Positions 1-64,000 of a stretch of DNA of 64,000 nucleotides are shown here, one piece after another (position 1 is the stretch's first letter; the number at the start of each line of letters is the position of its first letter). The notes below the pieces were generated by a model. It saw nothing but the letters and a program-made list of their open reading frames with translations. It was not told the origin of the DNA and made no database searches. A program made the translations under genes and the position numbers. Source of the stretch: Marinifilaceae bacterium (GTDB lineage Bacteria > Bacteroidota > Bacteroidia > Bacteroidales > Marinifilaceae); the NCBI GenBank assembly GCA_025210485.1, contig JAOARN010000153.1:1-64000 (forward strand). The letters are read 5' to 3'.

Positions 1-127
1 TATGATAACTAAGGTTGCATTAACAATGATAGAGAGATTTAGAACAACTAAATTATCAAAAAACAGAGTCATGCTTAGAGCTAGTTTAAATGACTCATTC
101 AGAGAGAGAATCTTATTTAAAAGTTAA
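1..127 (+). CDS. C-terminal end of an unidentified protein
   Basis: An open frame enters from the left edge and stops with TAA at 125-127, giving about 41 residues. The tail is basic (it ends RERILFKS) with no recognisable motif. The next gene starts about 100 bases downstream on the same strand. I cannot assign a family. That it is coding rests only on the uninterrupted frame and a plausible amino-acid composition. Confidence 0.5.
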   Translation, partial: MITKVALTMIERFRTTKLSKNRVMLRASLNDSFRERILFKS

Positions 128-225
128 AAGCGATTTCCCTGTTATGCTTTCTTTTTTTAATTTTATTATAAATGGATATATTTAGATTCAGGGAAGTCAG
201 TACTAATAATTTAAAATATTAAGTT

Positions 226-2046
226 TTGAAAAAAGTAATATTATTAATTATATTCTTTTCGATTTATTTTATTCCGAAAAATTTTGCTCAATCTAATAAG
301 TCAACGAGTCAAGTTGCTTATCAATTGTTTCGAGATGCTAAATATAAAGAGGCAGCATACGTTTTTAATGAGTTGTATTATGTAACCAAATCTCGTTCTT
401 ATTTTAACTATTATATTGAGTCTCTGTGTCGTGCCAAAGAATATTCATTGGCGATACGACAGTTGAAGAAAGATTTAAAAAAGAACAAAAGCAGCTACTC
501 TTCTTTAATTGCTATGGCATATGTTTATCAAAGATGGGGCAAAATATCTGAAGCTGAGACGATTTATACTAAAGTCATTTCTGAATTTCCACCAATACAG
601 TCCATTGTTAGAAATATTGCAACAGAATTTGCTAATCGAAGGTTGTTTGAATATCAATTAAAAACATATGAAAGAGCTAAAACTATAGTAAAGGGCAAAA
701 CATATAATTTTGAAATTGCAAATTCATATCTGTATCAGAAAATTTATGATAAAATGATGGATTATTATATATTATCAATAGATGATAGTACAGATTCTTT
801 TTCAAAGATTAGATCAAAATTGAATTATGCTTTTTCAGGAGATATAGATGATAGTTTATTTGAAGTAGTCGAGAATAAACTTATTGAAGCAGAGAGGCTA
901 AGTGAAAAACCAGATATTGTAAAAGATCTTCTGTATTGGTTGTACGAGTATAAATCAAAATTCGAAAAAGCTTTTAGTATTGCTAATTCAATTAGCTTGA
1001 TCAAAAAAGATGATGGTTGGATTTTTATTAAACTTGCAAATTCTGCAAAATCAAAGTATAAATGGGATTGGGCAGAAAGAGCATATAAAAAAGTGTTGAG
1101 TTTGGAGTATACAAAAAAATACTACATGAAAGCAAAGACAGAGTTGCTCAAAATTAAGTTTAATCAACTAGCATTGAAAAGGGATTTAAATGCAGATAGT
1201 ATAAGAAAACTTAGCCAAGATTATAAACTGCTTATTGATTCAATCAAAACAGATAAAACTAAAACAGAATTGATATTAAATTATTCCAATATTTTAGCAT
1301 TCTATTTAAATGATTATGATAATTCTAAAAAAATTATAGATGAACATATAAAATCAGGAATCAGATTGAATTATACAGAAAGAGCCAATTTGAAATTAGC
1401 AAAAGTTGATATAGTGTTACTCTCTGGAAACTATTGGGAGTCTATTTTATTGTTTTCGCAAATAGAGAAAGAAAATCGAAATAATAAGTTTGGGGATATT
1501 GCAAAATACAAAAAAGCTATGGTTTCATACTATATGGGTGAAATAAAATGGGCTAAAGCTCAGTTTGATGCACTTAAACAAAGCACCTCAAAAATGCTAG
1601 CAAACGATGCTGTAGAAAAATCTATTCTGATTAGTGATCATAGCTCAACCGAATCGAGTTTTAAAGTTTTACAGATATATTCAAAGGCAGAGTATTTATT
1701 ATTTTCAAAAAAATATATTGAGTCTATATCTATATTAGATTCCTTGCTAGATAATTACTCTGGACATAGTATTGAGCACAATGTATATTGGTTAAAAGCT
1801 CAGATATATCTTCAACAGTCAAAATATGAAAAACTAGGTGTAGAATTGGATAAAATAATCGGTTCTAAAATTGACAGTTATCTTAAGCCTAAAGCCATTT
1901 TATTAAAAGCAGAAATAATGGAAAGGCAAGAATATACCCAAGATGCGATTCTATTATATGAATTGTTGGTAAAAAAATATGAGCAAAGTATATATACAAT
2001 TAATGCAATAGATAAATTAGAAGAATACAGAAAAAATAAAAAATAG
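226..2046 (+). CDS. secreted tetratricopeptide-repeat protein
   Basis: A 606-residue protein with an N-terminal signal peptide (MKKVILLIIFF, probably cleaved after FAQ at about residue 22). The rest is alpha-helical with TPR-like repeats. The clearest are near residues 30-130 (YKEAAYVF, YSLAIRQL, ISEAETIY) and again in the last 130 residues (YIESISILDSLL, TQDAILLYELLVKKY). TPR proteins scaffold protein contacts, and export suggests a periplasmic or outer-membrane role; the partner is unknown. The start is TTG at 226. It is chosen because it gives a complete signal peptide, which no nearby ATG does. There is no enzymatic motif. Function beyond 'TPR scaffold' is not inferable. Confidence 0.85.
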   Translation: MKKVILLIIFFSIYFIPKNFAQSNKSTSQVAYQLFRDAKYKEAAYVFNELYYVTKSRSYFNYYIESLCRAKEYSLAIRQLKKDLKKNKSSYSSLIAMAYVYQRWGKISEAETIYTKVISEFPPIQSIVRNIATEFANRRLFEYQLKTYERAKTIVKGKTYNFEIANSYLYQKIYDKMMDYYILSIDDSTDSFSKIRSKLNYAFSGDIDDSLFEVVENKLIEAERLSEKPDIVKDLLYWLYEYKSKFEKAFSIANSISLIKKDDGWIFIKLANSAKSKYKWDWAERAYKKVLSLEYTKKYYMKAKTELLKIKFNQLALKRDLNADSIRKLSQDYKLLIDSIKTDKTKTELILNYSNILAFYLNDYDNSKKIIDEHIKSGIRLNYTERANLKLAKVDIVLLSGNYWESILLFSQIEKENRNNKFGDIAKYKKAMVSYYMGEIKWAKAQFDALKQSTSKMLANDAVEKSILISDHSSTESSFKVLQIYSKAEYLLFSKKYIESISILDSLLDNYSGHSIEHNVYWLKAQIYLQQSKYEKLGVELDKIIGSKIDSYLKPKAILLKAEIMERQEYTQDAILLYELLVKKYEQSIYTINAIDKLEEYRKNKK

Positions 2047-2188
2047 TTAATTCTGAAATTTTTATAACCCCTGTATAGAATAGGTATTCAGGTGATTTGA
2101 TTTTAAGACACTGTCATTATATTAAGGAATAATTGATTTGAAATCTAAAATATAAAATCAAATAAGTATAGTTTAAAACTTAATTTGC

Positions 2189-2196
2189 TAAATTTG
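2189..2196 (+). promoter_or_regulatory. possible -7 promoter element for the DUF4286 gene
   Basis: TAAATTTG matches the Bacteroidota -7 consensus TAnnTTTG and lies 22 bases before the ATG at 2219. No TTG/TTTG -33 element sits at the expected spacing, so support is partial. Confidence 0.3.
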
Positions 2197-2218
2197 GCGG
2201 CAATAAAAAGAAATTGAT

Positions 2219-2524
2219 ATGGTTATTTTTAATACAAGTTATATTTTATCTCCAGACTTAGAGAAAGATTTTTGCGATTGGATGAAGTCGGTTTATTTAA
2301 AATTAGTAGATGATATTGATATAGTTGAGAATAAATATTTGTGTAAATTAATGTTAAAGAGAGAAGATGAATACTTAACATATTCATTACAAATGTTTTT
2401 TGAATCTGTCAGCCAGCACGAACGATTTATAAATGAATATTACAAAAACTTATTCTCTGTTTTTAATACTAAATTCGGCAATAATATATATACTTTTACT
2501 AGTTTGATGGAAGAAGTTAAATAA
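2219..2524 (+). CDS. DUF4286 family protein
   Basis: A 101-residue cytosolic protein without signal peptide or membrane segment. The pattern MVIFNTSYIL near the start, a central KREDEYLTYSLQ segment and the length match the small DUF4286 family known from Bacteroidota, whose function is undefined. The fold is probably a compact alpha/beta domain (inferred from the family pattern). It sits between the TPR gene and ruvC on the same strand, each separated by about 170 bases, so it may be transcribed alone. No catalytic residues can be proposed. Confidence 0.75.
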   Translation: MVIFNTSYILSPDLEKDFCDWMKSVYLKLVDDIDIVENKYLCKLMLKREDEYLTYSLQMFFESVSQHERFINEYYKNLFSVFNTKFGNNIYTFTSLMEEVK

Positions 2525-2557
2525 TTGCACAATTTTCATGAATTTAAGAGGCAGGTA

Positions 2558-2579
2558 TTTTTGTATATTCATACAAAAA
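2558..2579. repeat. inverted repeat upstream of ruvC
   Basis: Perfect 9-base arms (TTTTTGTAT and ATACAAAAA) around a 4-base loop (ATTC), between the DUF4286 gene and ruvC. It could be a weak terminator on either strand or an operator. It also contains a TATTTTTG box (2556-2563) that resembles a -7 element, without a spaced -33 box. Confidence 0.4.
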
Positions 2580-2691
2580 CAATCAATTTGTAATTATATA
2601 TCATAATTAAGTTGCAGATTTTTGTTGCCTCTGTATTTTTTTCTTATGTAAATATTTAATTAATCAGATCATCCCAAACAGTATAGCAACA

Positions 2692-3285
2692 TTGAAATAT
2701 AGTGAAGATAAAATAATATTAGGTATCGATCCAGGAACAAATCTGCTTGGATACGGAATTATTCATGCAACTAAGCCAAAAGCTAAGCTTATATTATCTG
2801 GAGTATTGGATATGAAGAAAATAAATGACCCATATCTAAAACTACAACGAATTTTTAATCGGATTACTCAGCTGATTGATGAATATATGCCAGATGAATT
2901 AGCTATCGAATCCCAGTTTTTCGGAAAGAATATTCAATCTATGTTAAAACTAGGAAGAGCTCAAGGTGTTGCCATATCTGCGGCTCTTCAGAGAGATATC
3001 CCTATTTTTGAGTATGCCCCTCGAAAAATAAAGCTTGCTGTTACTGGAACGGGAACTGCCTCGAAAGAACAATTAGCTGGAATAGTAGAAAATTATTTTG
3101 GTAAAACAGATTTTAAGAAAAGTTTTGATGAAACGGATGCTTTATCCATAGCCTTATGCCACTATTTCGAATCCAATTCGATAATCAGTAAATTACCAAC
3201 TCAAAAAAGAACAAAAATAAGTACCTCCTCTAGTAAATCATGGGAACATTTTGTTAATTCCAACCCCCACAGAGTAAAAAAATAG
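2692..3285 (+). CDS. ruvC: crossover junction endodeoxyribonuclease RuvC
   Basis: RuvC cuts Holliday junctions as a dimer during recombinational repair, working with RuvAB. The 197-residue protein has the RNase H-like fold signature: ILGIDPGT with D13 on the first strand, ELAIES with E73, and FDETDA with D146 and D149. Together these form the four-acid Mg2+ site equivalent to E. coli D7, E66, D138 and D141. The family is usually 160-190 residues; here the extra is a basic Ser/Lys-rich C-terminal tail of about 30 residues (to HRVKK). The start is TTG at 2692, because the next ATG is at residue 41, after D13. ruvA and ruvB are not in the window. Confidence 0.96.
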   Translation: MKYSEDKIILGIDPGTNLLGYGIIHATKPKAKLILSGVLDMKKINDPYLKLQRIFNRITQLIDEYMPDELAIESQFFGKNIQSMLKLGRAQGVAISAALQRDIPIFEYAPRKIKLAVTGTGTASKEQLAGIVENYFGKTDFKKSFDETDALSIALCHYFESNSIISKLPTQKRTKISTSSSKSWEHFVNSNPHRVKK

Positions 3286-3302
3286 ATTATTATTTATACA
3301 TT

Positions 3303-3343
3303 TAGAAGGAACAATAAAAGTTTATGTTTTATTATTCCTTCTA
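3303..3343. repeat. 17-bp inverted repeat between ruvC and the 7TM-HD gene
   Basis: Left arm 3303-3319 and right arm 3327-3343 pair over 17 positions with a single A-C mismatch and a 7-base loop. No clean T-run follows on the plus strand. It ends 6 bases before the TTG at 3350 and 27 bases before the ATG at 3371. It could terminate ruvC transcription or act in the leader of the downstream gene. Confidence 0.6.
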
Positions 3344-3370
3344 GATTAATTGAATAAAATAAAATCGATA

Positions 3371-5458
3371 ATGAAAAAATATTATAGATGGATAAGGAAA
3401 AATATTAAATTGATAAATGCTTATGTTTTTTTCCTTTTAGCTACCGTTTTTATAGGTTTGATGTTTCCAAATATTGGAAACTTTAAATATGAATATCAAA
3501 AAGGCAAACCATGGATGCATGAAACCTTAATTGCCCCATTTGATTTCTCAATTCTGAAACCCGAGAAGGATTTCTTAGCGGAGATGGATAGTGTTATGAA
3601 TAACTTTTCGCCTTACTTCAATCAAGATACTTTAGTTGCTGCTAATCAGCAAAATAAATTGATTGAAGATTTCAAGAAAGCCTGGCTCAATCATTACGGT
3701 GCAACAAAATTGAAAACGGATTCTCTGTTGCTAAACTCACTTCTTTCTTATTTTAATAGTATTTACTCTAGAGGTATTCTTGAATCAGTGTATTCAAATT
3801 CTGATTATGACCTCAAAAAACTTAACAGTATTAATATAATTAAAAGAAATATTAGTACTAGGGTAAACATAAAGGATGTATTGACTCCAAGAAAATCTTA
3901 TGAAATTATTAATAATTGGATAAGATTAAATCCAGATTTTGAAGGTTTTGAAAGTTTTATGCAAGATTTAGATATAAGTGATTACCTAAAAACAAATCTC
4001 GATTATGACAAGAAAATGTCAGATAGGGTCAAGAAAAATTTAATTTCCAATATATCGAGAACACAAGGAATGGTGGAAGCTGGTACTCGAATTGTTCTTG
4101 TGGGAGATATTGTCGATGATAATATATTCTTAGTTTTGGAATCATTGAAAGCTAGATATGAAAACATTTTAGGTACTTCAAGAAGTATATATTTAGTAAG
4201 AAGTGGTCAAGGCTTTCTTATTTTAACAGCTATGATAATATTATTTATCTTTCTATTCAATTTCAGGAAAAATATAATTTATAATACCAAGAAATTGCTA
4301 TTTATCTTAATGCTGATTGTGCTTTTTGTCGGCTTGACAACAGTTTTCATAAAGTTTCAAAATCTGAGTGTTTATATTATACCATATGCCTTAATTCCAA
4401 TCGTAATCCGTATTTTGGTAGATAGCAGGACTGCTTTGTTTGTTCATATTGCTAGTATTATGATTTGTGGATTTCTAGCTCCGAATAGTTTTGAATTTAT
4501 ATTTTTGCAACTTTCTGCTGGAATAATTGCTATTTATAGTCTTCCAAGACTCGAAAGAAGAGGGCAGTTAGTTGTTACTGCTGTTATTACTTTTTTTATA
4601 TACAGTTTTGTTTATTTTGCTTTTGCAATTACTCAGGAAGGAAATATTGAAGATATAAAGATTTATAATTTTGCATGGTTTGCTTTGAATGGTTTGTTGT
4701 TAACATTTTCATATTCATTGATATATATATTTGAAAAATTATTTGGATTCTTGTCAGATGTTACTTTGATAGAACTTTCAAATCAAAATCATCCTCTGTT
4801 AAAAGATCTGTCACGACTATCTCCAGGAACTTTTCAGCATAGTTTGCAGGTGGCGAATTTAGCCGAAGCTGCTATAAATGTTATTGGAGGAAATCCATTA
4901 TTAGTTAGGGCAGGTGCTTTATATCATGATATAGGGAAGATGAAGAATCCATTCTTTTTTATTGAAAATCAGGTTGCTGGGAAAAATCCGCATGATAGTC
5001 TTGATTTTGATAGAAGTGCACAGATTATTACTGATCATGTTAAATATGGAGTGCAAATTGCAAAAAAAGCAAAAATACCGCAGCAAATTATCGATTTTAT
5101 AGAAACTCATCATGGGCACGGGAGAGTTCAATATTTTTATCAAAGTTTTAAAAATAAATATCCTGACAGAGAAATTGATGAAGATCTATTTACATATCCT
5201 GGAAATGATCCGTTTACAAAAGAAACAGCTGTCTTGATGATGGCAGATTCTATAGAGGCTGCCTCGCGAAGTTTAAAATCAAAAACACCTGAAAATATTA
5301 GACAATTAATTGAAAATATTATTGATGGTAAGGTCAAGGATGGAAGATTTGAAAATGCTGATATAAGTTTTAAAAATATAAGCCAAATTAAAGAAATATT
5401 CTCTCAAAGCCTTATTAATATTTATCATGGGAGAATTGAATACCCAAAAGAAAACTAA
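3371..5458 (+). CDS. 7TM-HD family phosphohydrolase, PgpH-like (probable c-di-AMP phosphodiesterase)
   Basis: In characterised relatives (Listeria PgpH) the HD domain hydrolyses cyclic di-AMP. Counting from an in-frame TTG at 3350, the protein has an N-terminal membrane anchor, an extracytoplasmic 7TMR-HDED-type domain (about residues 40-280), about seven membrane segments (about 290-460) and a C-terminal cytosolic HD domain. The metal residues are visible: H497 (FQHSLQ), H526-D527 (HDIGK), H587-H588 (HHGHG) and D633 (MADSIEA). I prefer the ATG at 3371, because the TTG abuts a strong hairpin; the TTG start would add seven residues. Family membership is secure. The cyclic di-AMP substrate is by analogy. 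Confidence 0.88.
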   Translation: MKKYYRWIRKNIKLINAYVFFLLATVFIGLMFPNIGNFKYEYQKGKPWMHETLIAPFDFSILKPEKDFLAEMDSVMNNFSPYFNQDTLVAANQQNKLIEDFKKAWLNHYGATKLKTDSLLLNSLLSYFNSIYSRGILESVYSNSDYDLKKLNSINIIKRNISTRVNIKDVLTPRKSYEIINNWIRLNPDFEGFESFMQDLDISDYLKTNLDYDKKMSDRVKKNLISNISRTQGMVEAGTRIVLVGDIVDDNIFLVLESLKARYENILGTSRSIYLVRSGQGFLILTAMIILFIFLFNFRKNIIYNTKKLLFILMLIVLFVGLTTVFIKFQNLSVYIIPYALIPIVIRILVDSRTALFVHIASIMICGFLAPNSFEFIFLQLSAGIIAIYSLPRLERRGQLVVTAVITFFIYSFVYFAFAITQEGNIEDIKIYNFAWFALNGLLLTFSYSLIYIFEKLFGFLSDVTLIELSNQNHPLLKDLSRLSPGTFQHSLQVANLAEAAINVIGGNPLLVRAGALYHDIGKMKNPFFFIENQVAGKNPHDSLDFDRSAQIITDHVKYGVQIAKKAKIPQQIIDFIETHHGHGRVQYFYQSFKNKYPDREIDEDLFTYPGNDPFTKETAVLMMADSIEAASRSLKSKTPENIRQLIENIIDGKVKDGRFENADISFKNISQIKEIFSQSLINIYHGRIEYPKEN

Positions 5459-5536
5459 TAAAAATAAATTTGAAGACATTTAACATATTTGTTAACTTAG
5501 GTATAGGCAAAACCCAAACTATACTGAAATTAATTT

Positions 5537-7921
5537 ATGATTAAAAATGTTATTGTTTTAATATTTTGTTTACTTGGTTTTAATATAAAGGCTCAGATTA
5601 TCACATTATTAAATGGAGAATCTGAGCCTATTTCAGATGTACATGTTTATGGCTGTGGATTATTTAAATTATCCGATAAATCAGGGAAGTTGAATATTGA
5701 AGAGTTTAAAAAATGTAAAAAAATTAGCATTTCTCATTCTTCATATCAAACTTTGGAACTTGATTATAATTACCTTAGGGATAAATCTATTCTTATTCTT
5801 GAGTCAAAAAAAAATAAGCTGAATCAAATAAATGTATGGTTTAATAAATGGAAACAAGATTCGGAAGAGTCTGCTGCTTTAGTTAGTAGAGTCGGTTCCC
5901 AGCAAATATTAAAATCCTCTTCTCAAACAACAGCCGAAATATTGGAAGAAAACACAAATATATATGTCCAGAAGAGTCAACAAGGAGGTGGAAGTCCATT
6001 TATTAATGGGTTTGCAGCAAATAGAATACTTCTGTTGGTTGATGGGGTTCGATTGAATAATTCAATATATAGGAGTGGTAATTTGCATAATATTAACCTT
6101 GTGGATCCTTTGTTTTTTAAGCAAATTGAAATAGTGGAATCAATAGCCGAATCAAATTACGGAAGTGATGCAATTGGTGGATTAATTGATTTTGTGAGTC
6201 AACGAAATGTTTTTGCGAATTCTGTTCCTAAACTTAGGTCAATCGTAAATGTAAAATTCAATTCTGCAAATAGCTCATACTTATATGGTTCTGTTAATTC
6301 AATCACTAATAAAAAGTTTAATCTTAATATAGCATTTACAAAATCTGAATTTGGTGATTTAATGTCTGGTCATAATGGAAATAAATCCTATAGAAGAGAA
6401 TATTATATTGATAGGGTAAATGGAAGAGATAGTGTGATTAGGAATTCTAACAAATATCTTCAGAAATTTACATCTTATGGGACGACAAAGTTTTCCAATA
6501 AAATATCTGTAAAATTATCTCAGTATTCTAATCTAAGTTTACTGGCTCTTGTATCTAATGTGTCTGAAATGCCTAGATATGATAGGCTGATACAAACAAA
6601 ATCAGATGGTGGTTTAAAGTATGCAGAATGGAATTATGGTAAGCAAAGATTGGGACACTATTCACTTGTGTATTCCAATTTTAAAAAATCTATTTTTTTT
6701 GACAAACTTAACACAAGTTTTAGCTATCAGAATTATACAGAATCAAGGCATACAAGGAAAACAAATCATCAAATTAGAAATAATCAACACGAAAAGTTAG
6801 ATGCTGTTATATTTAATCTTGATTTTAATAAGAATATAAATAATATACAAAACATATACTATGGTTTTGAGTTTTTTGGAAATTACTTGAATTCCAAATC
6901 TGATAATTATCATATTGTGGACAAATTATACACAGATGCTAAATCTCGATATCCCGATGGGTCTAAGTTTTTGTCATATGCCTCTTATTTGCAGTTGAAA
7001 AGAAAATTAAGTCAGAGAATGTCGTTTAGTTTTGGATTGAGATATAATTATAGTAAGATAAAGGCTAATGCAGGTGAGGAATGGTATCAACTGCCTTCTC
7101 GGAATCTTAATTTAAGTAATGCCGCCCTTACCGCTAATATTGCGATGGTGTTTAAAACGAATAAAACATTGCATAAACTTCAAGTTGCAAGCGCTCTCAG
7201 GGCGCCGAATATAGATGATGTTGCAAAAATCTTTGATTCTGAACCAGGAAATGTTATGGTTCCAAACCCTAATCTAAAACCTGAGTATATATATAGTTTG
7301 ACTTATAAGTTTAATCATGAGATAAATAAATATATTAAGCTAAATATTGCTCTTATTGGTTCATATTTGGACAATGCCATGAAAAGAGAAGAATCTCAGT
7401 TTAATGGAAAAGATAGTATATTATATCAAGAGGAACTTAGTCGAGTATATAAATTGAAAAACTCAGATTATGCTAAATATTTAAGTCTAAAATTTAATAT
7501 TCAATGGAAATATTATAAAGAATCTTCATTTTCTGTTTTTTTTGATAGACAAAAATCAGAATATAAGGATGGTTCAAGTTTAAGACATGTCCCTCCAAAT
7601 GTGATAAGATTTATAAATATTTTCAAATATAGAAGATTCGTATTGAAAACTGTAGGTGTTTATAACGAAGAACTGCCATATAGGAAACTAGCATATTCAG
7701 AACGAAGAAAACCACACTTGTATGCAAAAGATAACGACTTAAACCCCTATAGTCCGTGTTGGTTTGTGTTGAACCAATCGATACAGTATAAGCTAAAAAA
7801 AACTTATGTAAAATTAGATATTAATAACTTGTTTGATAAGTTATATAGACCTTATTCATCTGGGCTTAATGGTTCAGGATTATCATTCTGTATATCTCTT
7901 GTTTTTAAAGTATCAGAGTAA
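5537..7921 (+). CDS. TonB-dependent outer-membrane receptor
   Basis: A 794-residue receptor: signal peptide 1-19 (ending IKAQ), a short carboxypeptidase-regulatory-like stretch (about 20-95), a plug domain (about 110-215; VDGVRLNNS, DAIGGLIDFVS) and a 22-stranded-type beta-barrel ending in an aromatic-rich strand. It would import a ligand across the outer membrane using TonB energy. R555-A-P and N577-P-N-L resemble the FRAP and NPNL boxes of haem receptors. The histidine usually found between them is absent, so haem specificity is doubtful. There is no SusD partner next door, so a polysaccharide locus is unlikely. The substrate is unknown. Confidence 0.9.
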   Translation: MIKNVIVLIFCLLGFNIKAQIITLLNGESEPISDVHVYGCGLFKLSDKSGKLNIEEFKKCKKISISHSSYQTLELDYNYLRDKSILILESKKNKLNQINVWFNKWKQDSEESAALVSRVGSQQILKSSSQTTAEILEENTNIYVQKSQQGGGSPFINGFAANRILLLVDGVRLNNSIYRSGNLHNINLVDPLFFKQIEIVESIAESNYGSDAIGGLIDFVSQRNVFANSVPKLRSIVNVKFNSANSSYLYGSVNSITNKKFNLNIAFTKSEFGDLMSGHNGNKSYRREYYIDRVNGRDSVIRNSNKYLQKFTSYGTTKFSNKISVKLSQYSNLSLLALVSNVSEMPRYDRLIQTKSDGGLKYAEWNYGKQRLGHYSLVYSNFKKSIFFDKLNTSFSYQNYTESRHTRKTNHQIRNNQHEKLDAVIFNLDFNKNINNIQNIYYGFEFFGNYLNSKSDNYHIVDKLYTDAKSRYPDGSKFLSYASYLQLKRKLSQRMSFSFGLRYNYSKIKANAGEEWYQLPSRNLNLSNAALTANIAMVFKTNKTLHKLQVASALRAPNIDDVAKIFDSEPGNVMVPNPNLKPEYIYSLTYKFNHEINKYIKLNIALIGSYLDNAMKREESQFNGKDSILYQEELSRVYKLKNSDYAKYLSLKFNIQWKYYKESSFSVFFDRQKSEYKDGSSLRHVPPNVIRFINIFKYRRFVLKTVGVYNEELPYRKLAYSERRKPHLYAKDNDLNPYSPCWFVLNQSIQYKLKKTYVKLDINNLFDKLYRPYSSGLNGSGLSFCISLVFKVSE

Positions 7922-8001
7922 AAAATATTATTTCTGTAATAAAATCTTATATAATTCTTTCTTTTAATCAATTAAGATTTAAAAATAAAAGGAATATAAT
8001 A

Positions 8002-8009
8002 TATCTTTG
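8002..8009 (+). promoter_or_regulatory. possible -7 promoter element for psd
   Basis: TATCTTTG fits TAnnTTTG, about 90 bases before the psd ATG. No TTTG box occurs at the 19-base spacing, so this is a partial match. Confidence 0.35.
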
Positions 8010-8098
8010 TGCAAAATTGAAAAAGTTTATAATAGTTATTTATTTAATCATAATATTTTATTCCCCCAACATATGATTAAGTTAATTTTATCATAATA

Positions 8099-8977
8099 AT
8101 GAGTCTGAGATATTACAAGAACATAAATTCATCTGAGTTGATAGAGGAGAAAACTCCTAGTCTTAAGCTACTTAAATGTTTGTATAATACTAATATTGGA
8201 CGTATTGGTTTATGGGCACTATTTAAGAGAAAGTTTTTATCAGGACTATCAGGATTATATATGAATACAAGATTTTCAAAATCAATGATTGAAAATTTTA
8301 TTGCAGATAATCAGATTGATATAAATGAATATAAAAAAACAGTTCCTGATTTTGATTGTTTTAATGACTTTTTTTACAGAAAAATACATGAGGATGCTAG
8401 AGAAATTCAAGAAGGTTTTGTATCTCCAGCAGATGGAAGAGTTTTGGCATTTGAGCAAATAAAAAAAGCTGATAATTTTTTTGTGAAAGGTTCGTCATTT
8501 AGTTTGAAATCATATTTAAAGGATGAAGAATTAGCTAAGAAGTATATAGATGGTGCTATGCTAATTGTTCGGTTGGCTCCAGCAGATTATCATAGATTTC
8601 ATTTTCCATGTGATGGTTCAATAGGAAAAACAAATAACATAAAAGGATATTATTATTCTGTTTCGCCTTATGCATTGCAACATAATACTAGGATATTTCT
8701 TGAAAACAAGAGAGAGTTTAGTATTTTAAAATCCGAAAAATATGGAGATGTTCTTTATTCAGAGGTTGGTGCAACCATGGTAGGTAGTATTATACAGACT
8801 TATAGCCCTGATTCTCATATAAAGAAAGGGCAAGAGAAAGGTTATTTTGCTTTTGGAGGCTCTACACTTATTTTGTTTTTTGAAAAAGGGAAAATAAAAT
8901 TTCATAAAAATTTAATTGAGAATACTCAAAATTCATATGAAACCTATGTAAAAATGGGGGAAATGATAGCTGAGTAA
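8099..8977 (+). CDS. psd: phosphatidylserine decarboxylase proenzyme
   Basis: It converts phosphatidylserine to phosphatidylethanolamine at the membrane. The precursor cuts itself to create a pyruvoyl cofactor. In this 292-residue protein the cleavage site is GGST (between G254 and S255, where the classical motif is LGST), near the C-terminus. The other members of the autocatalytic triad are D112 (SPADGRV) and H165/H168 (YHRFHFP). Length and motif spacing match the longer bacterial PSD type, not the roughly 215-residue form common in other Bacteroidota. The phosphatidylserine synthase gene is not nearby. The gene stands alone between the receptor and pheT. Confidence 0.94.
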   Translation: MSLRYYKNINSSELIEEKTPSLKLLKCLYNTNIGRIGLWALFKRKFLSGLSGLYMNTRFSKSMIENFIADNQIDINEYKKTVPDFDCFNDFFYRKIHEDAREIQEGFVSPADGRVLAFEQIKKADNFFVKGSSFSLKSYLKDEELAKKYIDGAMLIVRLAPADYHRFHFPCDGSIGKTNNIKGYYYSVSPYALQHNTRIFLENKREFSILKSEKYGDVLYSEVGATMVGSIIQTYSPDSHIKKGQEKGYFAFGGSTLILFFEKGKIKFHKNLIENTQNSYETYVKMGEMIAE

Positions 8978-9090
8978 ATCAAAAATTCTATCATTAGAAG
9001 AATAAGTTTATTTATTGTTATTGTAAATGAAAAAATAATGGACTTTTACTTTTATAAATATGAAAGCTTGTAACTACAACTCTCAATGAA

Positions 9091-9120
9091 TTGATTAATA
9101 AATAAAATTAATTACTTTTG
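9091..9120 (+). promoter_or_regulatory. promoter of pheT
   Basis: TTG (9091-9093), 19 bases, then TACTTTTG (9113-9120). This is a near-ideal Bacteroidota housekeeping promoter. Transcription would start near 9126 and leave a leader of about 130 bases before the pheT ATG. Confidence 0.65.
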
Positions 9121-9142
9121 TTCACACGATAGTTTAAATTTA

Positions 9143-9180
9143 AAGATGGATATTTTATCATTGTTTTAAATATCAATCTT
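9143..9180 (+). promoter_or_regulatory. leader hairpin upstream of pheT
   Basis: Arms 9143-9155 and 9168-9180 pair over 13 positions with one G-A mismatch and a 12-base loop, inside the predicted pheT leader. A smaller palindrome (TATATTAGAATATA) follows. No T-run follows, so it is not an obvious attenuator terminator. Its role is unknown. Confidence 0.4.
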
Positions 9181-9255
9181 TATATTAGAATATAAGAAAA
9201 AACAGGCGGTTAAGTCGTACTGACGAATTGTTTTATATAAAAAAATACCCATAGA

Positions 9256-11703
9256 ATGAAAATATCATACTCGTGGCTTAAAGAATACATCGATATTGAT
9301 TTGTCTGATAGTGAATTAGACGAAATATTAACCCAGATAGGACTTGAAGTTGGTGGAATTGAAAAGTTTGAATCTGTGAAAGGCGGTCTTGAAGGATTAG
9401 TAATAGGTGAGGTTAAAACTTGTGAACCACATCCAAATTCAGATCATTTAAGCATGACTACTGTAGATGTAGGCGGTGAAGAATTATTGCCAATAGTTTG
9501 TGGAGCACCTAATGTTGCTCAGGGACAAAAAGTTGTAGTTGCAACGGTAGGAACTGTGTTGTATGATGGAGATGATAGTTTTAAGATAAAAAAATCTAAA
9601 ATTAGAGGTGAGCAATCAATGGGAATGATTTGTGCCGAAGATGAAATAGGTCTAGGGGCAAGTCATGATGGAATTATGGTTCTTCCTTCAGATGCTCCTG
9701 TCGGAATAGCTGCTAAAGAGTATTTTGATATTGAAACAGATAAGGTAATTGAAATCGACTTAACACCAAATAGAGTAGATGGTTCATCTCATATTGGTGT
9801 GGCTCGTGATCTTGCTGCTTATTTCAAACAAAAACAAGAAATTGAATATACAAAACCTTCTGTAGAAGAATTTAAAGCTGAGAATTCAAATTTATCTATA
9901 GATATTAAGATAGATAAGCCAGAGGCATGTAAGAGATACTCTGGATTATGTATCGAAGGTGTAGAAGTTAAAGAATCGCCTGAATGGATACAAAATAGAT
10001 TAAAAGCAATAGGTTTAAACCCAATCAACAATATTGTTGATATCACCAATTATGTTCTTTTCGAAACTGGACAACCACTTCATGCTTTTGATTATGATAA
10101 GATTGAGTCAAAGCAAGTAGTTGTTAAGACCTTAGAAAAAGACACTAAATTTGTGAGTCTTGATAATGAGGAAAGAAGTCTTCATGAAAATGATTTGATG
10201 ATTTGTGATAAAAATACGCCAATGTGTATTGCTGGTGTATTTGGTGGTTCAGAATCAGGTGTTAGCAATAACACGAAGAATATATTCCTAGAAAGTGCAT
10301 ATTTTGATTCTGTTTTCGTTAGAAAAACAGCAAGAAGATTCGGTTTAAATACAGATGCATCGTTTAGATTTGAAAGAGGAACTGATCCTAATAATACTGT
10401 ATATGCTTTAAAAAGAGCTGCTTTATTAATTAAGGAAATTGCTGGAGGTACTATTTCTTCTGAAATTACAGACATATATCCTGAAGCAATTAAAGATTTC
10501 GAAATTGAAGTTAGTGTTGACAGAATCGAAAGGCTTTTAGGTAAGAAAATTGGCAAGGAGACTATAGTAAAAATTCTTACGGCTCTTGAGATAAAAGTTG
10601 CTGAAGATAATGGAGATGTTTTACTTCTTAATGTACCTCCTTATAGAGTTGATGTTCAGCGAGAAGCTGACATTGCTGAAGATATTCTTCGAATTTATGG
10701 CTTCAATAATATTGAAGTGTCAGAGAAATTGTCATCTTGTATAAGCTCACAACATAAGCCAGATGAGTTTCAATTGAAAAATATGGTGGCTGATATGTTG
10801 ACCAGTAATGGTTTTAATGAAATCATGAACAACTCTTTAACTAGAGCTAGATATTGTGAAGGATTAGAGACTTATAAGTCTGATAATAATGTAATGATAA
10901 ATAATCCATTGAGTTCTGATTTGAATGCGATGAGACAGACATTGTTATTCGGAGGTTTGGAGTCGATTAGTTATAATATAAATCGAAAAAATCCAAATTT
11001 GAAATTCTATGAATTTGGTAAGTCTTATCAGTATTTCAAAAAGGAGGAGAATCAAAATCCTGTAGATAATTATCATGAAACAGAATTATTTTCTATCTTC
11101 ATCTCAGGGAATATTAATAATCAAACCTGGAATTCTCCAGAAACTCCATCAAATTTCTTTTATTTGAAATCATATGTAGAGATGGTTCTTTCAAGACTTG
11201 GTGTGATGACTAAGATTAAGATTAAAGAATTTGATTCAGATGTATTCATTGAAGGTCTAGAGTATTCAACAAGAAAAAACACAATGGTGAAAATGGGTCT
11301 TGTTGAACCAAGTATATTAAAGGGTTTTGATATTGATACGCCTGTTTATTATGCTGAGTTTTACTGGGAAGCAATAATGAAAGAACATAAAAATTCAAAG
11401 ATAGAGTATAAGGATATTTCTAAATATCCTGCAGTAAAGAGAGATTTGTCTTTATTGGTGGATAAGTCTGTTAAGTTTTCTCAAATAAAAGAGATTGCAA
11501 ATAATTCAGAAAGAAAACTTCTTAAATCTGTAGATATCTTTGATGTTTATGAAGGAGAAAATTTAGGAGAAAATAAAAAATCATATGCTGTTAGTTTTAT
11601 TATTCAGGATGAAGAAAAAACATTGAAGGATAAGCAGATTGATAAGATAATGCAAAAAATAATATCTAGTTTAGAAAAACAATTGTCGGCTCAAATTAGA
11701 TAA
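9256..11703 (+). CDS. pheT: phenylalanine--tRNA ligase beta subunit
   Basis: PheT pairs with PheS as an alpha2-beta2 enzyme that charges tRNA-Phe; the beta subunit carries tRNA binding and editing. The 815-residue length is typical. Domains in order: an N-terminal EMAP-type tRNA-binding domain (about 40-155; GEVKTCEPHPNSDHL), the B3/4 editing domain (about 210-390; GQPLHAFDYDKI, FRFERGTDPNN), B5 (about 410-480), the catalytic-like core, and a C-terminal ferredoxin-fold anticodon-binding domain (about 720-815; YPAVKRDLSLLVD). pheS is not adjacent, which is common in Bacteroidota. It is followed by a strong terminator and is probably transcribed alone from the promoter at 9091. Confidence 0.97.
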   Translation: MKISYSWLKEYIDIDLSDSELDEILTQIGLEVGGIEKFESVKGGLEGLVIGEVKTCEPHPNSDHLSMTTVDVGGEELLPIVCGAPNVAQGQKVVVATVGTVLYDGDDSFKIKKSKIRGEQSMGMICAEDEIGLGASHDGIMVLPSDAPVGIAAKEYFDIETDKVIEIDLTPNRVDGSSHIGVARDLAAYFKQKQEIEYTKPSVEEFKAENSNLSIDIKIDKPEACKRYSGLCIEGVEVKESPEWIQNRLKAIGLNPINNIVDITNYVLFETGQPLHAFDYDKIESKQVVVKTLEKDTKFVSLDNEERSLHENDLMICDKNTPMCIAGVFGGSESGVSNNTKNIFLESAYFDSVFVRKTARRFGLNTDASFRFERGTDPNNTVYALKRAALLIKEIAGGTISSEITDIYPEAIKDFEIEVSVDRIERLLGKKIGKETIVKILTALEIKVAEDNGDVLLLNVPPYRVDVQREADIAEDILRIYGFNNIEVSEKLSSCISSQHKPDEFQLKNMVADMLTSNGFNEIMNNSLTRARYCEGLETYKSDNNVMINNPLSSDLNAMRQTLLFGGLESISYNINRKNPNLKFYEFGKSYQYFKKEENQNPVDNYHETELFSIFISGNINNQTWNSPETPSNFFYLKSYVEMVLSRLGVMTKIKIKEFDSDVFIEGLEYSTRKNTMVKMGLVEPSILKGFDIDTPVYYAEFYWEAIMKEHKNSKIEYKDISKYPAVKRDLSLLVDKSVKFSQIKEIANNSERKLLKSVDIFDVYEGENLGENKKSYAVSFIIQDEEKTLKDKQIDKIMQKIISSLEKQLSAQIR

Positions 11704-11730
11704 TTACAAAATATTGGTGATTGAAAAAAA

Positions 11731-11762
11731 GGTTCTCTTTGTTAAAGAGAGCCTTTTTTTTT
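11731..11762 (+). terminator. terminator of pheT
   Basis: Ten-base arms around a GTT loop (one G-U pair) followed by nine T residues, 28 bases after the pheT stop. Confidence 0.9.
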
Positions 11763-12060
11763 GCTCTTGTCTATGGCAATTTTAAGTGATTTACTGATGA
11801 TTTAGCAATTTATTAAAATATAAATAATTCAGATGTGCCTTATCGTGCATCGAAGTGTTCGTATTCGTGCATTCTAGATAGTGCTGGTATAGATTCGTTT
11901 TGTGTGTTGTAGTCTTGCATCCAGCTTTATAGATGTTTTGGTATGATATATGATTGCGGATTGGTGGTTAGGTAAATTGCTTAAATTCGATAGTAATATA
12001 TATCGAAGCTTGTTGAAAATATGAAAAGATAAGTGCAAAGTTAGTGTTAGTAATGATGGG

Positions 12061-12092
12061 AAAAAGCAGCAAAAAAGTTTGCTGCTTTTTTT
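12061..12092 (+). terminator. orphan intrinsic terminator
   Basis: Thirteen-base perfect arms (core GCAGCAAA / TTTGCTGC) around a 4-base loop, ending in seven T residues. No gene lies upstream after the pheT terminator. Its right arm contains the TTTG used as the -33 box of the next promoter. Confidence 0.75.
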
Positions 12093-12108
12093 ATATAATT
12101 TATTTTTG
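12078..12108 (+). promoter_or_regulatory. promoter of the DUF4293 gene
   Basis: TTTG (12078-12081), 19 bases, TATTTTTG (12101-12108): an exact match to the Bacteroidota consensus, 27 bases before the ATG. The -33 box lies inside the preceding terminator hairpin. Confidence 0.65.
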
Positions 12109-12134
12109 TGACAAACAAATAAAAATTAATTGTT

Positions 12135-12584
12135 ATGATTCAACGAATTCAATCAGCCTACATCTTGATATGCGCTGTTTTAGTTATGATAATATTCTTT
12201 TCACCTGTAGCAAAAATTACAGATGCAGCAGGTCAAGTTTATTCTTGTTATATAAGTAAATTGAAACCAACTGTGGAAACTGAAAATGTTTATCAATTTC
12301 CATTAATCGGTTTATTAATAGTAGTATTTGCAGTTTTTATATTCTGTTTTTTCAAGTATAAAAATAGAATACTTCAAATTCGTTTATTGGTGTTTAATAT
12401 CGTTTGCCAGTTGTCAGCAATCGTTTTAATTTATTTATATGTAAATAAGTTTTTTGAGAATGCTACAATTAATTATTCAATAATATGTTCATTTTTAGCC
12501 ATAAATCTAATTCTAAGTTATCTAGCAATTAGATCAATAGGTAAGGATGAGGTTCTTATTAAATCTATTGATAGAATTAGATAG
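12135..12584 (+). CDS. DUF4293 family membrane protein
   Basis: A 149-residue inner-membrane protein with four predicted hydrophobic segments (about 8-27, 54-73, 80-102 and 112-130) and short loops. The N-terminus MIQRIQSAYIL and the C-terminus KSIDRIR, with preceding acidic/basic residues, are characteristic of DUF4293, a Bacteroidota-restricted family of unknown function. The stop codon overlaps by 8 bases the end of the convergent birA gene, so the two 3' ends interlock and no terminator is visible between them. Confidence 0.8.
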   Translation: MIQRIQSAYILICAVLVMIIFFSPVAKITDAAGQVYSCYISKLKPTVETENVYQFPLIGLLIVVFAVFIFCFFKYKNRILQIRLLVFNIVCQLSAIVLIYLYVNKFFENATINYSIICSFLAINLILSYLAIRSIGKDEVLIKSIDRIR

Positions 12585-13350
12585 AGTTTGAATTTACAGT
12601 AGCATGTAAGTACTCTACTTCTTTAAAGTTGAATATCTTAGTTTCATTATTGCTTTCTATGAGTAATTGACCAATGTCGTTAATTCCTGTAATTCTGCCC
12701 TTGAAGCAGTTGTTTTCTAGGTCTTTGAAATAACTATCCTCATTTATTAAGTAAAGTGATTTGAGATATTCAGCTTTAATATAGTTATATTCAAAATTAG
12801 CTAATTTCTTATATTCAGCTTCAATATCAGCAAGCATCAGAGATAGTTGTTCTTTTAAATCATAGTCTTGAGATGTAATATTCTTTAAAGAAATTGGATT
12901 TGGAGCATCTGAAATGAAATTCTCTTGGTTTATATTAATTCCAATTCCACAAATACTGTATTCCAAGTGAGCACCGCAAATCGTATTTTCAATTAAAATT
13001 CCGCATATTTTTTTATTGTTAGCATAAATATCATTAGGCCACTTTATCTTAATATCATCTACATATCTTGAAATGTAATTTCTTATTCCTAAAGATATTG
13101 CCATTGATAAGTAGAACTGATTTTCAATGGATAGAAAATTAGGTTTGAAAATAATACTAATGGTAAGGTTTTTGCCACTTTCACTTTCCCATGTATTTTT
13201 GTTTAAGCCTCTGCCTTTATGTTGATTTAGTGCCATAATGACAGTTCCTTCATTTTGTGGAGACTTAAGTATTAATTCATTTGCATATTGATTTGTAGAC
13301 TCTAATTTGGGGATTACAATTAGATTTCGGTTGTTAAATAATTTATTCAT
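12577..13350 (-). CDS. birA: biotin--[acetyl-CoA-carboxylase] ligase
   Basis: BirA makes biotinyl-AMP and attaches biotin to a lysine of carboxylase carrier proteins. From the ATG at 13350 the protein has 257 residues. It shows the biotin-binding glycine-rich segment GRGLNKNTW (about 47-55; the classical form is GRGRxGR), KWPND at 104-108 including the catalytic lysine region, and GIGININ (136-142). It lacks the N-terminal helix-turn-helix of E. coli BirA, so it is a non-regulatory, group I type ligase. The longer open frame to 13419 would add a hydrophobic leader that is out of place in a cytosolic enzyme, so I reject that start. Confidence 0.92.
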   Translation of the reverse strand: MNKLFNNRNLIVIPKLESTNQYANELILKSPQNEGTVIMALNQHKGRGLNKNTWESESGKNLTISIIFKPNFLSIENQFYLSMAISLGIRNYISRYVDDIKIKWPNDIYANNKKICGILIENTICGAHLEYSICGIGININQENFISDAPNPISLKNITSQDYDLKEQLSLMLADIEAEYKKLANFEYNYIKAEYLKSLYLINEDSYFKDLENNCFKGRITGINDIGQLLIESNNETKIFNFKEVEYLHATVNSNSI

Positions 13351-13513
13351 TGTATTTAGATGTAAGTTGTTATTTAATATATTTATTATTAAAAGTAGTA
13401 ATATTTTTATAATTAGCAACTAATATAAATTTAACAAATGGGAGATATTTTTGTTAACAGGTGAAATATACTAAACTTGTATGTAGTATTTTATTGTTAA
13501 TAAAATTAAAAAA

Positions 13514-13568
13514 AACTAAGAATAAATTATAATTATTCATAGATTTACGAACTAATATATTCTTAGTT
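13514..13568. repeat. 11-bp inverted repeat with 33-base loop
   Basis: AACTAAGAATA (13514-13524) pairs perfectly with TATTCTTAGTT (13558-13568). There is no T-run, so it is not a terminator. It could be an operator or RNA structure in the birA/rsfS divergent region. Confidence 0.4.
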
Positions 13569-13709
13569 GGAGTATTTAGGTATACTTAGGACGACAGTAA
13601 GAACTATTTGTAGTGCAAATTATTAGTTTGTTATAAGAAATAAATACTCTAAATTTATAATCTTTTATGTATTCTTTTAAAGTACAGAATTAAAAATGAT
13701 TAAAAAGAT

Positions 13710-13717
13710 TATATTTG
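13710..13717 (+). promoter_or_regulatory. possible -7 promoter element for rsfS
   Basis: TATATTTG matches TAnnTTTG, 21 bases before the ATG. No -33 box lies at the expected spacing. Confidence 0.35.
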
Positions 13718-13738
13718 TAATTAAATTAAAAAAAGATA

Positions 13739-14095
13739 ATGCGTATAAATAATGCAGAAAAGCTTGCACAATCTATAATAGAAGGACTTCAAGATAGGAA
13801 AGCAGTTGATATAGTAAAAATTGATTTGCGAAAGATAGATGGTGCTGTAAGTAAATTTTTTATAGTATGTAACGGAACTTCAAGTACTCATACCATGGCA
13901 GTTTCTGATTCTGTTGAGGAATATGTTCGACAAGATATTGGCGAAAAGGTATGGAGAAAGCAAGGTACCGAAAATGCATTTTGGATTATTTTGGACTATG
14001 GAGATGTTGTAGTTCATATTTTTCAAGAAGAATATCGAGATTATTACCAATTAGAATCCCTGTGGGGAGATGCCGAAATCACAAAAATTGATTAA
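13739..14095 (+). CDS. rsfS: ribosome silencing factor RsfS
   Basis: RsfS (Iojap/DUF143) binds ribosomal protein L14 on the 50S subunit and blocks subunit joining when nutrients are short. The 118 residues cover the whole family domain: DIVKIDLR, FFIVCNGTSSTH, WRKQGTENAFWIILDYGDVVVHIF and YRDYYQLESLWGDA, all family hallmarks. It lies 51 bases upstream of ftsH on the same strand, and the pair is probably co-transcribed; rsfS-ftsH order recurs in Bacteroidota. Confidence 0.96.
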   Translation: MRINNAEKLAQSIIEGLQDRKAVDIVKIDLRKIDGAVSKFFIVCNGTSSTHTMAVSDSVEEYVRQDIGEKVWRKQGTENAFWIILDYGDVVVHIFQEEYRDYYQLESLWGDAEITKID

Positions 14096-14146
14096 GGTAT
14101 TTTAAATAATAAATGAAATGTGATACTTGTTTTAATATAAACTATA

Positions 14147-16129
14147 ATGACAGAACCGAAAAATAAAAATCCTTTTCAAAAAGACAATCAGTCAAATAAT
14201 AAGATTAAACCTCCGAAATTCAATTCATATTGGATTTTTGGTATCGTTGCAGTAATTCTAATCTCAACCCAGCTTGTTGACTTTGGGGGCGGTATAGAGC
14301 AAGTAGGTTGGTTTAGATTGAAAAATCAAATGATCAAAGAGGGTCATGTTGAAAAGATAAAAGTTGTAAAGAATAACCAAAAAGCATTCATATATATTAA
14401 AGAGCAAAGTTTGAGTAATTTTCCTGAATTGAAAAAGAACAGTTTTGGAAGTAATAATGGTCCTCATTTCGAATATGAAGTGGCTACAGTTGAAAACTTT
14501 GAAAATAAAATTAATGCTTTAAGAACAGAATATCCTGACTTTGAAAATACCGAAGTGAGATACGTTAATGATAATAAGGCTCTCGAAAGGTTTTTATTTA
14601 ATTGGTTATTACCAATAGGATTTATTCTGCTAATATGGTATTTTGTTTTTAGACGTATGTCTAAAGGAGCTGGCGGTGGAGCTGGTGGTGGAAATATCTT
14701 TAATGTTGGTAAATCAAGGGCTAAAGTTTTTGATAAAGAATCAAACATTAATGTCAACTTTAAAGACGTTGCTGGTCTTGCTGAAGCTAAACAAGAGGTT
14801 GAAGAGATAGTACAGTTTTTAAAGCATCCTGATAATTACACAAAATTGGGTGGTAAAATTCCAAAAGGAGCTTTATTAGTAGGCCCTCCTGGAACTGGTA
14901 AGACTTTATTGGCAAAGGCAGTTGCTGGTGAAGCGAATGTCCCATTCTTTAGTATGTCAGGATCTGATTTTGTTGAAATGTTTGTGGGAGTCGGAGCAAG
15001 TCGTGTTCGTGATTTATTCAAACAAGCAAAAGAAAAGTCTCCATGTATAGTTTTTATTGATGAGATTGATGCTATCGGTCGTGCTCGTGGCAAAAACCCA
15101 AATATGGGTTCAAATGATGAAAGAGAAAACACCTTAAACCAGCTTCTTACCGAAATGGATGGTTTTGAAACTAATTCGGGTGTTATAATTTTAGCTGCTA
15201 CAAACCGAGCTGATATATTAGATAGAGCACTTATGCGTGCTGGTAGATTTGATAGACAGATTCATGTTGATCTTCCTGATCTTAACGAAAGAAAAGAAAT
15301 TTTTGATGTACATTTAGCTCCACTAAAAAAAGCGGATGATGTACAAAGAGATTTCTTAGCAAAACAAACCCCTGGTTTTTCAGGTGCTGATATTGCTAAT
15401 GTTTGTAATGAAGCTGCATTGATTGCTGCAAGACACAAAAAAGAAGAAATAGAAAAACAAGACTTTTTAGATGCTGTAGATAGGATAATTGGAGGTCTTG
15501 AAAAGAAAAATAAAATTATATCTACACAAGAAAAGAAAACTATCGCATATCACGAAGCTGGTCATGCTACAGTGTCTTGGCTTTTGGAAAATGCACATCC
15601 TTTGGTGAAAGTTACTATTGTACCTAGAGGGAAAGCATTAGGAGCAGCATGGTATCTACCTGAAGAAAGAAGTATTACAACTAAGGAGCAGATGTTGGAT
15701 GAAATGTGCGCTACATTAGGTGGTAGAGCGGCAGAACAGCTTGAATTTGGTAAGATTTCAACAGGGGCACAGAATGATCTTGAAAAAGTTACTAAGCAAG
15801 CTATTGCAATGGTTTCTATATTTGGTATGAGCGAAAAAATAGGACATCTTAGTTACTATGATTCTTCGGGGCAAAGTGATTATGGATTTTCAAAACCTTA
15901 TAGCGAGAAAACAGCTGAAGTTATTGATCAAGAGGTTAAAGAAATCGTTGAAGAAAGTTACAAAAAGGCAATTAAAGTATTGGAGGATAATAGAGAAGGA
16001 TTTACCAAATTATCTCAGAAATTGCTTGAAAAAGAAGTAATATTCAGCGAGGATTTAGAAGAAATTTTCGGAAAACGTAAAAGTTTGAATGAGCAGGCAG
16101 AACAGCTTGATGAAAATAAAGAAGATTAG
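14147..16129 (+). CDS. ftsH: ATP-dependent zinc metalloprotease FtsH
   Basis: A membrane-anchored AAA+ protease that extracts and degrades misfolded membrane proteins and short-lived regulators. The 660 residues contain two membrane segments (about 28-46 and 150-168) flanking a periplasmic domain, then a glycine-rich linker (GGGAGGG). The AAA module has Walker A GPPGTGKT (246-253) and Walker B FIDEID (D305, E306); the second region of homology ends in the RAGRFDR segment. The zinc peptidase site is HEAGH (H469, E470, H473). The C-terminus is acidic (DENKED). Length and domain order are typical. A hairpin terminator shared with lpxH follows. Confidence 0.98.
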   Translation: MTEPKNKNPFQKDNQSNNKIKPPKFNSYWIFGIVAVILISTQLVDFGGGIEQVGWFRLKNQMIKEGHVEKIKVVKNNQKAFIYIKEQSLSNFPELKKNSFGSNNGPHFEYEVATVENFENKINALRTEYPDFENTEVRYVNDNKALERFLFNWLLPIGFILLIWYFVFRRMSKGAGGGAGGGNIFNVGKSRAKVFDKESNINVNFKDVAGLAEAKQEVEEIVQFLKHPDNYTKLGGKIPKGALLVGPPGTGKTLLAKAVAGEANVPFFSMSGSDFVEMFVGVGASRVRDLFKQAKEKSPCIVFIDEIDAIGRARGKNPNMGSNDERENTLNQLLTEMDGFETNSGVIILAATNRADILDRALMRAGRFDRQIHVDLPDLNERKEIFDVHLAPLKKADDVQRDFLAKQTPGFSGADIANVCNEAALIAARHKKEEIEKQDFLDAVDRIIGGLEKKNKIISTQEKKTIAYHEAGHATVSWLLENAHPLVKVTIVPRGKALGAAWYLPEERSITTKEQMLDEMCATLGGRAAEQLEFGKISTGAQNDLEKVTKQAIAMVSIFGMSEKIGHLSYYDSSGQSDYGFSKPYSEKTAEVIDQEVKEIVEESYKKAIKVLEDNREGFTKLSQKLLEKEVIFSEDLEEIFGKRKSLNEQAEQLDENKED

Positions 16130-16154
16130 GAAAGTAGTATATACAATATGACTG

Positions 16155-16187
16155 AAAGAGCTTATACGGAATGTGTAAGCTCTTTTT
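16155..16187. terminator. terminator between ftsH and lpxH
   Basis: Thirteen-base arms (one G-U pair) around a 5-base loop, then six T residues on the plus strand. It ends 7 bases before the lpxH stop, so it mainly serves ftsH and may also slow the convergent lpxH transcript. Confidence 0.85.
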
Positions 16188-16193
16188 TGCATC

Positions 16194-16955
16194 TTATACT
16201 AAAGGATGAGATTTTAATTCGGCTTTTTCGCCGTTAAAAACCACATATGTAAAATTTAAAATCCAATCTCCTGTGTTTATATAAGTCGATTTATCATTTA
16301 ATTTCACAGTATGAGGTACATGCCTATGTCCAAAAATAAAATAATCAATATGCTCTTTGTTTAGATAATCTTTTGCAAATAATGTTAGCCATTCTTTATC
16401 GTCTCCTTTGTAATAGTCTTGGGCTAATTCTTTGTTTTTTAGTCTACTCTGTTTTGACCATGAGTGAGCAAGAAAAAATGCAAAATTTGGATGGATTCTA
16501 GCAAATGCCCATTGCAAAAACTTATTTGTGAATATTTTTTTAAGAAGTTTGTATGATTTGTCGAATGGACCTAAACCATCACCATGGGCAAGAAAGAACT
16601 TTTTGCCATTAATCAATTGAATATTCTCTTTTCTGTATATATTGACACCTATCTCTTTTTCTAAGTAATCAAAAGCCCATATATCATGGTTTCCGGTGTA
16701 GTAATTTATTTCGATGCCCTGATCGGCTAATTCGGCTAGTTTTCCTAAGAATCTAATTGAGCCTTTTGGTACAACTTTTTTGTATTCAAACCAAAAATCG
16801 AAAATATCACCCATCAAAAACAAAGCACCCATATCTGATTTTATGGAATCCAACCATTTTACAATATGAATTTCTCTTTGTTTGTTATTGTCTAGAGCTG
16901 CAGCTTGAAGGTGTAAATCTGATATGAAATATGTCTTTTTTATATTTTTGTCCAT
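16194..16955 (-). CDS. lpxH: UDP-2,3-diacylglucosamine diphosphatase, LpxH-type
   Basis: It hydrolyses UDP-2,3-diacylglucosamine to lipid X in lipid A synthesis. The 253-residue protein has the calcineurin-like dimetal phosphoesterase set: D13-x-H15 (ISDLHL), MGDIFDFW with D50, GNHD (N89, H90, D91), H124-G-D126 and GHRH (209-212). This pattern and the length match the Bacteroidota LpxH group. Other lpx genes are not in the window. A distant LpxG-like or other metallophosphatase role cannot be excluded from sequence alone. Confidence 0.88.
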   Translation of the reverse strand: MDKNIKKTYFISDLHLQAAALDNNKQREIHIVKWLDSIKSDMGALFLMGDIFDFWFEYKKVVPKGSIRFLGKLAELADQGIEINYYTGNHDIWAFDYLEKEIGVNIYRKENIQLINGKKFFLAHGDGLGPFDKSYKLLKKIFTNKFLQWAFARIHPNFAFFLAHSWSKQSRLKNKELAQDYYKGDDKEWLTLFAKDYLNKEHIDYFIFGHRHVPHTVKLNDKSTYINTGDWILNFTYVVFNGEKAELKSHPLV

Positions 16956-17016
16956 TGTTTATTGTCTTAGATATTAAGTAGAGAAAAATAGTATATATCC
17001 TATTTTAAGTCAATTG

Positions 17017-17024
17017 CAAATATA
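17017..17024 (-). promoter_or_regulatory. possible -7 promoter element for lpxH
   Basis: The minus strand reads TATATTTG, about 60 bases before the lpxH ATG. There is no -33 box at 19 bases. Confidence 0.35.
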
Positions 17025-17259
17025 GTATAAAAATAAATAGCTGTATTGATAAAGTCTCAATATTCCCTGTTGGACAACTCGATGTGATTTGTGTCTGATT
17101 ATTTTAACTATAAATGATGATTGTATAATACGAATTAGCTAAATAAAACTAAGAAAATAGTTGTTTTTTTCTATTGCTTTATTAATTTTACATCATAATT
17201 GATTTAACAATATTCAAAAGTACAAGTTAAAGAACCATCATTACCACTAACTATATTTT

Positions 17260-17308
17260 AAGCTTAGCAATTATCATTTATCTGATTAATTGCTAAGCTT
17301 TTGTTTTT
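17260..17308 (+). terminator. orphan intrinsic terminator
   Basis: Perfect 14-base arms (AAGCTTAGCAATTA, 17260-17273, and its complement 17287-17300), a 13-base loop, then TTGTTTTT. No gene precedes it on the plus strand back to ftsH, which has its own terminator. Without its own promoter identified, it points to an untranslated transcript. Confidence 0.75.
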
Positions 17309-17594
17309 ATGCTATAATAGTGTGTGGTATATCATTCCACAATCTTTAAAAAAAATATCCGATTTATCTTGTAATTGCCTATGTTTATCTTGTTGGAATA
17401 GCTATTAAAATAGAATTTGTTGGGTTTATTTCATAAAATGAAGAATAAAATTGTATATTTTACATAAATGGAATTAATCTAAATAAGTACTCGTAACACT
17501 CCATATAATTTGGTATAGTAGGGATTTGGGTGAATCTGATAAATGTTATATTGCCTGTTTATTTGTGAATTTTTTAACTTGCCTCAATCTCTAT

Positions 17595-17625
17595 TATGTA
17601 AATTAATGTTTTTTTTATATATTTG
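17595..17625 (+). promoter_or_regulatory. possible promoter of the small-RNA candidate
   Basis: TATATTTG (17618-17625) fits the -7 consensus. TATG (17595-17598), one base off TTTG, sits exactly 19 bases upstream. The predicted start coincides with the first hairpin of the candidate RNA. Confidence 0.4.
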
Positions 17626-17630
17626 AAAGA

Positions 17631-17724
17631 GTAGACATAATAATATTGTCTACGAAATGTTAGTAGGTTAATATACCCTTTAGAATTGGCTCGTGACACC
17701 CCCTATGTCACGAGCTTTTGTTTT
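17631..17724 (+). ncRNA. candidate small RNA of about 95 bases
   Basis: A 5' hairpin (GTAGACA 17631-17637 with TGTCTAC 17647-17653) begins at the predicted transcription start. It is followed by about 35 unpaired bases and a terminator hairpin with perfect 10-base arms (17689-17698 and 17706-17715) and TTTTGTTTT. There is no open frame inside. Promoter, hairpin and terminator together look like a stand-alone small RNA gene. No known RNA family is recognised. Confidence 0.45.
17689..17724 (+). terminator. terminator of the small-RNA candidate
   Basis: GCTCGTGACA pairs perfectly with TGTCACGAGC across a 7-base loop, followed by TTTTGTTTT. The stem is GC-rich for this genome. Confidence 0.85.
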
Positions 17725-17907
17725 ATATTGTATTGATATATAAATCTATTAGTTTGGTTTAATTTTTTTGCTGAAAAATGATGGTTTGTATGTAACCTAA
17801 AAAATTAGTTTTATAGGGAAAAATCATATGAACATAATGAATGAAATTTAGTCAAAATCACAATTTTTAAATAGTTAGAATAAGTTTTGTATTAACAAAT
17901 TTTTATG

Positions 17908-17938
17908 TTGAATATAGATATAGTATTGTTTAAATTTG
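17908..17938 (+). promoter_or_regulatory. promoter of the thioredoxin-fold gene
   Basis: TTG (17908-17910), 20 bases, TAAATTTG (17931-17938). Good consensus fit. The predicted leader is about 135 bases to the ATG at 18079. Confidence 0.55.
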
Positions 17939-18078
17939 TATAATTGAATTGATGATTTTACATATTAAGAGAAACTTAGTAAGACAAGCTATTGAAATAA
18001 TTATTTTTTACAAATAGATTTTGTATATTGTTAAATTAAATTTCCTCTTTCCAAAAAATAAGTTTAAATTTTACTGTT

Positions 18079-19527
18079 ATGAAAAAAAATATGAAAAAAG
18101 CATTTAGCTTGTTTTTATTAGCAAGTTTGTGTTCTTTTAGTACTAATGTATTTTCACAGAACTATAGGATTGAATTGAATCTTGAATCAACTGTAGATAC
18201 TGTCTATTTAGCACATTATTTTGATGGAAGAATTTTTGCAGATGATACCATAGTTGCAAAGCAAGGAAAAGCTATTTTTTCAGGAGATAAGAAATTGAGT
18301 GAAGGCATATATGTATTATATCTTTCGAATCATAAGTATATTGATTTTTTATTGGGAGATGATCAGGATTTTAAAATGGAGGGTAATTCTGCTGATTTTA
18401 TTGGTAGCTTAAAAATTACTGGATCTGCGGAAACAGAAGGCTTTCATAAATTTCAAATTTATATGAAAAATAAAAATTTGAAATCGACTGAGATGAGTCA
18501 AAAATACAAGGATGCAAAGCAAGGGTCGAAGGAGGCAAAAGTTTTAAAAGACTATTTTGCAGATGCTGATAAAAAGGTTAGAGAATATATTGAACAAATA
18601 GCCACTAAATACGGTGAAAAATCTTTTTTAACTCGATTTGCTAAGTTTACTTTATCTCCACCTAATAAGGATTTTGAGAAAATAGTACCAAAGGGAATAG
18701 AAGATAGAGCTAGACAGGTTCAGCTTCGACGATATCTATATACAAAGAATAACTATTTTAACAATTTAGATTTTACTGATTCAAGATTTTTGAGAACACC
18801 AATGATAAAATCAAAAATGTCGAATTTCTTCGAGAGAGTTCTTTTACAAAATCCAGATACAATATTTCACGAATCTGTTAAGATTATTGAGAAATCAAGA
18901 TCAAATCAAGAGTTTTTCCAATATACAGTACAATCCGCTCTTAACTATGCAGTCAGCTCAAAGATAATGGGTATGGATAAGGCATTTGTAAATCTTGCTA
19001 AGAAATATTATTTGAGTGGTGATGCTTTTTGGGCAGACTCGACTCTTCTTGCCAATATAAAAGAAAAAGTGATTAAAACTCAATATAACTTGATAGGTAT
19101 GAAAGCTCAGGATATGTTGCTAGAAACTTACGATGGCGATCATATTAGAATTAGTGAGATATCATCACCCCTTACAGTTTTATACTTTTGGGATACAGAT
19201 TGTGGTCATTGTGAGAAATCAATGCCTAAGTTGAAGACAGATATTTATGATAAGTTTGAAGAAAAAGGCGTCAAAATTGTAACAATTTGTATCAATAATA
19301 ATAGAACCAAATGGACTAAGTTTTTAACTGATCATAAATTATATGATATGTTGAACTGTCACGACCCATCTGAGAATATTGAATATAGAGTGTTTTATGA
19401 TGTGTTTAGTACACCAGCAATTTTTCTTTTAGATAAGGATAAAAAAATTATTGCAAAAAAGATTGATACAGAAACACTTGCAAATATATTGGAATTGGAA
19501 TTAAAAAAGATTAATTCAGGAAAATAA
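18079..19527 (+). CDS. secreted thiol:disulfide protein with DUF4369-like and thioredoxin domains
   Basis: A 482-residue exported protein: a signal peptide (to about residue 27, VFSQ), an N-terminal beta-rich DUF4369-like domain (about 28-120), a helical middle resembling DUF5106, and a C-terminal TlpA/AhpC-type thioredoxin domain (about 340-480). The redox motif is C375-G-H-C378, with a cis-proline loop at TPAIFLLD. Such proteins reduce or exchange disulfides in the periplasm; the substrate is not known. It lies 21 bases upstream of tex and is probably co-transcribed, although the functions appear unrelated. Confidence 0.85.
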   Translation: MKKNMKKAFSLFLLASLCSFSTNVFSQNYRIELNLESTVDTVYLAHYFDGRIFADDTIVAKQGKAIFSGDKKLSEGIYVLYLSNHKYIDFLLGDDQDFKMEGNSADFIGSLKITGSAETEGFHKFQIYMKNKNLKSTEMSQKYKDAKQGSKEAKVLKDYFADADKKVREYIEQIATKYGEKSFLTRFAKFTLSPPNKDFEKIVPKGIEDRARQVQLRRYLYTKNNYFNNLDFTDSRFLRTPMIKSKMSNFFERVLLQNPDTIFHESVKIIEKSRSNQEFFQYTVQSALNYAVSSKIMGMDKAFVNLAKKYYLSGDAFWADSTLLANIKEKVIKTQYNLIGMKAQDMLLETYDGDHIRISEISSPLTVLYFWDTDCGHCEKSMPKLKTDIYDKFEEKGVKIVTICINNNRTKWTKFLTDHKLYDMLNCHDPSENIEYRVFYDVFSTPAIFLLDKDKKIIAKKIDTETLANILELELKKINSGK

Positions 19528-19548
19528 ATCTATAGAAATAAAGGAAGA

Positions 19549-21681
19549 ATGAGCCAAATAAATATTGAAAAAATAAGCAAAGAGTTAAAAATAAGTGAGC
19601 ATTCTGTTACTAATACTTTGAATCTGCTTGATGAAGGAGCTACTATTCCTTTTATAGCAAGATATAGAAAAGAGATGACAAACAGTTTGGATGAAATCCA
19701 GATTGATAATATTAAAAAATTACAACAGAAGTATCAAGAATTAGATAAGAGAAGAAAAGCTATTCTTGAATCTATTGCCAAGCAAGATAAACTTACGGAT
19801 GAGTTAAAAGCTAAGATAAATAAGGTAGATAATTTAAACGAATTGGAAGACTTATATCTACCTTATAAACCCAAAAGACTTACACGAGCCAAAATAGCAA
19901 AGGAAAAAGGATTAGAACCTTTGGCCAAAATTGTAATGAAACAAAATTCCCGAAATCTTGAACAGGCGATTGAATCATACTTAAATGATGAGGTGGAAGA
20001 TAAAGAACAAGCTTTGCAAGGGGCACGTGATATTATAGCTGAATGGATAAATGAGAATGAGATAGCTAGATCTATAGTTAGAAATCAATTTCAGTATAAT
20101 GCTGTGATTTATTCAAAATTAGTAAAATCCAAGGAGGAAGAGGCTGTTAAATTTAAGGATTATTTCGATTTTGAGGAGAAGTTAAGTAGAATTGCTTCAC
20201 ACAGATTGTTGGCTATATTGAGAGGAGAGAAAGAAGGATTTTTGAAAATATCAATTAAGATAGATCAGGAGTTAGCAGAGGAGAAACTCGATAGACTATT
20301 TGTGAAAGCGGACAATGAATCATCAGAGGAGGTTCAAAAGGCTATAACTGATGCTTATAAAAGATTGATGAGTTCATCTATGGAATCTGAATTTAAAAAG
20401 CAAGCAAAGGAAAAAGCAGATAAACAAGCCATTGATGTATTTGGAAAGAACTTGAATCAGTTATTGCTTGCTTCACCTTTAGGTCAGAAAAGAATACTTG
20501 CAATTGACCCTGGCTACAGAACAGGATGTAAGATAGTTTGTCTAGATTCTCACGGGAGTCTACTTCATAATGAAACTATATACCCGCATCCACCTCAAAA
20601 GCAAACAAAACTGGCAGCTAAGAAAATTACAAGCTTGGTTGAGATGTATAAAATTGAAGCAATATCCATTGGTAACGGAACAGCCAGTAGGGAGACAGAA
20701 AGTTTTATTACAAATCTTCATTTTGATAGAAAACTTCAGGTTTTTGTGGTAAGTGAGGCTGGTGCTTCAATTTATTCGGCATCTAAAATTGCTCGTGAAG
20801 AATTTCCTGAATATGATGTAACTGTTCGGGGTGCTGTATCAATAGGTCGAAGACTGATGGATCCACTTGCAGAGCTTGTTAAGATAGAGCCAAAGAGTAT
20901 AGGTGTAGGGCAGTATCAGCATGATGTTGATCAAAATTTGCTAAAAGAAAATCTTGACACTGTAGTAGGTTCATGTGTTAATAAGGTGGGTGTTGATTTA
21001 AATACCGCTAGCAAACATATTTTGACATATATTTCAGGATTAGGACCTCAGTTGGCACAAAATATTGTAAACTTTAGAGAAGAAAACGGAAGCTTCCACT
21101 CAAGGAAACAACTGATGAAAGTTCCTAGAATGGGAGCAAAGGCATTTGAACAATCAGCAGGATTTATGCGTATTTCTGATGCAAAGAATCCCTTAGATAA
21201 TTCGGCCGTACACCCTGAATCATACTATATTGTTGAAAAGATTGCTTCGGATCTGGATTTATCAATATCCGAAATAATTGCAAATAAGGAAATAATAAAA
21301 ACTATAAAAGCTGAAAATTATATAGATGATAAATTTGGGCTTCCAAGTTTAAAAGATATATTATCAGAGTTGGAGAAGCCATCACGCGACCCTCGTACTG
21401 CCGTAAAAGCTTTTAAGTTTAAAGATGGAATATATTCAATAGATCATCTTGAATTAGGAATGGAACTTCCTGGTATTGTTACTAATATTACAAACTTTGG
21501 TGCTTTTGTTGATGTTGGAGTAAAACAGGATGGATTGGTACATATATCGCAATTAGCGAATAAATTTATATCTGACCCTTCGGAGGTTGTGGTTTTAAAT
21601 CAACATGTTATGGTGAAGGTGATCGAGGTAGACAAATTAAGAAAAAGAATCCAATTGTCGATGAAAGAGTGTAGTCAATAA
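19549..21681 (+). CDS. tex: Tex family RNA-binding transcription accessory protein
   Basis: Tex is a conserved cytosolic nucleic-acid-binding protein linked to transcription. The 710 residues follow the family order: N-terminal helical HTH-rich region (ATIPFIARYRKEMT, EDLYLPYKPKR), a YqgF/RNase H-like domain (about 320-450; RILAIDPGYRTGCK), tandem helix-hairpin-helix (about 490-560; GLGPQLAQNIVNFR) and a C-terminal S1 RNA-binding domain (about 640-710; GAFVDVGVKQDGLVHISQL). Length and motifs are typical. It is followed by a long inverted repeat separating it from the convergent hydrogenase operon. Confidence 0.96.
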   Translation: MSQINIEKISKELKISEHSVTNTLNLLDEGATIPFIARYRKEMTNSLDEIQIDNIKKLQQKYQELDKRRKAILESIAKQDKLTDELKAKINKVDNLNELEDLYLPYKPKRLTRAKIAKEKGLEPLAKIVMKQNSRNLEQAIESYLNDEVEDKEQALQGARDIIAEWINENEIARSIVRNQFQYNAVIYSKLVKSKEEEAVKFKDYFDFEEKLSRIASHRLLAILRGEKEGFLKISIKIDQELAEEKLDRLFVKADNESSEEVQKAITDAYKRLMSSSMESEFKKQAKEKADKQAIDVFGKNLNQLLLASPLGQKRILAIDPGYRTGCKIVCLDSHGSLLHNETIYPHPPQKQTKLAAKKITSLVEMYKIEAISIGNGTASRETESFITNLHFDRKLQVFVVSEAGASIYSASKIAREEFPEYDVTVRGAVSIGRRLMDPLAELVKIEPKSIGVGQYQHDVDQNLLKENLDTVVGSCVNKVGVDLNTASKHILTYISGLGPQLAQNIVNFREENGSFHSRKQLMKVPRMGAKAFEQSAGFMRISDAKNPLDNSAVHPESYYIVEKIASDLDLSISEIIANKEIIKTIKAENYIDDKFGLPSLKDILSELEKPSRDPRTAVKAFKFKDGIYSIDHLELGMELPGIVTNITNFGAFVDVGVKQDGLVHISQLANKFISDPSEVVVLNQHVMVKVIEVDKLRKRIQLSMKECSQ

Positions 21682-21695
21682 TACAAATAAAAAAA

Positions 21696-21747
21696 CTATG
21701 ACCCATTCTGAAAAAAAGCAGATAGTTTTTTCGGAGAAGGGTCATAG
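21696..21747 (-). terminator. terminator of the hydrogenase operon
   Basis: A long imperfect inverted repeat: CTATGACCC pairs with GGGTCATAG at the base, and an A-run/T-run extends the stem. On the minus strand the hairpin is followed by seven T residues, 11 bases after the hydC stop. It may also stop tex transcription from the other side. Confidence 0.8.
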
Positions 21748-21757
21748 TGATAATATT

Positions 21758-22240
21758 TTATTTATCAGCGTATTCTTTAAGAATATCGGCAACATCTCCA
21801 GCAGCAACGCGACCATAGGTTTTTTCTCCAATGGTAACTACAGGAGCCAAACCACATGCACCTACGCATCGAAGGCAGGAGATAGAGAATTTACCATCCT
21901 CTGTAGTTTCTCCAACAGGAACATCAAGTTGTCTTTTGAACTCTTCTAAAACTTTTTCAGCACCTCTTACATAGCATGCGGTACCCATACATATAGAGAT
22001 AGGGAATTCGCCTTTAGGCACCATTGAAAAGAAAGAGTAAAATGTCACAACTCCATATACATGAGCTACAGAAACGTTTAATTCGCGTGCAATGATTTCT
22101 TGCACTTCAGCAGGAAGATAACCAAAATTTTCCTGAGCTTTATGTAATACATTGATCAGCTCGCTGCCTTTATTGTCAAATGATTTACAAATTTCAACAA
22201 GTTTATCAATTTTATCTTTTGCTAATTTGATTTTAGCCAT
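21758..22240 (-). CDS. hydC: NADH-dependent [FeFe] hydrogenase gamma subunit, NuoE-like
   Basis: This 160-residue thioredoxin-fold subunit carries one [2Fe-2S] cluster and joins HydB in accepting electrons from NADH. Cluster ligands are visible as C84-x4-C89 and C125-x3-C129, with an extra C122. The N-terminal helical part (about 1-75; ENFGYLPAEVQEIIA, VYGVVTFYSFF) is the normal NuoE bundle. It is the last gene of the operon, 54 bases after hydA. The gene order hydB-hydA-hydC matches bifurcating hydrogenases in general content, so I assign it as HydC and not as a respiratory complex I subunit. No other nuo gene is near. Confidence 0.93.
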   Translation of the reverse strand: MAKIKLAKDKIDKLVEICKSFDNKGSELINVLHKAQENFGYLPAEVQEIIARELNVSVAHVYGVVTFYSFFSMVPKGEFPISICMGTACYVRGAEKVLEEFKRQLDVPVGETTEDGKFSISCLRCVGACGLAPVVTIGEKTYGRVAAGDVADILKEYADK

Positions 22241-22294
22241 AATTTGAAAATTCTTATATTAAAGGGCATTTCTGCCCTCGAATAGGTTCAATAA

Positions 22295-24070
22295 TTATTC
22301 TTCAATCTCGATTTCATTACTCTTGTCGAAGTAATGAGTATGCAATAATTTATGAGATAATTCTCCACATGGTTTTCCTAAAAACTCTTCATATAGTTTT
22401 ATAATTGAAGGATTTTCATGTGATTTTCTGATAGTTTTACCTGCATCCTCACGATATAGGGCTTCTGAACGTTTTTTCAAAATTGATGAATCGCCATGGT
22501 GTAATGGCTGACCACCACCACCGATACATCCTCCAGGGCAGGCCATGATTTCTATAGCATGGAATTGTGATTTTCCTTCACGAATTTCTTCTAATAGTTT
22601 ACGAGCATTACCCAACCCGTGAGCAATACCAATATTGATAGGTAGCCCATCAAAATCAACCGTTGCGCTACGTATGCCTTCCATTCCTCGTAGTTCATTG
22701 AAGTCAACTTTTTCAAGACTCTTACCAGTATGAACTTCGTATGCTGTACGTGCTGCAGCTTCAATTACACCACCAGTAGTTCCAAAAATTACAGCAGCAC
22801 CTGTAGACTCACCAAGAGGATTGTCAAACTCTTCATCAGGCATAGTATTCAAGTCCATATTGGATTCCTTGATAAGATTAGCCAATTCACGAGTTGATAT
22901 AGAGTAATTTACATCAGGATCACCGTCAACTTTGAATTCGTCACGCTGACATTCGTATTTTTTAGCTAGACAAGGCATTATTGATACCACAATTAGATCT
23001 TCTCGTTTGATGCCCATTTTCTTAGCAAAATAATTCTTAGCAATAGGACCAAACATCTGTTGAGGAGAACGTGATGTTGATGGAATATCTTTTAAATCAG
23101 GGAAATGATGCTCGAAGAAATTAACCCATCCTGGGCAACAAGAAGTAAGAATTGGTAATTTAACATCTTTGTCACCATCCAAATGCTTTTTCAAACGATC
23201 AAGAAGTTCCGTGCCTTCTTCCATGATTGTAAGGTCGGCAGCAAAATCAGTATCAAAAACTTTATCGAAACCTAATGAACGAAGTGCAGACACCATTTTA
23301 CCAGTAACTAAAGTACCTGCCTCCATACCAAACTCTTCTCCCAAAGCAGCACGAACTGCTGGAGCAGTCTGTACAACTACAGTTTTGTTTGGATTTGCTA
23401 AGTCACGAATAAGTTTATTTGTATGATTAACCTCTGTTAATGCTCCAGTAGGACATACAGCAACACACTGTCCGCAATATGTACAAGTAGATTTTTCAAG
23501 ATCCATCTCAAAAGCAGGCGCTACAACAGATTCGAAGCCTCGGTTTACAGCTGAAAGAGCACCAACAGATTGTACCTCATTACACATAGTTTCACATCGA
23601 CGACACATTATACACTTATCCATATCACGGATAATTGATGGAGAGCGGTCAACTTTGTATTTTGATTGTTCCCCTTTATAATGAATTTCGCGAACACCAA
23701 ATTGGTGAGCCATAGTTTGTAAATCGCAATTACCAGATTTAGCACAAACTAAACAATCAGCAGGGTGATCAGAAAGCATTAACTCCATAACAGTTTTACG
23801 AGCATTTAAAACTCGCATATTATGGGTGTTGATAATCATTCCTTCTTCACATTTGCTATTACATGAAGGAGCTAAATTTCTTCTACCTTCTACCTCTACT
23901 ACACAAATTCTGCAACCACCAGGATTGTGTTCAATTCCCATGTCGTCTAGTTTTAAGTGACATAGGGTAGGAATATCAATTCCTAAAGTTTTAGCAGCCT
24001 CAAGTATTGTAGTTCCTACAGGTACTTCAATTGGCTTATTATCAATGGTTAATTTTATCATTTTTTCCAT
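22295..24070 (-). CDS. hydA: [FeFe] hydrogenase catalytic subunit
   Basis: It catalyses reversible H2 formation at the H-cluster. The 591 residues carry a [2Fe-2S] domain (C37, C53, C56, C70), a His-ligated [4Fe-4S] (H102, C106, C109, C115) and two ferredoxin-type [4Fe-4S] clusters (C153/156/159/163 and C196/199/202/206). All three H-cluster motifs follow: TSCCPGW (C311, C312), MPCLAKKYE (C367) and ACPGGCIGG (C511, C515). The proton-transfer cysteine C311 is present, so the site looks fully active. It starts 14 bases after the hydB stop. With HydB and HydC it should form an electron-bifurcating complex using NADH plus reduced ferredoxin. Maturases HydE/F/G must be elsewhere. Confidence 0.97.
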   Translation of the reverse strand: MEKMIKLTIDNKPIEVPVGTTILEAAKTLGIDIPTLCHLKLDDMGIEHNPGGCRICVVEVEGRRNLAPSCNSKCEEGMIINTHNMRVLNARKTVMELMLSDHPADCLVCAKSGNCDLQTMAHQFGVREIHYKGEQSKYKVDRSPSIIRDMDKCIMCRRCETMCNEVQSVGALSAVNRGFESVVAPAFEMDLEKSTCTYCGQCVAVCPTGALTEVNHTNKLIRDLANPNKTVVVQTAPAVRAALGEEFGMEAGTLVTGKMVSALRSLGFDKVFDTDFAADLTIMEEGTELLDRLKKHLDGDKDVKLPILTSCCPGWVNFFEHHFPDLKDIPSTSRSPQQMFGPIAKNYFAKKMGIKREDLIVVSIMPCLAKKYECQRDEFKVDGDPDVNYSISTRELANLIKESNMDLNTMPDEEFDNPLGESTGAAVIFGTTGGVIEAAARTAYEVHTGKSLEKVDFNELRGMEGIRSATVDFDGLPINIGIAHGLGNARKLLEEIREGKSQFHAIEIMACPGGCIGGGGQPLHHGDSSILKKRSEALYREDAGKTIRKSHENPSIIKLYEEFLGKPCGELSHKLLHTHYFDKSNEIEIEE

Positions 24071-24084
24071 TATACTTTTCCTCC

Positions 24085-25878
24085 TTATTGAATGCTAATA
24101 GCATTAAACTTACATTTGTCCATACAAGCACCACATTTGATACATTTTTCGGTATCGATAACATGAGCTTCTTTGCGTTCTCCTGAAATACAATCAACAG
24201 GACAGTTGCGAGCACAAAGTGTACAACCAACACAAAGCTCAGGGTCAACAACATACTGCATTAGTGCTTTACATTGACCCGAAGGGCATTTCTTGTCTTG
24301 TACGTGAGCTAGGTATTCGTCATAGAAGTTCTCTAATGTTGATAATACAGGGTTTGGAGAAGTTTGTCCAAGTCCACAAAGAGAAGTATCTTTAATAACA
24401 TTACTTAGGTTACGAAGAAGATCTAAATCTTCTATTGTTCCTTTTCCTTCTGTGATTTTGTCAAGTAATTCGTATAATCTCTTATTACCTACACGACAAG
24501 GAGTACACTTACCGCAAGATTCTTCTACTGTAAAATCAAGGTAGAATTTCGAAACAGATACCATACAATCGTCTTCATCCATTACTATCATTCCTCCTGA
24601 TCCCATCATAGAACCAACAGCAAGAAGATTGTCAAAGTCAATAGGAGTATCGAGGTGTTTTTCGGTTAGACAACCTCCCGAAGGACCACCTGTTTGAACA
24701 GCTTTGAATTTTTTTCCATCTTTGATACCACCGCCAATTTCGTAGATTACTTCGCGAAGGGTAGTTCCCATTGGAACTTCGATAAGTCCAACATTATTTA
24801 TTTTTCCAGCTAATGCAAATACTTTAGTACCTTTTGATTTGTCAGTACCAATTTTATTAAACCAATTGGCACCTTTGTTGATAATAACAGGGATGTTGGC
24901 AAAGGTTTCAACATTATTTACATTTGTAGGTTTACCATTATATCCTGATTCCGCAGGGAATGGAGGTTTTACAGTAGGTTCGCCTCTAAGTCCTTCCATA
25001 GAATGGATAAGAGCTGTTTCTTCACCGCATACAAATGCACCAGCACCGTAGCGTAATTCTATGTCAAAATTGAAACCAGTACCCATGATATCCTTACCAA
25101 GTAGACCATACTCACGAGCTTGACCAATAGCAATTTTTAGACGTTCGATAGCAAGAGGGTACTCTGCACGAATGTATACAACACCTTGATCGGCACCAAT
25201 ACAGTAAGCATTAATAGCCATAGCTTCAATAACTGAGTGAGGATCACCTTCAAGAATAGATCTGTCCATGAATGCCCCAGGGTCACCCTCGTCGGCATTA
25301 CAAACTACATATTTTTGATCAGCTTTGTTTGCAGCGGCAAATCTCCATTTAAGACCGGTAGGGAAACCACCTCCTCCTCGGCCTCTCAGACCCGAATCAA
25401 TCATTTCCTGAATTACAGCTTCAGGAGTTGATTCAGTTAAGCATTTACCTAGTGCAGCATATCCATCACGACCTATGTACTCATCAATATTTTCAGGATT
25501 TATAAAACCGCAGTTTCTAAGAGCAATACGAATTTGCTTTTTGTAGAATCCCATATGCTTTGAGTCGCTAACAGTTTCTTTTTTGTCAGGATCAACATAA
25601 AGTAATCTCATTACTTTACGCCCTTTAATAATATGTTCTTCGACCAGCTCTTCAGCATCGGAAGGTTTTACTTCAACATAGAATGTATTGTCAGGCAACA
25701 TTTTTACAATAGGGCCTTTTTCACAAAATCCAAAACATCCTGTAGCCACAACTTGAACTTCATCTTCAAGTCCTTTGGCTTTTAATGCATCTTGTAGGTT
25801 TGCAAGTATAGCTTTACTTTCAGAAGCATGGCAACCTGTACCACCACAAATAAGAATATGCATTTTATATTTTTCCAT
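24085..25878 (-). CDS. hydB: NADH-dependent [FeFe] hydrogenase beta subunit, NuoF-like
   Basis: The flavin and NADH-binding subunit. The 597 residues have an N-terminal thioredoxin-like [2Fe-2S] domain (C11, C16, C48, C52), the glycine-rich GRGGGGFPTG loop (166-175) for FMN/NADH, an SLBB-type segment, and the [4Fe-4S] site C455-x2-C458-x2-C461 with C501. A C-terminal pair of ferredoxin clusters (C549/552/555/559 and C579/582/585/589) completes it. The extra N- and C-terminal domains distinguish HydB of bifurcating hydrogenases from plain NuoF. It is flanked by the 2Fe-2S gene (14 bases upstream) and hydA (14 bases downstream), so expression should be coordinated. Confidence 0.96.
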   Translation of the reverse strand: MEKYKMHILICGGTGCHASESKAILANLQDALKAKGLEDEVQVVATGCFGFCEKGPIVKMLPDNTFYVEVKPSDAEELVEEHIIKGRKVMRLLYVDPDKKETVSDSKHMGFYKKQIRIALRNCGFINPENIDEYIGRDGYAALGKCLTESTPEAVIQEMIDSGLRGRGGGGFPTGLKWRFAAANKADQKYVVCNADEGDPGAFMDRSILEGDPHSVIEAMAINAYCIGADQGVVYIRAEYPLAIERLKIAIGQAREYGLLGKDIMGTGFNFDIELRYGAGAFVCGEETALIHSMEGLRGEPTVKPPFPAESGYNGKPTNVNNVETFANIPVIINKGANWFNKIGTDKSKGTKVFALAGKINNVGLIEVPMGTTLREVIYEIGGGIKDGKKFKAVQTGGPSGGCLTEKHLDTPIDFDNLLAVGSMMGSGGMIVMDEDDCMVSVSKFYLDFTVEESCGKCTPCRVGNKRLYELLDKITEGKGTIEDLDLLRNLSNVIKDTSLCGLGQTSPNPVLSTLENFYDEYLAHVQDKKCPSGQCKALMQYVVDPELCVGCTLCARNCPVDCISGERKEAHVIDTEKCIKCGACMDKCKFNAISIQ

Positions 25879-25892
25879 AATCGCAATCTAGT

Positions 25893-26291
25893 TTATTCGT
25901 TGTCTATAGTTTTGTAGTTTACAGGTATAATACCGTCTACTAATTCTCCTGTTTTGATATATTTTTCGATAATTTCGTCAGCTTTTTTAATATTTACATT
26001 TCCAAAAACCACAGGATCTTTTCCAGGTAGACATACCTCTATAGTTGGTTCTGCATAGCAATATCCCATGCATCCCGTTTGTGTTACAATAGTTTCAATA
26101 TTTCTTTTGGCAGATTCCGCCACCAAGAAATCCATAACTTCTTTTGCACCAGATGCAATACCACATGTAGCCATTGCAACTTTTATTTGTACAAGATTTT
26201 CAGGATTGTCGCTTTTCTCCCTCAAATCGATTTTGCTCTGAAGCTCTTCTTTCATTTTCTTCAGATCAGCAAGGGATTTTACTTTTGCCAT
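25893..26291 (-). CDS. small thioredoxin-like [2Fe-2S] ferredoxin of the hydrogenase operon
   Basis: A 132-residue protein with an N-terminal helical stretch rich in Lys/Glu and a NuoE C-terminal-like fold. Visible cysteines are C43 (MATCGIASGA) and C74/C78 (TGCMGYC). The second Cys of the usual first C-x4-C pair is replaced by Gly, so only three of the four canonical ligands are obvious. To my knowledge this reduced pattern recurs in the small subunit encoded beside clostridial HydB, but I could not check it. It probably shuttles electrons within or to the hydrogenase complex. It lies directly before hydB, 14 bases apart. Confidence 0.8.
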   Translation of the reverse strand: MAKVKSLADLKKMKEELQSKIDLREKSDNPENLVQIKVAMATCGIASGAKEVMDFLVAESAKRNIETIVTQTGCMGYCYAEPTIEVCLPGKDPVVFGNVNIKKADEIIEKYIKTGELVDGIIPVNYKTIDNE

Positions 26292-26323
26292 AATCTCAAT
26301 AATTAAATGTTATAATTTTCGTT

Positions 26324-26863
26324 CTATTCTAATTCGTTCAGATTCTCTTGAATCATTTCTTTTAAATAAGTGATGATATTAGGATCCGAAATAGAAACGC
26401 CCCCCAATACATCTTTTACTTCTATAGTATTAAAAATATATTCTCCTTTATTGGTTTTGTGTTTGTAGATAAAATCTAATTCGGGGTTAGCTCCTGCCAT
26501 TAGAGCTACCGTAGAACTTATATCTCCTAGTATTGGTCTGTCGATATGTTTATGACTAAATACAGCTTTGAGTTTTGTTCCTTTGTTTTTTTCTGATTTT
26601 ATTTCAAGATAACCATTAGTAAGCTCTGCATTTTGTTTTAGGAGTGAGATTCCTAGCCCTACCTTTCTGGTTGTTCTACTTGTGAAAAAAGGATCCATTA
26701 CTTTATTTAGGTCATTAGCATCTATACCATAACCATCATCCTCAATAAATATTTCAAATATATCTTCTAGTTTATCTTCGCATATAAAAATTTTAATCAA
26801 ACTTGATTTAGCTCGAATAGAGTTTTGGACTATGTCCATTATATGCATTGATAAATCTTTCAT
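26324..26863 (-). CDS. GHKL ATP-binding protein, histidine-kinase-like ATPase domain
   Basis: A 179-residue stand-alone ATPase domain: the N-box around N14 (IVQNSIRAKS), G1 box D43-G-Y-G, and G2 box KVGLGISLLK (67-76), preceded by the F-box PFFTS. No dimerisation histidine domain, membrane segment or sensor domain is attached. It could phosphorylate a partner protein or bind it in an ATP-dependent way, as anti-sigma factors do. The last 60 residues are unlike typical kinases (LMAGANPELDF). It sits between the PHP gene and the 2Fe-2S gene in the operon. Confidence 0.82.
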   Translation of the reverse strand: MKDLSMHIMDIVQNSIRAKSSLIKIFICEDKLEDIFEIFIEDDGYGIDANDLNKVMDPFFTSRTTRKVGLGISLLKQNAELTNGYLEIKSEKNKGTKLKAVFSHKHIDRPILGDISSTVALMAGANPELDFIYKHKTNKGEYIFNTIEVKDVLGGVSISDPNIITYLKEMIQENLNELE

Positions 26864-26882
26864 TTTTATATAATGTTTTATC

Positions 26883-27608
26883 TTAACAAAATACTTTTTT
26901 CTCTGAAATTGCTCTTTTAAACGATTTGAAATCTAATTGCTCCATCTCTATTTGGCTTGAGCATTTGCCGATATCTTCAATATAATGCGCATCTGAATTT
27001 TTCAGAAAACAGTAATTCTTTAGGTATTCGTTATCTTTCAAAAAAACCTCTTTGCTAGTATGAACCGATAGTCCTAAGGCATCAAGTTTTAGATCTTTAG
27101 GAACAAATCCTAACTGGCTTTTAATGCTGTTTCTACTTTTGTCAATATGAGCAGCAATAAATAATCCACCTAGGCTATGTACCTTTTCTTCAATTTCTTC
27201 AATACTTTTGTTTATGGCAGTAATAAGCAGATGATCTATTTCATGAATTATTTCCTCTCTTCTGTTTACAACTACCTGATATCCAAATTTATTTGGGTTG
27301 TTTCTTATTTTTGTAATATTGTTGTCTATAAATTCTTGAAAATCAATACAGTCTTCATTTTTTTCAAAAAAGCAGAGACAATGCGCTTCTTCTTTTGTTG
27401 TAACTTCTACTCCTTTGAGTGCTAAAATCCCTTCCTCTTTAGCCAATTCACTTGTGATATTGGTGTGAAGAGTTGAATTATGATCAGTTATTCCAATTAT
27501 ATTAAGTTTTTGTTTCTTAGCTTGTTTTACAATATTTATAGGACTCATCTCAAGATCACCACAAGGGGATAGAACTGTGTGTATGTGTATATCTGCATTG
27601 TAAATCAT
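26883..27608 (-). CDS. PHP domain phosphoesterase
   Basis: A 241-residue PHP-fold metal-dependent protein. Metal-site residues: H8 and H10 (DIHIHT), D42-H43 (ITDHNS), E68 (GVEVT), H154 (AAHIDKS), and D206/H208 (NSDAH). This complete set suggests an active phosphoesterase related to TrpH/YciV-type enzymes. The substrate is unknown. Its position in the hydrogenase operon between a DRTGG gene and a HATPase gene suggests a regulatory or nucleotide-turnover role; that is inference from context. Confidence 0.85.
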   Translation of the reverse strand: MIYNADIHIHTVLSPCGDLEMSPINIVKQAKKQKLNIIGITDHNSTLHTNITSELAKEEGILALKGVEVTTKEEAHCLCFFEKNEDCIDFQEFIDNNITKIRNNPNKFGYQVVVNRREEIIHEIDHLLITAINKSIEEIEEKVHSLGGLFIAAHIDKSRNSIKSQLGFVPKDLKLDALGLSVHTSKEVFLKDNEYLKNYCFLKNSDAHYIEDIGKCSSQIEMEQLDFKSFKRAISEKKVFC

Positions 27609-27637
27609 ATGATTGGACTTATGAAAGCATAATTATT

Positions 27638-27976
27638 CTATTGCTCTTTTAATAGTTCGTAAAGTTTACCAGTCAATTCGAAAGCTTCAAGTGTGCTTGA
27701 AAGAATAGGTATACCTTCAATATTACTTTGTTCTAAAGTATCCTTATCTGGTTTGTATCCTTTGACTAGCACAATTGCTGCAAGCTCTTTCAGTGCAGCA
27801 ACTGCCATAGTGTTTTTGTGAGTTTGTAGTGTAATCCAGACATGATTATCATCGGCATTTCCCATTACATCACTTAAAAGGTCTGATGTATATCCGCCTT
27901 CTATTTCTTTGTCAAGGCCTTGCTCTCCGCTACAGATTTCTAAATTTAGTTTTTCTGCAATATCTTTAACTTTCAT
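27638..27976 (-). CDS. DRTGG domain protein (second copy in the operon)
   Basis: A 112-residue single-domain protein. The segment GGYTSDLLSDVMGNA and the following VWITLQTH pattern match the DRTGG domain, otherwise found attached to CBS-type pyrophosphatases and phosphotransacetylases, where it may bind nucleotides. It is a paralogue of the operon's first gene (shared DL-x-SDV). There are no catalytic residues. It is encoded between the hydrogenase-like Fe-S gene and the PHP gene with about 20-30 bases on each side. Confidence 0.8.
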   Translation of the reverse strand: MKVKDIAEKLNLEICSGEQGLDKEIEGGYTSDLLSDVMGNADDNHVWITLQTHKNTMAVAALKELAAIVLVKGYKPDKDTLEQSNIEGIPILSSTLEAFELTGKLYELLKEQ

Positions 27977-27996
27977 AATATATATATTATAGCTTG

Positions 27997-29367
27997 TTAC
28001 TTATATTCGTTTTTGTCAAATCTATTTTTCCCCCAGGTTTGTTCAGAGATTTCAAATGATTCTTTTGGGGAAATAAGACCTTCTTTAGTCAATAATTTCT
28101 GCATAAATACGCATTGGTTCATTTTAGCTTGTCCCTGCACTATATCCGTAGCCAAGGCCTGACATCTAGGAGCTCCACAGGCTCCACAATCTATTCCTGG
28201 TAATACTTTCATGATGCGGTTTATCTTCTGCATCTTTGACATAGCCACCATTATATCTTTATCCAGACTAATAATCGAACGAGGTTCTATCTTCCCAATA
28301 TTGATATTTTGTATTAGATATGATTCATGTTTGTTGATTTCCTGAGAGGACTTATTATGTATATTTGGCTTATTGTTTTTTGCTAGATTTCGAAGTTTTT
28401 CAATAGCTAAAAATCTATTTTCTGTAACTAGAACTCCTCCAGTGCAACTATTATCGCAGGCTCTGAGTTCCAAAAAATCGACCTCTGTAAGTTCTTCATC
28501 TTCTAGTTTTTCAAGAACTTCAATTACATTATGTATTTCGTCTATGGCAAGACATCTACCATCGTATTGATTAGCTTCGCCTCCAGTTAGAGTCCATTCT
28601 ATTGATTTTTTTTGTAATATATTAGGTTCTTCAATAAGTTTGTGATCTAGCTTGTTGTTTTTTATATTCAGTAGAACTTTATTGTAAATGAAGTCCATGT
28701 TGATCACGCCATCTATAAATGTTTTTTCATCTCCGACAGGACTTTTTATTGCTGCTATTTTAGCTGCGCATGGTGTTATATAAAATATTCCTATATCATC
28801 TGCTTGTGTATTTTTGTCTTGTAATTTTTCACGACAATACATGGCTGTTATATCTATAACTTGTTTAAGATGAATTATATTTGAAACCAAAGCAGGGAAT
28901 TTCACTTGTATTAAGCGCACTATTGCAGGGCAAAAACCAGAGATAAAAGGTTTATCCTGATGGTTTTTATGCATATATTCTTTAGTTTGATTTACAAGTA
29001 TAGGAACAGTTTCGTCCACTTCTTGGATATGAGTAAAACCTAGCTGTTTGATGACAGCATATATTTGAGCTATACTTACATCTTCGGGAAATTGAGACAG
29101 CAGAACTGTGGGAATTAACGCTACTCGGTTTTTGAATTTAAAAATTTTAGAAAAATCGTCTTGTTCTACAATAATAGCATTGACAGGGCAAGTTTTTAAA
29201 CATTCCCCACAATCAACACATGCATTATTATCAATCTGTGCTGTTCCGTCTTTCACACGAATAGCCGCAGTTGGGCATATGTTCATACAATGTGTGCATC
29301 CGATGCAAACATGTTTGACAACTTTTAGCGCGTGATAAAATTGGACCTGCTCCATAGTATTATGCAA
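27997..29367 (-). CDS. [FeFe]-hydrogenase-like Fe-S protein with C-terminal FeS domain (putative sensor)
   Basis: A 456-residue relative of the hydrogenase large subunit, probably not a normal enzyme. It has two ferredoxin [4Fe-4S] clusters (C21/24/27/31 and C50/53/56/60) and a hydrogenase-like core. All four cubane ligands are retained (C146 in GFCP, C200 in TPC, C304 and C308 in ACDNSC), but Phe145 replaces the proton-transfer cysteine and the third motif is altered. A C-terminal RnfB-type FeS motif follows (C394, C397, C402, C419). Clostridial 'sensory' hydrogenases resemble this. The start overlaps the upstream HATPase stop by 8 bases (ATG 29367); M5 is an alternative. Redox or H2 sensing is inferred. 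Confidence 0.85.
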   Translation of the reverse strand: MHNTMEQVQFYHALKVVKHVCIGCTHCMNICPTAAIRVKDGTAQIDNNACVDCGECLKTCPVNAIIVEQDDFSKIFKFKNRVALIPTVLLSQFPEDVSIAQIYAVIKQLGFTHIQEVDETVPILVNQTKEYMHKNHQDKPFISGFCPAIVRLIQVKFPALVSNIIHLKQVIDITAMYCREKLQDKNTQADDIGIFYITPCAAKIAAIKSPVGDEKTFIDGVINMDFIYNKVLLNIKNNKLDHKLIEEPNILQKKSIEWTLTGGEANQYDGRCLAIDEIHNVIEVLEKLEDEELTEVDFLELRACDNSCTGGVLVTENRFLAIEKLRNLAKNNKPNIHNKSSQEINKHESYLIQNINIGKIEPRSIISLDKDIMVAMSKMQKINRIMKVLPGIDCGACGAPRCQALATDIVQGQAKMNQCVFMQKLLTKEGLISPKESFEISEQTWGKNRFDKNEYK

Positions 29368-29773
29368 AATAGTTGATTATCTCAAGTTCGGTTCCAATAT
29401 CTACTTGGGATTTAATGTTTAACTTATCTGTGTTTCTTTTTATATTCGGAAGTCCCATTCCAGCCCCAAAGCCCATCTCTCTTACTTTTTTTGATGCAGT
29501 AGAATATCCTTCTTGCATTGCCATTTCGATATTGGGAATTCCAGGTCCTTTATCAATAATATTAACATGAATTTTTTCAGTTGTAATTCCGACCTTCATA
29601 ATGCCATTATATGCATGTGCTACTACATTGACTTCGGCCTCATATAATGAAACCACGGTACGTTTAATTATTTTACTGTCAACGTTTAGTTGTTTTAGTA
29701 TTTTCTTTACTTCACTAGAGGCTGTTCCTGCTTTAGAAAAGTTACCTCCTTCTATTTCAAATTCGAAATCCAT
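29360..29773 (-). CDS. anti-sigma-factor-like GHKL ATPase
   Basis: A 137-residue single-domain ATPase of the RsbW/SpoIIAB type: N-box E45-x3-N49 (EAEVNVVAHA), G1 box D74-K-G-P-G (DKGPGI) and a glycine-rich G2 loop 101-108 (GFGAGMGL) followed by PNIKR. It has no other domain. Such proteins can be protein serine kinases or ATP-dependent binders. The 8-base overlap with the hydrogenase-like gene implies translational coupling, so the two products probably act together. There is no sigma factor or anti-anti-sigma gene in the operon. Confidence 0.85.
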   Translation of the reverse strand: MDFEFEIEGGNFSKAGTASSEVKKILKQLNVDSKIIKRTVVSLYEAEVNVVAHAYNGIMKVGITTEKIHVNIIDKGPGIPNIEMAMQEGYSTASKKVREMGFGAGMGLPNIKRNTDKLNIKSQVDIGTELEIINYFA

Positions 29774-29779
29774 TTCAGT

Positions 29780-30127
29780 TTAGTATACTGGTTTTAAACC
29801 CAATTCATGCAATAAATAACAAGCACGAAACATAGAATGACTACATTCTATTAGGGTAATATTGTTTTCTTTAGCTAAATCAATCATTGCAGAGTTTGCC
29901 TTTTTGTTGCGCACAAAAAGTATATATGACACATCCGACATTTCTGATGTGCGTATAGTTTGGAGATTGTTTAAACCTGTAATTAACAGAAGATCTTCTG
30001 TGTCTAATGTCAGTACATCACTCATAAGATCTGATGCAAATCCTGATAATAATTCTTTACTTTGGTTTTCATCTCCGCAAATGATTTTAGCATTTAGCTT
30101 TTTCACTATATCTGCTACTTTTACCAT
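29780..30127 (-). CDS. DRTGG domain protein (first gene of the hydrogenase operon)
   Basis: A 115-residue DRTGG-type protein, paralogous to the copy at 27638. It has LLSGFASDLMSDVL followed by an alternating beta-strand and helix pattern (YILFVRNKK, NITLIECSHSM). It is the promoter-proximal gene of the ten-gene operon and lies 6 bases before the HATPase gene. A ligand-binding regulatory domain is the best guess; the ligand is unknown. The leader upstream is nearly 700 bases from the next gene. Confidence 0.8.
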   Translation of the reverse strand: MVKVADIVKKLNAKIICGDENQSKELLSGFASDLMSDVLTLDTEDLLLITGLNNLQTIRTSEMSDVSYILFVRNKKANSAMIDLAKENNITLIECSHSMFRACYLLHELGLKPVY

Positions 30128-30823
30128 CTTGTAGAACTGACTTATGTTTAATATGTGCTAATTATTACGGCACTAAGATAAGAATTTGAGTAGTTATTTT
30201 GTATCCTAAATTGAAAGCTTGACCTTAATTGTCTAAATAAATAATTAATCTAAATAACAAAATAGATTGCAATATGTTGTATATCAGTTTTTCACTCTGT
30301 TTTAAAACATAAAACGAGTAAAAAATAAATAAAGAAAAAATTCTTGATTAGTCCGACTTGTTATATGTATTTATGCTTTAGGTGCATGTTTTTTCTTTAA
30401 AACTATTGTATAATCTAAATTGTAATTTTTAGCATATTATGTATTGTATAGCATCTTTTTATGTGTTGGCAAATTTGTGGTATTTTACCCTCTTTGTTTA
30501 AGTTGCAGTAAATAAAATAAATAAGCTATATGGAGAGATGGCTTTATTTGAGTGGTTTTAATATGTGATTTATATTTATGTTAATGTATTGTTGAGGCTT
30601 TGTTTTTGTGTTTTCAGTTTTGGAGCTATGGACAAAAGCAACAGCTTTGCTATATAACATATTTTGAGTTTCCCGACAGTTTTCTATTTTTTTGTTTTTT
30701 TTACTTGTATAGATTCAATTAAAACCTTGTAGTTTGACGTATATTATGTTTACTGTTTTGTGGTCTATTTAGAATATAGAGCTTTACATTATTGTTTTTT
30801 AATTATGTAAAGCTCTATTGTTT
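30128..30823. other. gene-free region upstream of the hydrogenase operon
   Basis: There is no gene on either strand. It must contain the operon promoter, but I find no TTTG-N19-TAnnTTTG match on the minus strand; the nearest is a one-base-short TATTTTG (minus strand, 30258-30264). This leaves open a non-housekeeping promoter or regulator-dependent start. A hairpin at 30778-30816 closes the region beside the lipoprotein gene. Confidence 0.5.
30778..30816. terminator. hairpin terminator downstream of the PKD-like lipoprotein
   Basis: Perfect 12-base arms (30778-30789 and 30805-30816) around a 15-base loop, 7 bases after the lipoprotein stop on the minus strand. The T-run (ATTGTTTTT) is on the plus side, so it may also act in that direction. 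Confidence 0.65.
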
Positions 30824-31885
30824 TTAGTTTGAATATTTTTGAATTTTGATATCTACAGTTAAATTTGGATCTGTCCAATCTTTTATTCGAATTACTCCTT
30901 TTTTGCCTGCACTGTTCTCAAATGTAATGACTACTGGCAAATCTGCTTGGTCTATTTTTGTATAGTTTTCTGTAACGGTTTCCGATTTCAGCTGCGCATC
31001 ATCGGTAATATTATCAAAATCTGAACTTGTAAAGTTTGTGTTTTTGTTATCAACTATAGTTTTCGTCAGGCCTTCTATTGTAGGAAAATCATAAGGTAAA
31101 TCAGACGGGTCATTAAACTTGATATCGTTAAAGTAATTATCTGCATAACTAATTAAGTCGATTTTTGGACTTATACTAGATGTTACCTCGGATTCTTCAT
31201 AAAGTTTACCTTCAGAAGTAGAGAAATATAGTTTAAAAATCGAATTTGTAGAATCTTGAACAAATTTTATATCATTATATTCTAAAATTGCGCTATTTCC
31301 GCTTATACTTACTGTTTTGGTTACTTCTTTCTTTTCACTTTCATTCTCACTCACCAATTTTATTTCTAAATCTCCTGCTTTGTCAACACTGATGGTTTCG
31401 GGAGTTTCTTTTTCGGAGCTATTAATGCTAGCACCTTCACCAAAGGTCCAAGTGAATTTGGTAGCAGATGTCGAATTGTTTGTAATCTCCAATTGAGCAT
31501 TTGGAGCCTCTCCTGTTATTTTGACTTCAAAATCTGCACTTAGTGGAGTAGGAACAGTACCTGTGATTGTTACAGTTTTACTTAGTTCCTTTTTTTGAGA
31601 ATCGTTTTCCGCTACTAGTTTGATTTCAATATCCCCAGGATGTGTAATAGTTATGTTTTGTGGAGATTCATCTGTAGAACTAGTAGGATCAGCATTTACT
31701 CCAAAAGTCCATAGGTATTTAGTTGCACCTGAAGTATGGTTAGTTATATTAAGTTTGGCTTCTGGAGCTTCACCTTCTATTTCTATCGAAAAGTCAATGT
31801 TAATAGAATCTTTATCATCGTCATCATCTTTACATGATATTGTTATTATATTGATAAGTAAAAGATAGAAAAATAATTTTCTCAT
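30824..31885 (-). CDS. surface lipoprotein with two PKD-like repeats
   Basis: A 353-residue lipoprotein. The signal peptide ends in a lipobox with lipidated C18, followed by KDDDDDK, the acidic +2 region that acts as a surface-export signal in Bacteroidota lipoproteins. Two tandem PKD-like immunoglobulin-fold repeats follow (about 31-110 and 117-193; each has ATKYLWTFG or ATKFTWTFG and ends KTVTITG or KTVSISG). The C-terminal 150 residues are unrecognised. PKD repeats usually mediate adhesion or spacing at the cell surface. It is alone between two long non-coding regions. Confidence 0.75.
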   Translation of the reverse strand: MRKLFFYLLLINIITISCKDDDDDKDSINIDFSIEIEGEAPEAKLNITNHTSGATKYLWTFGVNADPTSSTDESPQNITITHPGDIEIKLVAENDSQKKELSKTVTITGTVPTPLSADFEVKITGEAPNAQLEITNNSTSATKFTWTFGEGASINSSEKETPETISVDKAGDLEIKLVSENESEKKEVTKTVSISGNSAILEYNDIKFVQDSTNSIFKLYFSTSEGKLYEESEVTSSISPKIDLISYADNYFNDIKFNDPSDLPYDFPTIEGLTKTIVDNKNTNFTSSDFDNITDDAQLKSETVTENYTKIDQADLPVVITFENSAGKKGVIRIKDWTDPNLTVDIKIQKYSN

Positions 31886-32417
31886 AATTTCAAATTTTTT
31901 TAATTAATATTAGATTTATATAGTCTAACGTGCCTTGTAATAAAAGGTTACAAAGGATATATCTTTATTGCTAAATTTTTTTTAGTAGTTAAATTTATCT
32001 GAATTTAAAATGATTAATATATTGAAAAATAATCACTTGTGTAGATGTTGGGTTAAGTATGTCAATTTTATTGTTTTTACTCATTTGTAAGTTTTGTTAA
32101 TATAAATTAAAGTAGTTCTGACATACGGATTTTAATATTTGATAATGATATTATGAAGTCACTTATCATTTCTGATTTTATTTTTATTAAATCGTATGGA
32201 TTGGAATTATGAATAAATCAAAAATGACTTAAATTGTAGTCGTGAGTTTTTCAAGCTGATAGCAATCATGGCTTAAAAATAGCCCTGTTAATATCGTGTT
32301 TAGTGTACATAAGATTTACTTAATAAAATTGTTTTCTCATATTTTGATTTGATAATATTGTAATAGTTAATCAAACCAGATTTATCATTTATATTAATAA
32401 TTGTATAAAATAGAACT
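31886..32417. other. divergent gene-free region
   Basis: It separates the PKD-like lipoprotein (minus) and the secreted unknown (plus). A short imperfect hairpin (CCTTGTAA, 7-base loop, TTACAAAGG) lies near 31931-31954. Clear consensus promoters were not found in either direction. Nothing else is seen. Confidence 0.4.
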
Positions 32418-33122
32418 ATGAAAAACAATATTTTAATACTCGTTATACTTTTTATTAGTCTTAATTCTTTTGGGCAAAATTTTTTAGAGCCAGCAACTAG
32501 TTTTTCTTTTACACGACCATGTTACATGCAGTTAAATAATGAACAAGAAGTCCAAGGTAAACTTTCGCGATGGAGCTTTAAGAATGGAGTTCTTAAATCC
32601 GTAATGTTGAAGATGAAAAATGGTGAAAAGAGAAAATATACTGCAAAAGATATATTTTCGATATATATGCCTTTGGATTTGAAATCAAAAATTGAAGGTA
32701 TCAAAAATATGACATTTGGTTTTAATAATAAATCTGATAAGATAGGTGAAGAATTTGTGAAAAGTGGCTATGCGTATTTTGAAAAACATAATGTAAATGT
32801 TGAAGGGAAGATACATTCACGTTTGTTTCAGTTGTTAAATCCTGGTTTTTGTGAAAATATAAAGGTTTATTACAGTTCCAATTCTCAGACAACCTCAAGC
32901 ACTAGTATTTATGATGTTAAAATTAAAGGGTCGAATGCAAGGTCTTATTATATAAAAAAGAAATCTGAAGCTTTTCCACATTTAATAAGGAAAGTAGATT
33001 ATAAAAACAAACAATATGCTATTCTTTTTTTAGACTGTCCAGAGTTATTGTCTTTGAAGAAAAAAGAAAAAAAGTGGAAATTTTTAGAGAAGCATATATC
33101 TATGTATAATGAGTTAAAGTAG
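32418..33122 (+). CDS. secreted protein of unknown function
   Basis: A 234-residue protein with a classic signal peptide (MKNNILILVILFISLNSFGQ, cleavage after residue 20). The mature part is basic and probably beta-rich at first (QGKLSRWSFKNGVLKSVMLK, an OB- or Sm-like alternating pattern), with two cysteines in NPGFC and LDCPE. No known family is recognised. It is single between the lipoprotein and a bidirectional terminator. Periplasmic location is inferred from the signal peptide. Confidence 0.75.
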   Translation: MKNNILILVILFISLNSFGQNFLEPATSFSFTRPCYMQLNNEQEVQGKLSRWSFKNGVLKSVMLKMKNGEKRKYTAKDIFSIYMPLDLKSKIEGIKNMTFGFNNKSDKIGEEFVKSGYAYFEKHNVNVEGKIHSRLFQLLNPGFCENIKVYYSSNSQTTSSTSIYDVKIKGSNARSYYIKKKSEAFPHLIRKVDYKNKQYAILFLDCPELLSLKKKEKKWKFLEKHISMYNELK

Positions 33123-33196
33123 AATCAGAATTGCAAATTTTATAAATTTTTTTTGTTGTTGAATTTCCATATTTTTTAGTGTTATTTTAATTAAAT

Positions 33197-33250
33197 AAAA
33201 GCTATTACTTGTCCTGCGACATTGTAATAGCTTTTGTATTTATAGCTTTT
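33197..33250. terminator. bidirectional terminator
   Basis: Perfect 12-base arms AAAAGCTATTAC / GTAATAGCTTTT (33197-33208, 33234-33245) with A- and T-rich flanks on both sides. It serves the secreted unknown gene (plus) and the oligopeptidase gene (minus), whose stop is 3 bases away. Confidence 0.85.
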
Positions 33251-35153
33251 ATTTATTTAGTTTTTCAATTTCGATAGCAAGTTGATCTACAAGTCCATCC
33301 AACTGTTTGATTACAGCCATTATGGTTTCAGGCTTTGATAAATCTACACCTGCTTTTTTCAACTGTTCCATTGGGAAATTGTTGCCACCAGAGCTCAATA
33401 ATTCGATATATCTATTCAATGCAGCTTTTTTGTCTTTCTTCTTTCCTTCTGTTACATCTTTATACAACTTAGCAGATGAGGCAAAACATGTAGCATATTG
33501 ATATACATAGTAAGGAGAATTGTAAAAGTGCGGAATTCTAGTCCATGCACAATAAGAGTATTTTGTTTTCTCTGTTAAGTTTCCATAATATTTATTTGAT
33601 ATTTCTTTCCATACATTTGAAAGTACATCAGCATTAATAGGCTTATTTTGCTCTACCATTGTATGTACTTGATATTCGTAATCAGCAAATAATGTTTGAG
33701 TATAGAATGTACCAATTATATTATTAATGGCTTGATCAAGAAGTGCAATTCTTTCTTTAGGATCTTTGGTATTTTCCATCATATAATCTAACATTAATCT
33801 CTCATTGAAAGTTGAGGCAACTTCAGCAACAAATATAGTGTATCCGTGTGTTGCATATGGTTGTGTTTCAGAAGATAAAGTTGTGTGCATGGTGTGTCCA
33901 AGTTCATGCGCTAATGTAAATACATAGTCAAGAGTGTTGTTGTAATTCAACATCATGTATGGGTGAACTCCATATACTCCAGAAGAAAATGCGCCAGAAC
34001 GTTTTCCAGGATTTTCATATACATCTAACCATCCGCTTGATGTTGCTGTTGCAAGTTTAGTTTGGTATTCTTTTCCTAAAGGAGCAACCGATTTTTTAAC
34101 CATTTCGACAGCATTGTCATATGGATATTGTTTGTCAAAATCAACTAAACTTATTGAACCATCATATCCGTGATACTTTTCAAGTTTTAATATTTTCTTT
34201 CTTAAGTTGACATATTTCTTTACTGGCTCAGTATTGTTCTTAACTGTATTGATAAGATTAAGATAAACATCCTTAGGTATATTGTTGCCTTCTAGTGCTG
34301 CATCAAGACATGACTCATATTTTCTAGCACGAGCACCAGCCCACTCTGCTTGAACAATGCCATTGTAAATAGCGGCATATGTATTTTTGTTTTGATAATA
34401 TACTTCGTAAAGAGCCTCGAATGCTTTGCGTCTATCTTCTTGGTTTTTATTCGAGCTAACAATGCTTGAATATACGCCAGGAGTTACAGTAGTTTTAGTT
34501 CCATCGCTTAGTTCAATTTCTTTGAATTTAATGTCAGCAGTTGATAAAGCTTTGAATATTGAACCTGGAGCTCCGAGTACTTGAGAGTAGTAAGAAACTA
34601 ACTGTTCTAATTTTTCAGAAAGTACATGTTTTTGAAGTCTATACATATCTAAAAGATCAAATTTATTTTCTTTTAGAATAGCATTAGTTTCTACCCATTT
34701 TATCATTGTTTTTTCTGGAATAGAAATTAATTCTGGAGTTACCCAAGCAGTAGTTGTTCCAAATTGAGCAAACATAAGTTGAACTCTTTGCAATTTTGCT
34801 AACAATTCCATATTTGCGTTGTCAACAGTACTTTGTAATGAGACATACTGATATACTTTATAAGCTTTCTTAGTTAATTCTTCCTGAATTTTAATAAGTC
34901 CAGCTAGAGATTCTGCACTTTCTCCAAGCTTTCCTTTGTAGCTTTGAATTTTTTTCATGTCCTCCTGGATAAGCTTAATATCTGCTTCCCAAGCATCCCA
35001 GTTTTTGTAGATATCCGAAAAGTTCCATTTGTATTTTGCTGGAATTTCTTCTCTAGTTTTGAAGTTAGTTTGTGCTTTAACTTCGGTCATTGGCGCAGAC
35101 AAAGTAACTGCTGCAACGAAAGTCAGCGCAATTTTTGATAATTTTTGATACAT
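33249..35153 (-). CDS. pepF: exported oligoendopeptidase F-type M3 metallopeptidase
   Basis: It cleaves oligopeptides in the periplasm or on the surface. The 634 residues start with a signal peptide (to about residue 28, VKAQ), followed by the helical M3 N-domain. The zinc site is HELGH (H416, E417, H420) with downstream E444 (FVAEVAS). The segment GVHPYMMLNYNN, which lines the cleft, is typical of PepF. Most PepF enzymes are cytosolic, so a signal peptide marks the secreted Bacteroidota subgroup. A -7 box for this gene lies at 35257-35264. Confidence 0.93.
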   Translation of the reverse strand: MYQKLSKIALTFVAAVTLSAPMTEVKAQTNFKTREEIPAKYKWNFSDIYKNWDAWEADIKLIQEDMKKIQSYKGKLGESAESLAGLIKIQEELTKKAYKVYQYVSLQSTVDNANMELLAKLQRVQLMFAQFGTTTAWVTPELISIPEKTMIKWVETNAILKENKFDLLDMYRLQKHVLSEKLEQLVSYYSQVLGAPGSIFKALSTADIKFKEIELSDGTKTTVTPGVYSSIVSSNKNQEDRRKAFEALYEVYYQNKNTYAAIYNGIVQAEWAGARARKYESCLDAALEGNNIPKDVYLNLINTVKNNTEPVKKYVNLRKKILKLEKYHGYDGSISLVDFDKQYPYDNAVEMVKKSVAPLGKEYQTKLATATSSGWLDVYENPGKRSGAFSSGVYGVHPYMMLNYNNTLDYVFTLAHELGHTMHTTLSSETQPYATHGYTIFVAEVASTFNERLMLDYMMENTKDPKERIALLDQAINNIIGTFYTQTLFADYEYQVHTMVEQNKPINADVLSNVWKEISNKYYGNLTEKTKYSYCAWTRIPHFYNSPYYVYQYATCFASSAKLYKDVTEGKKKDKKAALNRYIELLSSGGNNFPMEQLKKAGVDLSKPETIMAVIKQLDGLVDQLAIEIEKLNK

Positions 35154-35705
35154 TATAATATAATTTGTAATTAGTTTCTTTGTGGACTACTATAAATCTT
35201 TAATAATATGTATGGCTGATTTATTGTTTCTATAATTTATGATAATTTGTCGAAATCAAATATACCTATAATTTTCAGCATAATGTTTTGCAGAATAATT
35301 AAAGGATTAAAAATTCGATAAAGCTCAGTTTAATCAGGTTGTATATGTAAAACCACTCTAGCAAACCATGCGTCTAGTTTACTTATTTTATTGCCTTTGA
35401 GTAGGAAAAATTAAATTAGTTTTCAAATATTTCAATATATAATTAGCTTAATAGCATTTTTTTGTAATTTAGGAGCTGTATAACAAATCGTATATTTGTA
35501 ATTTAACTGTCTATAAGTTAGATTTATTATGTTTTCTTAATAAAATCTAGGAGCAGTTTTTTTGTATGTTTTAAGCAGATTTACACTTAAATCTACTTTA
35601 AGAAATACTGTTATTGCTGTTGAATGTTGGGAGTATTTTGTTCGTATATTTCTCGTATTTTAACTTGCAAGATAATGTTTAGCAATTTTTAAATCATTAT
35701 ATAAA
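35154..35705. other. divergent gene-free region
   Basis: It lies between pepF (minus) and the exonuclease gene (plus). It holds minus-strand TATATTTG (35257-35264) as a likely pepF -7 box and plus-strand TATATTTG (35491-35498), 200 bases before the exonuclease. Neither has a well-spaced -33 box. No open frame is present. Confidence 0.4.
35257..35264 (-). promoter_or_regulatory. possible -7 promoter element for pepF
   Basis: The minus strand reads TATATTTG about 100 bases before the pepF ATG. No matched -33 box. Confidence 0.3.
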
Positions 35706-36296
35706 TTGAAGTTTAAAAAGATAATAACCAAAGAAGAAATTAATAGTTTACCCTTGATGGCATTTGAGGGTGAGATAATCGTTATTGATAATGTAGATCA
35801 ATGTCAATCAGCGGTTGATTATCTTAAAACTGTTTCTGTTTTAGGGTTTGATACAGAAACAAAACCATCATTTAAGAAAGGAAAGGTAAATGATGTTTCG
35901 CTGATTCAATTGTCAAGTGAAGATAAAGCTTTTTTATTTAGACTTTCAGACAAGGATGTCTTGCAGGCAATATTACCTATTTTTGAGGATGAAAATATTA
36001 TGAAAATAGGAGCTGCAATAAAAGATGATATTCTCGGACTTATGAAAATAATTCCATTCAAGGCAAATTGTTTTCTAGAGCTGCAGAACTATGTGATGAG
36101 TTTTGGTATAGAAAGTCTTTCTTTAAAGAAACTTTCAGCAATAGTTTTGGGTATTCGTATATCTAAAAGGCAGCAGGTGTCTAATTGGGAAGCAAAAGAA
36201 CTAAGCTTGGCACAAATAAAATATGCCGCAACTGATGCATGGGTTGCTCTTCGTATATATAGAGAATTAAGAAATTCCTTAGTCGATTTCAGATAA
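35706..36296 (+). CDS. RNase D-like 3'-5' exonuclease domain protein
   Basis: A 196-residue DEDDy-type exonuclease. Exo I is FDTET (D49, E51), Exo II is near KDDILG (D107 or D108), and Exo III is Y173-x3-D177 (YAATDAW). It lacks the HRDC domains of RNase D, so it is the short form widespread in Bacteroidota, acting on RNA or DNA ends in the cytosol. The start is TTG at 35706. An ATG at residue 18 would also retain the active site, so the start is uncertain. Confidence 0.88.
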   Translation: MKFKKIITKEEINSLPLMAFEGEIIVIDNVDQCQSAVDYLKTVSVLGFDTETKPSFKKGKVNDVSLIQLSSEDKAFLFRLSDKDVLQAILPIFEDENIMKIGAAIKDDILGLMKIIPFKANCFLELQNYVMSFGIESLSLKKLSAIVLGIRISKRQQVSNWEAKELSLAQIKYAATDAWVALRIYRELRNSLVDFR

Positions 36297-36338
36297 AAAA
36301 AATAACAAGTCTTAATTGTTATGACTTGTTATTTTTTT
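36296..36338. terminator. bidirectional terminator
   Basis: Perfect 16-base arms (36296-36311 and 36323-36338), with A-run and T-run built into the stem and an 11-base loop. It lies between the exonuclease gene and the convergent lipoprotein gene. Confidence 0.9.
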
Positions 36339-36348
36339 ATTTAACATA

Positions 36349-37176
36349 TTAAACTAATCTTTCTCTTAACGATTTGATTTCGCTAGTTATCTTTATTAAT
36401 TGATCTTTAGTCATGCTTCCGTTTTTAATGCTATTATAGCTAGCTTCAAGTTTTTTAAGATCGGTTAATATTTCATTGATAACTTTATCTTGTTTTTCAT
36501 CTTTTAAAATTGAAATTAACTTATCAAGAGATGCCTTTTGATCAAAAATAATTTTTACAATTTCTTGATTTTCAAAAGTATTGTCAGAAATATGTGTAGC
36601 AATGTACAATCCTTCAATAAAGCTACCAGTTACAACTAATAAAGCAAGATTTTCATTTGAGTTTTTGCTTAAATAAGTGTAAGTGTTTGAAAAGGCATCT
36701 GTTAAGATTTCAGTTAACTTCTCTTTATTGTCAATATTTTTTTCAATAGCTTTTACTAATTCAGCATCAAATGCTCCTTCTATTTGTAGGCTTTGAACTA
36801 TTTTTTTAGATGCATCGATATAGCCCATTGTCTCATTCTTGCGACGATAAGTGCTTGCATAGCTTAAGTCAGCGCTATATATACCTAAAGCTAAAGCCTT
36901 TGATTTGCTAGTATAATATTTGTCAACATTTTCAGGATTATTTGATAAGCCAAGGATGTAATCTGCTCCAATTCTATTTAACATTGATGTTAATTCAAAT
37001 GATGTTGGAAGTGGGTAAACAAAGTTTTCAACTTGTTTCTTTACAGCATTTTTCATTAAAGGCTTAGCAGCTTCGTTATTGCTAATGTTTTTCTTATTAA
37101 TCTGCTTGCATGAACTTAAATTGAATATCAATGCTATAGCAGCTAATGTAAAAATTGATTTAGTTAGTTTTTTCAT
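36349..37176 (-). CDS. lipoprotein of unknown function
   Basis: A 275-residue predicted lipoprotein (lipobox LSSC, C23, followed by KQINKK; no acidic export signal, so probably periplasmic-facing). The mature part is almost wholly alpha-helical with Lys/Glu-rich segments, and the C-terminal 80 residues are likely coiled coil (LDKLISILKDEKQDKVINEIL). The YILGLSNNPENVDKYYTSKSKALALGIYSADLSYA region looks like a family motif but I do not recognise it. It is adjacent to a DUF3667 gene on the same strand, 146 bases apart. Confidence 0.7.
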   Translation of the reverse strand: MKKLTKSIFTLAAIALIFNLSSCKQINKKNISNNEAAKPLMKNAVKKQVENFVYPLPTSFELTSMLNRIGADYILGLSNNPENVDKYYTSKSKALALGIYSADLSYASTYRRKNETMGYIDASKKIVQSLQIEGAFDAELVKAIEKNIDNKEKLTEILTDAFSNTYTYLSKNSNENLALLVVTGSFIEGLYIATHISDNTFENQEIVKIIFDQKASLDKLISILKDEKQDKVINEILTDLKKLEASYNSIKNGSMTKDQLIKITSEIKSLRERLV

Positions 37177-37322
37177 ATTAGTATAATTAACAAAATGGAT
37201 TAAACTTTCTTTTAAGATTTAATATAATTTTCTTATGGCTAAAATAATAAAAACAAATTAAAATGAATGATTGCTGTTGTGTTTTTATTTAATCTTCAAT
37301 AATTGATTGGTGTGTGGAAACA

Positions 37323-38204
37323 TTATTCTATCCCATTCTGAATAACAACTGCAATTATGATACTTATTGTTATAATTGATATTGTAATTATGTATATGAG
37401 ACCTAATATTAATGTTTTGAATAATATTTTCCAGATTTTTTCTTTATAAAGTTTTTTATTCCCTATGACCACATAAATAGGAATCAGAATTAGTAAATAA
37501 TTTTTAAAAGCATCTGAGCTAGTTGGTAAAAGTATTGATAGAATGGTAATCAAAAGAAATACAACAAACATAAAAGAATGTTGATTTATTGCCATAATTA
37601 GGTGTGTAATAAAGTAGGATTGGAATTTTCGATATCCGATCCATAATAAGAATCCATACAGTGGCAGTAGTAAAAACATAGCCCAAGAAAGATATGAGAA
37701 AAATTTTTCAAATAATATTTCGGGATGTTTTGCTATATAGTTTACATCATCTTTTTTATTTTCTAGATAAGTTTTCACATCCTTTTCTTCACTAATATTA
37801 TTTGGTATCTCTGTTTTTTTTTCTTCTCCACCAATATTAATACTAAGATCATCTCCAATTTTTATTTTGTCTTTTGCAATATTAGTTGAGTAGTAGTTTA
37901 AAGATAAGAATAAAAAGAAACTAATAAAGATGTAAAACCTGAATGGGGGCATATATCTGGCTCTATGTCCTTTTACATAATCTATAGCCAATTGTCCTGG
38001 CTTAAATAGAATAGCTAATAAAGTTTTCCAAAACCGAGTATCGAAAGCAACAATATTTCCGACAAAATCCATTATCAGAAATTTGAAAGGTTTTTCAAAT
38101 TCCTTTTTAGATTGTCCACAGTTTGGGCAAAAATTACCTTTAAAGCCAGTATTGCAATTTTTACAATAATAATAATCTTGATCAGTTGGGTGTTGTGAGG
38201 TCAT
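37323..38204 (-). CDS. DUF3667 membrane protein with zinc ribbon
   Basis: A 293-residue protein. A zinc ribbon (C14-x2-C17 and C26-x2-C29) is followed by the DUF3667 signature around KPGQLAIDYVKGHRARYM and about five membrane segments (about 93-108, 170-190, 205-228, 232-247 and 260-285). The family is common in Bacteroidota and its function is unknown. A charged 50-residue segment (about 110-160) likely lies outside the membrane between the first two helices. Confidence 0.8.
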   Translation of the reverse strand: MTSQHPTDQDYYYCKNCNTGFKGNFCPNCGQSKKEFEKPFKFLIMDFVGNIVAFDTRFWKTLLAILFKPGQLAIDYVKGHRARYMPPFRFYIFISFFLFLSLNYYSTNIAKDKIKIGDDLSINIGGEEKKTEIPNNISEEKDVKTYLENKKDDVNYIAKHPEILFEKFFSYLSWAMFLLLPLYGFLLWIGYRKFQSYFITHLIMAINQHSFMFVVFLLITILSILLPTSSDAFKNYLLILIPIYVVIGNKKLYKEKIWKILFKTLILGLIYIITISIITISIIIAVVIQNGIE

Positions 38205-38256
38205 TTGTTTCTCAAAATGTAATTAAAAGCTCTAAGCTAAAATAAATTTAAATTAA

Positions 38257-38285
38257 AACCATATATTTTACATAAATATATGGTT
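38257..38285 (-). terminator. terminator of the MATE transporter gene
   Basis: Perfect 12-base arms AACCATATATTT / AAATATATGGTT around a 5-base loop. On the minus strand it is followed by T-rich sequence, 65 bases after the MATE stop. Confidence 0.7.
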
Positions 38286-38349
38286 CGATTATAATTTTCT
38301 ATAGAAGATAAGCTTATGATAATTAGACTGAGATTCTAGAAATATAGGT

Positions 38350-39699
38350 TTAAACTTTATCGGTATGCCATTTGTAATATTTTAAGTATAAATATGATGC
38401 AGTGGCTAGTCCAGTAGCATATATAATTTCGGAGGTCCACACCCATCTAAGTTCGAATTTAAAAACATTTATATTTGCATAAACTGCAGACATATAGATC
38501 AGTAAGACTATTATTTCTAAAATAAGAGCGTGTAATGTTCGTCCTGTGCCAGAAACACCGTGGAATAAAGTTATCCCAATAGGGAAGAAAACACCTGCAA
38601 ACAATATGGTGTATAGTACTGGAAGTGTTGAATTTATTACTGATTCAGAGTTGGTATATATTGAAATGCATAATCTAGGATTGATGCTTGCAAAAATCAC
38701 AAGAATAATTACGGAAATAAATGAGAGAACAATAGTTCTAAAAATAATTTTTAAACATTGATCGGATTGGTTCATTCCGATGGCTCTACTAACTAATGAA
38801 TTAGCGGCAGAAGCAAAAGCCCATACAGGAATGAGGATAAGTACATATATGCTTCTAATTATGTTTGATACTGCAAGTTGTCTTTCACCCATTTTTTCAA
38901 CCAGTAGAAAGAATATAAACCAGCAGGATAGAGCAATAAAGTTTTGTAACATCATAGGGAAGGATATATTCAATAATCTTTTAAATAAATCTATATCTAA
39001 TTTTGGAAAGCCAAATAAATTAAATGATTTTAGTTTTTTGCTTTTTAAAACAGCAATTAAAAAGAATATTGTTACAAAAGCTTCTGAAATTACAGATGCC
39101 AAAGCAGCTCCTTTTATCCCCATATTTGGATAACCAAATTCACCGAAAATAAGAACATAATCTAGATAAATATTAATTGCTGCCATGAAAACAGTACTAA
39201 TACTTATTATTTTTGTTCTTCCTATACCAATGAAGAAAGACCTGAAAAGCAAATTTACAAATGCGAAAAATACTCCAAAACACCTGTAGTCAATATAGTC
39301 GATTGCATGTTTGAGAATCAATTTTGATTCAACTAAATGGCTAAGAACAGTATTTCCGTAAAATTTTAGTAAGATAAACATTACAAATGCTAAACATAAA
39401 AGAAAATATAAGGCATGATCAAATGTCTTTCCAATTAATTTGAAGTTCCCCTCACCGTATCTTCTTGCAATTACAATTTGAACTCCAATTCCAAATCCTA
39501 GTGCAAGCATAACTACCGCATAATAAAATAGTGTTGATAGGGCAGATGCACCTAAGTCAATTTCGCTAAGATGACCTAAAAATGCTGTATCGGTAAAGGC
39601 GATTAGATTTTGAGCTATACTACCAATTATTATAGGTAGAGTCATTTTCCATATCTCCTTATATCCAAAAGTGGTCTTATTTAATTTCGCTGTACTCAT
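38350..39699 (-). CDS. MATE family efflux transporter
   Basis: A 449-residue inner-membrane protein with about 12 hydrophobic helices. Family signatures include GSIAQNLIAFTDTAFLGHL near the N-terminus and GVFFPIGITLFHGVSGTGRT near helix 10. MATE proteins export drugs or cationic metabolites using H+ or Na+ gradients. It has NorM/DinF-like features; the substrate is not deducible. It is encoded alone. Confidence 0.92.
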   Translation of the reverse strand: MSTAKLNKTTFGYKEIWKMTLPIIIGSIAQNLIAFTDTAFLGHLSEIDLGASALSTLFYYAVVMLALGFGIGVQIVIARRYGEGNFKLIGKTFDHALYFLLCLAFVMFILLKFYGNTVLSHLVESKLILKHAIDYIDYRCFGVFFAFVNLLFRSFFIGIGRTKIISISTVFMAAINIYLDYVLIFGEFGYPNMGIKGAALASVISEAFVTIFFLIAVLKSKKLKSFNLFGFPKLDIDLFKRLLNISFPMMLQNFIALSCWFIFFLLVEKMGERQLAVSNIIRSIYVLILIPVWAFASAANSLVSRAIGMNQSDQCLKIIFRTIVLSFISVIILVIFASINPRLCISIYTNSESVINSTLPVLYTILFAGVFFPIGITLFHGVSGTGRTLHALILEIIVLLIYMSAVYANINVFKFELRWVWTSEIIYATGLATASYLYLKYYKWHTDKV

Positions 39700-39731
39700 T
39701 TAATTATTTAGTTTAAAAAGGAAAATTTCGG

Positions 39732-39739
39732 CAAATATA
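39732..39739 (-). promoter_or_regulatory. possible -7 promoter element for the MATE gene
   Basis: The minus strand reads TATATTTG, 32 bases before the MATE ATG. The -33 box is absent. Confidence 0.35.
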
Positions 39740-39926
39740 TTCATTTATATTTGACTAAGCATTAAACTATTAAACAGTAAACAAATTAAAAAAATGTTAA
39801 TTGTGTATATAAACTTAAATCTGTTGATTATAATAATATTAAATGTATAATTATATTTTCTACTAAAATGTGGATATTCTCCATAAATTCATATAATTTT
39901 ACAATTAAACTGAATCGCAAAATAGA

Positions 39927-40991
39927 ATGTTAAGAATTTTAATATCAATAGTTTTTATAATAAGTATATATAACATAAGTATTGCACAAGATTTAACTCC
40001 TAAGTATTCTAACGAATTTCTTTCTTTGGGAGTTGGTAGTCGAGCTTTTTCAATGGGAAATGCGGTAGTTGCATCACATAAGGGGACTGAGGCTTCATAT
40101 TGGAATCCTGCGGGAATTAGAGTTGAAAATTATGATAATCAAATCGCTGCAATGCATAATGAGTATTTTGGAGGAATGGCTAAATATGATTATGCGGGAA
40201 TATCTACAAATATAGATGATGAATTTTCGTTAGCTATAAATATTCTTCGTTTTGGAGTTGACAATATTCCTAATAGCTTGGAATTAGTTGATGATGACGG
40301 AAATATTAGATTTGATAGGCTAAGTTCTTTTTCTTCTGTTGATTATGCATGTTATTTTTCAGGAAGCAAAAAGACTAAAATAGAAGGCCTAACTATTGGT
40401 GCTAGTGCAAAGTTGATATATCGTTATGCTGGTGATTTTGCTAAGGCTTATGGGTTTGGATTTGATTTTGGCATTCAATATCAGTCAAATAAATTTAAGT
40501 ATGGTCTAGTTTTAAGAGATGCTTTTTCGACATTTAATACATGGATTTATGATAATAAACAACTTGTAAAGGTTTATGAATTGACTAATAATGAAATTCC
40601 AGAAAATGCTACAGAGCTAACCCTTCCATCCTTTATACTGGGGGTAGGAAGAGATTTTAATATATCAAAAAAAATAAATTTATTTTTAGAATTCGATTTG
40701 AAATCTACTTTTGATGGTAAAAGAAATGTTATGATAAAATCAGATCCGATAAGTATTGATCCTAGTTTTGGATTAGAATTATCCTATATGGATATTGTTA
40801 AATTAAGAGCAGGACTATCTAATTATCAAAAAGAAAAAGACTTTGATAATAAATCTGCAGTAACTGTGCAACCAAACCTGGGTGTGGGTTTAAAGTTTAA
40901 GGGTTTTATTCTGGATTATGCTATAACAGATATAGGAGATGTGTCGATTTCTAAATATTCGAACGTGTTTTCCTTATCTTATCTTTTCTAA
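39927..40991 (+). CDS. PorV/PorQ family outer-membrane protein
   Basis: A 354-residue outer-membrane beta-barrel of the FadL-like PorV family. The signal peptide is cleaved near residue 20 (SIAQ). The characteristic N-terminus is FLSLGVGSRAFSMGNAVVA, followed by SYWNPAGI. Beta-strand alternation continues to a C-terminal FSLSYLF. In type IX secretion, PorV receives cargo from the translocon. Its true role here, PorV itself or a paralogue, is unclear, since no porU is nearby. It is 16 bases upstream of the porQ-like gene. Confidence 0.82.
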   Translation: MLRILISIVFIISIYNISIAQDLTPKYSNEFLSLGVGSRAFSMGNAVVASHKGTEASYWNPAGIRVENYDNQIAAMHNEYFGGMAKYDYAGISTNIDDEFSLAINILRFGVDNIPNSLELVDDDGNIRFDRLSSFSSVDYACYFSGSKKTKIEGLTIGASAKLIYRYAGDFAKAYGFGFDFGIQYQSNKFKYGLVLRDAFSTFNTWIYDNKQLVKVYELTNNEIPENATELTLPSFILGVGRDFNISKKINLFLEFDLKSTFDGKRNVMIKSDPISIDPSFGLELSYMDIVKLRAGLSNYQKEKDFDNKSAVTVQPNLGVGLKFKGFILDYAITDIGDVSISKYSNVFSLSYLF

Positions 40992-41007
40992 AAAAAACAA
41001 ATGAATA

Positions 41008-42027
41008 ATGTTAACAATTAGAAGCTTATTGATTATTCTTTCTTTTGTTCTATGTCTGCTTATTCAGGGTTTTAATCTTAAAGCTCAGAATGGAGGTCAG
41101 AGAATATATGAATTCTTGAATACAGGCATATCTCCTTATGTTGAATCTATTGGTGGTGAGCATATAGCCTTGAGAAATATAGATGCTGTAAATTCGTTAT
41201 ATAATATCTCTTCTATTAACAAAAATTATCATAATGAGTTGTCGCTTGCTTATATTGATTATATTTCAAATTTAAATTTTGGTAATATTAGTTATGCATA
41301 TAGATTAACTAATAAAATTATGTTATCATCTTCTATTTGTTATTTTGATTATGGTAAATTTAAAGGAAGAGATATATATGGGAATGAAACTTCGGACTTT
41401 ACTGCAAATGATTTTGTGTTCAAATTAGGTGCATCTATTTATATTAGCAAGTTATTAAGGTTTGGACTAGGCATAAAACCAATATTTTCCAAATATGAGA
41501 ACTATAGTTCAAATGGCATAGCCGCCGATATAAGTTTGAGTTATACCTCAAAGGATACTAGCTTAATGCTTAGTGCACAAATGAAAAACATGGGGATTCA
41601 GCTAAAACCATATTATGGGTCAAATCGTGAACATTTACCTTTTGTTGGAAAAATAGGAATGAGTTATAGATTTAAGCAGGCACCGATAACTACATATTTA
41701 ACATATAACAATATTCAAGAATTTGATTTATCATATGAGTCAGAATTGGAAGAAGAAAAAGATAATGTGGTTTCAAATATATCAAAGCATTTGATAGTGG
41801 GCGCTGATATAGAAATCTCAAAGACAATATCAATAAGAGCTGGTTATAATTTCAAGAGAAGAAAAGAGTTGAAAATTGAAAATAGAACCTCCACAGTAGG
41901 TTTATCCTGGGGTTTTGGTTTGAATTTTCCAAAATTTAAAATTACTTATGCTTCTGCTAAATATCATCTTGCCGGTAAGACTAATTATTTTGGTATTTCA
42001 ACAAATCTTAATAATATTGGCTTTTAG
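41008..42027 (+). CDS. porQ: PorQ-like type IX secretion outer-membrane protein
   Basis: A 339-residue predicted barrel with signal peptide (to about residue 27, LKAQ). The segment GGQRIYEFLNTGISPYVESIGGE followed by NLNFGNISYAYRL resembles the start of PorQ. PorQ is an outer-membrane component of the type IX secretion system. Sequence agreement is moderate and the name could instead be a generic PorV/PorQ paralogue. It is 16 bases after the previous gene and 35 before the next, suggesting a three-gene operon. Confidence 0.65.
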   Translation: MLTIRSLLIILSFVLCLLIQGFNLKAQNGGQRIYEFLNTGISPYVESIGGEHIALRNIDAVNSLYNISSINKNYHNELSLAYIDYISNLNFGNISYAYRLTNKIMLSSSICYFDYGKFKGRDIYGNETSDFTANDFVFKLGASIYISKLLRFGLGIKPIFSKYENYSSNGIAADISLSYTSKDTSLMLSAQMKNMGIQLKPYYGSNREHLPFVGKIGMSYRFKQAPITTYLTYNNIQEFDLSYESELEEEKDNVVSNISKHLIVGADIEISKTISIRAGYNFKRRKELKIENRTSTVGLSWGFGLNFPKFKITYASAKYHLAGKTNYFGISTNLNNIGF

Positions 42028-42062
42028 GGGTAAATTTTATCGTGTAACATAAAAATAAATAA

Positions 42063-43316
42063 ATGCGAAACTTAATAATTATAATATTCATAATTTTATC
42101 ACAGAATAATTTTGCTGCATCTATTCTGATTCCTATGGATTCGGAGCAAAATAATCATTTGAAATCATATGGGCTTTGTTTTTCTTGTTTAGATATGGGG
42201 CAAACTGCATATTGGTTGCTAAATTACAGAGGAGGATCTTTTGTAATCGATTATAGTGAAGATAATATTGCCCAATGTAAAATAAAATCGATAAGTTATG
42301 AAGTCATTACAGAGGGACAGTTTGATAAGATACTCAGAGATATTCAAAAGCCTGAAGTTAATATGGATGCGGTAAAGTTGGAGAAAGCCCCCAAAATAGC
42401 AGTTTATACACCATCAGGTAAAAAGCCTTGGGATGATGCCGTAACTCTGGCTTTGAGTTATGCCGAAATAAATTATGATATTGTTTATGATGACGAAATA
42501 ATGGATGCTAAACTGTCTGATTATGATTGGCTGCATTTGCATCATGAAGATTTCACTGGGCAGTTTGGGAAATTCTATACTGCTTACAAAAATATGAAAT
42601 GGTATAAAGATCAAGTACAAGATAATCAGAATAGGGCTGAAAAATATGGTTTTACAAAAGTGTCTGAATTGAAAAAAGCTGTAAGTCATAAGATTAAAGC
42701 TTTCGTGGCTGATGGAGGATTTCTTTTTGCAATGTGTTCGGCAACAGATACATTTGATATTAGTTTGGCAGCTCATGACACCGATATATGCATGGAGATG
42801 TATGATGGTGATGATATGGATCCACATGCACAGGAAAAATTGGATTATAACTCATGTTTTGCATTTCATGATTTTGTTCTGGAAACCAACCCGAATATCT
42901 ATGAATATTCTGATATTGATGTAACTCAAACAAGAAAAATAAGTAAAGAAAATGATTATTTTGCTCTTTTCGAATTTTCAGCAAAATGGGATCCAGTGCC
43001 AACTATGTTATGTCAGAATCATACTCGAATCATACGTGGATTTATGGGACAGACAACAGCCTTTAATAAAAAACTTATAAAGTCTAATGTCATCATAATG
43101 GGCGAAAATCAATCAATCAATGAAGCTCGATATATTCATGGAAAGTATTTGAAAGGTACTTGGACCTTTTATGGAGGTCATGATCCAGAGGATTATCAGC
43201 ATCTTGTCGGAGATCCTCCAACAGAATTAAAAATGCATAAAAATTCTCCAGGATATAGATTGATATTAAATAATATATTGTTCCCAGCTGCCAAAAAGAA
43301 GAAATTAAAAACCTGA
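42063..43316 (+). CDS. exported protein of the Bacteroidota family often labelled asparagine synthetase B
   Basis: A 417-residue protein with signal peptide (to about residue 18). Databases often name this family 'asparagine synthetase B', but there is no N-terminal catalytic Cys2 nor the PP-loop SGGxDS. It instead has a GATase1-like look: a nucleophile-elbow-like GFLFAMCSAT segment (about residue 222) and a HDPED motif near residue 378 (YGGHDPEDY). Large YDGDDMDPHAQ acidic loops follow. An exported cytosolic-style synthetase is implausible. The gene is the third of a PorV-PorQ operon, so a secretion-linked role is inferred. Confidence 0.6.
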   Translation: MRNLIIIIFIILSQNNFAASILIPMDSEQNNHLKSYGLCFSCLDMGQTAYWLLNYRGGSFVIDYSEDNIAQCKIKSISYEVITEGQFDKILRDIQKPEVNMDAVKLEKAPKIAVYTPSGKKPWDDAVTLALSYAEINYDIVYDDEIMDAKLSDYDWLHLHHEDFTGQFGKFYTAYKNMKWYKDQVQDNQNRAEKYGFTKVSELKKAVSHKIKAFVADGGFLFAMCSATDTFDISLAAHDTDICMEMYDGDDMDPHAQEKLDYNSCFAFHDFVLETNPNIYEYSDIDVTQTRKISKENDYFALFEFSAKWDPVPTMLCQNHTRIIRGFMGQTTAFNKKLIKSNVIIMGENQSINEARYIHGKYLKGTWTFYGGHDPEDYQHLVGDPPTELKMHKNSPGYRLILNNILFPAAKKKKLKT

Positions 43317-43476
43317 ACATAGTAATGGAAATCTAAATTGTTAAAAGATAGAATTGTTTATTATGTTTTCTTTTTATAATATAATAATATCTTAAAGTTT
43401 ATTATAAACTGTAATGATTCAGTTAAATTTGAAATCATTATAATAAATAGTAGTGCGAAAATCACAACATAATTCG

Positions 43477-43484
43477 TACTTTTG
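43477..43484 (+). promoter_or_regulatory. possible -7 promoter element for the YihY gene
   Basis: TACTTTTG matches TAnnTTTG, 52 bases before the ATG. The -33 box is absent. Confidence 0.35.
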
Positions 43485-43535
43485 TTTTGTAATAATTCAA
43501 ATAAGTATTTTACTAGTCATATATAAATTATCATA

Positions 43536-44792
43536 ATGAAAGTAATTAACAATTTAGTATCTACATATAAAAAGTATTATAGTTTTTTTGATAAGGAGAT
43601 TTGGTTGAAAAAAACCAGTGATTACAATGGAGTATTGAGATATATAGTCTTATCTACCAAGGTTCTTATGATTTCAATAAGAACTTTTTTGAATACTAAA
43701 TGTAATTTACGTGCATCGGCATTGACATACTTTTCTTTATTGTCTGTGGTACCCGTTTTGGCTATGGGTTTTGGCATAGCCAAAGGCTTTGGATTAGAAA
43801 AAGTTTTAGAAAATGAGCTTAAAAAGAATCTTTCTGGACAAAAGGAAATATTAGAATGGCTTATTAATTTTGCAAACAAGATGCTTGAAAATACTCAATT
43901 TTCTCTGATTACAGGTCTAGGTTTTGTAATACTTTTCTGGTCGGTTGTGAAATTGCTTGGTAATATTGAGAATAATTTTAATCAAATATGGAAAATAAAA
44001 AAACAGAGAAGTATTAATCGGAAATTTTCTGATTATACTGCGGTAATGATTTTTGCACCAATCCTGTTTATTGGTTCTAGTGCATCAACTCTTTTTATTT
44101 CCACAAAATTAAAATTACTGTTAGCGTCAACTGAGTCTTTAGAGGTTCTTTCTCCTTTTGTAACAGGGCTTATTAGTTTTGCACCTATGTTTTTAGCTTG
44201 GCTTCTTTTTGCGTCATTATATATTTTTATGCCAAATCGACGAGTGAAACCATTAGCTGGTATTTTGGCTGGTGTTCTTTCTGGTACAGCTTTTCAACTT
44301 TTTCAAGTTTTGTATATTCAATTTCAGTCACATGTAACGACTTATAATGCAGTTTATGGTAGCTTTGCTGCTTTACCTTTGTTTCTTATTTGGCTGCAAT
44401 TGAGTTGGTTAATTGTATTATTTGGTGCATGTTTTTCTTATTCTGTTGAAAATGTTAATAGCTTTTATAGTCATCAGAGTACCGAGAAATTAACCATTAA
44501 TAATTTTAGACTTATTTCGTTGGAAGTTTGTCGATTATTATTGAAGCTATATAAGGAGAATAGAAAAAATACAAAATTAGGTGATATTTCACAAAAGCTG
44601 AATGTTCCTATGGATGTGCTAGAGGAAATATTTGAGTCATTGCAATCCGTTGGCTTAGTTGCCAAGCTTGTTTCCAACGATGATGACGAGTTCAGATATC
44701 AACCTGCTTTTGATTTGACAAATGTAGAAGATACGGAGCTGATAGAAATTATCGAAAATAATACTCAATGTACATATCATGTTTCAAATTAG
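43536..44792 (+). CDS. YihY/BrkB family inner-membrane protein
   Basis: A 418-residue protein of the YihY/virulence factor BrkB family. About six membrane helices span residues 50-310 (segment RASALTYFSLLSVVPVLAM at helix one is diagnostic). A cytosolic C-terminal domain of about 90 residues (320-410) looks like a winged helix (KLGDISQKLNVPMDVLEEIFESL). The family was once misnamed RNase BN; its role is undetermined. It stands alone between the PorV operon and the AsmA gene. Confidence 0.88.
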   Translation: MKVINNLVSTYKKYYSFFDKEIWLKKTSDYNGVLRYIVLSTKVLMISIRTFLNTKCNLRASALTYFSLLSVVPVLAMGFGIAKGFGLEKVLENELKKNLSGQKEILEWLINFANKMLENTQFSLITGLGFVILFWSVVKLLGNIENNFNQIWKIKKQRSINRKFSDYTAVMIFAPILFIGSSASTLFISTKLKLLLASTESLEVLSPFVTGLISFAPMFLAWLLFASLYIFMPNRRVKPLAGILAGVLSGTAFQLFQVLYIQFQSHVTTYNAVYGSFAALPLFLIWLQLSWLIVLFGACFSYSVENVNSFYSHQSTEKLTINNFRLISLEVCRLLLKLYKENRKNTKLGDISQKLNVPMDVLEEIFESLQSVGLVAKLVSNDDDEFRYQPAFDLTNVEDTELIEIIENNTQCTYHVSN

Positions 44793-45014
44793 ATATTATG
44801 ATTTATAAAATCAAGATCATTGTATTAGTTTGGTCGTTTTTAAAACTAATTATGCTGAAAATAAATTCCTGATTATGTAAAAAGCCTAAATTTTTTTTGT
44901 TTATTTGTTAGCTTGTTGAGTTTATTAAACAAACTTAGATTTTACTATTTGATAAAAACAGTATTCTAATTATAAAGCATTGAGTATGCTGTTTTTCCTC
45001 TCAAAACTAGAACT

Positions 45015-47564
45015 ATGAAAAAAATTCTGAAGCTAACTGGACTTATATTAGCATCTATAATCATAATATTATTAATTGTACCACATTTTTTCAAATCCAA
45101 AATAATTGAAATATCAAAGAAGGAGCTAAATAAAAACATTGAAGGAAGTTTTGAAATAGAAGATGTTTCAATTTCTTTTTTTACTGACTTTCCTAATTTA
45201 AATATTAGCCTTGATGATGTAAAGTTGACCACAGAGATTGATAGTATTGCAAAAATTGAAGCCATCTCGGCTTCTATTAGTTTGCCTAGTTTGATATCTG
45301 ATGATATTGAAATAGAAGAAATATTGATTGATAACTCTTTCTTATTTTTGGTGCTTAATGAAAAAGGTGAATTAAATATAAATAAAACCGAGAAGGCTGA
45401 GTCAAGAGATAATACAAAACAAATAGAACAGGATTCGAGTAAACAAATTGATGTAGATGCAGATTCAAAAAGGATACATATAGAGAAAGTATCAATTAGA
45501 AATTCAGGACTTAGATTTCGTAATGAAATTAATAAATCTGAATTAAATTTAGCAGATTTAGATATAGATTTAAAAGGCGATTTTTCCTCGGATTCGACTA
45601 AGTTAGACCTTAATGCTAATATTTCTGATTTATCATATTATTATCAGGATAAGTATTTAGGAAATAAAATTAATTTACAATTAGACCTACAACTTGATGC
45701 TGATTTAAAAAACAAGAAGTTTACGATTATAGATAATAAGCTTAAAATTAATAATATCGAATTTGGAATAGATGGTTTCTTTAAGTTTGAACAGAATGAT
45801 AATTCTATATTAAGTGATATAAAACTGTATACAAAATCAACAAAATTCAAATCAGTTCTAGCTCTTCTTCCTCCTTCTTTTGATGAATTTAGAAATAAAG
45901 TGAAAACAGATGGCGTATTTACCTTAAAAGCATTTTCTAAAGGAATATATAAAGAGAATGAATTTCCAAATTTTGGTTTAGAATTAATTGTGAAAGACTC
46001 AAAAATAAAACATAATCTTATTTCAGATACAATAAAGAATATAAATATTGCTTTGGAATTAAAGCACCCTCAAGGAGCATTAGATTCTTTAAAGCTTAAT
46101 CTAAATCAATTTCATTTTAGCGTTGCGGATAATCCTTTTGATATAAATTTAAGCTTGAAAAATATTTTCTCAGATATTTACTTGGAAGGTGCTTGTAAAG
46201 GAATTGTCAATTTAAGTAATTTAAATAAAATAATCCCTGTAGATTCAGTTAGTGCAGAGGGTATTATCAAATCTGATATTCGAATAAAAGGGCGAAAGTC
46301 GTATATTGATAATGGCAAATATGATGATTTTATTGCCCAAGGTAGTCTGGGTTTCAATAATGTTAAATTACACTCGGGAAAACTTAAGCGTGAATTTCGA
46401 ATAGACGATTCTGAAATTCTGATAAGTTCAAAAAAAATAAATCTGAAAAGACTTCTTGTTAAGATAGGCGAATCAGATTTTAAACTTTTTGGATATGTGA
46501 ATAACCATCTAGCCTATCTTCTTAATAATAAGAAATTGGGAGGAAATTTCAGACTTGAATCACAATATGTGAATGTAAATCAATTAATGCCCAATAAAAC
46601 TAAGTCGATAGAACTCAAGGGTGAAAATAATAATACAAAGGATAATAAAGTAGATCAGAAGAAAAACAAAGAATTAAATTCAAAATTATCTGCCATAAAA
46701 ATCCCTGAGAATTTAAATATTAAATTCTCCACTGATATTAAACATATGAAATTTGACGATCTTAATATGTCCGATATTAAAGGGATGGCACTTATCAATA
46801 ATGGAATTTTGATATTACAGAATTTGAGTGCTAAAATGTTAAATGGCAGTATGATTACGAATGGAAGTTATAATTCTAGAAATATAAAGTTTCCTAAAAT
46901 AAAATGTGTAAATAAGATATCAGGTTTCGATATAAATGAGGCATATAAGTCTTTGAGTATATTGAGAAAAGTTGTTCCTGTTGCTGCAGATTGTAAGGGT
47001 AAAATTTCCTCTAATTTAGATATTAATTCGTATCTCACAAGTGATATGAAAATAAATCTTAAAACCCTAAATGGTAGTGGGAAGGTAAAATCTAAACAAA
47101 TCACTATTACAAATAATAAATCATTGAACGATCTTGCCAAGGTATTAGATGATGATAAATATAAGGAAATGTCAATTTCTGACATTGATTTTGAATTTAC
47201 TGTTACAGATGGGAATATTGTTTTAAAACCATTTCAGCTTAAATTAGCTGGCAATCCAGCAAAGATATATGGAAATCAAAGCGTGGAAGGAATTATGGAT
47301 TTTACAATTGAAATGAAAATACCTAAGTCAGATTTGGGTGGTGGCATAACAAAGTATATCGATCTTATACCAGGTTCTGATAAGATAAAAGTACTGGACA
47401 TTGATGTAAGAATAACAGGACATATGGATAAACCAAAGCTTAAGTTAGATATGTCGAAGGCTATACGACAAGCTAAAAAAGCACTTGAGAATAATCTGAA
47501 AAAAAATGGTCTTAAGGATCTAGAGAAAAAAGGTAGAGATCTATTGAAAGAATTATTTAAATAG
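45015..47564 (+). CDS. AsmA-like protein
   Basis: An 849-residue protein with an N-terminal membrane anchor (about 7-25) and a long beta-rich periplasmic part. The AsmA start (IEDVSISFFTDFPNLNISLDDVKL) and the C-terminal AsmA domain (about 600-830) are visible. AsmA-like proteins belong to the bridge-like lipid transfer family and influence outer-membrane phospholipid transport or assembly; the exact cargo here is unknown. A terminator shared with the convergent thioredoxin gene follows. Confidence 0.9.
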   Translation: MKKILKLTGLILASIIIILLIVPHFFKSKIIEISKKELNKNIEGSFEIEDVSISFFTDFPNLNISLDDVKLTTEIDSIAKIEAISASISLPSLISDDIEIEEILIDNSFLFLVLNEKGELNINKTEKAESRDNTKQIEQDSSKQIDVDADSKRIHIEKVSIRNSGLRFRNEINKSELNLADLDIDLKGDFSSDSTKLDLNANISDLSYYYQDKYLGNKINLQLDLQLDADLKNKKFTIIDNKLKINNIEFGIDGFFKFEQNDNSILSDIKLYTKSTKFKSVLALLPPSFDEFRNKVKTDGVFTLKAFSKGIYKENEFPNFGLELIVKDSKIKHNLISDTIKNINIALELKHPQGALDSLKLNLNQFHFSVADNPFDINLSLKNIFSDIYLEGACKGIVNLSNLNKIIPVDSVSAEGIIKSDIRIKGRKSYIDNGKYDDFIAQGSLGFNNVKLHSGKLKREFRIDDSEILISSKKINLKRLLVKIGESDFKLFGYVNNHLAYLLNNKKLGGNFRLESQYVNVNQLMPNKTKSIELKGENNNTKDNKVDQKKNKELNSKLSAIKIPENLNIKFSTDIKHMKFDDLNMSDIKGMALINNGILILQNLSAKMLNGSMITNGSYNSRNIKFPKIKCVNKISGFDINEAYKSLSILRKVVPVAADCKGKISSNLDINSYLTSDMKINLKTLNGSGKVKSKQITITNNKSLNDLAKVLDDDKYKEMSISDIDFEFTVTDGNIVLKPFQLKLAGNPAKIYGNQSVEGIMDFTIEMKIPKSDLGGGITKYIDLIPGSDKIKVLDIDVRITGHMDKPKLKLDMSKAIRQAKKALENNLKKNGLKDLEKKGRDLLKELFK

Positions 47565-47585
47565 TGTTGCTGATTTTTAAAATAT

Positions 47586-47622
47586 AAAAAAATCCTTTGA
47601 AATTCTTCAAAGGATTTTTTTT
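47586..47622. terminator. bidirectional terminator
   Basis: Perfect arms AATCCTTTGAA / TTCAAAGGATT flanked by A- and T-runs, 4-base loop. It lies between the AsmA-like gene (plus) and the TlpA-like gene (minus). Confidence 0.92.
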
Positions 47623-47630
47623 ATGGTGTT

Positions 47631-48167
47631 CTATTTTATAATTAATTTTTTCAAGGTCTCTTCAAGTTGATGTCCTCTTAAATTTTTAGCGATTATAATA
47701 CCATTTGAGTCAATTAGAAAATTACTTGGTATTGACATAATATTGAATTTGTAAGCAGTGTCTGAATTCCACCCTGCTAACTCACTAACATGATTTTCCC
47801 ATATTAGTTTATCCTTTTTTATAGCAGCTATCCAACTTGATTTTTTCTTATCTAAAGAGAAGCTGTATATTGTAAATCCGTTCCCTCCCTTGAATTTCTT
47901 ATCTTTATATTTTGTATACACATTGTTTAGAAAAGGATTTTCGGCTCTACATGGGGGACACCATGAAGCCCAGAAATCAACAAGAATCAGTTTATCTTTA
48001 ATCGAATATAAAGATATTTCTTTATTTTCTGTGGATTTAGCGGTGATATTAGGTATTTTCTTTCCGATTTTAAGACCTGATTTTACCTTGTCTTTATTTC
48101 CATAGCTGAATGATTGCATTGAGCTAAGCAATAGTGCTGTGACTAATATTAAACTTAGATTTTTCAT
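47631..48167 (-). CDS. TlpA-like exported thioredoxin
   Basis: A 178-residue periplasmic thioredoxin-fold protein: signal peptide to about residue 23, active site WC70-P-P-C73 (DFWASWCPPC) and cis-proline SIPSNFLID. It probably reduces disulfides in the periplasm or supports cytochrome maturation. It lacks the extra N-terminal domains of the larger relative at 18079. It is transcribed alone. Confidence 0.9.
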   Translation of the reverse strand: MKNLSLILVTALLLSSMQSFSYGNKDKVKSGLKIGKKIPNITAKSTENKEISLYSIKDKLILVDFWASWCPPCRAENPFLNNVYTKYKDKKFKGGNGFTIYSFSLDKKKSSWIAAIKKDKLIWENHVSELAGWNSDTAYKFNIMSIPSNFLIDSNGIIIAKNLRGHQLEETLKKLIIK

Positions 48168-48387
48168 AATAAATAAATTTCGCTACTAATATTATGTTTC
48201 GTTTGATTCGTATTTAAATTCCGCAATATATAAAAATGTATATTTTTTAAAAATAAATATATTAGTATATTTCAATGATTGAAACTAATTAATATTTGAA
48301 ATCTTTGAAGTTAAAAAAATCTTAATTTATTATTAATAGAATTCAAATTGTTAAATAGCTATTTGAGTATGAAAAGTGTAGTTATAA

Positions 48388-48421
48388 AAAAAGTCTATTC
48401 ATAAGTATGAATAGACTTTTG
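48388..48421 (-). terminator. terminator of the YitT gene
   Basis: Perfect 14-base arms AAAGTCTATTCATA / TATGAATAGACTTT with a 2-base loop. On the minus strand it runs into seven T residues, 20 bases after the YitT stop. Confidence 0.88.
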
Positions 48422-48440
48422 ATTTTATTTTTGAAAAATC

Positions 48441-49322
48441 TTATTCGTCGATAGATTTAAATCCCTCTCCTAAGATCTCATTACTATCCATAACATTCAC
48501 AAATGCTTTTTTATCAACTTTTGCAATATAATTTCTTAAGATAGCCATTTCTCTTCTAGTAACAACTGTGTATAGAACTTGTCTCTCAACACCTTCATAA
48601 ATACCAGTTCCTTCAAAGATAGTACCTCCTCGCTTAATGTCTGTAGATAATTTTTCTTTAATAAGATCAACTTTATCTGAAACAATAAGCATAGTTTTAT
48701 TGATATTTGGACCCTCTACAATCATATCAATCACCTTACCTTCGATGAAAATGATAATCCATGAATACATAGGTAATTTCCAATCGTCAAAAGCAATTAC
48801 AGTTGAGAAAGTAATTAAACTGTCTACAATGATAACCAATTGTCCAAGTGAAATTTTTGTGTATTTATTTAAAATCATGGCAATAATATCTGAACCTCCA
48901 GAAGTTGCTCTTGATTTAAAAATCATACCAATACCAACACCATAAACAATACCACCAAAAATAGATGAAAGTAGAGCATCATTAGGAATTAATGCCTCGT
49001 AGCCATATGAGTGGTGAATTAACCACATAAAACCTGGTATAGCGAATGTACATATCACTGTTTTGATACCAAATCTTGATCCAAGAAAGTAGATACCTAA
49101 CAATAATAATGGAATATCCATACATAATGCGCTAAGCTCTGTTCTCCATCCAAACAAGTGGTGAAATACAATACTTAAACCATATGTTCCTCCTGGTGCA
49201 AATTTGTATGGTTCAGCAAATAATACAGCACCTAAAGCAAACACAAAACATCCACCTAAAAGATAGGCATATGTTAAAAAAAATTCTCTGGAAAAAATCT
49301 TTTCCTTAGTTACAAAAGCCAT
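48441..49322 (-). CDS. YitT family membrane protein
   Basis: A 293-residue protein with five or six membrane helices (about 17-195; SGGSDIIAMILNKYTKISLG is the diagnostic segment) and a C-terminal cytosolic DUF2179 domain (about 205-290). The family is of unknown function. It has a strong promoter at 49510-49540 and a leader of about 180 bases that contains no open frame. Confidence 0.92.
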   Translation of the reverse strand: MAFVTKEKIFSREFFLTYAYLLGGCFVFALGAVLFAEPYKFAPGGTYGLSIVFHHLFGWRTELSALCMDIPLLLLGIYFLGSRFGIKTVICTFAIPGFMWLIHHSYGYEALIPNDALLSSIFGGIVYGVGIGMIFKSRATSGGSDIIAMILNKYTKISLGQLVIIVDSLITFSTVIAFDDWKLPMYSWIIIFIEGKVIDMIVEGPNINKTMLIVSDKVDLIKEKLSTDIKRGGTIFEGTGIYEGVERQVLYTVVTRREMAILRNYIAKVDKKAFVNVMDSNEILGEGFKSIDE

Positions 49323-49970
49323 AGAATTGACAATTTAACAAAAATTAGTAAAAAGCTTATTAATCTCAATTTGATATTTATCAGTTTATCATAGTAGTTA
49401 TGTTAATCAGGCTCTGTTTTGTAGATTATGTTTTGTTTTTCATCTACAATATACAAGTTCGCTAACAATAACTTTATTACTAGAATATTTCCTGAATTTT
49501 TATCGGCGACAAATATAGGAGGCGTTTTTAAGTTTTCAAAAAAAAAAGTGAAAAATAATTAAAATGCATAATGCGCAGATAATGAGATGTAAATCATTTA
49601 GGAGTGTTCAATAAAAAACAATATGTTATTAACAAAGCTTTCTATTTACTTCTTAAAATGTCTTATTTTCCTTAAAATTAAAAATTAATTGAATTTAAAA
49701 ATGAACTTATGTTAAGCTTAGAGAATTTATTTCTTTAAAAAATCTAAAACTAATATTTGAACTTGGTTTATCTATTATTTTTTTTATTCTTTTGTTCGTT
49801 TATCATATAAATAAGTCTGTTGTTAATTTATATCAGGTGTTTAAAAAATTCTTAGATCTTGATATATGCTTGTTTTTGAGGGATTAAAATTCGTATTGAA
49901 TGTATTTGCTTAACCCAAAATTAGTATGATGATACATGAAGATAATACTTACAACTAATATAATTATAAA
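49323..49970. other. divergent gene-free region of about 650 bases
   Basis: It holds the YitT promoter (49510-49540, minus) and a long leader on that side. On the plus side, some 430 bases precede the small coiled-coil gene, with no consensus promoter found. No open frame is present. Confidence 0.5.
49510..49540 (-). promoter_or_regulatory. promoter of the YitT gene
   Basis: On the minus strand: TTTG (49540-49537), 19 bases, TATATTTG (49517-49510). Exact consensus. Start near 49504. Confidence 0.7.
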
Positions 49971-50243
49971 ATGAAGAAAAGAATAATTTTAAGTATAGAT
50001 GAAAAAATCTATGACAGTATTGTAGCGGAAATGAAAATTATTAAGAATGCCGATATTGACGACTACGTCGCTAAAAAGCTAAAAAGAGCTTCTGAATTTG
50101 AAGCTTTGCAAAATCAATATGCACGATTAGAACTAGATTATAGATCGCAAGTTATGAGGTATATTAATTTAAAAACAGCACTTGAGGATCTAAAGGTGGC
50201 TAAAGAAACAGTCGATTACTTGTTGAATGAACATAAGGAGTAG
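49971..50243 (+). CDS. small protein with RHH-like N-terminus and coiled coil, unknown function
   Basis: A 90-residue cytosolic protein. The first 25 residues (KKRIILSIDEKIYDSI) resemble the strand-helix start of ribbon-helix-helix proteins. Residues 40-88 form a probable coiled coil (FEALQNQYARLELDY, AKETVDYLLNEH). No known family is recognised, but length and codon use look normal. A DNA-binding dimer is one possibility and a structural coiled-coil protein another. It is followed by a terminator facing folP. Confidence 0.6.
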   Translation: MKKRIILSIDEKIYDSIVAEMKIIKNADIDDYVAKKLKRASEFEALQNQYARLELDYRSQVMRYINLKTALEDLKVAKETVDYLLNEHKE

Positions 50244-50258
50244 GTCTGAATTAAAAAT

Positions 50259-50290
50259 AAGAAGATAGAAGCAAACAGATCTATCTTCTT
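50259..50290 (-). terminator. terminator between the coiled-coil gene and folP
   Basis: Perfect 11-base arms AAGAAGATAGA / TCTATCTTCTT around a 10-base loop. The minus strand follows with TTATTTTTAATT-type sequence, so it mainly terminates folP. It lies 15 bases after the small gene's stop. Confidence 0.75.
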
Positions 50291-50314
50291 GCTCTTAGAG
50301 TATATTTAGTTTTT

Positions 50315-51157
50315 CTATTCTTGGTTTTTAAGTCTGTATTTATCTAATTTATTGTGTATTTCTAAGCATTCTTTGGCTTCTTTTACGTCATGTACTCTAA
50401 GTATTTTGGCTCCCTTTTCTAGTGAGTACATATTTAGAGCTGTCGTTCCGTTTAGGCTTTTATCGGCACTTGTCTCAAGTAGATTGTATATCATCGACTT
50501 TCTTGAAATGCCTACAAGTATTGGGCAATTTAGTTGGTGTAATATTTCCATTTTTGATAGCAACTCATAATTTTGATCAAGTGTTTTTGAAAATCCAAAA
50601 CCGGGGTCGATAATGTATTTTGATATCCCTAGTTCATTAAATGTTTTTATTTTTTCTTCAAAATATTTTAATATATCTTTGATTAAGTTATCATAATCAG
50701 TGTGTAGCTGCATTGTTTTTGGAGTTCCAATCATGTGCATAGCAATGTATATAGAGTTGTGTTTACTAATTGTGTTTAACATATTTGCATCTATATTCGC
50801 TGCTGAGATATCGTTTATAATACATTCGCCATAGTTTTTTAAAGCAAACTCAGCTACCTCAGATCTAAATGTGTCAATGGAACATATAGTATCAGGATAT
50901 TTACGTTTTATAATTTTAAGTGCTGATTCAACTCTTCTTATTTCTTCTAGTGTTTCAACATCTTTTGCTCCTGGTCTCGAAGAGTATCCTCCAATGTCGA
51001 TTATGTCTGCGCCATCTGAAATTAGTTTTTCAATTCTTTTTTCAATAGCAATGTCGTCATTGTATTTTCCCCCATCAAAAAATGAATCAGGTGTTACATT
51101 TAATATACCCATGATTTGGGCTGTAGAAGTTTGTATTCTATTATAAATTGAATCCAT
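50315..51157 (-). CDS. folP: dihydropteroate synthase
   Basis: It condenses 6-hydroxymethyl-dihydropterin diphosphate with p-aminobenzoate in folate synthesis, and it is the sulfonamide target. The 280 residues form the TIM-barrel family: IMGILNVTPDSFFDGG at the pABA and metal site, DIIDIGGYSSRPGA, SIDTF and DPGFGFSK, all diagnostic. The gene is divergent from the DUF1599 gene, an arrangement recurring in Bacteroidota (folP / DUF1599 / DoxX / tpiA). Confidence 0.97.
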   Translation of the reverse strand: MDSIYNRIQTSTAQIMGILNVTPDSFFDGGKYNDDIAIEKRIEKLISDGADIIDIGGYSSRPGAKDVETLEEIRRVESALKIIKRKYPDTICSIDTFRSEVAEFALKNYGECIINDISAANIDANMLNTISKHNSIYIAMHMIGTPKTMQLHTDYDNLIKDILKYFEEKIKTFNELGISKYIIDPGFGFSKTLDQNYELLSKMEILHQLNCPILVGISRKSMIYNLLETSADKSLNGTTALNMYSLEKGAKILRVHDVKEAKECLEIHNKLDKYRLKNQE

Positions 51158-51546
51158 CTTGTTATTTGTATTTTCTTAGCAAAGCTTAATAAAATGTTTG
51201 TTTGTAATTTTGTTACAAAAATAGGAAATTAATATTCTTCTATGACTTTAAATACACTTATTGAAAAAAACTAATGTTTAATTTAAGATAATAAATATCT
51301 TGGTTTAAATAAGTTTTAAATTTAAAATGATATTTAAATGAAAGTTTTGGAATCAAGTAAGATGTCTAAAAACATAATGATTCTCCAACTTATAATTATA
51401 AATTGATGTTGTTTATATTATCTTATATAATTTCAAATTTATAAATTTGAGTCCTGAAAGCAATATATGATAATTCGCCTATTTGTATAGAGATTTATTT
51501 TGTTTTTAAGTTAATCAGTAAGAATATAAGCAATTAATATAATAAA
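51158..51546. other. divergent gene-free region folP / DUF1599
   Basis: It holds a minus-strand TATTTTTG box for folP (51216-51223) and a plus-strand TAAATTTG box (51442-51449) about 100 bases before the DUF1599 gene. Neither has a spaced -33 box. No open frame is present. Confidence 0.4.
51216..51223 (-). promoter_or_regulatory. possible -7 promoter element for folP
   Basis: The minus strand reads TATTTTTG, 59 bases before the folP ATG. No -33 box at the expected spacing. Confidence 0.35.
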
Positions 51547-52083
51547 ATGGACAAGACCACCCAGCAGTATAATGAGGTAATGAAGGTATGTACTAGTATT
51601 TTTACAAAAAAAATGCACGATTATGGTACGGCTTGGAGAATATTACGACCAATTTCAATCACTGATCAAATTTTTATTAAAGCTCAAAGAATAAGGAGTA
51701 TTGAGACAAAGGGAGAGCATAAAATCGACGAGGGTGTTAGACCTGAGTTTATAGGTATAATCAATTATGCTATAATGGGTTTAATTCAGTTAGAGTTAGG
51801 AACCTCAGATGAAACTATGTCGGATGAAGATGCTAAGTTGTTTTATGAAAAGTATTTTACGAATGCATTTGAATTGATGCAAGATAAAAATCATGATTAT
51901 GATGAGGCTTGGAGACATATGAGAATAAGTTCTTTTACCGATTTGATTTTGATGAAGATTAATAGAACAAAACAAATTGAAGATAATAAAGGTGAAACAA
52001 TTATTTCGGAAGGTATAGATGCAAATTATTATGATATGATTAATTATTCCGTTTTTGCGATGATTAAAATCGATTTTGAATAA
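51547..52083 (+). CDS. DUF1599 family protein (duplicated domain)
   Basis: A 178-residue cytosolic helical protein made of two related halves: KMHDYGTAWRILR with ITDQIFIKAQRIRSIE (about 22-60) and KNHDYDEAWRHMR with FTDLILMKINRTKQIE (about 117-155). This is the DUF1599 family, listed in databases as a nucleotide-modification-associated domain; the activity is not shown. Conserved D-Y and A-W-R in both halves suggest a shared ligand or metal site. It precedes doxX-tpiA, a conserved Bacteroidota neighbourhood. Confidence 0.85.
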   Translation: MDKTTQQYNEVMKVCTSIFTKKMHDYGTAWRILRPISITDQIFIKAQRIRSIETKGEHKIDEGVRPEFIGIINYAIMGLIQLELGTSDETMSDEDAKLFYEKYFTNAFELMQDKNHDYDEAWRHMRISSFTDLILMKINRTKQIEDNKGETIISEGIDANYYDMINYSVFAMIKIDFE

Positions 52084-52232
52084 TTAATGATATCATAAAA
52101 ATACTAACTGTTGTTAATTAATGGGTTTGTTATTTTTTATGATTACCTGTTTGTTTTTCAGTTTGTAAGTTTCTCTTAGTTTAAACAAAAACACTATTAT
52201 TTTTTTTATTTTTAATATTATACTTGACAAAA

Positions 52233-53471
52233 ATGAGAACATTACTGTTTATTTGCCGTATTGTACTAGGTGCAACATTTGTATTTTCTGGTTTTGTAAA
52301 GGCTATTGATCCGTTAGGGTCTGCTTATAAATTTACCGATTATTTTATGGCTTTCGGTTTGGATTCTTTTCAGCACATATCCTTTTTGTTATCGATAATA
52401 CTTTCATCAACGGAGTTTATTATAGGTTTGTTTTTAATATTCAATTTTTTCCCAAAGCTTACTTCGTCTATAGCGATGATGTTTATGAGTGTCTTTACTC
52501 CTCTGACATTATACCTCGCTTTTGCTAATCCTGTTTCTGATTGTGGTTGTTTTGGTGATGCTTGGGTTTTATCAAATTGGGAGACATTTTATAAAAATCT
52601 TTTCCTTTTGGTTTTAACTTTAATAATATTTGGATTCAGGAAAAAATACTACAAAAATGTAGAGGCTTTTCAATTAATCTATGCTTTTTTAGCCTATATT
52701 TTTATTTTTAGTTGTTCCTACTATTCGTATAAGCATCTTCCAATAATTGACTTTCGACCTTATCATATAGGAGCAAATATCTCGGAAGGAATGGAGATTC
52801 CAGAAGGAATGCCAGTCGATGAGTATGACACTGTACTTAAATATTCGAAAGATGGGGTGGTGAAGGAATTTAAAGAGGATAATTACCCTTGGAATGATAG
52901 TACATGGGTGTTTGTTAGTATGGATCAAAAATTGATTAAGGAAGGATATAAGCCACCAATTCATGATTTTGCTATTAGTAATTCTACTCATGGAGATATA
53001 ACTCAAGATGTTTTAAATGATGATAGTTATGTTTTGTTATTTATAAGCAAGGATTTAACAAAAATAAAAGAAAGACAAGCTATCAGACTTAATGAATTAT
53101 ATCAGTATGGTAGAGAAAAATATTGGAGAGTCATTGGAGTTACTACATCTAGCGAAGATCAAATTAGGAGTTTAAAAGAGAAGTATTCTTTGGATTTGGA
53201 TTTTTATTCTATGGACGAAATTCAGGTCAAGACTATAGTTAGAGCAAATCCCGCTTATGTGTTGCTTCGTAAGGGTACGGTTATAAATAAATGGGCAGCA
53301 GATGATTTGCCTCAGTTAGATGAATTAAATAAATCAGATTTATTAGCATATAGTTTAGATTCTATGCGAGAGAAGAATGGTAGAAATACTATTATGTTAC
53401 TATTATGTTTTTGCATAATTGGAATTGTTATTCTTGTTAGTATAGGGTTGAGACCAAAAAAAATATCATAA
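52233..53471 (+). CDS. DoxX family protein, BT_3928-type, with thioredoxin-like C-terminal domain
   Basis: About 412 residues from the ATG. Five or six membrane helices span the first 180 residues, with the DoxX/MauE-like pattern and the diagnostic [13 protein letters not shown] (C107, C109 counted from the TTG). A C-terminal domain (about 250-390) resembles a thioredoxin-type fold without an obvious CxxC, and a membrane helix lies at about 393-410. It may act in quinone- or thiol-related redox at the membrane. The longer form starts with TTG at 52224 and adds three residues. It ends 2 bases before tpiA, implying coupling. Confidence 0.85.
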
Positions 53472-53473
53472 AC

Positions 53474-54235
53474 ATGACTAGAAAAAATATAGTTGCAGGT
53501 AATTGGAAAATGAACAAGAACCTACAAGAAGGTGTTGAGTTAATTCAGAATCTTAATGATGTATTAACTGAAGAAGCAATTGCTGATACACAGGTTATTG
53601 TTTCGGTGCCATTTATACATTTGGTTAAAGCAAGAGAATTAGCCAATTCTAATATTAAGGTAGCTGCTCAGAATTGTTCAGACAAAAGCAGTGGCGCTTA
53701 TACAGGTGAGATTTCTGCTGAAATGATAAAATCAACAGCTGCGACACATGTTATTATTGGTCATTCGGAGAGAAGAAGCTATTATAACGAAACAGAGCAA
53801 ATTTTAGCAGAAAAAGTTAAAATGGCCTTTGAAAATAATCTTACACCTATATTTTGTGTAGGAGAACAACTTTCTGAAAGAGAAAGTGGTAAGCATTTTG
53901 ATTTAGTGAAGTCGCAATTAGAGAAATCACTATTTGATTTATCAGAGGATCAAATATCAAAATTGGTAATTGCTTACGAACCTGTTTGGGCTATTGGAAC
54001 TGGTGTGACAGCTAGTGCCGATCAAGCACAAGAGATGCATGCTTTTATTAGAAAAACTTTGACAGAAAAGTATTCTAAAGAAACAGCCGATTCTATTTCT
54101 TTGTTATACGGAGGTAGCTGTAATCCTAAAAATGCAAAAGAATTATTTTCTAATGCAGATGTAGATGGTGGATTAATTGGAGGTGCTTCACTTAAAGCGA
54201 ATGATTTTGTTGAAATCGTAAAAGCATTTAATTAA
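53474..54235 (+). CDS. tpiA: triosephosphate isomerase
   Basis: It interconverts dihydroxyacetone phosphate and glyceraldehyde 3-phosphate. The 253-residue TIM barrel has N11 and K13 (AGNWKMNKN), catalytic H97 (IIGHSERR) and E169 ([10 protein letters not shown]), and the GGASL phosphate-binding segment near the end. Typical length. The start is 2 bases after the doxX stop. A terminator follows. Confidence 0.98.
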
Positions 54236-54242
54236 GATAAGT

Positions 54243-54287
54243 AAAAAGCATAGAGGTGTTATACATAATACTTCTATGCTTTTTTTA
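54243..54287 (+). terminator. terminator of tpiA
   Basis: AAAAAGCATAGA pairs with TCTATGCTTTTT, with a looped centre, followed by seven T residues, 8 bases after the stop. Confidence 0.88.
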
Positions 54288-54370
54288 AATACTTTAAGTT
54301 GTTAAACATGTAGTCATGAATTTCGTTTATACGTCAGGATGATAATGTTGATTATGAAAAAAATAAGAGT

Positions 54371-55213
54371 ATGGATTATATAGAATTGGAGTTAGATATT
54401 CAACCAAAGATAGAAGAATATAATGATATTTTATCGGCATTGTTAGTTGATTTGGATTACGAGAGTTTTACTTTTGAAAATGACATGTTTCAGGCTTATA
54501 TACAAAAAGATAAATTTAATCTAGAATCTTTATCTGGGCTTGTTGAGACTTGTAATGCTATGGGTATTGAAATTAGCTACAAGTATAAAGAGATAAAGCA
54601 TCAGAACTGGAATGAGATTTGGGAATCTAATTTTCATCCTGTTTTTGTGGATGACATCTTGGTTGTGAGGGCTTCTTTTCATAAGGATCTTCCAAAAACC
54701 AAGTATGAGATAGTGATAGATCCTAAAATGTCTTTTGGTACGGGGCATCATTCAACAACTTATTTAATGCTGAGGTCGATTCTTAACTGGAATCTTTCAG
54801 GGAAACAGGTGTTGGATATGGGTTGTGGCACTGGTATTTTAGCTATTTTTGCAGCAATGAGAAATGCCCAGCAGGTTACAGCTGTTGATATTGACCCTAT
54901 ATGTATTGAGAGTACAGCCGAAAATAGTCAAAATAATGATTGTGCTGATAGGTTGACAGCAATACTCGGGGATAAATCGGCAATAGAGAATTTGTCTGAA
55001 TTTGACTTTGTGTTGGCTAATATAAATAGGAATATATTATTGAATGATATTTCTACATATGTAAAGCATATGAAAAAAGGAGCTCAGATTGCTTTAAGTG
55101 GTTTTTATACTGAAGACTTGGATATGATAAAAGAGGAGTGTGAGAGAAATCAACTTCAATATATCGATCATTTAGTTGATAAAAACTGGGTTGCAGCTGT
55201 TTTTGAAAAATAG
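54371..55213 (+). CDS. prmA: ribosomal protein L11 methyltransferase
   Basis: It methylates lysines of ribosomal protein L11 using SAM. The 280-residue protein has an N-terminal substrate-recognition domain and a Rossmann methyltransferase core: FGTGHHSTT, VLDMGCGTGILAIFA (SAM glycine loop) and VLANINRNIL. It stands after the tpiA terminator and is probably independently transcribed. Confidence 0.94.
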   Translation: MDYIELELDIQPKIEEYNDILSALLVDLDYESFTFENDMFQAYIQKDKFNLESLSGLVETCNAMGIEISYKYKEIKHQNWNEIWESNFHPVFVDDILVVRASFHKDLPKTKYEIVIDPKMSFGTGHHSTTYLMLRSILNWNLSGKQVLDMGCGTGILAIFAAMRNAQQVTAVDIDPICIESTAENSQNNDCADRLTAILGDKSAIENLSEFDFVLANINRNILLNDISTYVKHMKKGAQIALSGFYTEDLDMIKEECERNQLQYIDHLVDKNWVAAVFEK

Positions 55214-55280
55214 ACTGTATGTATGATATATTTACTTCCTATTGGAGTAAGTATATCTTTGTTATAAAACTTAAATAAAA

Positions 55281-55318
55281 GACGTATTACTTAAAATTTA
55301 AAGTAATATGTCTTTTTT
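55281..55318 (+). terminator. terminator of prmA
   Basis: GACGTATTACTT pairs with AGTAATATGTC (one G-U), then six T residues. Confidence 0.82.
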
Positions 55319-55671
55319 GTTTTTATGTTATATTAGCTTCTTTTAAACACGGAATTTAAATATGATTATATAAAAAAGTATATCTTTTTATGTCTATATA
55401 GTATGAACTTACAATTAAATGAATTATTTTTACTGTTCAGTTCAAGTTTTCCGAACTAATCTACCTATCTTAATTATGATTTATTTCTATGAATCTGTCT
55501 TAGAGATAAGTTGTGAGTTGTTTTTACAAATATTCACTAAGCGATATTAGTTTGTTATGTCAATCTTGATATGTTTGTAATGAACATAAAACAAAATCAA
55601 AAAGATATTAGATTAACTTGCTGATTAACATATTTTAACTGCAATAAGGAACTATAATTTCTGTATTATTT

Positions 55672-55679
55672 TATATTTG
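55672..55679 (+). promoter_or_regulatory. possible -7 promoter element of the Bat operon
   Basis: TATATTTG, 53 bases before the moxR ATG. No TTG at the 19-base spacing, so partial. Confidence 0.4.
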
Positions 55680-55731
55680 TGGAGAACAAAAGAAAAAGAA
55701 TATATAATTTAAATTGATTAAATTACTAATT

Positions 55732-56727
55732 ATGACCCAAACTGTTGATATAAAAGAATTAAACGAAAGAATTCAAAAAGAAAGTTCATTTGTGGATATG
55801 ATTTCCATGGAAATGAATAAAGTGATAGTTGGACAGAAACACCTAGTTGAAAGTTTATTAATTGGTCTTTTATCAAACGGACACATTTTGTTAGAAGGTG
55901 TTCCTGGATTGGCTAAAACACTTGCTATTAATACACTTTCTAATACGATTGATGCTGGATTTAGCAGAATTCAGTTTACTCCAGATTTGTTGCCTGCCGA
56001 CCTTTTAGGGACGATGATTTATAGTCAAAAAAATGAAGAATTTGTTGTAAAAAAGGGACCTATCTTCTCAAATTTTATTCTTGCCGATGAGATTAACCGT
56101 GCCCCAGCTAAGGTTCAGGCTGCTTTGCTTGAGGCTATGCAGGAAAGACAAATCACAATTGGTGATAATACATTTAAATTAGATGAGCCATTCTTGGTAA
56201 TGGCTACTCAAAATCCAATAGAACAAGAAGGAACCTACCCATTACCAGAAGCACAGGTAGATAGATTTATGTTAAAAGTTGTGATTAATTATCCACAAAA
56301 ATCAGAGGAACAGCTGATTATGAGACAAAATCTATTGAAGTCATTCCCTAAAGCTAGTCAAATTCTTAAGCCAGAAGATATTCTTAAAGCACGCGAAGTT
56401 GTTAAGGATGTATATATGGATGAAAAAATAGAGAAATATATAGTAGATATTATTTTTGCAACTCGTTTTCCTGCGGATTACGGATTGGAGAATTTTAAAG
56501 ATATGATAGCCTATGGAGCATCACCTCGTGCAAGTATTTCTTTGGCTCAAGCTTCCAAAGCATATGCTTTTATTAAAAGAAGAGGTTATGTAATTCCAGA
56601 AGACATAAGAGCTGTTTGTCACGATGTTCTTCGTCATAGAATTGGTCTTACTTACGAGGCGGAAGCAAACGATATTACAAGCGAGAATATTATAAGCGAA
56701 ATTCTTAATAGTGTAGAGGTACCATAG
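55732..56727 (+). CDS. MoxR family AAA+ ATPase of the Bat operon
   Basis: A 331-residue MoxR-type ATPase: Walker A GVPGLAKT, Walker B LADEIN, and sensor segments ATQNPIEQEGTYPLPEAQ. MoxR proteins act as chaperones that mature metal enzymes or complexes with VWA-domain partners, and here the partners BatA and BatB are in the same operon. I choose the ATG at 55732. The TTG at 55714 would add six residues with no support. Confidence 0.96.
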   Translation: MTQTVDIKELNERIQKESSFVDMISMEMNKVIVGQKHLVESLLIGLLSNGHILLEGVPGLAKTLAINTLSNTIDAGFSRIQFTPDLLPADLLGTMIYSQKNEEFVVKKGPIFSNFILADEINRAPAKVQAALLEAMQERQITIGDNTFKLDEPFLVMATQNPIEQEGTYPLPEAQVDRFMLKVVINYPQKSEEQLIMRQNLLKSFPKASQILKPEDILKAREVVKDVYMDEKIEKYIVDIIFATRFPADYGLENFKDMIAYGASPRASISLAQASKAYAFIKRRGYVIPEDIRAVCHDVLRHRIGLTYEAEANDITSENIISEILNSVEVP

Positions 56728-56759
56728 AGATTTTTTATTCTTAATATCAGCATAATAAT

Positions 56760-56789
56760 TTATTGTGTAGGGAGTATTTCTCTACATAA
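56760..56789 (+). repeat. imperfect hairpin between moxR and the DUF58 gene
   Basis: TATTGTGTAG pairs imperfectly with CTACATAATA in the 140-base gap. No T-run follows, so it may attenuate or stabilise the transcript but is not a clear terminator. Confidence 0.4.
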
Positions 56790-56868
56790 TAAATTTAAGG
56801 AATTTTGAAATCCTTGAAAAACTAATATTATAATAATAAAGTCCTTTATGTAATTTCAAAAATTAGTT

Positions 56869-57738
56869 ATGGAAACTAGTGAACTATTAAAACGAGTTAG
56901 ACAGATTGAGATAAAAACTAGAGGCTTATCAAAAAATATCTTTGCTGGAGAATATCATTCTGCATTTAAAGGTAGAGGGATGACTTTTAGTGAAGTTAGA
57001 GCATATCAATACGGAGATGATATTCGAAATATTGATTGGAATGTAACAGCAAGATATAATCAGCCTTTTGTTAAGTTGTTCGAAGAGGAAAGAGAATTGA
57101 CAGTAATGATGCTGATTGATGTTAGTGGTTCTCGAAATTTTGGAACCATAAGTAAAATGAAAAAGGAACAAATTACTGAAATTGCAGCGGTTTTGGCATT
57201 TTCGGCAATACAGAATAATGACAAAATTGGTGTAATATTCTTTTCTGATAAAATCGAAAAATTTATCCCTCCTAAGAAAGGTAAAACTCATATTCTTAGA
57301 ATCATAAGAGAATTAATCGATTTCAAACCAGAAAGTAATTTAACGGATATAAATAATGCATTGAAATACCTAACTAATGCAATAAAAAAGAGATGTACTA
57401 GTTTCATAATATCCGATTTTCTTGATAGTAATGATTATAAAAATGCTTTAAGTATTGCCAATAGAAAACATGATGTTGTTGCTCTGAAGGTTTTTGATAA
57501 AAGAGATACTGAGCTTCCTCCTATAGGTTTGATAAAGATGAAAGACGCTGAAACTAACCAATTTGCATGGGTGGACAGTTCGAATAAGAAAATTAGAAAT
57601 CAATATGCTAAGTGGTGGAGAGATTTTGAGGTCAAAACTACCGAAACATTTAAACGTTCTGGAGTCGACCTTGCTAGTATTAGAACTGATCAGGATTATG
57701 TAAGAGCTTTAATAGAACTATTTAAACGTAGAGGTTAA
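56869..57738 (+). CDS. DUF58 domain protein of the Bat operon
   Basis: A 289-residue DUF58 protein with a VWA-like fold. It has the family segment FSEVRAYQYGDDIRNIDWNVTAR and a degenerate MIDAS-type LIDVSGSRN. DUF58 proteins pair with MoxR ATPases. It is the second gene, as is usual in the Bacteroidota bat cluster; it is cytosolic, without a membrane segment. Confidence 0.94.
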   Translation: METSELLKRVRQIEIKTRGLSKNIFAGEYHSAFKGRGMTFSEVRAYQYGDDIRNIDWNVTARYNQPFVKLFEEERELTVMMLIDVSGSRNFGTISKMKKEQITEIAAVLAFSAIQNNDKIGVIFFSDKIEKFIPPKKGKTHILRIIRELIDFKPESNLTDINNALKYLTNAIKKRCTSFIISDFLDSNDYKNALSIANRKHDVVALKVFDKRDTELPPIGLIKMKDAETNQFAWVDSSNKKIRNQYAKWWRDFEVKTTETFKRSGVDLASIRTDQDYVRALIELFKRRG

Positions 57739-57857
57739 AACTCATACATAATTACAAAAATAAGAACTAATTATAGATTGTTTCTACAAGCTAATTTACT
57801 CGTTGTTAAGGCTATATTGCAAATGTGGAAAATATACATAATAGAAAAAAATTACAG

Positions 57858-58901
57858 ATGAATATAATCTCAAAAATAACTAAAATATACAAACTATTTT
57901 TACTAGTTATAATTTATTTTTGTTCTAGTGGAGTTGGTTTAGCACAAGAAAATGATTCTCAAATAAGTTATGGCGTAAAACTTGATACCAATGCTATACT
58001 TATAGGTGATCAGATAAATATGAGGCTTTTTGTGAATCAAAATCCTAGTCTGAAGATTAAGTTTCCAGTATTGTCAGACAGTATTAGCAAGAATGTAGAA
58101 ATTGTAAAGAGTTTCAATCAGGATACTGTTAAACTAGAGGATGGAAAAATTCAAGTGGGAAAAAATTATGTAATTACTTCATTCGAAAAAGGACCTCACA
58201 AAATTAATCCATTTGAATTTGCTATTCAATATAATAATGATTTAAAAAGCTTTAGAACAGACACTACTCTTATTCTTGTGAATAGTTTTCAAATTGACAC
58301 TACTAAAGCTCATTATGATATAGTAGAGCCTAGGGAAGCTCCGCTGACATGGGATGAGGCTGTGCATTATATTCTTATTGGTGTAGGGATATTATTGGCA
58401 CTTATCATTATTACTCTGGCTGTTCTTTATTTTGTCTATAAAAGAAAGAAAAAACCAATATTTAGTAAACCTGAAATTAAAGAACCTCCTCATGTAATAG
58501 CATTTAGAGAGTTAGATAGAATAAAAACAGAGAAACTTTGGCAGAATGGGTTTATTAAAGAATTTCATTCTGAAATAACAAGAGTTCTTCGTGAATATAT
58601 TGACTATAAATATGATCTGAATACAATAGAATCCACAACTGATGAGACTCTTGATCAAGTTAGGGCAGAGTTAGGTGAATCAGTATGGTTTAATGATTTG
58701 AAAACTGTACTGGAAAGAGCCGATCTAGCAAAATTTGCAAAAATGCAACCATTACCAAATGAAAATGAAGAGAGTTTTATTAAATCTTTTGGTATTGTTG
58801 AAACTAGTACCAAAGAAAGCTTAAAAGAAGAAAGTGAGAAAGAAATAAAAGAAACTGATAATTCTTCTTCTGTTAAAAAAGATAAGTTTACTGATGTATA
58901 A
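57858..58901 (+). CDS. DUF4381-like membrane protein of the Bat operon
   Basis: A 347-residue protein from the ATG at 57858: signal peptide (to about GLAQ), a periplasmic beta-sandwich-like domain (about 30-155), one membrane helix (about 170-195; YILIGVGILLALIIITLAVL) and a cytosolic domain (REYIDYKYDLNTIESTTDETL). It resembles the DUF4381 proteins between DUF58 and batA in other Bacteroidota. The GTG start at 57825 is rejected because it would put a non-signal extension before the leader. Confidence 0.82.
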   Translation: MNIISKITKIYKLFLLVIIYFCSSGVGLAQENDSQISYGVKLDTNAILIGDQINMRLFVNQNPSLKIKFPVLSDSISKNVEIVKSFNQDTVKLEDGKIQVGKNYVITSFEKGPHKINPFEFAIQYNNDLKSFRTDTTLILVNSFQIDTTKAHYDIVEPREAPLTWDEAVHYILIGVGILLALIIITLAVLYFVYKRKKKPIFSKPEIKEPPHVIAFRELDRIKTEKLWQNGFIKEFHSEITRVLREYIDYKYDLNTIESTTDETLDQVRAELGESVWFNDLKTVLERADLAKFAKMQPLPNENEESFIKSFGIVETSTKESLKEESEKEIKETDNSSSVKKDKFTDV

Positions 58902-58988
58902 TTGATATTATGTATTTATATTAAGTTAATAATGTAACTTAGTATAATAGTCAGTCAATTTTTTATGATAATTTCTAAATAGAACAAA

Positions 58989-59981
58989 ATGCATAAAATT
59001 AAATTTGAAAATCCTGAATATCTATATCTCTTGATTATTATAATTCCTATGATAGTTTGGTATATACTTAAGGATAAAAATAATCATGCAAGTATTAGGA
59101 TTTCAACATTAGCTGCTTTTGACAGTACAAAGAAAACATTAAAAAATTATATAAGACATTCGCTTATTATTCTCAGAATACTTGCAATAGCTACTCTTGT
59201 AATCGCTATTGCACGACCTCAGTCAAGAAATGATAAACGTAATGTCTCTACCGAGGGTATTGATATTGTTTTAGCTTTAGATATCTCAAGTAGTATGCTT
59301 GCTCGCGATTTTGAACCAGACAGATTGGAAGCTTCCAAGGATATTGCAACTCAATTTATTAGTGGTAGAAAAGATGATAAAATAGGCTTGGTTGTATTCG
59401 GTGGTGAAAGCTTCACTCAATGTCCATTAACTACAGACCATAAGGTGTTGATTAATTTATTTCAGGATATTCAATGCGGTATTATTGAAGATGGAACTGC
59501 AATTGGGCTTGGATTGGCAAATGCAGTCAATAGACTTAAGGAAAGTAAAGCTAAATCTAAAGTTGTGGTTCTAATTACTGATGGCGAAAACAATAGAGGT
59601 GAAATAGCTCCACTTACGGCTGCAGAGCTTGCTAAAACATTTGGCATTAGGGTTTATACAGTTGGAATAGGAAGTATCGGTACTGCTCCTTATCCTTTTC
59701 AAACTCCATTCGGAATTAGTATGAGAAATGTTCCTGTAAAAATTGATGAGGAAGTTTTACAGAATATTTCGAATATCACAGATGGGAAATATTTTAGAGC
59801 TACCGATAATGAAAAGTTAAAGCAAATATATACTGAAATTGACAAATTGGAAAAAACAAAAATTGAAGTAAAACAGTTTGTTACAAAAAAAGAAGAGTAT
59901 CTAATATTTGTGATATTTGCAATGGCTTTCGTTTTGCTTGAAATATTATTAAGAAGTACAATACTTAGAAATATTCCTTAA
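58989..59981 (+). CDS. batA: BatA, VWA domain protein
   Basis: A 330-residue inner-membrane VWA protein. Membrane segments are at about 10-27 and 58-76, with a third at about 305-325 at the C-terminus. The MIDAS motif is D98-I-S-S-S102 (ALDISSSM), followed by T/D metal positions in GTAIG and VLITDGENN. The bat (Bacteroides aerotolerance) genes help survive oxygen exposure; the mechanism is not settled. It is followed closely by its paralogue batB. Confidence 0.93.
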   Translation: MHKIKFENPEYLYLLIIIIPMIVWYILKDKNNHASIRISTLAAFDSTKKTLKNYIRHSLIILRILAIATLVIAIARPQSRNDKRNVSTEGIDIVLALDISSSMLARDFEPDRLEASKDIATQFISGRKDDKIGLVVFGGESFTQCPLTTDHKVLINLFQDIQCGIIEDGTAIGLGLANAVNRLKESKAKSKVVVLITDGENNRGEIAPLTAAELAKTFGIRVYTVGIGSIGTAPYPFQTPFGISMRNVPVKIDEEVLQNISNITDGKYFRATDNEKLKQIYTEIDKLEKTKIEVKQFVTKKEEYLIFVIFAMAFVLLEILLRSTILRNIP

Positions 59982-60103
59982 TTTAATTGAGAGATTAGTT
60001 TGACATAATCATGCTTATGAAGAACTTTATCTTTATACTTATTTATTATGTATGTACTTTTCTTTTTATTTAGCCAGATTTGATAGATAAAAAAATAAGA
60101 ATT

Positions 60104-61132
60104 ATGAATAAATTTAGATTTGATCATCCCGATTTTTTATACCTATATATACTAATTCCAATCATAATAGTCATATATCTCTATACTAGTTATAGAAAGA
60201 GAAAGGCTATTGAAAAATTCGGTGATCCAGAAATCATAGATAACTTAATGCCTTATGTTTCAAAAAATAGACCTGTTTGGAAATTTGTCATTATGTTATT
60301 TGCATACAGTCTGATTATTTTTGGTTTATGTGGTCCACAATTTGGAACTAAATTACAAACAGTTAAAAGAAAAGGCGTTGAGATAATAATTTGTCTTGAT
60401 GTTTCCAATTCCATGATGGCACAAGATATTCAACCAAACAGACTTGAACGTGCAAAACGATCTATCTCAAAAATGATCGATAAATTAGGAGACGATAAAA
60501 TAGGTTTGGTAGTCTTTGCTGGCGAAGCTTATACTCAGTTGCCTATAACTAGCGATTATGCTTCTGCTAAATTATTTCTATCTTCGATTAACACTGGTAT
60601 TGTTCCTGTACAGGGGACTGCAATTGGAAATGCAATAAGACTTGCAACAAAGAGTTTTTCTCCTGAATCTAAGGCAGAGAAATCTATAATAGTTATTACA
60701 GATGGCGAAAATCATGAGGATGATGCTATGCAGGCTGCTTCAGATGCTCAAAGTTCAGGTATAAAAATTCATACCATAGCAATGGGAACTACTGAAGGAG
60801 CTCCTATTCCAATTAATCCAGGTTCTAGTACTTTTAGAAAAGATAGAGAAGGAAATATTGTAATATCGAAATTGGATCAACAGATGATTCAACAAATAGC
60901 TGTAGCTGGAGGTGGAATACCTATTATTGCTAATAACACCACTACCGGTTTAAATCTATTGTTTAAGGAAATAAATAAAATGAATAAGACTGAAATGGAA
61001 TCAAGAATATATTCCGATTATAGTGAGAAATTTCAGATTTTCCTCGCTTTAGCTTTGTTCTTGATTTTATTTGAATACTTAATTTTAGATAGAAAGAATA
61101 AATTTTTAAAAGATTTTAGTCTTTTTAAGTAG
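60104..61132 (+). CDS. batB: BatB, VWA domain protein
   Basis: A 342-residue paralogue of BatA, with MIDAS D99-V-S-N-S103 (CLDVSNSMMAQDI), the VVITDGENHEDD metal segment and three membrane segments (about 11-28, 60-76 and 320-336). The ATG at 60104 is chosen over the TTG at 60080; the N-terminus FRFDHPDFLYL matches BatB. The BatA/BatB pair may form a heteromer or ligand-sensing complex with MoxR; inference from family. Confidence 0.93.
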   Translation: MNKFRFDHPDFLYLYILIPIIIVIYLYTSYRKRKAIEKFGDPEIIDNLMPYVSKNRPVWKFVIMLFAYSLIIFGLCGPQFGTKLQTVKRKGVEIIICLDVSNSMMAQDIQPNRLERAKRSISKMIDKLGDDKIGLVVFAGEAYTQLPITSDYASAKLFLSSINTGIVPVQGTAIGNAIRLATKSFSPESKAEKSIIVITDGENHEDDAMQAASDAQSSGIKIHTIAMGTTEGAPIPINPGSSTFRKDREGNIVISKLDQQMIQQIAVAGGGIPIIANNTTTGLNLLFKEINKMNKTEMESRIYSDYSEKFQIFLALALFLILFEYLILDRKNKFLKDFSLFK

Positions 61133-61226
61133 GAAGTTGCATTGATAGAAAAGAAATTATTTTATCAAAAAAGGACTTTTTGTATTAAAATCTTTTTTTA
61201 GCTTTAAAAATATAATCAAAAAATAT

Positions 61227-61988
61227 ATGAAGATGAAGAATATATTCATATGTATAAGTTTTCTTCTAATTTGTTCAGTTTGTAATGCACAAACAGAAAA
61301 TAAACTTATTAGGAAAGGAAATAAGCAGTATAAGTCAGATGATTATAATAACTCAGAATTACAATACCGTAAGGCCCTGAGTAAAAAGTCGGATTCTTAC
61401 CAAGCACGATTTAATCTTGGTGATGCTTTGTATAAGCAAAAAAAATATGATAAGGCTTTGGAACAGTTTGAAGCATTAGTACCTACTGAAAAAAATCCAA
61501 AAAACTTAGGGTATATATACCATAATATTGGGAATACATATCTTGCAAAAAAGGATATAGATAAGAGTATTGAGGCTTATAAGCAATCATTAAGAAATAA
61601 CCCCAATTCTAAAGAAACTAAATATAATCTGGCTTTTGCTCAGATGTTAAAACAACAACAACAGCAGCAAAACCAGAATCAGCAGAATAAAGATCAGCAA
61701 AATAAGGATCAACAGAATAAGGATCAAAAAAAGCAAGATCAGCAGAATAAAGACCAACAAGATAAGGATAAGAAGAATCAAGATAAGAAGAAACAGAATC
61801 AACAGAACAAAGATCAGCAGAATAAAGATAAACAGAAAAAACAAGATAAAAACAAGATATCAAAAGAAGACGCTAAACGATTGCTGAAAGCACTTGAAAA
61901 TGACGAGAAAAAAGTTAAAGAAAAAGTGCAAAAGAAACAAGCTCAGGCAAAAAAAGCGAAGCAAAAGAAAATAGAAAAAGATTGGTAA
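61227..61988 (+). CDS. batC: BatC, TPR protein with low-complexity tail
   Basis: A 253-residue exported protein: signal peptide (to about residue 22, CNAQ), TPR repeats (about 25-135; YNNSELQYRKALSKKSD, YDKALEQFEALV, IDKSIEAYKQSLRNNPNS) and a 70-residue Gln/Lys/Asp/Asn low-complexity tract (about 142-210), ending in a basic coiled stretch. It is the TPR member of the bat operon, probably a scaffold in the periplasm. Confidence 0.88.
   Translation: MKMKNIFICISFLLICSVCNAQTENKLIRKGNKQYKSDDYNNSELQYRKALSKKSDSYQARFNLGDALYKQKKYDKALEQFEALVPTEKNPKNLGYIYHNIGNTYLAKKDIDKSIEAYKQSLRNNPNSKETKYNLAFAQMLKQQQQQQNQNQQNKDQQNKDQQNKDQKKQDQQNKDQQDKDKKNQDKKKQNQQNKDQQNKDKQKKQDKNKISKEDAKRLLKALENDEKKVKEKVQKKQAQAKKAKQKKIEKDW
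61651..61860 (+). repeat. degenerate CAG/AAT/AAG/GAT-type codon repeat in batC
   Basis: DNA units encoding QNKDQ-like and KKQ-like blocks repeat about 10 times. Copy-number change by slippage is plausible. The repeat reads on the minus strand as a false hydrophobic frame. Confidence 0.8.
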
Positions 61989-62085
61989 GCTTATTTATTA
62001 ATAATAGATGATAGCCTGTCACCAATTAAATACAAAAGAGAGGATAATTAATAATAATAAAAGAAAAATCGTGAGTGATAATATT

Positions 62086-63921
62086 ATGAAGAAAATAGTT
62101 TTTTCATTATTTATAATACTTTTTGCAAATATAGTCTCAAATGCTCAGGTATTCACAGCTAATGCGCCTAGAGTTGTTGAACTTGGTGAAAGGTTTCAGT
62201 TAGTTTATAGTTTAGATAAACGAGGAGAAAACTTACAAACTGGTCAAATGTCTGGTTTTAATATTTTGGTTGGACCTTCTGTATCTAGCAGTACCAGCAC
62301 CCAGATTATTAATGGGAAAATATCTACTAGTAGCGAATATTCATACACTTTTCTATTGGTTGCAAACAAAACAGGTAAGTTTAATATACCTTCTGCAAGT
62401 ATTGATGTTGATGGGAAAACTATTAAATCAAAGCCTTTAACTATTGAGGTTGTGAAGGGAAGACAGTCTAATTCTAATCAGAATGCTAATAGTGGCCGAA
62501 ATAGCTATAATGAAAATAGAAGTAGAGCTAATAATTCTAAATCAACAATTTCAAAAAAAGATCTATTTGTAAGAGTAGAATTGAGCCGCTCATCTGTTTT
62601 TATGGGGGAATCTGTTGTAGCAAAACTAAAAGTTTATAAAAGACGAAATGTGCCTATTTCACGATTTGGAGAATATAAATTTCCTTCTTTTGATGGTTTT
62701 CTTACCCAAGAAATACAAGGAGACGGGAGAGTTAATTTCAAAAGAGAAACATATAATGGTGAAATATATGAATCGGGAACAGTAAGAGAAATGATACTGT
62801 TTCCTCAGCATAAAGGAAATATCAAAATCGATCCATTTGAGCTCGAATGTATAGTTCCTGTTAGATCTAGAGGTAGAAGTATATTTGATGATTTTTTTGA
62901 TAATGGTAGAGAGATATCTGTAAGTCGTAAAAGTAGTCCTCTAAGCCTTAGGGTTAAGGATTTTCCTGCAAATAAACCCTCGTCATTTGATGGTGCAGTA
63001 GGAAATTTTCAGCTTAGATCTTCAATTAATAAAGATACTGTTAAGGCAAATGACGCAATCACACTTAAAGTTAGAATCTCGGGCAAGGGGAATTTGAAAT
63101 TGATAAAGGCTTTGGATATTGATTTCCCTGCAGATTTTGAAGTCTATGATCCAAAAACTAATTCATCTTTAAAAAACACTACAGGAGGGAGTACTGGAAA
63201 TGTGAGTTTCGAATATCTTATAATACCACGAGTAGGAGGGGATTTCACCATTCCTGCTGTAGAATTTAGTTTCTTTAATCCTATAACAAAAACTTATGTA
63301 AAAAAGTATACTAAAGAATTCAAGATTTTTGTAGAAAAGTCTAAAAATGATAATAATGCTACTGTTGTGACTTCCTTTTCAAAGGAGAATGTTAAGTTTT
63401 TAGGAAAAGATATTAGATATTTAAAGACAAAGAATTTTGAATATCGTTCTAAAAATAAGCTGTTTTTTGGAAGTGTTAACTTCTACCTAGCTTATCTACT
63501 TCCAATATTTATTCTAGTTTTAATTTTCATGATTAACAGAAAAAGAATTCAAACGAATTCCGATATTGTTAAAGTCAAAAATAAAAGAGCAAACAAAGTT
63601 GCTATGAAGCGACTCAAAAAGGCTTCTCTTAAATTAAAAGCTAATGAGAAAGATTTGTTCTATGATGAATTATTGAAAGCATTGTGGGGCTATACATCTG
63701 ATAAGCTTAATTTACCATTATCGGAATTAAACAAAGAGAGTATTGCAGAGTATTTAACACAAAGAAATACTAGTGAAGAATTGATTTCTGATTTTATTGA
63801 TATTCTTGACACTTGTGAGATTGCAAGGTATTCACCAATGTCAGGTTCTACAGAGATGGAACAATTGTATAAGACAACTTTAAATACAATATCATTACTG
63901 GAAAGAACAGTAAAGAGATAA
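62086..63921 (+). CDS. batD: BatD, oxygen-tolerance protein
   Basis: A 611-residue protein from the ATG at 62086: signal peptide (MKKIVFSLFIILFANIVSNAQ), several beta-sandwich domains (YSLDKRGENLQTGQM at the start; repeated Ig-like modules), a membrane helix (about 475-492; FYLAYLLPIFILVLIFMI) and a cytosolic helical tail. This is the BatD family. A longer frame from 62008 would add 26 residues before the signal peptide and is rejected. It is the penultimate or last bat gene seen. Confidence 0.93.
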   Translation: MKKIVFSLFIILFANIVSNAQVFTANAPRVVELGERFQLVYSLDKRGENLQTGQMSGFNILVGPSVSSSTSTQIINGKISTSSEYSYTFLLVANKTGKFNIPSASIDVDGKTIKSKPLTIEVVKGRQSNSNQNANSGRNSYNENRSRANNSKSTISKKDLFVRVELSRSSVFMGESVVAKLKVYKRRNVPISRFGEYKFPSFDGFLTQEIQGDGRVNFKRETYNGEIYESGTVREMILFPQHKGNIKIDPFELECIVPVRSRGRSIFDDFFDNGREISVSRKSSPLSLRVKDFPANKPSSFDGAVGNFQLRSSINKDTVKANDAITLKVRISGKGNLKLIKALDIDFPADFEVYDPKTNSSLKNTTGGSTGNVSFEYLIIPRVGGDFTIPAVEFSFFNPITKTYVKKYTKEFKIFVEKSKNDNNATVVTSFSKENVKFLGKDIRYLKTKNFEYRSKNKLFFGSVNFYLAYLLPIFILVLIFMINRKRIQTNSDIVKVKNKRANKVAMKRLKKASLKLKANEKDLFYDELLKALWGYTSDKLNLPLSELNKESIAEYLTQRNTSEELISDFIDILDTCEIARYSPMSGSTEMEQLYKTTLNTISLLERTVKR

Positions 63922-63987
63922 TTGGGTTTTAATTCAGGAAATATAATCTTTAATGTATAAGATTTAACTTAAATAAAAGTTTAAAAG

Positions 63988-64000
63988 ATGAAAATAAAGA
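63988..64000 (+). CDS. probable start of batE (truncated at the window edge)
   Basis: An ATG at 63988 reads Met-Lys-Ile-Lys into the edge. batE follows batD in related operons. Only four codons are visible, so this is by synteny. Confidence 0.3.

Follow-up and report, generated by a model that had tools for sequence, protein, structure and literature searches.

The window, which is the whole stretch of 64,000 nucleotides analysed from a Marinifilaceae bacterium (contig JAOARN010000153.1), carries an operon on its minus strand in the order D1, K1, HydS, D2, PHP, K2, [2Fe-2S] protein, HydB, HydA and HydC, with gaps of 4 to 54 bases. The genes and the main features of HydS are given below. Residues are counted from TTG 29367, the ORF start used in the original prediction. 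Neighbour counts were taken from 80 loci of a genome collection, with only those contigs included that were long enough.

29780..30127, minus strand: D1, DRTGG-domain protein (PF07085), first gene of the module, 75 of 75 loci
29360..29773, minus strand: K1, stand-alone GHKL ATPase of the SpoIIAB/RsbW-like serine kinase type, next gene upstream of HydS at 78 of 78 loci
27997..29355, minus strand: HydS, group D (M2e)-type [FeFe] hydrogenase-like protein, 452 amino acids from ATG 29355
28933..28935, minus strand: Phe145 of HydS, at the site of Cys299 of CpI and Ala137 of TamHydS
28444..28932, minus strand: H-domain span of the cubane ligands C146, C200, C304 and C308, invariant in 130 of 130 relatives
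28468..28587, minus strand: relay equivalents T261 (S249 of TamHydS), E264 (E252), D276 (D265) and E300 (E289) (PMC10407848)
28111..28188, minus strand: C-terminal Cx2Cx4Cx16C [4Fe-4S] domain with C394, C397, C402 and C419 (PF04060)
27638..27976, minus strand: D2, second DRTGG-type protein, 74 of 77 loci
26883..27608, minus strand: PHP-family metallophosphoesterase with conserved metal ligands, 66 of 67 loci
26324..26863, minus strand: K2, second stand-alone GHKL ATPase, 56 of 60 loci
25893..26291, minus strand: [2Fe-2S] thioredoxin-like ferredoxin (NF041612, below its cut-off)
24085..25878, minus strand: HydB, NuoF-like flavoprotein, by profile matches
22295..24070, minus strand: HydA, group A [FeFe] hydrogenase with Cys299 retained (TSCCPGW; NF040763, 902.9 bits, over cut-off)
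21758..22240, minus strand: HydC, NuoE-like, by profile matches

The two GHKL ATPases of the window (26324-26863 and 29360-29773) are different stand-alone proteins, neither with a histidine phosphotransfer domain, and the two paralogous DRTGG proteins of the same operon share an SDLxSDV motif. Promoter-like and terminator-like sites did not exceed shuffled sequence (41 against 41.2 and 5 against 4.3, respectively). Relatives of HydS were encoded on at least 580 stretches of the genome collection. HydS was present in 36 of 60 near relatives and in 129 of 392 Bacteroidales genomes, and its nearest named relatives belong to the Marinifilaceae (Labilibaculum, Marinifilum, Ancylomarina). The five-gene module D1-K1-HydS-D2-PHP was also found on a clostridial plasmid record from Subdoligranulum, where the identity of HydS was 33%. 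The electron-bifurcating BfuABC family comprises FeFe-, NiFe- and Fdh-types (PMC9304861). HydBC-type cores as in this family are the usual gene neighbours of the putative HydS sensor. The enzyme does not include the sensor module, and no such module is described in the BfuABC paper with regard to HydS, sensing or regulation (PMC9304861). A literature search for DRTGG or anti-sigma genes together with [FeFe] hydrogenases gave nothing relevant.

The HydS ORF is intact. ATG 29355 is probably its start rather than the listed TTG 29367, because the relatives begin at the corresponding MEQ or MEK; the true residue numbers would then be four lower (F141 etc.). Translation of 29367-27997 (minus strand) showed two CxxCxxCxxxC clusters at the N-terminus, C21-C60. 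Pfam matches were obtained to Fe_hyd_lg_C (3.4e-23), to the FeS domain PF04060 (7.7e-13) and to an N-terminal 4Fe-4S dicluster domain (about 1e-8). The original prediction had named the four cubane cysteines, Phe145 in place of the proton-transfer cysteine (Cys299 in CpI numbering), a third motif ACDNSC and a C-terminal FeS domain spanning C394-C419, and the same translation confirmed every one of these residues and their numbers. Across 141 sequences, 59 of the 452 positions were at least 97% invariant, all 16 cluster cysteines among them. Modelling against a CpI-type hydrogenase had been proposed as a check. The AlphaFold2 model (pLDDT 87.4, pTM 0.87) aligned to CbA5H, HydABC and CpI with Z values of 25-28 over about 350 residues, and the predicted fold is that of an H-domain.

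To our knowledge, a sensory role has been proven for no group D enzyme. Group D (M2e) proteins resemble those of group C but have no PAS domain; Cys299 is missing along with almost the whole group A proton path, Ser or Thr stands in place of Met353, and a C-terminal Cx2Cx4Cx16C cluster is present (PMC8163306, PMC10407848, PMC13104023). HydS has an H-domain with four cubane cysteines, a replaced Cys299, T198 at the position of Met353 (129 of 130 relatives), equivalents of E252, E289, S249 and D265, and the C-terminal Cx2Cx4Cx16C motif. The PAS domain that group C carries after the FeS domain was not matched in HydS by Pfam, and the protein ends about 37 residues past C419. In place of the TSCCP and ACPGGC motifs of group A, GFCP and ACDNSC were found, with a score of 66 bits against a cut-off of 406. 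A 45-row maximum-likelihood tree, in which long outgroup branches leave the exact root unsure, placed HydS in the group D clade with support of 100/98, apart from the group A, B and C proteins of its own genome. These sequence marks place the window protein with TamHydS among the "putative sensory" [FeFe] hydrogenases of group D (M2e).

TamHydS, the group D enzyme from Thermoanaerobacter mathranii, resembles HydS in domain order, absence of a PAS domain, the Cx2Cx4Cx16C motif, a hydroxyl residue at Met353, absence of Cys299, the glutamate relay residues and an adjoining gene for a histidine-kinase-like ATPase. With residues matched through the published numbering and a clostridial group D relative (Subdoligranulum), not through the TamHydS sequence itself, HydS differs in having Phe and not Ala at 299 and Arg (Arg302) and not Leu at Met497. 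The module around HydS is a further difference: it encodes a pair of DRTGG proteins, one PHP protein and a pair of GHKL ATPases. Two group C (M2f) proteins, TmHydS from Thermotoga and RaHydS from Ruminococcus albus, are likewise putative sensory proteins that combine an H-domain with ferredoxin and C-terminal FeS domains, but unlike HydS they carry a PAS domain. TmHydS, matched through the published numbering and the R. albus relative, has Ala at the position of Phe145 and Ser at that of Arg302. The RaHydS gene is followed by a SpoIIE-type phosphatase, unlike the group D module, and conservation of E264 does not extend to the group C rows. For HfsB, a group C protein of thermophilic clostridia, genetic work backs a role in regulation (PMC5707799); no comparable genetic support was found in the literature for group D.

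No residue of [FeFe] hydrogenases has been studied more than the one at position 145, where Phe occurs here as a natural variant. TamHydS has Ala there (PMC10407848), and sensory sequences at large have Ala in about 43%, Cys in 17%, Pro in 10% and Ser in 10% (PMC10055695). Among 130 relatives of HydS, Phe was observed in 121, Ser in four, Tyr in four and Ala in one, the last being the clostridial row. The cysteine is indeed absent, but to call it "lost", as was done originally, is misleading, since the conserved Phe speaks against local decay. The missing Cys299 is evidently a group D trait and not a residue lost by the window protein. Phe at this position is a lineage-specific feature of a group D member that is ordinary as a single protein.

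H2 turnover without the cysteine, though slow, is known from both TamHydS and TmHydS (PMC8163306, PMC10055695), and for TamHydS a relay E252-E289-S249-D265 has been proposed in place of the Cys299 path (PMC10407848). The equivalents of this relay are present in HydS (E264, E300, T261 and D276), so proton transfer would not necessarily be lost. They are also well conserved in the relatives: E264 and D276 in 128 of 130 each, E300 in 130 of 130, and Thr or Ser at 261 in 128 of 130. Lys203, the equivalent of the CN-binding K358 of CpI, is kept in HydS and in 128 of 130 relatives; in two Bacteroidales HydS proteins (L041 and L138) Gln was found at this position (PCAAQ). HydE, HydF and HydG are encoded in the same genome, along with five further H-domain proteins, and HydF was over its cut-off in 101 of the 116 HydS-bearing genomes tested. 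Because of the maturases, the kept Lys203 and relay, and the HydF count, a complete H-cluster with slow turnover is the likeliest content predicted for HydS. By analogy with TamHydS and TmHydS, turnover should be slow.

K1/D1 is the best candidate output of HydS, because K1 is always adjacent, its ATP site is near-invariant, D1 and K1 can be fused, and K1 is more conserved than HydS. The ATP site residues E45, N49, D74, G76, G78 and G103-G107 were near-invariant over 140 sequences, as expected for a GHKL ATPase. D1 and K1 form one protein in two genomes, and the median identity to the window was 0.66 for K1 and 0.52 for HydS. Among solved structures, only SpoIIAB proteins were found as relatives of K1. 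The E45-x3-N49 box, the DxGxG motif and the glycine-rich lid motif are those of the SpoIIAB/RsbW anti-sigma serine kinases, whereas the score of K1 against the anti-sigma F model lies below the cut-off (56.5 versus 135 bits). No STAS or sigma partner was found next to K1.

Taken together, HydS is probably a group D sensor with a complete H-cluster, slow turnover and a glutamate relay, signalling via K1 and D1. Its H-cluster would most likely be built by HydE, HydF and HydG of the same genome. Protons would reach the cofactor through E264-E300-T261-D276 and not through Cys299, while Phe145 would fill the place of the cysteine and keep the site hydrophobic. The state of the H-domain could be set by H2, or by the redox state of ferredoxin via the N-terminal clusters, and could be read out by the adjoining SpoIIAB-like kinase K1 jointly with D1. 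Expression or activity of hydrogen metabolism would be adjusted as a result, that of the adjacent hydBAC first. An H2 or redox sensor with low turnover had already been suggested in the original prediction and is still the best-supported reading; the reason is membership of group D and not a loss of catalytic residues by this protein. Several points count against it, among them the absence of a STAS or sigma partner beside K1. Next to the ADT amine, Phe takes up more room than Ala; a related branch does without maturases, so that the module would not be strictly H-cluster-dependent; and, with no sensory role proven in group D, the redox state of the C-terminal cluster of TamHydS is unchanged by H2 (PMC13104023). 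Biochemical knowledge of group D comes from one clostridial enzyme, and the conserved module now names candidate partners, the SpoIIAB-like kinase and the DRTGG protein. The interest lies in the module more than in the single protein, and most of all in a branch that apparently has no H2 chemistry.

This branch consists of six sequences (genomes G231, G726, G729, G239, G395 and G462) that formed one clade in the 45-row tree (99/98). The four cubane cysteines, E300, Phe145 and the C-terminal cysteines are kept, whereas the equivalents of E264, D276 and T261 and the second cysteine of the first N-terminal cluster (C24) are lost in all six. Downstream of the module in G231, G726, G729 and G239 lie hydC, a [2Fe-2S] gene, hydB and the gene for an HdrA-like protein with a NuoG-type N-terminus (loci L238, L285, L286, L239, L287 and L288 are of this type). 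MvhD-, MvhG/VhuG- and VhuA-like [NiFe] hydrogenase subunits come next in G231 and G239; MvhD was seen in G726, the remainder lying beyond the stretch read. In G395 and G462, hydC and hydB precede genes for a molybdopterin protein with a NuoG-type N-terminus and for NfnAB-like proteins. The DRTGG-SpoIIAB-like kinase fusion of these two genomes (272-279 amino acids; loci L255, L256, L290 and L291) adjoins this hydCB-molybdopterin-NfnAB-like operon. HydF was absent from all 15 genomes of the G231 family and HydG from G231 and G239, and no other H-domain protein was found in G231, G726 and G729. G239 has one HydA elsewhere, and G395 and G462 have maturases; the only clean case of life without [FeFe] maturation is therefore the G231 family. 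The relay was lost in one clade and hence in one event, which is suggestive and no statistical proof. The sister branch seems to have abandoned H2 chemistry but preserved the fold along with the signalling operon, and [4Fe-4S] clusters alone are a credible content for its HydS, with the G231 family as the clean case. It offers a natural test of whether sensing needs the H-cluster.

For the window protein itself, the original prediction had offered as an alternative a protein with only a [4Fe-4S] cluster. HydS would then have no [2Fe] subsite and would sense the redox state of the cell, not H2. The relay and C24 losses of the sister branch, its [NiFe] or molybdopterin bifurcating operons, the absence of HydF from the G231 family and that of other H-domain proteins from three genomes point in this direction, as do Phe145 and Arg302, which differ from Ala and Leu in TamHydS and from Ala and Ser in TmHydS. 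However, relay residues (at least 128 of 130) and Lys203 are retained in the window protein and in its relatives within Bacteroidales, most of the HydS-bearing genomes tested have HydF, and the window's own genome has all three maturases. This alternative is thus not favoured here, and we consider it unlikely.

A wider explanation, offered only tentatively, casts the module as a regulator of bifurcating (HydBC-type) complexes in general, able to work with or without the [2Fe] half of the H-cluster. With an [FeFe] partner it would keep an H-cluster and read H2; with a [NiFe] or molybdopterin partner it would hold the cubane only and read the redox state, in some lineages after loss of the maturases. 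If true, a hydrogenase fold has been turned into a plain iron-sulfur sensor with an otherwise unchanged signalling operon.

HydS could also belong to the adjacent HydABC complex as a subunit for slow catalysis or electron transfer, and be no sensor. It is true that hydB lies downstream in 46 of 51 loci and that the ferredoxin clusters of HydS resemble those of a redox subunit, but a plasmid record of Parabacteroides distasonis has the module without hydABC beside it, K1 and not hydABC is the constant neighbour, and we know of no HydS subunit in the solved HydABC complexes. This role is quite improbable. Decay to a gene without function, to which low scores on the group A and B models and the missing catalytic cysteine might point, is contradicted by the intact ORF, by the conserved positions and cluster cysteines and by the occurrence of HydS in a third of the Bacteroidales genomes, and can practically be dismissed.

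Two further lines were given up. HydF was not over its cut-off in 15 of the 116 HydS genomes (two of the 15 outside Bacteroidales), which was considered as a sign of HydS with cubane only in Bacteroidales. Two of the 15 have HydG and most hold a normal HydA; unbinned or unrecognised maturases are likelier, and these genomes were not used as evidence. Neither HydF nor HydG was found in 11 Bacteroidales genomes that are 93-100% complete and have other [FeFe] hydrogenase genes (G373, G379, G398, G419, G428, G511, G578, G596, G616, G649 and G038), perhaps because their maturases are unbinned or divergent; this concerns every one of the three genomes tested from family f149 and both from f23. G036, with HydS as its sole H-domain protein and HydF and HydG kept, was considered as proof that HydS needs maturation. 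This was dropped because HydS lies 1 kb from the contig end and hydABC may simply be missing.

In the window's own genome, a gene for a SpoIIE-type phosphatase comes after each of the two group C HydS genes. A kinase on the group D side and a phosphatase on the group C side would, as a hypothesis, fit two arms of one partner switch. The pairs lie on C61 (L052:9978-11705 and 8781-9959) and C34 (L053:6830-8686 and 8673-9860). At position 299, one of the two group C-type HydS proteins retains Cys and the other carries Lys; the latter has neither the second cysteine of its first ferredoxin motif nor the CN-binding Lys.
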